34,258 bases of DNA. Source: an uncultured Candidatus Peregrinibacteria bacterium. Lineage in GTDB: Bacteria > Patescibacteriota > Gracilibacteria > Peribacterales > Peribacteraceae. The DNA lies in assembly GCA_903854335.1 (NCBI GenBank), contig CAINVY010000011.1, forward strand, positions 67,007 through 101,264, in the 5' to 3' direction. Positions 1 to 34,258 of the stretch are shown one piece after another; the stretch's first letter is position 1, and every line of letters starts with the position of its first letter. The notes under the pieces are model-generated. The model saw only the letters and a list, made by a program, of their open reading frames with translations. It had not been told where the DNA came from and made no database searches. Position numbers and translations under genes: made by a program.

Positions 1-1
1 T

Positions 2-475
2 GCGGAAAATGAATTCTTGGTTGGGCAAGGATATGTCCAGCCCTGGAGATTCGCGGATGTCGTCGTGCAGTCAAATGTCGAAGACGCAACGCGTTATGTG
101 GCATGGCAGAAGCTCTCGCAATCAGAATTCCGACGTGAATCTCATTCGCACAGGAGCGCTTTCTTAAAAGCTCTGGGGCATGCTGCTTACAGCGATGCTG
201 CGGCGGAGGTTCTCCTTGAAACGTTTAATCTCTTTCCGTCCGAGTTGCGCCAAATCATAGGGCATGTGAGTGCGCTCTCACCGGAAGTAGCGCAGCGAGC
301 GGGTCGTGCGATCTTTGCGCATTCTATGTCTTCCAATGAGGACATAGATTTTGTGGCGCAAGCTATTCCTGGCTTGGCACAGGAGGCGGAGAAGGCGAAG
401 AGGCCGATGTATGCGGATGTCGTGGAGAAACTCAAAGCCGCGGCAACGCAGCCTGCGCCCGTCGCGGCCGCGTAA
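2..475 (+). CDS. Hypothetical protein, 5'-truncated by window edge
   Basis: The reading frame is open from the first full codon (base 2) to a TAA at 473-475, so the gene probably begins upstream of the window; a TTG at 17 is the first possible in-window start but there is no reason to prefer it. The visible 157 residues are mostly helical and soluble. They have a leucine- and alanine-rich middle and an Ala/Pro tail (TQPAPVAAA), and no membrane segment. I do not recognise a family. The next ORF follows on the same strand after about 110 bases. Coding is likely because the frame is long and open at the edge, but the function is unknown. Confidence 0.6.
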   Translation, partial: AENEFLVGQGYVQPWRFADVVVQSNVEDATRYVAWQKLSQSEFRRESHSHRSAFLKALGHAAYSDAAAEVLLETFNLFPSELRQIIGHVSALSPEVAQRAGRAIFAHSMSSNEDIDFVAQAIPGLAQEAEKAKRPMYADVVEKLKAAATQPAPVAAA

Positions 476-548
476 TCTCGATCGAAAGTTCGCTCGTAGC
501 ATCGTCATGAACGTCTCGCGGTTTGTCCTTTCTTGAGAACAGATCCTA

Positions 549-576
549 TTGCAAATCAGAAAACCAGGCGTATACC
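549..576 (+). promoter_or_regulatory. Putative promoter of the 585 ORF
   Basis: TTGCAA at 549-554, a 16-base spacer and TATACC at 571-576. The -10 box ends 8 bases before the ATG at 585, so any transcript would be nearly leaderless, as at several better-supported genes here. Confidence 0.35.
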
Positions 577-584
577 ATCCCTCG

Positions 585-827
585 ATGCCAATAGAACATG
601 ATTTTAGACAGGATAAGCGAAAGGATCATGGCTTCCATGATTGTGAGGTTGCCGTTCAGAGGGTTGTCGAAATCCCCGAGGACAACGAGAACCGAGAGTT
701 TGCGGTGAGACAGGCTGAGCGAGGCCTTGCGCAAAGAGCGACAGAAGGGCGGATTACAATGACCGAGTGGCTCGAGCTGTCTGGGCTTTTGCATACACCT
801 CCTCCTTCCGAAAGGAGAGCGGCGTAA
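585..827 (+). CDS. Small hypothetical protein (80 aa)
   Basis: The product is a short, charged, soluble protein with many Asp/Glu/Arg in the first half and a C-terminal TEWLELSGLL segment that may be a helix. The ATG at 585 is chosen over an in-frame TTG at 549 because a promoter-like pair (TTGCAA, TATACC) lies at 549-576, which would put the TTG inside the promoter. There is no clear ribosome binding site. I recognise no family. It sits between two other unrecognised short ORFs, so the region could be a decayed locus. Existence of the gene is only moderately supported. Confidence 0.4.
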   Translation: MPIEHDFRQDKRKDHGFHDCEVAVQRVVEIPEDNENREFAVRQAERGLAQRATEGRITMTEWLELSGLLHTPPPSERRAA

Positions 828-851
828 TTTTGCAGGATCTATGAGAGCAAA

Positions 852-1139
852 TTGGTCGAATTTGACAAAAATAATGTACATGCAACAATAGGAAATGCAT
901 TTCCTTGTCTCGCCATGTTATCGCGCCTAGAGAACAGCACTGTCCGAATCTCGACGGGGGAAGTAAATCGTCCTGCCGTTGTAGCCAGTATGCTTAATGC
1001 GAATTCAAAAGTCCTGGAAGCGAGTGTTAGAGGTAATGAAGTAGTTATTACATCGCTGAAATTACACGCGAACTATATTCGCTCGTTACTCAATGGTATG
1101 AAAATCGCTGCGCCTGAGCCATCGGTGGAACAGGCTTAA
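852..1139 (+). CDS. Small hypothetical protein (95 aa)
   Basis: The frame starts at a TTG (852) and ends with TAA at 1137-1139. It is the same frame as the ORF ending at 827, so the two are separated by one in-frame stop and about 24 bases; they could be one gene split by a stop or simply two genes. The predicted protein is soluble, mixed alpha/beta in character (VVASMLNANSKVLEASVRG, then NEVVITSLKL). No domain is recognised and no ribosome binding site is seen. The following gene is on the opposite strand and converges on it. Confidence 0.35.
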   Translation: MVEFDKNNVHATIGNAFPCLAMLSRLENSTVRISTGEVNRPAVVASMLNANSKVLEASVRGNEVVITSLKLHANYIRSLLNGMKIAAPEPSVEQA

Positions 1140-1167
1140 TGATTGCGATCAGAAGCATGTTGTTCAC

Positions 1168-2043
1168 TCAGACCCGCGACTCTTGTTTGTAGAATTTGAA
1201 ACGATCGCTGATCCCTGGCACTTCCACGACGTTGTCCCAGGATTTCGGTTTCTTGATTTCTTCCTGAACCCGCTGCGTTTTTCCTTTCGTTGCTTTGAGG
1301 GCTTTGTTCTTTGCGGTGACCCAGTGGTAGCGATCGTGGTAAAAAACAACGGATGTGTCTTTGACGGCAAATGTACCCGTCGAGAGGCGAAGCGCGTGCT
1401 CCCATGCCTCCTTCTCCTTCCCCTTCATGAGTTCGGGATGCGCGGAGCGTTCCCAATTCGTATTGTTGGCATCGCCGATGCAGGAGAAAGCGTGAGGCGT
1501 GCGAACCACTTGTTCCATTTGATCCGCAGTTGTCGGTTCGCGATCTTCCGGCAGGGGCGGAGCGCCGCGGAGCATGCCTTTCTTGCCGATGCGGTTGCGA
1601 ATGACGTTCGCGATAAGCTCACGGTCATGGTCGCTCACTTCCGATCCCGCCTCCGAGAAGATCACGCGTGCCACGAAGGTGTTTGGCAGAGATTCATTCT
1701 TCTCTTTCGCCTCCGTCCGCTCGGCGGGGACGCGTACCAATGGCGCAGGTGTCGATGGAGGTGGTGGTTGTGATTGAGGCACAGTGATCCGCTGACCGGT
1801 GTGCAGTTTGCGAGGATCGACGGTGCTATTGAGCGATTCCAGCGCTTTCACCGAGATCGTGATCCCGCGTTCTTTCGTCAATTTTTTTGCAATACTGCTG
1901 AACGTGTCTCCCGGTTGCACGCGGTAGGTCGCGAAGGTCTTTTTGAGTTGCCGCAGTTGCGATCTCATAGAATCGACGATCTCCTGCATCTTCTCGCCGG
2001 GGGACTCGGGAGGTGGGGGGCGTGACTCGATAGGTTCGGTCAT
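1168..2043 (-). CDS. LysM domain / SleB-like cell wall hydrolase
   Basis: Probable peptidoglycan hydrolase of 291 residues. Residues about 40-88 form a LysM module (YRVQPGDTFSSIAKKL, later LHTGQRITVP), which binds glycan strands. A Pro-rich linker (91-108) leads to a C-terminal domain from about 122 resembling the SleB/hydrolase_2 family. Its ARVIFSEAGSE stretch corresponds to the family's conserved acidic motif (Glu131 is the candidate catalytic residue), followed by IANVIRNRIG. The ATG at 2043 is chosen because longer in-frame starts run into the divergent pseudouridine synthase gene. From this start there is no signal peptide, so how it reaches the wall is unclear; a start further upstream adds only a short hydrophobic stretch. 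No Shine-Dalgarno is visible. The LysM call is firm, the hydrolase class less so. Confidence 0.75.
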   Translation of the reverse strand: MTEPIESRPPPPESPGEKMQEIVDSMRSQLRQLKKTFATYRVQPGDTFSSIAKKLTKERGITISVKALESLNSTVDPRKLHTGQRITVPQSQPPPPSTPAPLVRVPAERTEAKEKNESLPNTFVARVIFSEAGSEVSDHDRELIANVIRNRIGKKGMLRGAPPLPEDREPTTADQMEQVVRTPHAFSCIGDANNTNWERSAHPELMKGKEKEAWEHALRLSTGTFAVKDTSVVFYHDRYHWVTAKNKALKATKGKTQRVQEEIKKPKSWDNVVEVPGISDRFKFYKQESRV

Positions 2044-2116
2044 GAGGAAAACGAGAAAGCAATATTGAGCATAGCGAGCGCGTTCTGTGCGTGCAATTTT
2101 CCTGTACACTCTCCTC

Positions 2117-2788
2117 ATGCCCATCAATAAAGATCGTGTGCTTTTCCGGGATGATTCGTTCCTCGCGGTGCAGAAGCTGTCGGGCGAACTCGTGGTGAAG
2201 GGGAAGGGTCCCGTGGGCAAGCTCCCGCTGCTGGATTTTTTGAAGAAGACCGAAGTGGGGTTGCGGCCGCTCAATCGTCTGGATTTCGAAACGTCGGGTG
2301 TGGTGCTGTTCGCGAGGACGAAGAAAGGATTCGATGCGGCGCTCGCGGCGATGAAGAGCGGAGCCAAACCCTGGGTGAAGACCTATCGCACGATCGTCAA
2401 AGGGCGGATGCCGCGGGAGAGGGGAGAGATCGATTTCAAGCTCCCCGCGCGCGCGGGAGGAGAGAAGATTCCCGCCAGCACGAAGTTCAGAGTCCTCGAT
2501 CGCTTCCCGACCGTGACGTACGTCGAGGCACAGATCGAGACGGGCCGTCATCATCAGATTCGTCGTCACCTCTCCGCGATCGGACACCCGCTCGTGCTCG
2601 ATTCCGTGTACGGGGACGAGAAATTCAACCGCGCGTTCGGACGGGAACTCCGTTTCCATCGATTCTTCCTGCATGCGTTCTCCTTCGATTTCACCCATCC
2701 TCTGACGGGAGAGCACCTCCACATCGAAGCGCCCCTGCCGGAGTCGTTTAATGCAGTGCTGAAGAGACTGGGAGGAGGCGGCAGGTAA
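2117..2788 (+). CDS. RluA-family RNA pseudouridine synthase
   Basis: Isomerises specific uridines in rRNA or tRNA to pseudouridine. The 223-residue protein carries the family signature LNRLDFETSG with the catalytic Asp at about residue 56. It also has the later RluA motif ETGRHHQIRRHLSAIGHPL followed by DSVYG. No S4 RNA-binding domain precedes the catalytic domain, so it is a short, single-domain member, and its target site cannot be told from sequence. The ATG at 2117 is preferred over a GTG at 2087. A TACACT box at 2105-2110 ends 6 bases before this ATG, which would give a leaderless mRNA. It is divergent from the wall hydrolase, with trpS 50 bases downstream. Confidence 0.88.
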   Translation: MPINKDRVLFRDDSFLAVQKLSGELVVKGKGPVGKLPLLDFLKKTEVGLRPLNRLDFETSGVVLFARTKKGFDAALAAMKSGAKPWVKTYRTIVKGRMPRERGEIDFKLPARAGGEKIPASTKFRVLDRFPTVTYVEAQIETGRHHQIRRHLSAIGHPLVLDSVYGDEKFNRAFGRELRFHRFFLHAFSFDFTHPLTGEHLHIEAPLPESFNAVLKRLGGGGR

Positions 2789-2803
2789 AGCAGCGATTCT
2801 CCA

Positions 2804-2832
2804 TTCTCAATTCTCCTCCGCCGCCTTATCAT
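2804..2832 (+). promoter_or_regulatory. Putative leaderless promoter of trpS
   Basis: TTCTCA at 2804-2809, a 17-base spacer and TATCAT at 2827-2832. The -10 box ends 6 bases before the trpS ATG at 2839, so the expected transcription start falls on the A of the start codon. Confidence 0.5.
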
Positions 2833-2838
2833 ATCTCC

Positions 2839-3858
2839 ATGAAAGCGTCCCTGCCAACTTGTCCGTCTTCGTCCCGCAACGGCGGGACTACGCCGAGGCT
2901 TCGCGTCCTCTCCGGCATCCAGCCCTCCGGCCAGCTGCACTTGGGTAATTACTTCGGTTCGATCAAACCGAATCTGGATTTTCAGGGGAAGGCGGACCAG
3001 AGCTTCTTCTTCATTGCGGATCTCCATGCACTTACAACGTTGCAGAGCGGGGATCTGCTCCTGCAGGCGAGGCGCGATATCGTCCTCGATTACCTCGCAT
3101 GCGGATTCGATCCGGAGAAATCCATCATCTACTACCAATCGGATGTTCCCGAACACACGGAGCTCATGTGGATTCTTTCGACGGTGACGCCGATGGGCTT
3201 GCTCGAGCGCGCGGTGAGCTATAAGGAGAAGGTGTCCAAGGGGATCGCGGCGACGGCTGGTCTCTTCACGTATCCGGTCCTCATGGCTGCGGATATTCTG
3301 CTCTATCAAGCCAATCTCGTTCCGGTGGGTCGCGATCAGAAGCAACATCTCGAGATCACGCGAGACATTGCGGTGAAATTCAACAATACGTTTGGTGAGG
3401 CGTTCGTCATTCCCGAACCGCTCATCCGGGAGGATGTGGCGGTGGTGCCGGGTACCGACGGGCAGAAGATGAGCAAGAGCTACGGCAATACCATCCCGCT
3501 CTTTGGTTCGGAGGCCTCGATCAAGAAGGCGATCATGGGAATCGTGACGGATTCCAAGGGCGCGGATGAGTCGAAGAATCCCGAGGAGAGCGTTATCTTT
3601 GCTCTCCATCGTCTCTTTCTCGATGCGCATGAGCAGAAGTCGCTCATGGACGAATATCGCAGCGGGATTTCGTACGGCGAGGCGAAGAAGAGATTGCTTG
3701 CGTGTTACATGGATGCCTTCGCTCCGATGCGCACGAAGCGCGAGGAGTATGCGAAGAAGACTGCGTTGGTCGATGAGATTCTCGCAGAGGGTGCTCGGAG
3801 GGCCAAGGTTACAGCAGAGAAGACGATGGAGAAGGTGCGCGAGCTCGTCGGACTATGA
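2839..3858 (+). CDS. trpS: Tryptophanyl-tRNA synthetase
   Basis: Charges tRNA-Trp with tryptophan; class Ic aminoacyl-tRNA synthetase acting as a dimer in the cytoplasm. At 339 residues it has usual bacterial length. The first family motif LSGIQPSGQLHLGNYFG (HIGH-equivalent, His34) and the KMSKS loop (residues 210-214, in GQKMSKSYGN) are both intact. The N-terminus is odd: about 20 residues rich in Ser/Pro/Thr precede the conserved LRVLSG start of the Rossmann fold. That extension is encoded by DNA containing a perfect 7-bp palindrome (2871-2888). The stop overlaps the maf start by 4 bases (ATGA), which suggests translational coupling. Confidence 0.97.
   Translation: MKASLPTCPSSSRNGGTTPRLRVLSGIQPSGQLHLGNYFGSIKPNLDFQGKADQSFFFIADLHALTTLQSGDLLLQARRDIVLDYLACGFDPEKSIIYYQSDVPEHTELMWILSTVTPMGLLERAVSYKEKVSKGIAATAGLFTYPVLMAADILLYQANLVPVGRDQKQHLEITRDIAVKFNNTFGEAFVIPEPLIREDVAVVPGTDGQKMSKSYGNTIPLFGSEASIKKAIMGIVTDSKGADESKNPEESVIFALHRLFLDAHEQKSLMDEYRSGISYGEAKKRLLACYMDAFAPMRTKREEYAKKTALVDEILAEGARRAKVTAEKTMEKVRELVGL
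2871..2888. repeat. Short GC-rich palindrome in the 5' end of trpS
   Basis: GTCCCGC, a 4-base loop AACG, then GCGGGAC: a perfect 7-bp stem inside the codons for the non-conserved N-terminal extension of TrpS. It resembles a REP-type palindrome, but I found no second copy in this window. Confidence 0.5.
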
Positions 3859-4436
3859 CGCGTTTGATTCTCGCGTCGGCGAGCCCGCAGCGAAGAATGC
3901 TCCTCGAAGGTTTGGGCGTATCGTTTGATGTAGTGATTCCCACGGGAGTGGACGAGTCCGCACATCCAGAGATTGCGCCTCAAAAGCGCGCACAAGCGTT
4001 GGCGCGGCTCAAGGCGGAGGAAGTTTCTGCGCGGGTTAAGAACGCGTGGGTCGTAGGATGTGACACGCTTGTTGTTTCTTTTGATGGACAGCTCTTCGAG
4101 AAACCCAAGGACAAGATCGAGGCTCGTCAGATGATCTCGGCGCAGAGCGGTCGCACCTCCATCGTGCACTCGGGACTCTGTTTGATTTCGCCCGCGGGGA
4201 AAATATTTGAAGGTATTTCTTCTTCCGAGGTGCGCTTCAAGGAACTCACTGCTGCGGAGATCGATTGGTGGATAGAGAAGAAGTTCTGGGAAGGGAGGTC
4301 GGGATCGTTTCAGATCGACGGACTAGGACAGCTCATGATCGAAGAAATCAAAGGTGATTGGACAAGCATTGTCGGGTTCCCGATCTTTCTCTTCGGAGTG
4401 CTTTGTCGAAAAGCCGGGATATCTTTTATTCCGTAA
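3855..4436 (+). CDS. maf: Maf-family nucleotide pyrophosphatase
   Basis: House-cleaning enzyme of the Maf/HAM1 superfamily that hydrolyses non-canonical or modified nucleoside triphosphates to monophosphates and pyrophosphate. The 193-residue product starts with the signature LILASASPQRRMLLEGLG. It continues with GCDTLV (usually GADT), KPKD, SGRTSIVHSG and the C-terminal GRSGSFQIDGLG, in the order found in the family. It overlaps the trpS stop codon by 4 bases and is probably cotranscribed with it. The Cys in place of the usual Ala in the third motif is a small deviation. Substrate preference (dTTP/UTP type or m7GTP type) cannot be decided by eye. Confidence 0.9.
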   Translation: MTRLILASASPQRRMLLEGLGVSFDVVIPTGVDESAHPEIAPQKRAQALARLKAEEVSARVKNAWVVGCDTLVVSFDGQLFEKPKDKIEARQMISAQSGRTSIVHSGLCLISPAGKIFEGISSSEVRFKELTAAEIDWWIEKKFWEGRSGSFQIDGLGQLMIEEIKGDWTSIVGFPIFLFGVLCRKAGISFIP

Positions 4437-4502
4437 CAGAAACACTTTCGCTATTCGCTTCTTCAAGGGAAAAAGTCGATGCTATGCTCTTTTAATATTT
4501 TA

Positions 4503-4511
4503 TGGTATAAT
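4503..4511 (+). promoter_or_regulatory. Extended -10 promoter of the TGase-VWA gene
   Basis: TGGTATAAT, a perfect extended -10 box with no good -35 (the hexamer 17 bases upstream is TATGCT). The expected start near 4518 gives a leader of about 20 bases before the ATG at 4538. The intergenic stretch 4437-4537 shows nothing else. The surrounding 12-mer ATGGTATAATAC recurs exactly at the next gene's promoter. Confidence 0.6.
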
Positions 4512-4537
4512 ACAAAGAAATATTCATACGATTGTTC

Positions 4538-6973
4538 ATGCCCTCTCTTCCTCCGAGTCTCGGCGATGATCCAGGAGTACAGCCTGCAAGCGCTGGCGAT
4601 GATCTCGCACTGCGGGAAAATAAAATGGGCAATTTATTCCAATCGACTGAAGATTTCGAACAATACAAAAAGTGGCAACAGGCAGTTCCGATGTTTGTGC
4701 GTACCATTCTAGAGGCCGCCATTTTCGGAAGAACAGTTCGTATCGATCCTTCACTTCCTCCTCTCACGCGACAATTTCTTCATGCGTTGCAAGAGCTGCT
4801 CCTGCAGCCCGAGAAGGATTGTGCGCAGATTGCGGAGCTGGATCCTCGTTTGCAGCGCATTCTTCAGCCCTTACAAGCGGAAGCTACGGGAAAGGAAACA
4901 GTGAATGTTTACCGTGTTCTTGGCAGCAAAGATTATGGATTTCCTCTGAAGCTTCAGTGGTACGAAGCGAGGTTGGCCCCGCGATTGCAATGGGTCTTGG
5001 AGCAAGATCGTGGGGCTTCGGTGCCAGAAACGCAGCTCATGACCATCGATGATAAACAGACATTAAAGCTGTCAATGGATGAGGTGAATAAGAGCAAGGA
5101 GGAGATCACGAAGGGAGAATATGTTGTCCATCCGGCATACGCAGGGTACTACCGTGGTCTTGTTTGCGAGCAGTGGGATCCAGCTGCACTGGTATGGCGG
5201 GCAACAGAACGAACACTCAGGAGCGTGTCTCAGGAGGAAGATTGTGTACCGGAAACACGCCGTTTCATGCGCGGGCTCTTGCAGGCAGGAAAGACGAAGG
5301 CCGTGGATCTGCCCTACGAGTTCGCGATTGATCCACACTCCCTACCGTTTGGCGTCACGGCATTTCAGGATCAATACGACGTGTGGTATCTGCACAATGA
5401 TTTGAACGAACCGAAGGAGTGTGAATGGTCCATTGCCAAAATGAAGTCGTACAGACCCACGGCCTCGCCGCCCCTTGCATCGAAGAGAGAAATGGCGATC
5501 TTGCCGGACGAGTTGCAGTCGTTGGTTAGAGATTCTAAGAGTGCCTCCACCATGCCGACCATCGAGCGTGCACGGGCAATCGTTGCTTCCGTGCGGAATG
5601 GTCTTAAATATTCAAATAACGAGAAACTGAGTCATCAATATCGTAGTAATCCTGGGCTTTTCTTTTCGCAAGTGTGGGAACACAAGGAAGCGGATTGCGA
5701 CGTGGCAAACGCCTTAGCTGCTGAGGTGTTGTTTCAAGCAGGCATGCAAGTACGGATGGTGGTCGGGCATAGCATCAGTTCCCAAACGAAGGGAGGAAGC
5801 GCTATCCTGCATGGTGGCACACGCCATGCGTGGCTGGAGGTAAAAGATCCGAAGTGGGAGGATCACTGGGTGCGTCTCGATGCGACACCCGCGGGTGATC
5901 CGAATGTCGACGAAGAACAGCAAGAGGAAGATCTTCAGGCGCGTTCAAGAGGAGTTAAAGACGTGCCAAAGGAATTGTCCGATGATCTTTGGAGGGTTAA
6001 ATCTGATATCGACAAAGAAGAACAGAGAGTTGAAGAATCGGTTAGGAGAGATTCTCGAGGAGAAATATTTAAGGCCAAGAGGGTTGAGAAAGAGGAAGAA
6101 GTTCTGCAAAAAATTCAAACACTTCGACAGCGGTATGGCGGTGTCCTCGAGGAGTGTCGCCGTGCGTGGCATGCTGTCGTCAGTAAAAATCTCGCCAAGC
6201 AGCAGGAGGAGCAGGACTACACCGGGCCTGTCCCTCCGGATATTGGGGACGAACTAGATGAAGATTCCATCGTTGCTATTCCCATTGCTCAACGCAGCCG
6301 TGATCCGTTGCCGCTCGCCTTCAGAGCTCCGCAACGAAAAGTGACATTCGATACGGTATCCGGCGGCTACGAATTGTATATCGGAGCGGACGTATCTCTA
6401 TCGATGAAAGATAAGGATTTCACTTCCGGTTTGCGCAAGTGCGACGCGCAGCGAGACGCAGTGTTTCTTTTCGTCGACAGCATTATGCAGAACGTAGCGG
6501 AGACGAAGAGAGCGGGTCTTCTGAAAGATGCGTTGCCTGTGCGTGTCTGCGTTGCCACCTATGCCGGGGATACTTCCATCGTCCTTCCCCTGACAGAACA
6601 GTGGGGGATTGATGAGCAGGTGAAGCTCTATGATGCGTTGGAAACCTTTCGTAGTGGAACCCGAGATGATATTACTTTGAGAAATTTTCAGAAAATAATG
6701 GCAGAGTCCCCATCCTGTGATGACTCCAAAATGCACCGTGCCATCCTCATGTTTTCCGATGGAGGGACCCAGGAGCAAGATAGCGTGCGTAACGAGATCG
6801 CGAAGATGCGAATCCAAGGCATGGTGGTTGCAGGATTTGGAATAACAAACGAGGGTAGGGCTATGGAAGCCGCTTACGCCCCCGATGGCAGGACAATAGA
6901 AAATGTCGAACAACTGCCGGACGCCGGGATTCGCTATATTGTAAATCTTCTGAATACATGGTATAATACCTAG
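4538..6973 (+). CDS. Transglutaminase-like / von Willebrand factor A fusion protein
   Basis: An 811-residue cytoplasmic protein with no signal or membrane segment. The N-terminal 330 residues are unrecognised. A transglutaminase/cysteine-protease-like core follows with a full triad: Cys387 (EADCDVANAL), His430 (HAWLEV) and Asp448 (RLDATP). A charged, probably coiled-coil linker spans about 490-580. The C-terminal VWA domain has an intact metal site: DVSLS (Asp618, Ser620, Ser622), Thr708 (RSGTRDD) and Asp741 (FSDGGT). MoxR-type AAA+ ATPases are known to be encoded beside separate VWA and transglutaminase genes. Here the last two are fused and the AAA+ gene follows 6 bases later, so the pair is probably a chaperone or remodelling machine in which the VWA domain presents a target. 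The ATG at 4538 is used; a TTG at 4532 is possible. The target is unknown. Confidence 0.85.
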   Translation: MPSLPPSLGDDPGVQPASAGDDLALRENKMGNLFQSTEDFEQYKKWQQAVPMFVRTILEAAIFGRTVRIDPSLPPLTRQFLHALQELLLQPEKDCAQIAELDPRLQRILQPLQAEATGKETVNVYRVLGSKDYGFPLKLQWYEARLAPRLQWVLEQDRGASVPETQLMTIDDKQTLKLSMDEVNKSKEEITKGEYVVHPAYAGYYRGLVCEQWDPAALVWRATERTLRSVSQEEDCVPETRRFMRGLLQAGKTKAVDLPYEFAIDPHSLPFGVTAFQDQYDVWYLHNDLNEPKECEWSIAKMKSYRPTASPPLASKREMAILPDELQSLVRDSKSASTMPTIERARAIVASVRNGLKYSNNEKLSHQYRSNPGLFFSQVWEHKEADCDVANALAAEVLFQAGMQVRMVVGHSISSQTKGGSAILHGGTRHAWLEVKDPKWEDHWVRLDATPAGDPNVDEEQQEEDLQARSRGVKDVPKELSDDLWRVKSDIDKEEQRVEESVRRDSRGEIFKAKRVEKEEEVLQKIQTLRQRYGGVLEECRRAWHAVVSKNLAKQQEEQDYTGPVPPDIGDELDEDSIVAIPIAQRSRDPLPLAFRAPQRKVTFDTVSGGYELYIGADVSLSMKDKDFTSGLRKCDAQRDAVFLFVDSIMQNVAETKRAGLLKDALPVRVCVATYAGDTSIVLPLTEQWGIDEQVKLYDALETFRSGTRDDITLRNFQKIMAESPSCDDSKMHRAILMFSDGGTQEQDSVRNEIAKMRIQGMVVAGFGITNEGRAMEAAYAPDGRTIENVEQLPDAGIRYIVNLLNTWYNT
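6959..6967 (+). promoter_or_regulatory. Internal extended -10 promoter before the AAA+ gene
   Basis: TGGTATAAT lies within the last codons of the TGase-VWA gene. Its start would be near 6974, leaving a leader of only about 6 bases before the ATG at 6980. It shares the 12-mer ATGGTATAATAC with the promoter at 4503. Confidence 0.45.
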
Positions 6974-6979
6974 AAAATT

Positions 6980-9900
6980 ATGTCACACAAACCCACATCA
7001 GATTCGGCATCGGGCGAAGCGCAAAAAGACCCAGAGGATGTCTTGCAGCAAATTTTAGGAAAGAACATCGATGCATTCGCGCTTCCCGCAGACGCGGAAC
7101 AATCTGCAGAGCGACTGCTTCGGACGTATGAGACCAAGCCCGCACTCGCGGAATGGGCGTATTTACTCAGGCGAGAAATTTATGACGTTCTGCAAGACGC
7201 ACGTCGCGGAGCTGGCACGCAATCCACACCCGTTGCCGGTACCGAAGGTGCAGGATCCGATGCCCAGAAACAACCCATGACGGTGGAAGAAGTTTTGCAG
7301 ACGTCGCCTGCTCTCCAGACACGGCTTGCCCTGTACCGAAAGCTTCTGCATCAAGAATTCGACAGCGATGCTGACGGGCCCATGCTTTCCTACATGGGAA
7401 AGCAGTGGCGACGGCACACGAAGGAACGCAGTTTGGTGAATGGCGAGTATGCGAAGGCGAGTAGTCTTCTCGCGGAGAAATCTGTGCTTGAAGAGCAGCT
7501 GACTGCCGTGCTTGGTCGCATGTTTTGCCACCGGAAAGGCGATCCCGATTCTCTGGATGTTGCCAAACGCTATGCTCTCGAGCAGGACATTGCTGAGATC
7601 GATAATAAAGTCGCGATCATCAGGCAGGAAAAGCCGGAGGTTGCTGCCCTCTTGCAGTACGATGAAATGCAGAAGCGGTTGCACGAGCATCACAACAGCG
7701 GTTTCATGCAATTCGTCAGTCGCCAGAGACTAATGAACAAACTTCTGAAAGGTTTGGTATCCACGAAACCTGCCGTCCTCATGCTCGGGGAATCCGGCGT
7801 GGGGAAAACCGCAGTGGCGAGAGAATTGGGGAAAGCAATCGGCGTTGATGTGATTTACAGCCTCCCCCCCGGCGACACGTCGGAGCCTGTGCAGAGACTC
7901 CTTGCGACAAAGGGGTGGGAAGGAAACAAGGACGTGTATCGATTTGGACCTTTGCTCCAGGCGATGACGGGATACGAAACGTCTGAGGACATGCAGCATG
8001 GGAAAAATCGGCATTCCGGGTGCATTTTCTTCGATGATGAATTTAACAAGCGTACGAGTACACAGCAGGCGCTCATTCTCAAGTTTGTGGCTGCTGCCAA
8101 ACCCGGGCAGGAAGTCGATGTTCCCGGCACTTCGTTGCGCGTCTTCGTGCAGCCGAAATTTGCCTATCTGGCGGCGGGCAATCCGCCGAGCACTCGCTAC
8201 GAACGGAATGAAACGCCGCTGGAAGCGTACCGCGAAGTGTCGAACAGATTGCTTCTCGATTATCTGGAGCAGACACCGGCGCAGCCGGAACTGTATGAGG
8301 CGATGGTTGCCGCCCTCCTCGATGAAAAAACGGGGCGTCTGCGAGTGGTGGGCGAGAATGATGTCATGCCGGGGTATCGCAAACTTCCTTTTCAAGAAAA
8401 GCAGGTACTGGAAACAGATCCAAAGGAATGTGGGGTCATTTGGAACTTCGCCAACGCATGGAAGCAGACGCTGCTTGCATTTTCGCACCAGCCGACGGAA
8501 TTTCATAAGCTCTATCCCGCTGCCGCTCCCAGTACGTACCATCTTGATAAGATCATTTTGGACATTGGAAAAGTGTTGCAGTGGCTTCGCGATTTTAAAT
8601 TGGATCGACGAGCGCAGAGACGAGGCATTAAATGTTTTCTTCAAGAGAAACTCACCGATGAGCTGGAAGGACAGGTACATGCTACAGATGCCGAAAAGCG
8701 TCTTTTTGCAGACTATTTCAGAGCGCACGGCATTCTTGTGGAGAGACCTTCACCAAATGACTACCGTCCATCGCAGCCGAGCGTCCTGACACCCGTGCAG
8801 GTCGGTTATCTCTTTCCGCAGGTACCGCGACCCGGCAGCAAAGAAAAACAAAAACTCGAGTCTCCAAAGGGCAAATCGGCGCTCCTACCCGATGGATCGG
8901 AAGTACGATACGAGCCCGAAGCCTACCCCGTCGGGCGCATTATCTTTGTGCCGGGTGACAGTGTGAAGCTTAAGAATGGACAGGAAGCAGTGTACGTAGG
9001 ATCTGTGGAGGCAGATGCGAATAAGCGATTGCTTGTCCGACTCGCAGACAGCCAATTGAATAGGGTTATAGAATTCAGTGAGATCGATGGAAAAGCGACA
9101 CTCGCACTTATGAAAGGTATATCGGAGGTGGTCGAGGATCCGCGTCTCCAAGAAGTCAAAGACATTATCGAAAAGGGTGGGGGTACCTTCTACGGTCCGC
9201 AGTCTCTGACCGCGATGGGGTTGAAAGCGCCGGAAACTCTTCCTCCTCTCCCACCGCGGAAAGTCATCGAGCGCTACGCCGCTCTTGGATTTGATTTGAG
9301 GCTTCAGGTGTCCACAACTCCGGATGGCAAAGACCTCACTTTTGCAATGATGAATTCCATGCTGCAAAAGAAGCTCGATGAGCTCCCGGATACTTCCCCC
9401 CCCGCAGGTCGTATTCTTTATAAGGACGAAAACAGAGACAGCACAAAAAAACTGCCTCAATTGTTTTACAGCAAGGCAAGGGTCTCGACCTGCTGGGCTT
9501 TCACTTCCGGCCTGAAGACGCGCGGATGTGAACATGGACTACTCAAAGATCCCACAAGACCACAAAATTATTGTCGACAAGCACCCAATCTCATTAATTT
9601 CATCAAGCAACTCATGCCAAAGGAGACTCTATGGCAAAGAGGGTTGCGGATGATTATGAGATCAAGAGATGCAGAAAGAGACCTTCTCCAGAGTGCCGTG
9701 AAGGAGCGCAATGTAAAAGCGACGTACTATGGCGCCAAAAGGCGTGAGCTTGATCCAGAGGATTTTAGTAAGGAACAAAATGAAAGTGTTGCTCGCCTTG
9801 CCATCAATCAGTTGTTTCGCGCCGAAGCGCAGGACGTTCTCTTCTGCTTTGCTCAGACATTTCTCAATAGTCCTGCGAACCAGCGAGAGCGACTGATAGA

Positions 9901-10072
9901 TAATTCCGTTGCCTGGACGAATACGCGCACTGAGCGTGGTAACTTCGTTGGCATTGGTGCGTTCATTCCCACCGGTGCGAATATCCTGACGACAGCATTT
10001 AACCGTGAATTTTGGAGTAGTTGGGGTTCTGGAATCTTCCTCTCTCGGAAGTTTGGTGTCGGTCAATCTTGA
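6980..10072 (+). CDS. Large MoxR-like AAA+ ATPase
   Basis: A 1030-residue protein, about three times the length of ordinary MoxR ATPases. An N-terminal helical region (1-255) precedes one AAA+ module. The module has Walker A GESGVGKT (270-277), Walker B IFFDDEF (349-355), sensor-1 Asn401 in AAGNPP and a probable arginine finger Arg423 in SNRLL. The wording around Walker B and sensor 1 (DDEFNK, AAGNPP) is MoxR-like. Residues about 645-705 look like a small beta-barrel (VPGDSVKLKNGQEAVYVG), and about 320 more residues to the end are unrecognised. No membrane segment is seen. It starts 6 bases after the TGase-VWA stop and surely works with it. Possible roles are metal-cofactor insertion, complex assembly or defence; the sequence does not choose among them. 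Confidence 0.85.
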   Translation: MSHKPTSDSASGEAQKDPEDVLQQILGKNIDAFALPADAEQSAERLLRTYETKPALAEWAYLLRREIYDVLQDARRGAGTQSTPVAGTEGAGSDAQKQPMTVEEVLQTSPALQTRLALYRKLLHQEFDSDADGPMLSYMGKQWRRHTKERSLVNGEYAKASSLLAEKSVLEEQLTAVLGRMFCHRKGDPDSLDVAKRYALEQDIAEIDNKVAIIRQEKPEVAALLQYDEMQKRLHEHHNSGFMQFVSRQRLMNKLLKGLVSTKPAVLMLGESGVGKTAVARELGKAIGVDVIYSLPPGDTSEPVQRLLATKGWEGNKDVYRFGPLLQAMTGYETSEDMQHGKNRHSGCIFFDDEFNKRTSTQQALILKFVAAAKPGQEVDVPGTSLRVFVQPKFAYLAAGNPPSTRYERNETPLEAYREVSNRLLLDYLEQTPAQPELYEAMVAALLDEKTGRLRVVGENDVMPGYRKLPFQEKQVLETDPKECGVIWNFANAWKQTLLAFSHQPTEFHKLYPAAAPSTYHLDKIILDIGKVLQWLRDFKLDRRAQRRGIKCFLQEKLTDELEGQVHATDAEKRLFADYFRAHGILVERPSPNDYRPSQPSVLTPVQVGYLFPQVPRPGSKEKQKLESPKGKSALLPDGSEVRYEPEAYPVGRIIFVPGDSVKLKNGQEAVYVGSVEADANKRLLVRLADSQLNRVIEFSEIDGKATLALMKGISEVVEDPRLQEVKDIIEKGGGTFYGPQSLTAMGLKAPETLPPLPPRKVIERYAALGFDLRLQVSTTPDGKDLTFAMMNSMLQKKLDELPDTSPPAGRILYKDENRDSTKKLPQLFYSKARVSTCWAFTSGLKTRGCEHGLLKDPTRPQNYCRQAPNLINFIKQLMPKETLWQRGLRMIMRSRDAERDLLQSAVKERNVKATYYGAKRRELDPEDFSKEQNESVARLAINQLFRAEAQDVLFCFAQTFLNSPANQRERLIDNSVAWTNTRTERGNFVGIGAFIPTGANILTTAFNREFWSSWGSGIFLSRKFGVGQS

Positions 10073-10108
10073 AGACACAGATCTCTTCTCTGGCGCAAGT
10101 CTCGCATG

Positions 10109-10798
10109 TTACAACGGAAGCAGCCGGATATTGATCAGGGCGCTTCGGGCTACGTGATACTGAGGCAGGACGTGTTCCACTTCGTTCCAGAATGCAGCAG
10201 AGTGATTGCGGACTTTGCGATGCGTCAGTTCATGGATGATCACGTATTGAAGGAGTGGTGGCGGGAGAAAGAGGAGAGCGGCATTGATTGAGATGTCCCC
10301 CCGAGAGGTACAGCTGCCCCATTGGGTCGTCATGTACGAGAGGCGGACGGAGCGTACCCCGACCCCGATGAACGCGTCATTCACTTCCCGCAGGCGTGAC
10401 CGAATGTGCGGGAGTTCTTCCTTGCAGAGGAGTGTCCAGAGCTTTCGATGGAGGGCGCGGCGGTTGGTTGAGGGCGCGACTGTGATTGCCCATCCTTCGG
10501 CGATTCTCTTCGTCCGCGTCTTCGTTCCCGCCGTGAGGAGGAAGCGGTACGCGCGTCCCTGCGTCACGGCGAACGAAAGGTCGTGTTCTCCGTCGAGCAA
10601 CGCCTGAAACGGGCGGATGGATTCTTTCTTCCGTTCGCGCAAAACGGCTCGATGCATGCGTCTCAGGAGATTCTCGATATGTTCCTGCTCTTGGAGAACG
10701 GAGAGGTTACGGGCAAGGCGGATGACGATGGTGTCCTGCTCCAAGACAGCCCGTGAATGTCTGTTGCGCGTTCTCTCGATGCGGTGTTTCGGCTGCAT
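10109..10798 (-). CDS. YgjP-like zinc metallopeptidase
   Basis: A 229-residue protein with a C-terminal YgjP/SprT-like (M48-related, DUF45) domain. The zinc motif is HELTH (His189, Glu190, His193), followed by RNHSAAFWNEVEHVLP, where His199 is the likely third ligand. The preceding SYMTTQWGSCTSRGDISIN stretch matches the family's W-G-S-C-(T/S) motif. The N-terminal half (HDLSFAVTQGRAYRFLLT) fits the usual beta-rich start. The ATG at 10798 lies 4 bases after the stop of the upstream gene, so it is the last gene of the HMG-CoA reductase operon. Its biological substrate is unknown for the whole family. It converges with the AAA+ gene, leaving 36 bases between them. Confidence 0.85.
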   Translation of the reverse strand: MQPKHRIERTRNRHSRAVLEQDTIVIRLARNLSVLQEQEHIENLLRRMHRAVLRERKKESIRPFQALLDGEHDLSFAVTQGRAYRFLLTAGTKTRTKRIAEGWAITVAPSTNRRALHRKLWTLLCKEELPHIRSRLREVNDAFIGVGVRSVRLSYMTTQWGSCTSRGDISINAALLFLPPPLLQYVIIHELTHRKVRNHSAAFWNEVEHVLPQYHVARSALINIRLLPL

Positions 10799-10802
10799 CG
10801 GT

Positions 10803-11450
10803 TCAAGAGGCGGAGCCCCCGTCCGCGCCCGGCAATTCGTCAAACTGCAGGAAGCGGAAGGTGGAGAGAATCTGTTCCGGTTCGGTCAAGATTGCCTCGG
10901 GATCCACCAGATGCGCCTGTTTCGCGGAGTCGAACTCCCCGGCGCTCGTGCGAATCGTTGCGCGGACCATGATGTAGTTCCCCGAGTCCTCATGGAGAGG
11001 GAAATCGCGGATGAAGAGGTAGGTCGAGCTGAGACTGCCATCATCGTTCGTGAAGTTCGGCGTTGCGAGGGCGTAGACCTGCCGGTCGGCGACCTTCCAT
11101 CCCGCCTGACGCATATCGGGGAGCAGTTCCTTCTTGAGCGATCCGCGGATCTTCTCCAGTGTAATTTCATTGTGCGATATTCCGTTGGTGATATTCAGGA
11201 TGCTGCTTCCCGTCTCCTCTTGCAGGACATAGGACGATGGATAGCGGAACGAAAATCCCTGTTTCGCAGAGCTGTACATCTTCCATGAGGTGGCATCCAC
11301 CTGGGTGGCGCAGCGGATCATGGGGCGGGGATCCGTTAGCGGCCCAAGAAAGGACAAGAGCGAAGCGCCCGTACGGGCATAGAAGGCCAGGATCAGGCAG
11401 AAGACGATGCCGAAGGCGATACCGGAGAAGAAGGTGGAGGATTTATTCAT
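10803..11450 (-). CDS. Membrane-anchored hypothetical protein (215 aa)
   Basis: The N-terminus has one strong hydrophobic segment (FFSGIAFGIVFCLILAFYA, residues about 7-25) acting as an uncleaved anchor or signal. A soluble extracytoplasmic domain follows. That domain contains KQGFSFRYPSSYVL, a phrase typical of PsbP-like or lipoprotein-like beta domains in small-genome bacteria, but I do not assign a family. The ATG at 11450 overlaps the stop of the DUF35 fusion gene by 4 bases, indicating translational coupling inside the operon. No link to isoprenoid synthesis is evident. Confidence 0.75.
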   Translation of the reverse strand: MNKSSTFFSGIAFGIVFCLILAFYARTGASLLSFLGPLTDPRPMIRCATQVDATSWKMYSSAKQGFSFRYPSSYVLQEETGSSILNITNGISHNEITLEKIRGSLKKELLPDMRQAGWKVADRQVYALATPNFTNDDGSLSSTYLFIRDFPLHEDSGNYIMVRATIRTSAGEFDSAKQAHLVDPEAILTEPEQILSTFRFLQFDELPGADGGSAS

Positions 11451-12385
11451 AGTGAGGTGCGCGGATTGTAGCCTGAACTCTCCGGCGTCGGGAGATGTTT
11501 TCGAAGGGACGCGACGACGGTGTCGAGGTCGCCGTTGACCAGGATGCGGTCGAAAAGATCCTTTCGTTCTCTGAGGAATGCGAGTTCGCTCTCGGCGTGC
11601 TTGAGGGAGCGACGGATGAATTCTTCACTGCGGTCTCCTTTCTTGAGGAGCCTTCGAAGCAAGTGACTGAGCATTGTGCGCTTGCTGCGCCCGGGCGGGA
11701 GCAGGCCGAAGGAGAGCAGCGAGCGTCTTCCGTAGTGCGCGGCGAGCTCCTGCAATAGATGCGTTTCGGTGATCACGACGGGCAGTTTCCCTTTCTTCCA
11801 AATGCGTTCGATGTCCGATGCGCGGTATCCGTACCAACATTCTTCGTCCCCGTCGGTCGTCGCATGCGCCATGGCGACAATCTCTCCTTTGCGCTTCAGT
11901 TCCGTGAACGCGCGCTTGGTGAGGCAATGTGTGCGCTCATCCTTTCGCATGCGCCGTTCACACGTTTTGAGGATCGGCACGGCTTCTGCGTAGTCGGCGG
12001 TCATGCGCAGGAGGAGACGACTCACCGTCGTCCTACCGACGCCCGTGGGTCCCGTGAGGGCGAGAATGTATCCGGGAAAGACCTGCATCGGTGCCGTCTT
12101 CTCCTGGAGCGACTCGAAGCTCACATCGTAGATGCGCAGTCCTTCGGCATTCACGGACTGGAGGCGCATGCGTGGATGGACGGATGAGCCGATGGGAAGG
12201 GGAGCGGTGAGTGGGGCGATGATGCGGGACTGGTCCTCTAGCTGGATCAGCGCGATGTGCCGCGGATGATGACCCATGCGGGAGGGCGGGTGCGCGAGCG
12301 TCGTGCATGCCAAGACTGTTCCATCCTGGAGCTTTGCGGAGAGGCGTTTCTGGGCGCGATGGATGATGGGAGAGGTGTCAGGCAT
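11447..12385 (-). CDS. DUF35 OB-fold fused to guanylate-kinase-like domain
   Basis: A 312-residue two-domain protein. Residues about 15-92 match the OB-fold of DUF35 acyl-CoA-associated proteins: GTVLACTTLAHPP, then HIALIQLED, then PIGSSVHPRMR, then LRIYDVSFE. The zinc ribbon that normally precedes this fold is absent. Residues about 103-300 resemble guanylate kinase: P-loop GPTGVGRTT (112-120), WYGYRASDIERIWKKGK, and a C-terminal FIRRSLKHAESEL...FDRILVNGDLD pattern. The P-loop Lys is replaced by Arg118 and the usual S-x-TTR-x-x-R nucleotide-binding motif is degenerate (CERRMRKDER), so activity is doubtful. The start overlaps the thiolase stop by 8 bases. In archaea a DUF35 protein bridges thiolase and HMG-CoA synthase; the context says this domain does the same here. 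The role of the kinase-like half is unknown. Confidence 0.75.
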   Translation of the reverse strand: MPDTSPIIHRAQKRLSAKLQDGTVLACTTLAHPPSRMGHHPRHIALIQLEDQSRIIAPLTAPLPIGSSVHPRMRLQSVNAEGLRIYDVSFESLQEKTAPMQVFPGYILALTGPTGVGRTTVSRLLLRMTADYAEAVPILKTCERRMRKDERTHCLTKRAFTELKRKGEIVAMAHATTDGDEECWYGYRASDIERIWKKGKLPVVITETHLLQELAAHYGRRSLLSFGLLPPGRSKRTMLSHLLRRLLKKGDRSEEFIRRSLKHAESELAFLRERKDLFDRILVNGDLDTVVASLRKHLPTPESSGYNPRTSL

Positions 12386-13508
12386 GGGTGTGTTCCAGGA
12401 TATGGATGCCGCAGGTGGCCGCAGCGCCTCCGAAATTGTGTGCTAAGCCGAATCGTTCTCCGCTCTTGCACAGTGCCTTCGCGACATCAATGACTTGTTT
12501 GATTCCGGTGGCGGCGACGGGATGGCCGCACCCCTTCAGACCGCCGCTCTCATTCACGAGGATCTCCGCGTCGCTCTTGCGCTTGTAGAGTCGGCGATAG
12601 ATATCGACGCCGTGTCCGGGATCGGCGAAGCCGAGGTCTTCCAGGTTGATGAGCGCGGCAATGGAGAAGCAGTCGTGCGTCTCGAGGAAACGGATGTCCG
12701 ATAGCTTGATTCTCGCTTCTAAGAGAGCCTTTTCCGATGCCTCTTTGGTCGCGGGGAACGTGGTGATGGACGGCCGGTGTGTGAGACTCAGCGTATCTGC
12801 TGCGATCTGCGATGCCGCGATGCGGATGGTGCTTCCATGCTCCGTCGAGAGGATGCATGCTGCCGCGCCGTCGGAGATGGGCGAACAGTCGAGGAGGCGC
12901 AGGGGATCGGCGACGAGCGCGCTCTCGGAAACCGTCTCGGGCGAAATCTCCGATCGAAATTGTGCGAAGGGATTCTCTTTCGATCGTGCGTGGTGAACGG
13001 CGCTCACGAGGCTGAGATCCTCGCGCCGAAGTCCGTACTCGTACATGTACCGGCTTGCGATGAGGCCGAAGATGCCGGGGAAAGTGAGACCGGACGGTCG
13101 ATCCGCTTCGGCGTCCGCCGCTCCCATGAGCGCTTGCGCGATCACATCGGGAGAGACGTCCGTCATCTTCTCGGCACCGACGACGAGCACCGTCTTCGCT
13201 CGTCCGCTCTCGAGGAATGCGCAGGCCGTGTGGAGCGCCAGGGAGCCGGACGCGCAGGCCGATTCCACGCGTATCGCAGGTGGGCGGTGCGGCAGCAAGG
13301 ACGAAGCGAGCGATCCCAATTGCGCCTGGTCGCTCCCGATTTCCCCGAGCATGTTGCCGACGATGATCAGGTCGATATCGAGCGCGGTGCAGGGCGAGGA
13401 GGTGATGGCCGTGTCGATTGCTTCGCTCATGAGATCACTGAGACTCTTGTCCCAATGCTCGCCGAAGCGAGTTTGTCCCATGCCGCTGAGGAAAATTTCA
13501 CGTTGCAT
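12378..13508 (-). CDS. Archaeal-type acetyl-CoA acetyltransferase (thiolase)
   Basis: Condenses two acetyl-CoA to acetoacetyl-CoA, the first step of the mevalonate pathway. The 376-residue protein is of the SCP-x/archaeal thiolase type, shorter than classical thiolases. Cys84 in VESACASGSLALH is the nucleophile. LETHDCFSIAALINLEDLGF and SGGLKGCGHPVAATG supply the other active-site motifs, with His in GHP. It starts 3 bases after the HMG-CoA synthase stop and overlaps the DUF35 fusion gene downstream. This is the arrangement seen for the archaeal thiolase/HMG-CoA synthase/DUF35 complex, in which the unfavourable condensation is coupled to the next step. Confidence 0.88.
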   Translation of the reverse strand: MQREIFLSGMGQTRFGEHWDKSLSDLMSEAIDTAITSSPCTALDIDLIIVGNMLGEIGSDQAQLGSLASSLLPHRPPAIRVESACASGSLALHTACAFLESGRAKTVLVVGAEKMTDVSPDVIAQALMGAADAEADRPSGLTFPGIFGLIASRYMYEYGLRREDLSLVSAVHHARSKENPFAQFRSEISPETVSESALVADPLRLLDCSPISDGAAACILSTEHGSTIRIAASQIAADTLSLTHRPSITTFPATKEASEKALLEARIKLSDIRFLETHDCFSIAALINLEDLGFADPGHGVDIYRRLYKRKSDAEILVNESGGLKGCGHPVAATGIKQVIDVAKALCKSGERFGLAHNFGGAAATCGIHILEHTHA

Positions 13509-13511
13509 GAT

Positions 13512-14543
13512 TCAGGCCTGGAGGATGCCGCAGTGTTCGAGGTACTGGTCGTAGGAGAGTTCTTCCAGGGGGCGAGTATCCGGCGAAAGTGGCACGCCGT
13601 CACGCAGCATTGTGAGGAGGAAGGCGTCCGATCCCGATCCCGATCCGTACGAAATGAGAAGGATTCTCTCGTCTTTCTTCGCCGCTTGCAGTACGGAGAC
13701 AAGCCCAAGAAGCGAACAGGCGCTGTAGGTATTGCCGATGTCTGTCACGATGAAACCGGACTGGATCTGTTCTTTGGAAAATCCGAATTCCTTCGCGATC
13801 GCGCGAGGAAACTTGGCGTTGGGCATGTGGAGGACGATGTGAGAGAGATCCTTCGGATCGGTTTTCGTCGTTTCGAGGATTCCGCGAAGCGCCGTGCGTA
13901 CGTGGTGGAAGTACGCCGGTTCCCCCGTGAATCTCCCCGCATGATGCGGAAATTTCTCCTCCGATGGACGCCAGAAATCGGGCGTGTCGGTGGTGAAGGA
14001 GAGCGTTGCGTCAATCCTGCAGAGAGCGTGCGGGGATTTTTCCGAACCGACGATCACTGCTGCGGCACCTGCTGCAGCCGTATACTCGAGCGCGTCTCCG
14101 GGTCGTCCCTGGGCCGTATCCGTCCCAATCGCCATGCCGTACGCAATCTGTCCACTCCTCACAAAACTATCAACGATCTGCATGCCGGCGGTTCCCGCCT
14201 TGCAGGCAAATTCGAGATCTGCCGCGAAGCAGAATGGATCAAGTTCGAGGGCGGAGGCGAGCATGGAGCTTGTCGGCTTCACTGCGTAGGGATGACTTTC
14301 TGATCCCACGTAGATCGCGGAGATTTGTGTCGGCTTGATGCCGGCCATATCAATTGCTTGCTTGCTCGCTTCGAATGCCATCGTGAAACTGTCCTCGCCT
14401 TTCCCCGGAACGGTCTTCCACGCGATGCCGAGTGCTTTCGTCACTTCCGCGCCGCTTTGTCCCCACCGCTTCGCGATCTCTTCCAGGCGAATCCTGTAGT
14501 GCGGAACGTATTTCCCGAAGCCGACAATGGCCGCCGTGGGCAT
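13512..14543 (-). CDS. Hydroxymethylglutaryl-CoA synthase, archaeal type
   Basis: Joins acetoacetyl-CoA and acetyl-CoA to HMG-CoA. The 343-residue length and start (AIVGFGKYVPHYRI) are those of the archaeal subfamily, shorter than the Firmicute and eukaryotic enzymes. The catalytic Cys114 lies in LEFACKAGTAGMQIV; GKGEDSFTMA carries the conserved acidic residue; VLHMPNAKFPRA contains the active-site His. It is the second gene of a minus-strand operon, 51 bases after HMG-CoA reductase and 3 bases before the thiolase. It has its own extended -10 box 7 bases before the ATG. No Shine-Dalgarno is present. Confidence 0.92.
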   Translation of the reverse strand: MPTAAIVGFGKYVPHYRIRLEEIAKRWGQSGAEVTKALGIAWKTVPGKGEDSFTMAFEASKQAIDMAGIKPTQISAIYVGSESHPYAVKPTSSMLASALELDPFCFAADLEFACKAGTAGMQIVDSFVRSGQIAYGMAIGTDTAQGRPGDALEYTAAAGAAAVIVGSEKSPHALCRIDATLSFTTDTPDFWRPSEEKFPHHAGRFTGEPAYFHHVRTALRGILETTKTDPKDLSHIVLHMPNAKFPRAIAKEFGFSKEQIQSGFIVTDIGNTYSACSLLGLVSVLQAAKKDERILLISYGSGSGSDAFLLTMLRDGVPLSPDTRPLEELSYDQYLEHCGILQA

Positions 14544-14550
14544 CGGCAGA

Positions 14551-14559
14551 ATTGTAGCA
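14551..14559 (-). promoter_or_regulatory. Extended -10 box of HMG-CoA synthase
   Basis: On the minus strand this reads TGCTACAAT and ends 7 bases before the HMG-CoA synthase ATG at 14543. No good -35 is seen. It would give a leaderless mRNA starting at or next to the start codon. Confidence 0.5.
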
Positions 14560-14594
14560 GAAGAAAGCGCACCATTGATGAGGAAATCCCCGAT

Positions 14595-15767
14595 TTATTG
14601 ACGTTTTCTAGCGAGTTTTTTGTGTGCGGATGCGAGTGTGTGACTTGCCTGTGCTGCGAGGAGCGAGACTTCGCCGGCGAGGACGGCGGCCGCGAAGGAT
14701 TCGGCTAATTGCGCTTGGGGTTTGAGAGAGGCTTTGGGATGAAGTAGCAGCGTGAGGCAGTCGGATTGTGACGGTAGGGAAATGCCGCCGCCCCGCACGC
14801 CGAGGAGCAAGGCCGGGAGGTCGACGTGTACGCGCAAGCCGTCTCCTTCTCGCGTGACGGTGGTGTCCGCGAGGGAGCCTTCGACCGTGTGAGCGGCGTC
14901 CTGGCCCGTTGCGATCAGGAGTGCCGCGACGATGTTTGCGACGTGGAGATTGCGACCGAGAGCGCCTGCAATCGTCGAGCCTGCTTCGAGCTTCGCCGTC
15001 GCCACTTCCGCCATATCAGATGCATTTGACTTGAGTACTTCCTCGATCGTTTTTGCATCGAGGAATGTCTCGGCGCAGGCGCTATATCCTCGTCCTTTCT
15101 CCTTCGTTCGCACACTTGGTTTCTTATCCGAATCCACGTTCCCTGCCACCGTCACAAAATGCGCTTCGCAGTCCTTCGCCCGGGCTTCGATCCATTGTCC
15201 GCAAGCTTCTGCGGCGATCGTCACCATGTTCATGCCCATGGCTTCGTCCGTATCGCAGCGAAGCGTGAGGAAGACGAATGGCGCGGATACATCGATATCG
15301 AAGCCCAATACTTTCAAATGTGCACTTGTCCCCTCGGCTTCCTGTGTCCACTCCTTCTCGTTATTTCTCAGCCACTCGCTGAACTCTTCCCCGCTTGAGG
15401 GGATGCGAAACGCAAGAGAGCGCGTCATACCTCGGTGTATCGATGACGTTTTGACCCCGACGGCCGAGAGCGCTTTGCATCCGCGATTGACGCTCGCCAC
15501 AAGCGCGGCTTCTGTGGTGGCCAACGGCAAATGGACGTTGCATGTTTCTCCCGAACTGAATGTCACGAGGAGGGGGCCGGCGTACCCGATGGGAACCGAC
15601 ACACAACCGATCATCTGCTCGCAATTTCGCTCATCGGCGGATCCGATAACATCTGTGTGCGCAGTCAGGTGGGGGAGTACAATGCCAAGCTCTTGCTCGA
15701 CCCGCTGTCGTCTTTCCGTGCAGCGTTCCTGCGCATCGAGGCCCGGTGGAAGTGTACGGAGATCCAT
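14595..15767 (-). CDS. hmgA: HMG-CoA reductase, class I
   Basis: Reduces HMG-CoA to mevalonate with NADPH, the committed step of the pathway. The 390-residue soluble protein lacks the eukaryotic membrane domain. Catalytic residues are present in class I context: Glu86 (PLATTEAALVAS), Lys215/216 (DSDKKPS), Asp290 (ATGQDAAHTVEGS) and His382 near the C-terminus (SHTLASAHKKL). The cofactor motif DEAMGMNM is at 174-181. The N-terminal dimerisation motif (ERNCEQMIGCVSVPIGYAGPL without its last residue) is recognisable. It heads the minus-strand operon and is divergent from a GHMP kinase gene with only 23 bases between the two ATGs. A TACACT box ends 7 bases upstream of this ATG. Confidence 0.95.
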   Translation of the reverse strand: MDLRTLPPGLDAQERCTERRQRVEQELGIVLPHLTAHTDVIGSADERNCEQMIGCVSVPIGYAGPLLVTFSSGETCNVHLPLATTEAALVASVNRGCKALSAVGVKTSSIHRGMTRSLAFRIPSSGEEFSEWLRNNEKEWTQEAEGTSAHLKVLGFDIDVSAPFVFLTLRCDTDEAMGMNMVTIAAEACGQWIEARAKDCEAHFVTVAGNVDSDKKPSVRTKEKGRGYSACAETFLDAKTIEEVLKSNASDMAEVATAKLEAGSTIAGALGRNLHVANIVAALLIATGQDAAHTVEGSLADTTVTREGDGLRVHVDLPALLLGVRGGGISLPSQSDCLTLLLHPKASLKPQAQLAESFAAAVLAGEVSLLAAQASHTLASAHKKLARKRQ

Positions 15768-15774
15768 CGCAAGC

Positions 15775-15784
15775 AGTGTATCAT
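15775..15784. promoter_or_regulatory. Overlapping divergent -10 boxes, hmgA and GHMP kinase
   Basis: Plus strand TATCAT at 15779-15784 ends 6 bases before the kinase ATG at 15791. Minus strand TACACT at 15775-15780 ends 7 bases before the hmgA ATG at 15767. The two boxes share two base pairs, so polymerases could not occupy both at once. No convincing -35 is seen on either side. Confidence 0.5.
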
Positions 15785-15790
15785 CATTCT

Positions 15791-16762
15791 ATGACGGATT
15801 GCGCCACCGCATCGGCACCAGGGAAGCTCATGCTCATGGGCGAGTATGCGGTATTGCATGGGGAACCTTGCATCGTCACTGCGGTCTCCGCACGTATGCG
15901 AGTAACGGTGCGACGCACGGAGACCGATGACTTGGTCTTGCATGCGGAAGATGTAGGGTTGATGAATTTTTGTAAACCGATTCAGCAACTCGGAGTAGGT
16001 AATATTTCTAAAGCCACTGTATTTGTGGAAACCTCCCTTCGAAACTTTCGCGAAGCCTATCCGTTTGACGGTGGACTGATTGTTGAAACGTCTTCGGAAT
16101 TTCCCGCGACCCTCGGCTTCGGATCATCCTCCGCGATTACCGTGGCGATCATTGCGGCTCTCTCTTCACTCCTTAAAGTTTGTCTTACGGACCGTCAAAT
16201 TTTCGATCTTTCTTACAAGACAGTTTTGGATGTGCAGAAGAAAGGTTCGGGATTCGATGTCGCAGCAGCGGTGTACGGTGGCACGCTCCTCTTCACTTCC
16301 GGTGGTACCGTGATTGAGCCCATCGATGTTTCACCTTTTCCGCTTATTGTTGGTTATACGGCAATCAAGGCGGATACGGTGACACTCATTGATGCTGTAG
16401 GGAAGAGTGAGGATGAAAATCCAAGTGAAGTACATTCGATATTCGAAAAGATTGGCGCGCTTGTTCTTCGTGGGCGATCAGCGATGGAGGATGCAGACTG
16501 GCGCACACTTGGCACTCTCTTCAATCACAATCAGATGTTGCTCACTGCACTCGGAGTCAGTCATCCAAAACTCGATACTATGATGCTCGCCGCGTGCGAC
16601 GCGGGCGCGCTTGGAGCAAAACTCTCTGGTGCGGGTGGTGGTGACTGCATGATTGCAGTTGCAGAAGCTAACTCGATGGAAATAGTAAAGAAAGCTATTG
16701 CATCAGCTGGTGGTCAGATCATTCCTGTCACTTTCTCCGCGTTGGGCGTCACGCTACACTGA
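15791..16762 (+). CDS. GHMP kinase of the mevalonate pathway, phosphomevalonate kinase favoured
   Basis: A 323-residue GHMP kinase: Lys12 and Glu18 in APGKLMLMGEYAVLHG, the ATP loop LGFGSSSA (108-115), and the C-terminal KLSGAGGGDC (277-286). Two details favour phosphomevalonate kinase. The motif around Asp156 is GSGFDVAAAVYGG, as in ERG8-type enzymes, rather than the P-S-G-(I/V)-D of mevalonate kinases; and GGGDC is typical of phosphomevalonate kinases. Against this, the stretch NHNQMLLTALGVSHPKLD is mevalonate-kinase-like. A second GHMP kinase at 17743-18543 has the mevalonate kinase signature, so the two steps are probably split this way. The ATG at 15791 has a TATCAT box exactly 6 bases upstream. 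It is followed by the decarboxylase after 6 bases. Confidence 0.75.
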   Translation: MTDCATASAPGKLMLMGEYAVLHGEPCIVTAVSARMRVTVRRTETDDLVLHAEDVGLMNFCKPIQQLGVGNISKATVFVETSLRNFREAYPFDGGLIVETSSEFPATLGFGSSSAITVAIIAALSSLLKVCLTDRQIFDLSYKTVLDVQKKGSGFDVAAAVYGGTLLFTSGGTVIEPIDVSPFPLIVGYTAIKADTVTLIDAVGKSEDENPSEVHSIFEKIGALVLRGRSAMEDADWRTLGTLFNHNQMLLTALGVSHPKLDTMMLAACDAGALGAKLSGAGGGDCMIAVAEANSMEIVKKAIASAGGQIIPVTFSALGVTLH

Positions 16763-16768
16763 ACTTTC

Positions 16769-17746
16769 ATGAGGAAGATAGCTACAGCGACGGCCCCTGC
16801 GAACATTGCTTTTGTGAAATACATGGGCCGTAAGGATGATGTGTTGCGACTGCCTGATAATGGAAGTATCTCCATGAACTTAAGTGGCATCTTCTCAACG
16901 ACAACGGTTGAATTCCTACCCTCACTTTCTCAGGATGACATTCTTATCGATGGAGAGGGAAGAGTGAATGAGATTGCTCGTGTTGTTGCTCATCTTGATA
17001 GGGTTCGCGAGCTTGCTTCTTTTTCGGATCGAGCCAAAGTTGTCAGCGCGAATAACTTCTCGATCGGGACAGGTCTTTCATCCTCTTCCTCGGGATTTGC
17101 AGCCCTGACGGTCGCCGCATGCGCTGCCGCAGGACTAAAATCTTCGCAGAAACAATTATCGATTCTCGCTCGCCAAGGTTCCGGTTCTGCCTGCCGATCT
17201 ATTCCTGATGGCTTCGTCGAGTGGTTGGATGGATCGTCAAATGATACCTCCTACGCGTCTTCGATCTTTCCTCCTGACTATTGGGATATTGTGGACGTCG
17301 TTGCGATGGTGAGCACCGAGCGCAAGGAGATTGGGAGTTCTCAGGCGCATGAACGCGTGCGCTCAGGTCCGTATTATGTGTCTCGCATTGCACGCATGCC
17401 TGCAAAAATTCGTCAGTGTAAGGAGATTCTCGCTGCGAAGGACTTCACCGCTTTCGGCCAATTCCTCGAGGAGGAAGCTCTCGATCTCCATGCGCTTTTT
17501 ATGAGTGCGGGCATCGTGTATCTCACGCCGGAGAGTCTGCGCTTGATTCGACTCGTCCCCATAATTCGCAAGAGGGGGATCGAAGCGTACTTTACGCTCA
17601 ATACGGGCCAAGATGTGCATATGTTTTGCCGGAGCAGGGACGCAGTAGAGCTAAAACCCGTTCTCGAGAGCCTCGGTTGGGTACGCAAAGTCGTTGTTAA
17701 TACCCCCGCGAAGGGTGCTTCCCTCATCGCTGAACATCTCTTCTAG
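16769..17746 (+). CDS. mvaD: Diphosphomevalonate decarboxylase family protein
   Basis: Expected to convert mevalonate 5-diphosphate, ATP-dependently, to isopentenyl diphosphate. The 325-residue protein has the family's APANIAFVKYMG start (usually KYWGK), a TGLSSSSSGFAALTVAA ATP loop and the signature GSGSACRSIPDGFVEW at 137-152. The region that normally reads FTMDAGPNV, with the catalytic Asp, reads FTLNTGQDV, placing Asn278 where the catalytic Asp should be; Asp282 lies nearby. The enzyme may therefore be a variant with altered chemistry or substrate. Its stop codon and that of the convergent kinase are the same CTAG palindrome at 17743-17746. Family membership is sure; the precise reaction less so. 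Confidence 0.82.
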   Translation: MRKIATATAPANIAFVKYMGRKDDVLRLPDNGSISMNLSGIFSTTTVEFLPSLSQDDILIDGEGRVNEIARVVAHLDRVRELASFSDRAKVVSANNFSIGTGLSSSSSGFAALTVAACAAAGLKSSQKQLSILARQGSGSACRSIPDGFVEWLDGSSNDTSYASSIFPPDYWDIVDVVAMVSTERKEIGSSQAHERVRSGPYYVSRIARMPAKIRQCKEILAAKDFTAFGQFLEEEALDLHALFMSAGIVYLTPESLRLIRLVPIIRKRGIEAYFTLNTGQDVHMFCRSRDAVELKPVLESLGWVRKVVVNTPAKGASLIAEHLF

Positions 17747-18543
17747 GGTTTAAGAGCGAGCACCATCCCGCCACCTCCGGTTTTTCCTCCTGCGCCGATC
17801 ACCTTCGCCGCGCCTCCTTTTGCTTCGATCTGTGCGATCAGTTCCTGCACTGCAGAAGGAACGATGCCGAGGATGACTTGTGCGCGATGATGGTCACGGA
17901 AGATGGCGAGAGGATCTTCTCCTCCTAGCAGTCGGTTCGTGCACGCTCCAATGCTCTTGAGAGCGTCTGCGATGGCGGGTTCCTGAGAGCGGCTGCGTAT
18001 CCATGATACGAGTTCGACCGTCGATTCATGCGGGTTTCCCGTATCGATAAACGTTCCATGTGCAAGAAAATCTAAGTCGAGCATTGCTGTAGAGGACGCG
18101 GCTCCTCTCTGAAAACGCAGGGGTTGATTGTCCCAGATGACGGCGAAATCAATGCCGCTATTGCCTGGATTCACGACATCTTCGATCGCACGCGCTTCAT
18201 CTTCGCAGTCATTTCCAAGCAAGCAGCGGCACGTTGCGATGACGAACGCGGTCGATGATCCCATGCCTTTGCCGAGCGGAATATCCGAATGGACATGGAG
18301 TATTCCGGGCAGTGTTCCCGACGTTTCCTCGCAGAGAGAGACGACCCTTTGAGCGTATCTTTGCCACGTTCCATCCTCCTTGATTTGCGGCCAGTCGATG
18401 CGCAGATTTGTTGCGTCCGCTTGTTCTTCGTATGTTGCAAATACACATTGTGATGACGGAACGGCAATGCCCGGATACCCGAAGAGGACGGCGTACTCGC
18501 CGCTCAGGATGATCTTCCCCGGTGCGTTCGTTTCCCTGTTCAT
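17743..18543 (-). CDS. GHMP kinase, probable mevalonate kinase
   Basis: Probably phosphorylates mevalonate at the 5-hydroxyl. The 266-residue protein is short for the family. It has Lys10 and Glu16 (APGKIILSGEYAVLFG), the ATP loop PLGKGMGSSTA and the mevalonate kinase-type motif GNSGIDFAV with catalytic Asp132. FIDTGNPHESTVELV matches the family's D-T-G...S-T segment. The C-terminal glycine loop is unusual, GAGGKTGGGGM instead of TGAGGGGC. The start overlaps the uppS stop by 4 bases, so translation is coupled in an idi-uppS-kinase operon. It overlaps the convergent mvaD by 4 bases. Confidence 0.78.
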   Translation of the reverse strand: MNRETNAPGKIILSGEYAVLFGYPGIAVPSSQCVFATYEEQADATNLRIDWPQIKEDGTWQRYAQRVVSLCEETSGTLPGILHVHSDIPLGKGMGSSTAFVIATCRCLLGNDCEDEARAIEDVVNPGNSGIDFAVIWDNQPLRFQRGAASSTAMLDLDFLAHGTFIDTGNPHESTVELVSWIRSRSQEPAIADALKSIGACTNRLLGGEDPLAIFRDHHRAQVILGIVPSAVQELIAQIEAKGGAAKVIGAGGKTGGGGMVLALKP

Positions 18544-19220
18544 GATCCGAAGCGTCGTGCGCGGGCGGAAAAATCATTCACGGACTTCGCGAGATCATCC
18601 GTTGTGAAGTCGGGGAAGAAGGTATCGACGAACGCCCACTCGGCGTACGCGCTCTGCCAGAGAAAGAAGTTGCTCGTTCGCTGCTCGCCTGAGGTACGAA
18701 TGACGAGATCGAGATCCGGAAGTTCGGGGTGGTCGAGGTGCGAACGCAGAGATTCTTCCGTTGCTTCTCTATCTTTCAATTTCCCAATCGCACGAAGGAT
18801 TTCATCTTTCCCTCCGTAATCGACGGCGAGGTTCAGCGTGAATTCCGTCTGATCCTTCGTTTCCTCGGTAACGTCTTCCAGGAGTGTGGCGAGTGTCGCC
18901 GGAATTCGATCGCGTCGCCCCGAATGCAGGAGCCTGGTCTTCTCTTTCAGGAACCCTTTGCGTTCCTGTCGAAGGTATTCTTCGAGGAGTCGCATGAGAT
19001 GATCCACTTCTTCGCGGTCGCGTTTCCAATTCTCGGTCGAGAAGCACCAGACCGTGAGCGTCCCGACGCGCGGATCGCGGCGACACCACTCCGTGAGCGT
19101 GCGGAAATTCTCCACGGCTTTCTCGTGCCCGTTCCAAGGTTTCAGTAGGTGCTTCGCTGCCCAGCGTCGGTTGCCGTCGGGGATGATGGCGATGTGCAGC
19201 GGATCGGAAGGAGAGGTCAT
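18540..19220 (-). CDS. uppS: Undecaprenyl diphosphate synthase (cis-prenyltransferase)
   Basis: Adds isopentenyl units in cis to an allylic diphosphate to make the lipid carrier for wall synthesis. The 226-residue protein has the catalytic motif IIPDGNRRWA (Asp15), WCFSTENWKR, and the C-terminal DLVIRTSGEQRTSNFFLWQ and AEWAF that bind diphosphate and form the dimer contact. The wording PDGNRR rather than MDGNGR is a common variant. It is the second gene of the idi-uppS-kinase operon, 18 bases after idi. No trans-prenyltransferase for the farnesyl or geranylgeranyl primer is in this window. Confidence 0.93.
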   Translation of the reverse strand: MTSPSDPLHIAIIPDGNRRWAAKHLLKPWNGHEKAVENFRTLTEWCRRDPRVGTLTVWCFSTENWKRDREEVDHLMRLLEEYLRQERKGFLKEKTRLLHSGRRDRIPATLATLLEDVTEETKDQTEFTLNLAVDYGGKDEILRAIGKLKDREATEESLRSHLDHPELPDLDLVIRTSGEQRTSNFFLWQSAYAEWAFVDTFFPDFTTDDLAKSVNDFSARARRFGS

Positions 19221-19238
19221 GGAAGGGGGAGAAGAGTC

Positions 19239-19763
19239 TTATTCTGCACTCTTTCGGAGAATGATTGCCAACCCGAGGTGAAACCACGGGGCGTACGAGA
19301 GGGGATGCAGCTTCATATCTTTCTGGAGATCTGTGAGCGAGATCCATTTCCACTCCGCGACTTCCGCGGGGTCGGGCGTGACGATTTCGGGGACGGCCTT
19401 TCCGAGGAGGATCGTGTCGTACTCGTACTCGACGCCGTGATCTTCATCTTCCGCGCGGTACACGAAAGAGGAGGCTTCGTAGAGTTTGCAGGTGAATCCC
19501 ATCTCTTCGAGGAGTCGCTTTCCACCCGCTTCCTCGGGCTTTTCGCCTCTCTGCAGATGACTGCAGCAGGTGTTTGCCCAGACGAGAGGCCACAGCTGCT
19601 TCTTCGCGCTTCGTTTCTGGATCAACAGCTCGGCTGTTTCTTGATTGAAGACGTAGACGGAGAAGGCGCGATGGAGGAGTCCTTTTCCCGCATGCGCTTT
19701 CTCTCTATCCGCTTCGCCGAGGATCGTTCCGTTTTCGTCGGTGAGGAGTACGGAAGAGGCCAT
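19239..19763 (-). CDS. idi: Isopentenyl-diphosphate isomerase, type 1
   Basis: Interconverts isopentenyl and dimethylallyl diphosphate, required for organisms that use the mevalonate route. The 174-residue Nudix-fold protein has the catalytic Cys67 in VWANTCCSHL and the acidic EYEYD motif that carries the catalytic Glu. GKGLLHRAFSVYVFN at the start of the core also matches type 1 enzymes, and LLIQKRSAKKQLWPL follows it. It is the first gene of the minus-strand idi-uppS-kinase operon. The ATG at 19763 has no Shine-Dalgarno. A TTGGGC/TATAGG pair about 50 bases further upstream is a weak promoter candidate. Confidence 0.93.
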   Translation of the reverse strand: MASSVLLTDENGTILGEADREKAHAGKGLLHRAFSVYVFNQETAELLIQKRSAKKQLWPLVWANTCCSHLQRGEKPEEAGGKRLLEEMGFTCKLYEASSFVYRAEDEDHGVEYEYDTILLGKAVPEIVTPDPAEVAEWKWISLTDLQKDMKLHPLSYAPWFHLGLAIILRKSAE

Positions 19764-19927
19764 GGTGAGCCAGTAGCATGCAGCAGGCGGGACGGTGGCG
19801 CAATCTTCAATACACCTTCCCTATATGTGCCTACACCGGGGGCCCAATGCCGATCTTCCGCCATAATCGTTTTGATTTCTTGCTGTTTAGAAATAATGCG
19901 TTCGACAGAGAGAATACGAAGAGTTGG

Positions 19928-20524
19928 CTACTGTTGAACGTTTCCATCGGCAGAACGAATTATCCTATCCGATCGTTTTTGTTTTTCCCTTAGAAACTGT
20001 GCACGGCGACACCACTGTTCAATTGTGAGCTCAATTCCATGTGATATGTTCATTTCAGATGCAATCACCTTCCAATTGGGAGTGCCTGCGTAGGGTTGCC
20101 TTGTATGAAGTTTGGTTGAGGCTAGCTCCAGGAGCTTCGCATCAATTCGATCGTTCCAGTTGAATATCTGTCTCATTTTTTTCGCACTTTGACGCGCCTC
20201 GTCTGTGAGGTTTGTCGGTCTTTTCCCTAAAACATCTCTCTTTATTTTCTTCCTCAGCGTTAGTTCTAGCGAAGCTTTGCAGACCCGAATTACGATGGCC
20301 ATCCGCACTGCCTGTGTCGTTGCACCTAGTTTTTCTAATGCATCAGCTTCGGTTATTGCGATGGACAGGAATTTCTCCCTTTGAATGCGTTTTCCTGTGA
20401 TTGCTGCGAGCAAAGCGGGATGATTGCTTGTAATGAGTGTGGCAATCGAGTCCGCTTTCTTGATAGCCAGTATTTGGTTACCCGAAAGAGCGCGATTTGC
20501 GGAAGTGTTTATTTCATTGATCAT
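19928..20524 (-). CDS. Hypothetical protein with possible Myb-like C-terminal domain
   Basis: A 198-residue basic, mainly helical protein. I recognise no named family. The C-terminal third has a spacing reminiscent of Myb/SANT helix-turn-helix domains: FNWNDRIDAKLLELA, then PNWKVIASEM, then LTIEQWCRRAQFL, with the tryptophans at plausible positions. DNA binding is therefore a guess. The ATG at 20524 is only 6 bases after a -10-like box, giving a leaderless mRNA. It lies between idi and tRNA-Gly. The 164-base gap to idi (19764-19927) shows no gene. Confidence 0.6.
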   Translation of the reverse strand: MINEINTSANRALSGNQILAIKKADSIATLITSNHPALLAAITGKRIQREKFLSIAITEADALEKLGATTQAVRMAIVIRVCKASLELTLRKKIKRDVLGKRPTNLTDEARQSAKKMRQIFNWNDRIDAKLLELASTKLHTRQPYAGTPNWKVIASEMNISHGIELTIEQWCRRAQFLREKQKRSDRIIRSADGNVQQ

Positions 20525-20530
20525 GTATAT

Positions 20531-20558
20531 AATTTACTATAAAACAGCAATTAGTCAA
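20531..20558 (-). promoter_or_regulatory. Putative leaderless promoter of the 20524 gene
   Basis: Minus strand TTGACT (20558-20553), a 16-base spacer and TAAATT (20536-20531). The -10 box ends 6 bases before the ATG at 20524. It lies directly downstream of the tRNA-Gly gene. Confidence 0.45.
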
Positions 20559-20566
20559 TCATTCAG

Positions 20567-20641
20567 TGGAGCGGGCGAGCGGAATCGAACCGCCCTTCCC
20601 AGCTTGGAAGGCTGGTGTAATAGCCACTATACGACGCCCGC
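20567..20641 (-). tRNA. tRNA-Gly (anticodon TCC), CCA encoded
   Basis: Minus strand. The acceptor stem GCGGGCG pairs with CGCCCGC, followed by discriminator T and an encoded CCA (20569-20567). The anticodon stem-loop CAGCC-TTCCAAG-CTG shows anticodon TCC in a TTCCAA loop. The T loop is TTCGATT. The T and acceptor stems pair fully, with one G-T pair in the T stem. It reads glycine GGA/GGG codons. It lies between yidD and the 20524 gene. Confidence 0.96.
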
Positions 20642-20685
20642 GATGGAGTGAAGAATCTACTTCCGTGAGTATAGGGAGATCTGTG

Positions 20686-20982
20686 TTATCTGTGAAGCTC
20701 CTGTACGGCGAGGGAATGGAGCTTTTCGTCGCTCGGTCGTGTGAAAGGATTGCAGGTGAGGATGCGTTTGATCGCGAGGAGGGAGCCGATCACGAGCCCC
20801 TTGCTTCGCAGCACCTCGATCGCATACTGCGAGCAGGTCGGTTCGTGACGACAGTATCCGACTGTCCAGAGGTGACGAAGCGGACCGTGGTCCGGCGAGA
20901 GCATGCGCTGGTAGACGGTGATCAGTCCGATGACGACGCCGAGCGGAAACGCGGAGATGGAATCGAAGAAATCTTGCACCAT
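20686..20982 (-). CDS. yidD: Membrane protein insertion efficiency factor YidD
   Basis: A small membrane-associated protein that helps YidC insert inner-membrane proteins. The 98-residue product contains the family core YQRMLSPDHGPLR, the Cys-containing YCRHEPTCSQYAIEVL, and LAIKRILTCNPF. An N-terminal hydrophobic or amphipathic segment (FPLGVVIGLITVY) precedes it. The ATG at 20982 is preferred to a GTG at 21006. Unlike in many bacteria it is not next to rnpA or yidC here. The tRNA-Gly gene is 44 bases downstream on the same strand. Confidence 0.9.
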   Translation of the reverse strand: MVQDFFDSISAFPLGVVIGLITVYQRMLSPDHGPLRHLWTVGYCRHEPTCSQYAIEVLRSKGLVIGSLLAIKRILTCNPFTRPSDEKLHSLAVQELHR

Positions 20983-21054
20983 GAAATGCTGGAATGGTAA
21001 TTGCACCTATTCTACAGGCCTTGTACGCTCTCAAGGAATCTTTCTCTCCACTTT

Positions 21055-21324
21055 ATGTTGCCGCTGACTTCCGGAGACGTTCTCATGTTCCTTCTCATTC
21101 TCCTGTCGGTCCTCGGTATCGTCGTTCTCTACAATCTACTCTTCGTTGTGGTGAATTTGCGAAGCGTGCTCAAGCGGGTGAATCGTCTCGTGACACAGGT
21201 GGAAGAGTGCGTTCTGAAGCCAATCGCCATTATGGATCACGTGTTCTCTGCAGTCATGGAGATCTTCGATGCGAAGAAAAAGAAGCACGAGAAGCACGGT
21301 TTCGATAAGCGTAATATCAAATAA
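21055..21324 (+). CDS. Small membrane protein, DUF948-like
   Basis: An 89-residue protein with one long N-terminal transmembrane segment (FLLILLSVLGIVVLYNLLFVV) followed by an amphipathic helical part (LRSVLKRVNRLVTQVEECV) and a Lys-rich tail (DAKKKKHEKHG). This layout resembles DUF948-type small membrane proteins, but the match is by shape only. The ATG at 21055 starts just before the membrane segment; the longer frame from 21001 has no advantage. It is followed 7 bases later by another small membrane protein, so the two likely work together. Confidence 0.65.
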   Translation: MLPLTSGDVLMFLLILLSVLGIVVLYNLLFVVVNLRSVLKRVNRLVTQVEECVLKPIAIMDHVFSAVMEIFDAKKKKHEKHGFDKRNIK

Positions 21325-21331
21325 TTTTCTC

Positions 21332-21631
21332 ATGTCTTCCGACAAACCTTCCGTGCGCGGCGACGAAGCATTGCGGAAAACAATGCTGCGCCTCGATGCG
21401 ACGATACGGACATTTACCGCGGAGCAGCAGAAAGCACTGAAGCTTGAATCAAGTTTTCTCTATTCTTTTTTCAAGGGAATCGCGAGCGGACTCGGTGTGC
21501 TCGTTGCAGTATCCATCATTGTTCCGATCGCCATCGCGATGATGCGCAGCGTCAATTGGGTGCCGATCATTGGCAAATTTGTGGCGCAGGTGACACAGCA
21601 AATCGAACAGGTTCAAAGCGCGAAGAACTGA
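21332..21631 (+). CDS. Small membrane protein, DUF5665-like
   Basis: A 99-residue protein with a soluble helical start and a hydrophobic C-terminal half. The stretch FFKGIASGLGVLVAVSIIV and the later RSVNWVPIIGKFVAQV fit the DUF5665 family pattern as I know it; no function is known for that family. The ATG at 21332 follows the previous small membrane gene by 7 bases, and an AATAAT box ends exactly 6 bases before it. It converges with the hypothetical gene at 21637. Confidence 0.65.
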   Translation: MSSDKPSVRGDEALRKTMLRLDATIRTFTAEQQKALKLESSFLYSFFKGIASGLGVLVAVSIIVPIAIAMMRSVNWVPIIGKFVAQVTQQIEQVQSAKN

Positions 21632-21636
21632 TCTAC

Positions 21637-22128
21637 TCAAATGATTTCCTGATGATCGATGAACACGCGGATGAAGAGCCGTCGAATCACTTCGATGGAT
21701 GATTCGAGGAGTTCTGCCAAGAGCGCATTGAGGCGGCGGATGCGTGCGTAGAATTCGTTGATGCGAAAGGCGCTTCCGGGTGCGGAAGAATGCGAAGCGC
21801 GATTCGCGAGCCGTGCCAAATCATTCACTTCCTTCTGGATGTGACTCTTTAATTTCCTCTGCATGACTGCGGATTCGGGAAGGTCGGCGATGGCCTTATC
21901 GCGCGCAGTTTGTCCGGGTGTTTTCGTTCCTGTTCTCGATGCTTGTCCGCCGGATCCCAAATCTCCGGAGCGATCCTCTCCCGTCTTTTCACTCACACGC
22001 GCATCCAAATTCTCGAAGCTCTCGAGCAGCATCGTGAGCTCTTTGAGTTTCGAAGGCTGACTCACCACCAATTTGCCCGTCTCAATCGAGACAGGGGACG
22101 GTCCATGCTCTGGTGCAACGGTCGTCAT
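21637..22128 (-). CDS. Hypothetical helical protein (163 aa)
   Basis: A soluble protein with no recognised domain. Residues about 22-50 and 90-160 are helical and may form coiled coils (RINEFYARIRRLNALLAELL). They are separated by a Gly/Ser/Thr-rich linker (GDLGSGGQASRTGTKTPGQT). The ATG at 22128 is used rather than a TTG at 22131 because the promoter -10 box ends 7 bases before it. It converges with the DUF5665-like gene, leaving 5 bases. Confidence 0.6.
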   Translation of the reverse strand: MTTVAPEHGPSPVSIETGKLVVSQPSKLKELTMLLESFENLDARVSEKTGEDRSGDLGSGGQASRTGTKTPGQTARDKAIADLPESAVMQRKLKSHIQKEVNDLARLANRASHSSAPGSAFRINEFYARIRRLNALLAELLESSIEVIRRLFIRVFIDHQEII

Positions 22129-22135
22129 CAACTTT

Positions 22136-22164
22136 ATTTTCTCTTATTCTGGCCAAAAAGTCAA
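22136..22164 (-). promoter_or_regulatory. Promoter of the 22128 gene
   Basis: Minus strand TTGACT (22164-22159), a 17-base spacer and GAAAAT (22141-22136), ending 7 bases before the ATG at 22128. A leaderless transcript is expected. Confidence 0.5.
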
Positions 22165-22244
22165 TTTGGCTTGTCCCACGATTACTTCACTGACGGAAGG
22201 TGCGTGTGCTTCCTTTGCGGATATTTCCGTACTACGCTTTCGCC

Positions 22245-22577
22245 ATGGAAGAGCGCACGATTTTCCATCGCATACGAGACAAGGAGATTCCTGCAGATAT
22301 ACTTTTTGAGGATGACGAAGTGCTCGCCTTTCGAGACATCCATCCGAAGGCGCAGACCCATCTCCTCTTCATTCCGAAACATTTCGTCGCGTCTATCGCG
22401 GATATCACTCCTGAGACGGTGCATATTCCGGGAATGCTCATTTTGAAGGCACAGGAGTTTGCCAGGGAGAAGGGGATTTCGGGCTATCGTCTCACGTTCC
22501 ACGTCGGAAAGGAGGGTGGTCAGGAGGTGATGTACCTGCACCTTCATTTCCTGAGCGATCAGAAAATCGCTTCCTAA
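22245..22577 (+). CDS. HIT-family nucleotide-binding protein, variant motif
   Basis: A 110-residue histidine-triad protein of the HINT branch, which hydrolyses phosphoramidates of adenosine nucleotides. It begins with the family-typical TIFHRIRDKEIPADILFEDD, then AFRDIHPKAQTHLLFIPKHF. The triad, normally H-x-H-x-H, reads MYLHLHFLS: the first His is Tyr, while the middle (nucleophilic) and last His remain. The protein also lacks the usual glycine-rich residues after the triad and ends in SDQKIAS. The ATG at 22245 is chosen from the family start; upstream residues in frame are not conserved. Confidence 0.88.
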   Translation: MEERTIFHRIRDKEIPADILFEDDEVLAFRDIHPKAQTHLLFIPKHFVASIADITPETVHIPGMLILKAQEFAREKGISGYRLTFHVGKEGGQEVMYLHLHFLSDQKIAS

Positions 22578-22602
22578 TGCGTTTTCAACGAGAAAATCGT
22601 GT

Positions 22603-22631
22603 TTGAATGCTTTCGGTAAATATTGTATAAT
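22603..22631 (+). promoter_or_regulatory. Sigma-70-type promoter of the 22656 gene
   Basis: TTGAAT at 22603-22608, a 17-base spacer and a perfect TATAAT at 22626-22631. The expected start near 22638 gives a leader of about 18 bases. Confidence 0.75.
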
Positions 22632-22655
22632 ATACGTAACATCCACATCCAACCT

Positions 22656-23396
22656 ATGGACAAGCGTCAGCGTTTCAGCCTCATCTTCATCCTTGCCGTT
22701 GTCGGTATCGGTGGCGCCCTCTGGGTATCGCATGCTCTTCCGCCTTTCGCAAGTCGCGCCCATATGGATGCGGTCTTCTACGGCAATCCGGACATCATGA
22801 TTACCGGAGCGATCCCCGAGCAGGTGGACAATGCTTCTCCTATGCTCCTCACGTACACCGCACGCAATGTCGGAGACGGGGTCGCGTTCCAGACGTACCT
22901 CATCGTGCACGTTCCGACCGGTGCGCTCTTCGATCGTGTTCACTCCGATCCGCAGTGCCAGTTGAAGTGGCATGATGTCATCTGTTCAGGCACCAATGCG
23001 GACCAGGGATTTACGCTCTTCCCCGGCCAGGCGCAGACGTTCACTGTTGCGCTCTCCGTTCAATCCCTCGCGTGTTCGCAGGTCATCGAGACCTCGGCGA
23101 GCGCCGAAGTTCTGAATCCGGCGGATGCCAATCTTGCGAATAACAGCATGAAGACTCAGACATCGGTCGAGTGCGGGCCAAATTACTCTCCCTTCCCCGT
23201 TAATTCGAAGGGGCAGTGGGAATGGGTGCAGGGGCAGGGATGGATCTTCCTCCTGCCGAGTCCTTCCACCTTTACGAGGTTCGATAGCTGGTTCTGGAAT
23301 ACGCCAGTTACTCGTCCTGTTTCGCATTCCCAACACATTGAGCAGTACTTCCCGCAGTACTCTGCTGTCGATAGCAATCGATGGGTTCGTCGATGA
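22656..23396 (+). CDS. Secreted or membrane-anchored protein with DUF11/CARDB-like domain
   Basis: A 246-residue protein with an N-terminal signal or anchor (FSLIFILAVVGIGGALWVSHA). A beta-sandwich-like domain follows with the repeat-type wording MLLTYTARNVGDGVAF, a GQAQTFTVAL strand and NPADANLANNSMKTQTSVE, which resembles DUF11/CARDB domains of surface proteins. Two Cys pairs (PQCQLKWHDVICSG and LACSQVIE...VECGP) could form disulphides outside the cell. The C-terminus is aromatic-rich (WEWVQGQGWIFLL). A strong promoter lies directly upstream and it converges with rpsA, 11 bases apart. Function unknown, surface location likely. Confidence 0.7.
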   Translation: MDKRQRFSLIFILAVVGIGGALWVSHALPPFASRAHMDAVFYGNPDIMITGAIPEQVDNASPMLLTYTARNVGDGVAFQTYLIVHVPTGALFDRVHSDPQCQLKWHDVICSGTNADQGFTLFPGQAQTFTVALSVQSLACSQVIETSASAEVLNPADANLANNSMKTQTSVECGPNYSPFPVNSKGQWEWVQGQGWIFLLPSPSTFTRFDSWFWNTPVTRPVSHSQHIEQYFPQYSAVDSNRWVRR

Positions 23397-23407
23397 TGTG
23401 AGGATCC

Positions 23408-24775
23408 TTACGCGGAGAAGCCCGCCGCTTTCGCCTCTTCTTCCGTTTTGAAGGTGACCCGATTCTCCTCCTTGATCTTCTTTCCCGCTGCGGAATCGAC
23501 GGTGTAGTACTTCTTTCCCGTCTTCGATGCGACGAATCCTTCGGAAGATGATGACGATTTCTTCTCTTCGGGCTGCGCCTCCTCCGATGCCGCATCCTCT
23601 TTTTTCGCCGCCTCTTCGAGCTTGCGCGCCTCTTCCTCTTCGCGCTCCTTCTTGATGCGCTCCATCGTCTCCTTGTCGATCGGCTTCAGCGCTTTGATCG
23701 AGAGTCCGATTCTTCGCTCGTCGACGTCGATATTGATGACCTGCGCGTCCACTTTCTGTCCGATTGTGAGGACTTCGGAGGGATCCGTGACTTTGTAGTG
23801 CGTAAGTTCCGAGAGATGGACGAGACCGTTAATATCCTTTTCGAGCTTGATGAAGGCGCCGTAGTCCGCGAAACGCACGACCGTGCCGGAGACGCGCTTG
23901 CCCACCGGGTAGCGCTCGGCGATCTCTTCCCAGGGATCCTTCGTGAGCTGCTTGATCGAGAGGGAAAGCTTCTCGCCGTCCAGACCGATGACTTTCACGG
24001 TGACCTTATCGCCGATCTGCGCGAATTCGGACGGGTTTTTGACGTGGCCCCAGGCGATTTCGGAGATGTGCACGAGTCCCTCGAGGCCGTCGAACGCCAC
24101 GAAGAGTCCGAACTTCACGAGGCCGCTGACCGTGCCCTCCTTCACTTCGCCCACCTTCAGTCCTTCGAGTGCCTTCGCGCGCTCTTCCGCCATCGCTTCG
24201 CGTTCGCTAACGACGATCTTTCCCGCTTCTTCGTCCATCGTGATGATTTTCACCGTGAACGTGTGGCCGATGTATCTCTGCAGACGGCTGATGATCTCCG
24301 TAGGATCGGCGTTGTTGACGCGCGGGTAGTGGACCGGTGCGAGTTGGCTGACCGGGAGGAAGGTGCGGATACCGTCGATGTTCGCGAGGAGTCCGCCCTT
24401 ATTGGCTTCCTGTGCCGCGAATTTCATCGTTGCGTCGCCTTCCACCAAGCGATGGAAGCGATCCCATGCCTTCTGCTGGCTCGCCATGCGCAAGCTCAGC
24501 ACGATCATGCCTTCGTCATTCTCTTCCTCGAGCACGAGCGCGGAGATCGAGTCGCCGAGCCGAAGATCGCGGAAGGTATTGAAGGAATCGCGGAGCTCTC
24601 TTCCCGAGACGATTCCCGTCGCCACACCCTGCAAGTCCAAGAGGAGCTTGTTCTTCCCGCGGAAGACGACGGTGCCTTCGATGAGTTCGCCCGGCTTCGC
24701 ACGGAGAACAGGCGGAGAATCCTTGAGGAGTTCATCCATCATTGATGACTTCTTCTTCGTGAGTGTCTTTGCCAT
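23408..24775 (-). CDS. rpsA: Ribosomal protein S1 with extra C-terminal domain
   Basis: A 455-residue protein with four S1 RNA-binding repeats, at about 28-97, 113-193, 205-275 and 290-362. The last two are the most typical (GLFVAFDGLEGLVHISEI and GAFIKLEKDINGLVHLSEL). It binds mRNA on the small subunit. A charged Glu/Lys/Ala linker follows. The last 43 residues (ASKTGKKYYTVDSAAGKKI, then ENRVTF, then EEEAKAAGFSA) look like the Ada-type zinc-binding module with its metal-binding cysteines lost. The ATG at 24775 is chosen because the frame upstream crosses the promoter. The leader is about 70 bases and no Shine-Dalgarno is present. Confidence 0.92.
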   Translation of the reverse strand: MAKTLTKKKSSMMDELLKDSPPVLRAKPGELIEGTVVFRGKNKLLLDLQGVATGIVSGRELRDSFNTFRDLRLGDSISALVLEEENDEGMIVLSLRMASQQKAWDRFHRLVEGDATMKFAAQEANKGGLLANIDGIRTFLPVSQLAPVHYPRVNNADPTEIISRLQRYIGHTFTVKIITMDEEAGKIVVSEREAMAEERAKALEGLKVGEVKEGTVSGLVKFGLFVAFDGLEGLVHISEIAWGHVKNPSEFAQIGDKVTVKVIGLDGEKLSLSIKQLTKDPWEEIAERYPVGKRVSGTVVRFADYGAFIKLEKDINGLVHLSELTHYKVTDPSEVLTIGQKVDAQVINIDVDERRIGLSIKALKPIDKETMERIKKEREEEEARKLEEAAKKEDAASEEAQPEEKKSSSSSEGFVASKTGKKYYTVDSAAGKKIKEENRVTFKTEEEAKAAGFSA

Positions 24776-24788
24776 AGGAGAAAGAGTG

Positions 24789-24828
24789 GTGCAAGTGGGA
24801 GAGATAATGTCGATGGACGCCCTTGCAC
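24789..24828 (-). promoter_or_regulatory. Inverted repeat in the rpsA leader
   Basis: On the transcript GTGCAAG (24828-24822) pairs perfectly with CTTGCAC (24795-24789) across a 26-base loop, ending 13 bases before the rpsA ATG. S1 is known to control its own translation in E. coli; a similar role here is only a suggestion. Confidence 0.4.
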
Positions 24829-24851
24829 GAGCAGCGACCTTCGAGGCGGTT

Positions 24852-24879
24852 ATTGTACTCAGGGAGCCGAATAAGTCAA
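24852..24879 (-). promoter_or_regulatory. Promoter of rpsA
   Basis: Minus strand TTGACT (24879-24874), a 16-base spacer and TACAAT (24857-24852). The expected start is near 24845, about 70 bases before the ATG. Confidence 0.7.
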
Positions 24880-24925
24880 ATACGATACAGAGATTTATCG
24901 AATCATCGGCATCCTTCAAATCCTC

Positions 24926-25648
24926 TCACAGCGTATCCGCATCCGTGCGGAGGTTCTTCTCTGTCGGTAATTTCTCATCCATGCTCGTTTTGGGATTGTA
25001 GATTTGGTAGAAGAGCTCGACGAGTTCGCGGGTTGTCATGCGGCGCGTGCTGAGTCCGGTGTTCTCGAGACCGGTTTCCACGAGGTTGAGACGGTCGCGG
25101 AGAATCTTCTCCGAGGCTGCGAACTCACGGTGACGCTGCGCGACCTTTGCCGATGAATCGTCGGGGCTGATCCATCCCAGGAATTGTTCGAGGAGCGTCT
25201 TGCCGCGGACGTTCACGTCGAGCGGAACGATGACGTAGAACCTTTTCTGCATGATGTCGGCCACGTCGACGAGCTTCTCGATGAAGTCGGCGTAGGAGAG
25301 CGTCTGCTGACGGAGGAGCTCGTTCTGTTGCTTGTTTCCGAGCCCGCGCAGCTGCTGGAGGTAGGGCGTGATGTTCATCTTCGACGAGCGCACGCTGACC
25401 TGGATCGGGAAGGAGAGCGTATTCACGAACGATTGATACCCGGCAATGATGCCCTGCTGCTCGGTCTCGCTCTTGAGATTGAAGTTGAGGGCTTCGACGA
25501 GGATGATCCCGCGTAGTCCACCGTTTTTGAGTACGACGGTATTGTGATGGATTTCGGCGATCGGCAGAAACCGTTGCGTGGAGCTGAGGACGCTCTTCTT
25601 GCCTTGGCGCACGGTGCTCTTTGCCTTTGATGGATCGAGGGGTGCCAT
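24926..25648 (-). CDS. TraC/VirB4 N-terminal-like type IV secretion protein
   Basis: A 240-residue soluble protein without a Walker motif. The stretch RFLPIAEIHHNTVVLKNGGLRGIILVEALNF, here cited by its first part RFLPIAEIHHNTVVLKNGGL, opens a domain like the N-terminus of TraC/VirB4 coupling ATPases. It continues with IAGYQSFVNTLSFPIQVSV and a later YVIVPLDVNV strand. The ATPase half is absent: the next gene is rpsA with its own promoter. It may be a standalone companion of an ATPase encoded elsewhere, or a truncated gene. It starts 1 base after the PrgI stop. Confidence 0.65.
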   Translation of the reverse strand: MAPLDPSKAKSTVRQGKKSVLSSTQRFLPIAEIHHNTVVLKNGGLRGIILVEALNFNLKSETEQQGIIAGYQSFVNTLSFPIQVSVRSSKMNITPYLQQLRGLGNKQQNELLRQQTLSYADFIEKLVDVADIMQKRFYVIVPLDVNVRGKTLLEQFLGWISPDDSSAKVAQRHREFAASEKILRDRLNLVETGLENTGLSTRRMTTRELVELFYQIYNPKTSMDEKLPTEKNLRTDADTL

Positions 25649-25649
25649 A

Positions 25650-26291
25650 TTAGAACTTCGGGGAAATATCGCGGAAGACGTCTTTGAAAGCGGAGAGCCC
25701 CTCGTCATCATCTTTCTTGTCCGCGGAGATGCGATTGGGATTAACGGGAAGGCGCGGCGACTTCTCCACGATCTCTTCTTGCTCCATCGCTGTTGGTGTT
25801 TCCATCGCTGGTTCCTCGTTTCGGGGAGGGGACTGGATGGGGCGATCGAGAACGGTACTCAATTCATCGATCTTCTCGCGCGTTTGCATCAGTGCTTTTG
25901 CCGCGAGGTGTTCTTTTTCTTTCTCCTTGTCCGTTTTCTCCTCCTGCTCTTGTATGGAGGTGCGGAAGTGGATGGTGAGACCGCTGCGCGGCGTCCACGA
26001 ACGCCTCGGCGGCTTTTCCATGCGCTCGAAGAACAGGAGACAGAGACGGAAGAGGCTGAGATCGTTGACGCGAACGAGGGCGAAGAGCACCGAGACGGCG
26101 CAGGGGATCCATACGAGCACCGTTGGCACGATGCCGAGTTGTCCGCTGTTGATTTTTGCGACTGAAGAATAGAGGACGTAACTGAAGCCGCCTCCGAGTG
26201 CCATGATGATCGTCTGTCGAAGTGTGAGAGGCCCGACGATGCGGTCCTCAATGTAGACGTTCTGCGGGATTTTGACGGGGTCGATCGGCAT
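25650..26291 (-). CDS. PrgI-family type IV secretion membrane protein
   Basis: A 213-residue protein with the PrgI start VKIPQNVYIEDRIVGPLTL and two transmembrane segments (QTIIMALGGGFSYVLYS and VPTVLVWIPCAVSVLFALV), followed by a long charged cytoplasmic tail. PrgI/VirB3-like proteins sit in the inner-membrane part of type IV secretion channels and are found just before VirB4-like genes, as here. A good promoter precedes it. The pilin of the same system is 4 kb away, beyond clpC and a transporter. Confidence 0.82.
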   Translation of the reverse strand: MPIDPVKIPQNVYIEDRIVGPLTLRQTIIMALGGGFSYVLYSSVAKINSGQLGIVPTVLVWIPCAVSVLFALVRVNDLSLFRLCLLFFERMEKPPRRSWTPRSGLTIHFRTSIQEQEEKTDKEKEKEHLAAKALMQTREKIDELSTVLDRPIQSPPRNEEPAMETPTAMEQEEIVEKSPRLPVNPNRISADKKDDDEGLSAFKDVFRDISPKF

Positions 26292-26315
26292 GGTTTGTTA
26301 TCAAGGAATCTCATT

Positions 26316-26344
26316 ATTTTAGCACAAAACAGCCATTTTTCCAA
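26316..26344 (-). promoter_or_regulatory. Promoter of the prgI-traC-like pair
   Basis: Minus strand TTGGAA (26344-26339), a 17-base spacer and TAAAAT (26321-26316). The leader would be about 17 bases. Confidence 0.6.
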
Positions 26345-26380
26345 GAAGGTTACGACCCTCTGAAGGGCAGTTTCTTCCAC

Positions 26381-26417
26381 AGAAAACGCCCGACTTCTGC
26401 AGATGAGAGAAGTCGGG
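26381..26417 (-). terminator. Rho-independent-type terminator after clpC
   Basis: On the minus strand CCCGACTTCT (26417-26408), a 9-base loop and AGAAGTCGGG (26398-26389) form a perfect 10-bp stem, followed by CGTTTTCT. It lies 24 bases after the clpC stop. The T tract is short. The plus strand also has TTTT after the stem, but no gene needs it there. Confidence 0.75.
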
Positions 26418-26440
26418 GTTTTGGAGTAGCGGAAGGGGAC

Positions 26441-29047
26441 TTAGATCTTGGCCATTTCCTCTTCTTCCTCTTTGACGGGAGCCTCCTTTGGCAGCTCTCC
26501 CGATCGGAGGAATTCCAGATCTTTCTTGCCTTTGAGGCTGACGTGAATGGTGTCGCCCTTTCGGAAGATGCCCTTGAGGATGTGCTCGGCGATCTCCGCT
26601 TCGAGCCGTTCCTGGATGACGCGGCGCACCGGGCGCGCTCCGTACTCGGGGTCGAAACCTTCCTCTCCGAGGAGGAAAAGCGCTTTGGGTTCCACGTCGA
26701 TCTTGAGGCCCTGCTCCTTGAGTCGCAGCGCGAGCTTGTCGAGGTGCATCTTCACGATGCGGCGGATGTGCAGCTGATTGAGGGCATTGAAGACGATGAT
26801 GTGATCGACGCGGTTGAGGAATTCGGGACGCAGGTGATCTTTGAGTTCCTGGAGCACTTCCTTGCACTTCTCTTCGTACTCGGTTTCCTCGGCTCGCGCC
26901 TCGGCTTCGATCTTGAACCCGATCTTCGCCGCCTGCTTCGTCAGTTTGTCCGCGCCGATATTGGACGTCATGACGATGATCGTGTTCGTGAAGTCGACCT
27001 GCTTGCCCTGCCCGTCCGTGAGCACGCCGTCTTCTAGAATCTGGAGGAGGATATTGAAGAACTCGGGGTGGGCCTTCTCGATTTCATCGAAGAGAATGAC
27101 GGAGTAGGGCTTGCGGCGGACCGCTTCCGTCAGCTGGCCGCCCTCCTCGTATCCGACGTATCCCGCCGTCGCGCCGATGAGACGTGAGACGTTGTGCCTC
27201 TCCATGAATTCCGACATGTCGATCTTGATGAGCGCGTCGTCGCGATTGAAGACTTCCTCCGCGATCGCACGGACCAGTTCCGTCTTTCCCACGCCGGTCG
27301 GGCCCAGGAAGAGGAAGCTGCCGATGGGGCGGCGGACATCGCTGATGCCGACCCGGCTGCGACGGATCGCGCGTGCGACTTTACGGATGGCATCATCCTG
27401 TCCGACGATATGTTTGCGCAGCACGACCTCGAGGTTCGCGAGGCGTTTCGCTTCGGACTTGAGAAGTTTCGTTACGGGGACGCCCGTCATGCGAGCGATG
27501 ACTTGGGCGATATCGTCTTCGGTGATCTGCACCGGCGATCGCTTGTCGCCGTCCGCGGCACTCTTCAACTGCTCGAGTTTCTCTTTGAGATCTTGCTGGT
27601 CCTGCTTCAGCTTCAGCGCCTGATGGTACTTCTGATCCTTCACGGCTTCCTGCTGCTTGCGCAGGAGCTGCTCGAGCTTCTCCTCGGTCTTCTTGATCTC
27701 GGGATTCGCGGAGGCGACGGCGGCTTGCAGGCTCTTTCCCGCGGCGGACTCATCGAGGACGTCGATGGCTTTATCCGGAAGAAAACGTTCCGTGATGTAG
27801 CGCTTGCTCAGATGTACGGCGGCGGCGATCGCTTCGTCGGTGATGGTGAGATGGTGGAATTCTTCGAAGCTCGGTCTGAGTCCCTGCAGGATCTTGATCG
27901 TGTCGGGCACGAGTGGTTCCTGCACGAGGATCGATTGGAACCGACGCTCGAGTGCGCGGTCTTTCTCCACGGTGCGATACTCGTCGACCGTGGTCGCGCC
28001 AATGACGCGGAGCATGCCTCGGGAGAGGGCGGGCTTGAGGATATTGGCTGCGTCGAGCGAGCCTTCCGCGCTTCCCGCGCCCACGACCGTATGGATTTCA
28101 TCGATGAAGAGGATGATTTCGTTCCCACTCTTGCTCGCTTCTTTGATGATGTCGTCGAAGCGCTGCTCGAACTCTCCGCGGTACTTCGTTCCCGCGACGA
28201 GCGAACCCATGTTGAGGATGAGCAGGCGACGGTCGCGCAGGGAATCGGGCACCAGGCCCGCTGCAATGCGTTGGGCCAGGCCTTCGACGATCGCGGTCTT
28301 TCCCACGCCGGGTTCGCCGATCAGGACGGGATTGTTCTTCGTCTTGCGATTGAGGATGCGGATCATGCGTTCGATCTCCTCGTCGCGCCCGATGATCGGA
28401 TCGTTCTTCCCTTCCTTCGCGCGGATGACGAGGTCATCGGTGAAGTAATCGAGGACGGGCGTTTTGCTCTTGGGATCTCCTTTGCGTTTGCGCAGCGCTT
28501 CCGGTTCCGTGATCGAGGGTTGCATACCCACAATCGCGCCCTGGAGTCCGTGGAAGAACGCTTCGAGTGATTGCTCGAGATTATGGCTCTGCTGCTTGAA
28601 CGTATTGATTTGCCCAAACATTTCTTCCACCTTGAGACGCAGATCCTCCGGATCGACCTGCATGTTTTCGAGGATGATCGTCGCGGCGTTCTTTCCGGTA
28701 GAGACGAGCGCGTGGAGGAGGTGCTCCGTGCCCACATTTGCGTGGCGGAACTTATGCGCCGTCACGACGCTCTGTTCGATGACGGTGTGCAGGAACGTCG
28801 AGAGTCCGTGTTTCACGTGCTGTCCCTCGATGTTCGATGATTTCAATGCCTTCAGGAGGATGCGGACATTCTCCAACGTGACGCCCGCTCCGGTGAAAAT
28901 GGAGAAGCCGAGCGATTTTGGAATACTGAGGAGCCCCAGAAGCAAATGTTCCGTACCGATGTACGGACTCTTCGTGTTCTTCGCCTCTTGCTCTGCGATC
29001 TGCAGGGCGAGTTTTGCGTTGGGGGTGAATCGGTCGAATGGGTGCAT
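26441..29047 (-). CDS. clpC: ATP-dependent Clp protease ATPase subunit ClpC
   Basis: An 868-residue Hsp100 unfoldase that feeds substrates to ClpP or disaggregates them. Two Clp-N repeats lie at 1-145 (TPNAKLALQIAEQEA, GTEHLLLGLL, GTEHLLHALV). AAA-1 has Walker A GEPGVGKT (244-251) and Walker B ILFIDE (312-317). A middle coiled coil spans about 450-500. AAA-2 has GPTGVGKT (582-589) and ILFDEIEKAH (651-660). An IGF tripeptide at 710-712, in the position of the ClpC VGF loop, suggests ClpP binding; no clpP is in the window. It has its own promoter with a CIRCE-like operator and its own terminator, so it is a single-gene heat-shock unit. Confidence 0.95.
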   Translation of the reverse strand: MHPFDRFTPNAKLALQIAEQEAKNTKSPYIGTEHLLLGLLSIPKSLGFSIFTGAGVTLENVRILLKALKSSNIEGQHVKHGLSTFLHTVIEQSVVTAHKFRHANVGTEHLLHALVSTGKNAATIILENMQVDPEDLRLKVEEMFGQINTFKQQSHNLEQSLEAFFHGLQGAIVGMQPSITEPEALRKRKGDPKSKTPVLDYFTDDLVIRAKEGKNDPIIGRDEEIERMIRILNRKTKNNPVLIGEPGVGKTAIVEGLAQRIAAGLVPDSLRDRRLLILNMGSLVAGTKYRGEFEQRFDDIIKEASKSGNEIILFIDEIHTVVGAGSAEGSLDAANILKPALSRGMLRVIGATTVDEYRTVEKDRALERRFQSILVQEPLVPDTIKILQGLRPSFEEFHHLTITDEAIAAAVHLSKRYITERFLPDKAIDVLDESAAGKSLQAAVASANPEIKKTEEKLEQLLRKQQEAVKDQKYHQALKLKQDQQDLKEKLEQLKSAADGDKRSPVQITEDDIAQVIARMTGVPVTKLLKSEAKRLANLEVVLRKHIVGQDDAIRKVARAIRRSRVGISDVRRPIGSFLFLGPTGVGKTELVRAIAEEVFNRDDALIKIDMSEFMERHNVSRLIGATAGYVGYEEGGQLTEAVRRKPYSVILFDEIEKAHPEFFNILLQILEDGVLTDGQGKQVDFTNTIIVMTSNIGADKLTKQAAKIGFKIEAEARAEETEYEEKCKEVLQELKDHLRPEFLNRVDHIIVFNALNQLHIRRIVKMHLDKLALRLKEQGLKIDVEPKALFLLGEEGFDPEYGARPVRRVIQERLEAEIAEHILKGIFRKGDTIHVSLKGKKDLEFLRSGELPKEAPVKEEEEEMAKI

Positions 29048-29063
29048 AACGGGTAGGGAAGAA

Positions 29064-29090
29064 TTAGCAGTCTAGAGTAAGGAGTGCCAG
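29064..29090 (-). promoter_or_regulatory. CIRCE-like HrcA operator in the clpC leader
   Basis: On the minus strand CTGGCACTC-N9-GACTGCTAA. Against the CIRCE consensus TTAGCACTC-N9-GAGTGCTAA the left arm matches 7 of 9 and the right arm 8 of 9, with the exact 9-base spacer. It begins about 15 bases after the expected transcription start, the usual position for HrcA repression. Confidence 0.75.
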
Positions 29091-29110
29091 GTGTCGAATA
29101 AGATCATGAC

Positions 29111-29119
29111 ATTATATCA
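29111..29119 (-). promoter_or_regulatory. Extended -10 promoter of clpC
   Basis: Minus strand TGATATAAT, a perfect extended -10. The -35 region is poor (TGCACT). The expected start is near 29104, giving a leader of about 57 bases that contains the CIRCE-like element. The gap 29120-29198 shows no other feature. Confidence 0.65.
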
Positions 29120-29198
29120 GTGGAGGTGGCTTGAGTGCAGTGACAGGCAAGATAAAAAGGCTTGGGAAAATCAATTGTGTAGAGGATTGAACATCCTT

Positions 29199-30476
29199 TC
29201 AGGATGGGATTCTCCGCCAGGGTTTATGGATGCGTCTGTCCTGCCAATCCTCGAAGAAGACCGAGAGTGCTGCCGCCGCAGGAATGGAGAGCATGATTCC
29301 GAGGACGGGATGGATGATCGAGGGGAAGCTCATGCCGACGAGCATTGCGAGGATCACCGCGATCGGCGAAAGTCCCACAGAATGTTCCATGACTAGGGGG
29401 ACGATGAGATTTCCCTCGCACCATTGAATGACGTAGTAGATGCAGGCGAGAAGGATTCCCCAGAGGAATCCTTGCTGCGTGATACCGATGAGGAGCGCGG
29501 GAAATGCCGCGATGAACATGCCGAGGACGGGGACGAGTTCCGTGAAGCCTGCGAAGATGGCCAGGGTGAGCGCGTACGGCATGCGCATGACGACGAGCGC
29601 GAGGAAGACGAGTACGAACGCGGAGCTCGACAGGAGCAGTTGCCCACGAGCCCACTGCGCGAGTTTCCAGTGGATGCGGTCGGCTCTGTCGTCGACGTAG
29701 GAACGCACGTTCGGTGGGAGGAAGCTTCGTAGCCATGCGATGGTTTTCTCCTTTTCCATTTGCAGGAAGAACGCGAGGACGAGAACGACGAAGAACTTCA
29801 TGAAGAAGCTGACGACGGAACCAGCGATCTGTGCCGCGAAAATCACGGAACCTTCCGCCGCCCCCGAGAGGCTGTGACCGATCTGCTGGAGCATCGTCGC
29901 GAATTGCGTCACGGAGAGATCCTGCAATGCAACCTGTGCAAATGCGGTGAGTCGCAGATTGTATGCGTCGGAGAAGAAGGGGAAATTGATTGTCGGAGAA
30001 GCGAGGAAGGCGTTGAGTTGGATCTGGAGGAACGTGGCGATCTGCTGGATCTGATCGGCGATGATCGGAATGAGGGAGATGAGGAGGAAGACGATGAGGA
30101 AGAGCGCCACGAAGTACTGCAAGATGATAGCGACGCCTCTCGGAATGCCGATCCGTTTCATCGCTTTGATGCCGGGATCCAGAATTGCCGCAACGAAGAA
30201 ACCGAGGATGAGGAGGACAACAGCTTCTCGGAGGAAGTAGAGAAAGATGACGCCGAGCGCGATGGCTACGATGACCAATGTCGTGGTGACCATGCCGGGG
30301 AGCGAGAAATGGATGCGGACTTCCGGCATCGGGGCACTGCCCGCATGTCTGGAGCCTGCTTTCTCTTGCGATCGACTTTCGCGAATGGCGCGCGCCTTGG
30401 CGATGATCTGCCGCGCTTTTGCTCCGAGAATGCGCAGGGTGGTGAAGGGGGCCGATGAGGGTTTCTTGGATGCCAT
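29199..30476 (-). CDS. AI-2E family transporter (PerM-like)
   Basis: A 425-residue inner-membrane protein with about eight hydrophobic segments: two or three early ones (LVIVAIALGVIFLYFL, VVLLILGFFVAAIL), a long middle soluble-like part (about 155-230), then a cluster to the end. The phrases LDPGIKAMKRIGIPRGVAI, GFTELVPVLGMFIAAFPAL and a closing IIHPVLGIMLSIPAAAALSV are typical of the AI-2E/PerM exporter family. The transported substrate is not predictable: family members move signals, ions or organic acids. An Arg/Lys-rich cytoplasmic N-terminus of about 50 residues precedes the first segment. It starts 7 bases after the pilin stop. Confidence 0.88.
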   Translation of the reverse strand: MASKKPSSAPFTTLRILGAKARQIIAKARAIRESRSQEKAGSRHAGSAPMPEVRIHFSLPGMVTTTLVIVAIALGVIFLYFLREAVVLLILGFFVAAILDPGIKAMKRIGIPRGVAIILQYFVALFLIVFLLISLIPIIADQIQQIATFLQIQLNAFLASPTINFPFFSDAYNLRLTAFAQVALQDLSVTQFATMLQQIGHSLSGAAEGSVIFAAQIAGSVVSFFMKFFVVLVLAFFLQMEKEKTIAWLRSFLPPNVRSYVDDRADRIHWKLAQWARGQLLLSSSAFVLVFLALVVMRMPYALTLAIFAGFTELVPVLGMFIAAFPALLIGITQQGFLWGILLACIYYVIQWCEGNLIVPLVMEHSVGLSPIAVILAMLVGMSFPSIIHPVLGIMLSIPAAAALSVFFEDWQDRRIHKPWRRIPS

Positions 30477-30483
30477 AGGACGA

Positions 30484-30861
30484 TCAGCTGGTGAGGCTGG
30501 CGATGAAGAAATTGATGATCGCGAAGGAGAGGAGCGAGACCACGAGACCGATGATCGACCACAGCAGACGATTCTTTCCGGCTTCAGATGAGCCTCCCGG
30601 CATCACGCCGCTGATCGCGATCTGGTACCCGGCGATAATCATCTGGATCAAGCTGAGCGTTCCCAGCCCCGCGAACATGAATTGAATGACATAGGCGATG
30701 TACGCAGGGATGCAGTCGAACGTCATTTCTCCCGTGATGAAATTACAACTTCCGACCGTTCCGCTCTCTGGAATGAAAGAGGGAGATGAAGATGGATCTG
30801 CTGCGTGGACAACGGGAGTGATCGCGAGGACGATGAGGCAAAGGAGGAGAATCTTTCTCAT
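30484..30861 (-). CDS. Type IV secretion system pilin (VirB2/TrbC-like)
   Basis: A 125-residue exported protein with a cleavable signal peptide (KILLLCLIVLAITPVVHA, cleavage likely after residue 20 or 21). A short mature N-terminus has two Cys (GSCNFITGEMTFDCIP), and two transmembrane helices follow (YVIQFMFAGLGTLSLIQMII and NRLLWSIIGLVVSLLSFAII). This is the layout of T4SS pilins of small-genome bacteria. With the PrgI and TraC-like genes it marks a secretion or DNA-uptake system. It is cotranscribed with the AI-2E transporter. Confidence 0.82.
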   Translation of the reverse strand: MRKILLLCLIVLAITPVVHAADPSSSPSFIPESGTVGSCNFITGEMTFDCIPAYIAYVIQFMFAGLGTLSLIQMIIAGYQIAISGVMPGGSSEAGKNRLLWSIIGLVVSLLSFAIINFFIASLTS

Positions 30862-30934
30862 TGAGTCTATTTTGCTCCAAATAGTTGCTTTCGTGGACAG
30901 GTGGAACGTGATTTCGCTGGCGGAAGAGCAGAAC

Positions 30935-30940
30935 TATTAT
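30935..30940 (+). promoter_or_regulatory. Possible -10 box for the dihydrouridine synthase
   Basis: TATTAT with no good -35. The expected start is near 30947, about 50 bases before the chosen ATG. Confidence 0.3.
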
Positions 30941-30998
30941 CTCATAGCGGGGCGGCGGGTCTTCTCTTGCGCGTCGAATGATGCTTCACTTGACCGTC

Positions 30999-31961
30999 AT
31001 GACTTCGTTCTCTTGGGCTGCGGCCTCTCGTCCGATCATTAGCCTCGCACCGATGGCGGGCGTGACGGATGCGTCCTATCGGCAACTCATCAAGCGTATC
31101 GCGCCGGAAGTCATGGTGTATTCCGAATTCCTGAGTACGGATGCGCTGCGGTACGGAGCGAAGAAGACGCTCCGGATGATGCATTTCGATCCATTGCTTG
31201 AGCGGCCGTTCATCGTGCAGATCTTTGGCAAGAAGCCGGAGCATTTCGTCGAGGCCGCGAAGGTCGTGGAGCAAATGGGAGCGGACGGGATCGATATCAA
31301 CATGGGATGCCCGGCGGCGCGCGTGGTGTCGTCTTCGCATGGTTCCGCATTGATGAAGAATCCCGAACTTGCCGCCGAGCTCGTCGCATCGACGGCGAGT
31401 GCCGTGTCGATTCCGGTGTCCGTGAAGACGAGGCTCGGGTGGGATTCCTCGGAGAATCTGATTCCCTTCTGCGAGAAGCTGATCGCGGCGGGAGCCAGCG
31501 CACTCGCGGTGCATGGGCGAACGTTTATGCAAAAATTTCACGGAGAAGCCGATTACGAGCCGATCTACGAACTTAAACGCAGAGTGCAGGTTCCCGTCAT
31601 CGGCAACGGAGACATCAGGAGCGGTGCCGATGCGGTGGCGAAGCTTGGAAATTTGGATGGCGTGATGATCGGCCGCGCGACATTCGGCAACCCGTGGGTG
31701 ATGCGTGAAATCGTGGATGCTCTTTTGCACGGGAAAACCGTGCCATCGACGATGACATTTGCCGAAAAAATCCCTTTCATCATCCAGCACTGTCGCTTTG
31801 CAGTAGAGCAGAAGGGCGAGAGGAGGGGAATGCTCGAGATGCGGCGACACTTGGCGAGTTACGTGAAAGGAATTCCGGGCGCTGCGGAACTCCGCGCAAA
31901 ACTCGTGCGTGTGGAGAGTGTGGCGGCGGTGGAAGACATCCTCGGAAGTATTCCCCTGTAG
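30999..31961 (+). CDS. tRNA-dihydrouridine synthase (DusB-like)
   Basis: FMN enzyme that reduces uridines in the tRNA D-loop to dihydrouridine using NADPH. The 320-residue product has the family start LAPMAGVTDASYRQL, YSEFLST, the catalytic Cys104 in INMGCPAARVV, Lys in KTRLGW and His/Arg in VHGRT. The later VIGNGDI and GVMIGRATFGNPW bind FMN phosphate. The ATG at 30999 is chosen because the fold starts soon after; ATGs at 30978 and 30981 are also possible. It converges with rplA with one base between the stops. The Dus subtype is not certain. Confidence 0.92.
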   Translation: MTSFSWAAASRPIISLAPMAGVTDASYRQLIKRIAPEVMVYSEFLSTDALRYGAKKTLRMMHFDPLLERPFIVQIFGKKPEHFVEAAKVVEQMGADGIDINMGCPAARVVSSSHGSALMKNPELAAELVASTASAVSIPVSVKTRLGWDSSENLIPFCEKLIAAGASALAVHGRTFMQKFHGEADYEPIYELKRRVQVPVIGNGDIRSGADAVAKLGNLDGVMIGRATFGNPWVMREIVDALLHGKTVPSTMTFAEKIPFIIQHCRFAVEQKGERRGMLEMRRHLASYVKGIPGAAELRAKLVRVESVAAVEDILGSIPL

Positions 31962-31962
31962 A

Positions 31963-32664
31963 TCAGAGTTGCACTTTCACGCTCGGTCCCATCGAGGGGC
32001 AGATGGCGATGGAGCGAATGTACTCGCTTTTGATACCGGAGGGTTGTGCTTCTTTGACGGCCTGGATCACTGTGGCGAGGTTTTCCTCGAGCTTCTTCGC
32101 ACCGAAGGACACTTTGCCGAAGACCGCGTGGATGATGCCTTGCTTGTCCATGCGACACTCGATGCGTCCTTTCTTGAGCTCCGCGATCGTCTTGCCGATG
32201 GAATCCGTGACCGTGCCGGCCTTGGGAGAGGGCATGAGTCCTTTCTGTCCCAGGATTTTGGCGACTTTTCCAAGGTCCTTCATGAGGCGGGGCATCGCGA
32301 CGGCCACGTCGAAATTCAACTTTCCTTCGGCGACGTCTTTAATGAGATCTTCATTGCCGATGACATCTGCTCCCGCTTCCTTCGCCTCGGCGATCTTGTC
32401 ATCGGTCACGAACGCGGCCACGCGTACGGACTTTCCGATGCCGTGGGGCAGGGAGACCGTGGTGCGGACCAGTTGATCGGCTTGGGTGGTATCCGCGTTG
32501 ATGCGGATGTGAACTTCGGCGGTCGCGTCGAACGTGCTCGTGGAGAGATTCATCATGAGCTCCACTGCTTCCCCGATCGGATAGAGGGGTTTTTTGACGA
32601 GGGCTTTCTTCTCGGCGTATTTCTTTCCGCGCTGTCTTACGAGGGGGCTTCGCTTGGAGGCCAT
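31963..32664 (-). CDS. rplA: Ribosomal protein L1
   Basis: Large-subunit protein of the L1 stalk, binding 23S rRNA and often repressing its own mRNA. The 233 residues start with MASKRSPLVRQRGKKYAEKK and include VSLPHGIGKSVRVAAF, LGQKGLMPSPKAGTVT (the L1 signature) and a complete C-terminus. Length is normal. It has its own promoter and a structured leader. It is separated from rplK by a membrane-protein gene rather than following it directly. Confidence 0.97.
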   Translation of the reverse strand: MASKRSPLVRQRGKKYAEKKALVKKPLYPIGEAVELMMNLSTSTFDATAEVHIRINADTTQADQLVRTTVSLPHGIGKSVRVAAFVTDDKIAEAKEAGADVIGNEDLIKDVAEGKLNFDVAVAMPRLMKDLGKVAKILGQKGLMPSPKAGTVTDSIGKTIAELKKGRIECRMDKQGIIHAVFGKVSFGAKKLEENLATVIQAVKEAQPSGIKSEYIRSIAICPSMGPSVKVQL

Positions 32665-32678
32665 GGTGAATGGGGGGA

Positions 32679-32713
32679 ACGTGGTGCAGGCCCCCTAAAA
32701 CGGGGTCCCACGT
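32679..32713 (-). promoter_or_regulatory. Stem-loop in the rplA leader, possible L1 autoregulatory site
   Basis: On the transcript ACGTGG (32713-32708) pairs with CCACGT (32684-32679). Inside, GGACCCC faces GGGGGCC with one mismatch and a TGCA bulge on the 3' side. It begins within a few bases of the predicted transcription start and ends 14 bases before the ATG. A helix with an asymmetric internal loop is the general shape of L1 mRNA sites; I cannot verify the specific L1 consensus. Confidence 0.45.
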
Positions 32714-32721
32714 AGGGCAGC

Positions 32722-32749
32722 ATTGTACGAATATTAGGCGTAAGCGCAA
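32722..32749 (-). promoter_or_regulatory. Promoter of rplA
   Basis: Minus strand TTGCGC (32749-32744), a 16-base spacer and TACAAT (32727-32722). The expected start is near 32715, right before the leader stem-loop. It overlaps the intergenic space after the membrane-protein gene. Confidence 0.5.
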
Positions 32750-32753
32750 GTCT

Positions 32754-33389
32754 TCAGCGCTTCTTCTTCGCGTGCGATGCGGACTTCGCTGTAGCTAGAC
32801 CGTGATGGGGAGAGGTTTTGCGCATTTGCACGGCCTGGAATCCTCTGGACTTCGTTGCCTTGGGAACGTGCGTGCACCAGCCGAGGAAGAGGCCGTAGCA
32901 GAGGAAGACGACCGGACTTCCCCACCAGTAATCTGGATAGGGCCAGGACGAGAAGAGCATGGTAGAAACAATCGAGGTTACGGCCGCTAGGAGAGAGAAG
33001 AAGGAGATGAACTTGAAGGCGTACCGGAAGATCAAGGACGGAACCAGGCGCGAAGCCTCGTCGAGCTTTTCCATGTGGCTTTCATTCCAGAGGTAGATCA
33101 ATCCGCCGAAGATGAAGATGAGGAGTAGCGCGAGGTAGCCGTTTGCCGGCAGGGCGCGATTCGTTATGACGCCGAAGAGTGCCGGCAGCCCGCTGAGCGT
33201 CATGAAAACGGCACCGATGCCTTGCAACATGTAACGGTACAACGCCTTCGTCGTCTCCGCCGGCTTCGCTCCGGGAATCATGAGAGATGGAAGAAGGAGC
33301 AGGGCGAGAAGTCCGGTAACGCCGAACGCAATGGCGAGACCGTCGACCAAACCCAGGATACCGCCGATGGAGGGGAGGGGGAGCGACAT
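32754..33389 (-). CDS. Multi-pass membrane protein between rplK and rplA
   Basis: A 211-residue protein with about five transmembrane segments (AIAFGVTGLLALLLLPSLMI, YMLQGIGAVFMTLSGLPALF, YLALLLIFIFGGLIYLW, FKFISFFSLLAAVTSIVSTM, SPVVFLCYGLFLGW). The C-terminal tail is strongly basic (TAKSASHAKKKR), which would face the cytoplasm. I recognise no family. Its place inside the L11-L1 ribosomal gene pair is unusual. The ATG at 33389 has no Shine-Dalgarno. The 93-base gap to rplK shows no clear promoter, so it may be cotranscribed with rplK. Confidence 0.7.
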   Translation of the reverse strand: MSLPLPSIGGILGLVDGLAIAFGVTGLLALLLLPSLMIPGAKPAETTKALYRYMLQGIGAVFMTLSGLPALFGVITNRALPANGYLALLLIFIFGGLIYLWNESHMEKLDEASRLVPSLIFRYAFKFISFFSLLAAVTSIVSTMLFSSWPYPDYWWGSPVVFLCYGLFLGWCTHVPKATKSRGFQAVQMRKTSPHHGLATAKSASHAKKKR

Positions 33390-33482
33390 AGGATGTGTGG
33401 GTGGATGTAAGGTTACGCCCGCTCAATGTATTGATGCACGAGAAATGCGTTGCGGGAGTGAGAAGAAATGATATTCCAGCAC

Positions 33483-33905
33483 TCACTCAATCGTGATTCC
33501 CATGCTTCGTGCCGTCCCCGCGATAATGCGTTCGGCGGCCTCGATATCGGCTGCGTTCAAATCCGGCATCTTCGCCTCCGCAATCTTGCGGAGATCCGAT
33601 TTGGAAATCTTTCCGACCTTCTTCTTGTTGGGCTCGCCGCTCCCGCTCTCGATCTTCGCCGCCTCCTTGAGGAGTGCGGAGGCCGGAGGTTGCTTGAGGA
33701 TGAAGGTGAAGCTGCGATCCTCGTAGACGGTGATCTGCACCGGGATGAGCTTGCCCTGCTGGTTCTTCGTTTTCTCGTTGAATTTCAAGCAGAATCCGGC
33801 GATATCCACGCCGGCTTGTCCGAGTGCGGGGCCCAGCGGAGGGGCGGGGTTCGCCTGTCCGCCTCGTGCTTGCACTTTGATGATTTTCTTGATTGCCTTT
33901 GCCAT
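33483..33905 (-). CDS. rplK: Ribosomal protein L11
   Basis: Large-subunit protein at the GTPase-associated centre, contacting elongation factors. The 140 residues carry the family start [20 protein letters not shown] and [20 protein letters not shown], then [19 protein letters not shown], and end with [16 protein letters not shown]. Length is normal. A good promoter ends 9 bases before its ATG, so the transcript is nearly leaderless and has no room for a Shine-Dalgarno. Confidence 0.98.
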
Positions 33906-33914
33906 AGCCGGAGC

Positions 33915-33943
33915 ACTCTAGAGATTTTGTCTATTTCAGTCAA
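33915..33943 (-). promoter_or_regulatory. Promoter of rplK
   Basis: Minus strand TTGACT (33943-33938), a 17-base spacer and TAGAGT (33920-33915). The expected start at about 33908 leaves a leader of about 3 bases. Confidence 0.6.
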
Positions 33944-33999
33944 TCATCTTTCTTCGGGGCTGTGGTGATTCTTTTTGGGGGTGAGGGGTTGTAACTCTT

Positions 34000-34030
34000 G
34001 TCCTTCTTTCTCAAGGCGAGAAAGAAGGAC
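34000..34030. repeat. Perfect 13-bp hairpin upstream of rplK
   Basis: GTCCTTCTTTCTC (34000-34012), loop AAGGC, GAGAAAGAAGGAC (34018-34030). One arm is all pyrimidine apart from its first G. There is no T tract on either side, so it is not a typical terminator. Confidence 0.7.
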
Positions 34031-34258
34031 GAAGAAAGCGCTCCGCGCACCAATGCTAACGTCATTCCATCCATCGATAATGGAGAGTCTTTTCCTCGAT
34101 GCATACCATTCGGTGCTATTCCACCCCGTGGTGCGCGGCTCCGACCGATTTTTTTATGCGCCGCAGCGCAACAAACAACAAAATTCCATGGTTCCCACTG
34201 GATATCCCACTTCCAACTCTGATAGTTCCAAAGATTGTTACCGTTAGGAGGGTAACGG
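34031..34258. other. Stretch without a supported gene
   Basis: No frame here looks coding and no tRNA is seen. The window ends in an inverted repeat CCGTTA-GGAGGG-TAACGG (34241-34258). It may be part of a longer structure cut by the edge. Confidence 0.4.

Follow-up and report, generated by a model that had tools for sequence, protein, structure and literature searches.

A DUF35 OB-fold fused to a guanylate-kinase-like domain in the mevalonate operons of Candidatus Peribacteraceae: a candidate for the missing kinase of the pathway, and its probable remnant where the kinase site has decayed

Why should a mevalonate operon encode a DUF35 protein that carries a guanylate-kinase-like domain with a broken active site? 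The question is raised by a 34,258-nucleotide stretch of DNA from an uncultured Candidatus Peregrinibacteria bacterium, the whole of which we call the window. In agreement with the initial annotation of this DNA, the fusion gene (FUS) stands in a mevalonate operon, with the genes for thiolase, HMG-CoA synthase and HMG-CoA reductase upstream of it on the same strand (Table 1). MVK-A and MDD-A diverge from these three genes, and GHMP2, UppS and the isomerase lie on the minus strand again. Across the family, the gene neighbourhoods repeatedly show the order UppS-GHMP2-decarboxylase-HMGR-HMGCS-thiolase-FUS. On the other side of the fusion, with an overlap of 4 bases, is a gene (window 10803-11450) whose short product has a hydrophobic stretch at its N-terminus and gives a weak match of PsbP type; this gene adjoins the fusion in the related genome G001 too. 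Window positions 4532-10072 encode a large transglutaminase/VWA-like protein and then a 1030-aa AAA-type ATPase.

Table 1. Features of the fusion gene and its neighbours in the window (positions are those of the window; residue numbers are those of the fusion protein)
Feature	Position	Strand	Basis or remark
Fusion protein FUS, 312 aa	11447..12385	-	ORF; N-terminal helix, DUF35 OB-fold, guanylate-kinase-like domain
OB-fold, DUF35/ChsH2 type, residues 20-92, without zinc ribbon	12110..12328	-	PF01796; profile match to 6ESQ chain E; no CxxC
Guanylate-kinase-like (GK) domain, residues 105-300, predicted pseudokinase in the window genome	11486..12073	-	PF00625; AF2 model; fold search Z 23
Degenerate P-loop GPTGVGRT, residues 112-119, Walker lysine replaced by Arg118	12029..12052	-	alignment with relatives
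Lost TTR motif, reading KTC, residues 140-142; Cys in place of the acceptor-phosphate-gripping Arg (yeast R38)	11960..11968	-	alignment
Lost acceptor-phosphate Tyr (yeast Y50), reading Thr152	11930..11932	-	Y in 22/22 intact relatives, gone in 6/6 decayed
Acceptor-site R-x-Y motif, residues 183-185; family-specific Arg183 replaced by Cys, Tyr185 (yeast Y78) kept	11831..11839	-	alignment
Residues 219-247 (GRRSLLSFGLLPPGRSKRTMLSHLLRRLL)	11645..11731	-	most family-invariant positions retained in decayed copies too
Thiolase-family protein, archaeal type	12378..13508	-	3' end shares 8 bases with FUS start
HMG-CoA synthase, archaeal type	13512..14543	-	TIGR00748 above cut-off
HMG-CoA reductase	14595..15767	-	PF00368
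MVK-A, third GHMP kinase, of the mevalonate-kinase lineage; its motifs GSGFDVAAAVYGG and GAGGGDC resemble those of phosphomevalonate kinase, the role proposed for it	15791..16762	+	
MDD-A, diphosphomevalonate-decarboxylase homologue, type R/H/N	16769..17746	+	TIGR01240 above cut-off; residues
GHMP2, mevalonate-kinase-like GHMP kinase that accompanies both gene arrangements; putative mevalonate kinase	17743..18543	-	
Undecaprenyl diphosphate synthase (UppS)	18540..19220	-	
Type I isopentenyl diphosphate isomerase (Nudix)	19239..19763	-	TIGR02150 and NF002995 above cut-off

The N-terminal part of the fusion resembles the DUF35 subunit of the archaeal thiolase/HMG-CoA synthase complex. On the window protein the model PF01796 falls just below its gathering score (E 4.7e-5, 23.7 bits against 27.1); it reaches 27.1 bits in a whole-genome search with the neighbours in frame, and 35 to 46 bits, all above the cut-off, on seven scanned relatives. 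A profile of 28 relatives matches chain E of 6ESQ, which is the DUF35 protein in the structure of the archaeal complex, with an E value of 7.8e-7 over profile positions 19-90. The likeness to the archaeal system extends from this OB-fold to a gene that adjoins those for thiolase and an archaeal-type HMG-CoA synthase. The fusion differs from it in the absence of the N-terminal zinc ribbon and in the added C-terminal kinase-fold domain, and bridging is predicted here from gene neighbourhood. No CxxC zinc motif was found upstream of the GK domain in a sequence check of the 28 homologues, and the AlphaFold2 (AF2) models place a helix where the rubredoxin-like zinc ribbon at the DUF35 N-terminus would be.

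The C-terminal domain scores above the cut-off of PF00625. The AF2 model of the window protein (pLDDT 83.9) aligns to GMP-bound guanylate kinases in a fold search with a Z of 23, the rows listed covering the GK domain only, so that the OB part is assigned from sequence profiles and the AF2 strand pattern; a second model, of the intact relative L147, reached a pLDDT of 85.2. These results bear out the initial annotation in its placing of a DUF35 OB-fold, in the missing zinc ribbon and in the guanylate-kinase-type domain, and a literature search found no description of the architecture, which it had thought new. Its reading of a P-loop GPTGVGRTT with Lys118 replaced by Arg, and of a degraded TTR-x-x-R motif (KTCERR in the window where TTRxxR is expected), is also correct. 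Both changes recur in G001, the only genome of the same genus with a full fusion, and are therefore not sequencing errors. At the Walker A position these two genomes alone have Arg, Lys being present in the other 26 fusions. The top PDB match of the family profile is FAP42 (7n6g chain 6M), an axonemal central-pair protein with several GK-like repeats.

How widespread the fusion is was assessed in 36 genomes (G000-G035) of the window's own family, Candidatus Peribacteraceae, the window genome being G000. It is present in 28 of them, every time adjoining thiolase. The eight family genomes without it gave no match to archaeal-type HMG-CoA synthase and no GHMP protein, and among the 36 the two-domain fusion is seen only where the mevalonate pathway occurs. 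A further 23 genomes from elsewhere in the class, more distantly related, did not show it. In a scan of some 85,000 species genomes, full-length matches among the best 80 loci came from Candidatus Peribacteraceae/Peregrinibacteria and from one record labelled Candidatus Kaiserbacteria (L150, JACRFK010000003.1); the latter holds a typical Peribacteraceae-like fusion and may reflect a mislabel, bin mixing or transfer. Two genomes contain an additional short match each (G005:C71:44109-44228 and G016:C31:9822-9938), covering roughly residues 261-303 at the C-terminus of the fusion; these may be partial duplications. That an assembly or sequencing artefact joined two genes, a concern already voiced in the initial annotation, has a negligible probability: it is ruled out by the 28 genomes with the fusion, single-contig G030 included, and nothing was found in its favour. 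Chance resemblance is excluded by homology.

The window copy is atypical of the 28 fusions, being one of six in which the kinase site has decayed. The site is intact in the other 22, namely the 21 fusions in genomes without MVK-A and that of G028. We aligned the GK domains of the fusions with 19 canonical guanylate kinases (gmk) from within the family, and also with the yeast enzyme, which gives the numbering; for the site assignment we assume the yeast sequence (1GKY) and its residue roles. Intact relatives share with guanylate kinase the fold, the P-loop, and the phosphate-binding and lid residues: every one of the 21 fusions without MVK-A retains K14, T36, Y50, Y78, R131, R135 and R146; 20 retain R38, and Lys usually stands at R41. 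The guanine-reading residues are swapped in all 21, mostly for hydrophobic ones (S34 to I, E69 to A/S/T, S80 to Y), as is D98 (to V/I), whereas the canonical gmk have S, E and T at guanine-binding positions 34, 69 and 80 in 19/19. The guanine readers are replaced in all fusions; the family also differs from guanylate kinase in a family-specific Arg183 and a GLLPPGxSxR segment, and the window copy in the loss of the Walker lysine. A kept phosphate grip together with replaced guanine readers is what one would expect if the kinase still took a phosphate acceptor, but one with a different, more hydrophobic body. The extra conserved Arg183 could suit either a carboxylate or a phosphate.

The pathway as it has been described leaves room for a kinase. 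A 2016 account of Peribacteria presents a near-complete mevalonate pathway and leaves the conversion of mevalonate 5-phosphate into the diphosphate unlisted (PMC4736985). We found exactly two GHMP proteins genome-wide in 20 fusion genomes (the incomplete G035 gave none). One of them, GHMP2, resembles mevalonate kinases in its profile scores. The other is a decarboxylase, MDD-B, which in 19 of these 20 genomes carries N/H/D residues as in the phosphomevalonate decarboxylase (PMD) of A. thermophila (6n0x); the engineered 6n0z and true diphosphomevalonate decarboxylases (DMDs) have Lys and Met at the first two of those positions. A PMD can be converted to a DMD by mutagenesis (PMC9254496), and Lys has been described as the DMD marker and His as the PMD marker (PMC11052028). 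As a PMD-type decarboxylase makes isopentenyl phosphate, an isopentenyl phosphate kinase (IPK) is then needed. Among 12 genomes tested, none had a match above the cut-off of NF040647; of the leading matches below it, two (in G000 and G005) are glutamate 5-kinase rather than IPK. No GHMP-type phosphomevalonate kinase (PMK) was found in the 20 two-GHMP fusion genomes. The animal PMK model PF04275 had no match in 32 genomes, but its control was equally silent, and absence cannot be read from that result. The isomerase was matched in 18 of 18 fusion genomes searched, above the cut-off in 16.

With no GHMP-type PMK found in the two-GHMP genomes, and no known IPK in those searched for one, the missing kinase is most plausibly the GK domain; given the PMD residues of the decarboxylases, its reaction is best guessed to be that of an IPK. 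We therefore lean, with no great confidence, towards the view that the intact GK domain is the missing kinase, most likely a new IPK on a DUF35 scaffold, and that it has decayed where a PMK-like GHMP kinase is present. The DUF35 OB-fold of Peribacteraceae would be expected to bridge thiolase and HMG-CoA synthase, and the C-terminal guanylate-kinase-fold kinase would have switched its acceptor. In most members the GK domain would add the second phosphate of the mevalonate pathway: phosphomevalonate decarboxylase would make isopentenyl phosphate, and the GK domain would most likely convert this to isopentenyl diphosphate. Such an enzyme would resemble known IPKs (NF040647) in its proposed reaction within a PMD-type pathway; it would differ in fold, being unrelated to the amino-acid-kinase-fold enzymes, and would be anchored to the complex at the head of the pathway. 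Where MVK-A and the different decarboxylase MDD-A are present, they would make GK activity dispensable, and the site would decay while the fold and the OB scaffold were still selected. The 8-base overlap between the FUS and thiolase genes supports this explanation. The fusion, the operon, the domain identities, the residue patterns, the missing known enzymes and the decay pattern are read from sequence, and from them we infer catalytic activity, the identity of the acceptor and tethering. Stated in full, namely that a second, structurally unrelated kind of IPK arose from the guanylate-kinase fold, was fused to a DUF35 scaffold as the last kinase docked on the complex of the first two enzymes, and repeatedly became a pseudokinase once a PMK route had been taken up, the proposal is a tentative one to which we give slightly less than an even chance.

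It is possible instead that the intact GK domain is a PMK, converting mevalonate 5-phosphate to the diphosphate, and that the decarboxylase of the two-GHMP genomes is a true DMD. Animal PMK, a P-loop kinase of a mevalonate-pathway phosphate with the NMP-kinase fold, offers a precedent, and the lack of a GHMP-type PMK in the two-GHMP genomes would be accounted for. On TIGR01240 their decarboxylases reach the DMD cut-off or come close to it, and GK decay coincides with the PMK-like GHMP kinase. In G025, which has no MVK-A, an intact GK site is paired with a K/H/N decarboxylase closer to MDD-A; this pairing would suit a PMK role and counts against an IPK. PMK was our first reading, demoted once the decarboxylases showed PMD residues: the PMD-type Asn and His predict isopentenyl phosphate as the product in all but one of the two-GHMP genomes. 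The acceptor pocket has also grown more hydrophobic, and on balance we consider a PMK unlikely. Another candidate role is that of a second guanylate kinase, or of a kinase for an unrelated small phosphate, fused by an accident of operon position. Guanylate kinase is the best curated match of the GK domain, and G003, one of the eight family genomes without the fusion, retains a stand-alone GK-like domain of the FUS family (L050:9498-10256), without the OB part and with intact active-site motifs, beside a divergent secY-adk pair. Searches of G003 for HMG-CoA synthase, a GHMP protein, UppS and type I isomerase found none, and an intact lone domain that persists without the pathway also speaks against an IPK. 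However, scores on the guanylate kinase equivalog TIGR03263 (48.2 bits for the window, 78 to 80 for two relatives, 48 to 82 overall) lie far under its cut-off of 160.45, and S34, E69, S80 and D98 are substituted in every fusion without MVK-A. Most genomes, moreover, have a separate gmk of higher score, and the two-domain fusion is restricted to genomes with the mevalonate pathway, all of which makes a second guanylate kinase very improbable.

The initial annotation had itself proposed that the second half of the protein is a scaffold or a nucleotide sensor responding to GMP/GDP status. A scaffold without catalysis, in kind like the GK domains of MAGUK proteins, is plausible for the decayed copy of the window: this genome and five others have lost catalytic residues, while many other invariant positions stay and selection continues. 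As an account of the whole family it is improbable, since the Walker lysine and the catalytic residues are kept in 22 of 28 fusions, which is hard to explain for a pure scaffold. The guanine-reading residues are gone, which makes GMP sensing unlikely, and the retuning of the intact relatives away from guanine points to a pathway enzyme rather than a sensor.

Returning to the proposed IPK, its predicted redundancy can be set against the distribution of decay. MVK-A and MDD-A occur together in seven fusion genomes, among them that of the window. Of these seven, six have a decayed GK site, against none of the 21 genomes without MVK-A (Fisher 1.9e-5, ignoring descent). Trees indicate at least three independent decay lineages (3 to 5), and independent pairs give 3/4 (p 0.25); with so few independent decays, the corrected support for a link to MVK-A is modest. 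The decayed G021, G023 and G027 are grouped in the GK tree and not in the thiolase/HMGCS tree, and separate counting of each tip is unsafe. The intact GK site of G028, despite MVK-A and MDD-A, counts against the explanation. The proposed PMK role of MVK-A draws on the motif GSGxD[IV]A, present in all five copies examined, and on GDC, present in three of those; both match solved PMK sequences, and whole-length scores favour mevalonate kinase. MDD-A is the sole decarboxylase found in the three-GHMP genomes, and its closest PDB match is the A. thermophila enzyme (6n0x). It has R at the Asn/Lys position. Each of the seven three-GHMP genomes, and G025 as well, has Asn where DMD and PMD carry the catalytic Asp (TLNTGQDVH). 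A decarboxylase without the catalytic Asp makes the route in these genomes uncertain, and this too weighs against the explanation.

What, then, is the domain in the window? Among positions that never vary in the 22 intact copies, those missing from at least three of the six decayed ones belong mostly to the active site: Y50 is gone from all six, and Y78, R146 and the family-specific R183 and R251 from five each. Many other invariant positions, the GLLPPG stretch included, are kept in every decayed copy, and residues 219-247 are a candidate structural or contact surface. The GK domain evolves relatively fast in comparison with the OB domain in most decayed lineages; a rough calculation gives about 0.01 with three independent events, a value of 0.0004 presupposing five and not being usable. 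Between G000 and G001 dN/dS is about 0.12, which argues that the window protein is not a pseudogene. Since site decay is confined to genomes with MVK-A, the GK domain of the window would be a former kinase, its retirement marked by the P-loop Arg and the broken TTR motif that the initial annotation pointed out; purifying selection continues to act on it, and its role is now probably structural. MAGUK GK domains (PSD-95, Dlg, CASK) provide an analogy, though not a membership, in that a catalytically lost GK fold is retained in a scaffold; they align less closely (Z about 14 to 18, against 23 for true guanylate kinases) and have no partner domains in common with the fusion. By that analogy, what remains in the window is probably a scaffold part together with a fold kept for structure or contact.

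The fusion is a concrete candidate for the missing kinase of the Peribacteria pathway, and it predicts a PMD-type route in candidate-phylum bacteria. If the proposal is true, isopentenyl phosphate kinase would have had an independent origin from a nucleotide-kinase fold, and the two ends of one pathway would be physically linked. The family would then also offer a natural series of transitions from enzyme to scaffold.
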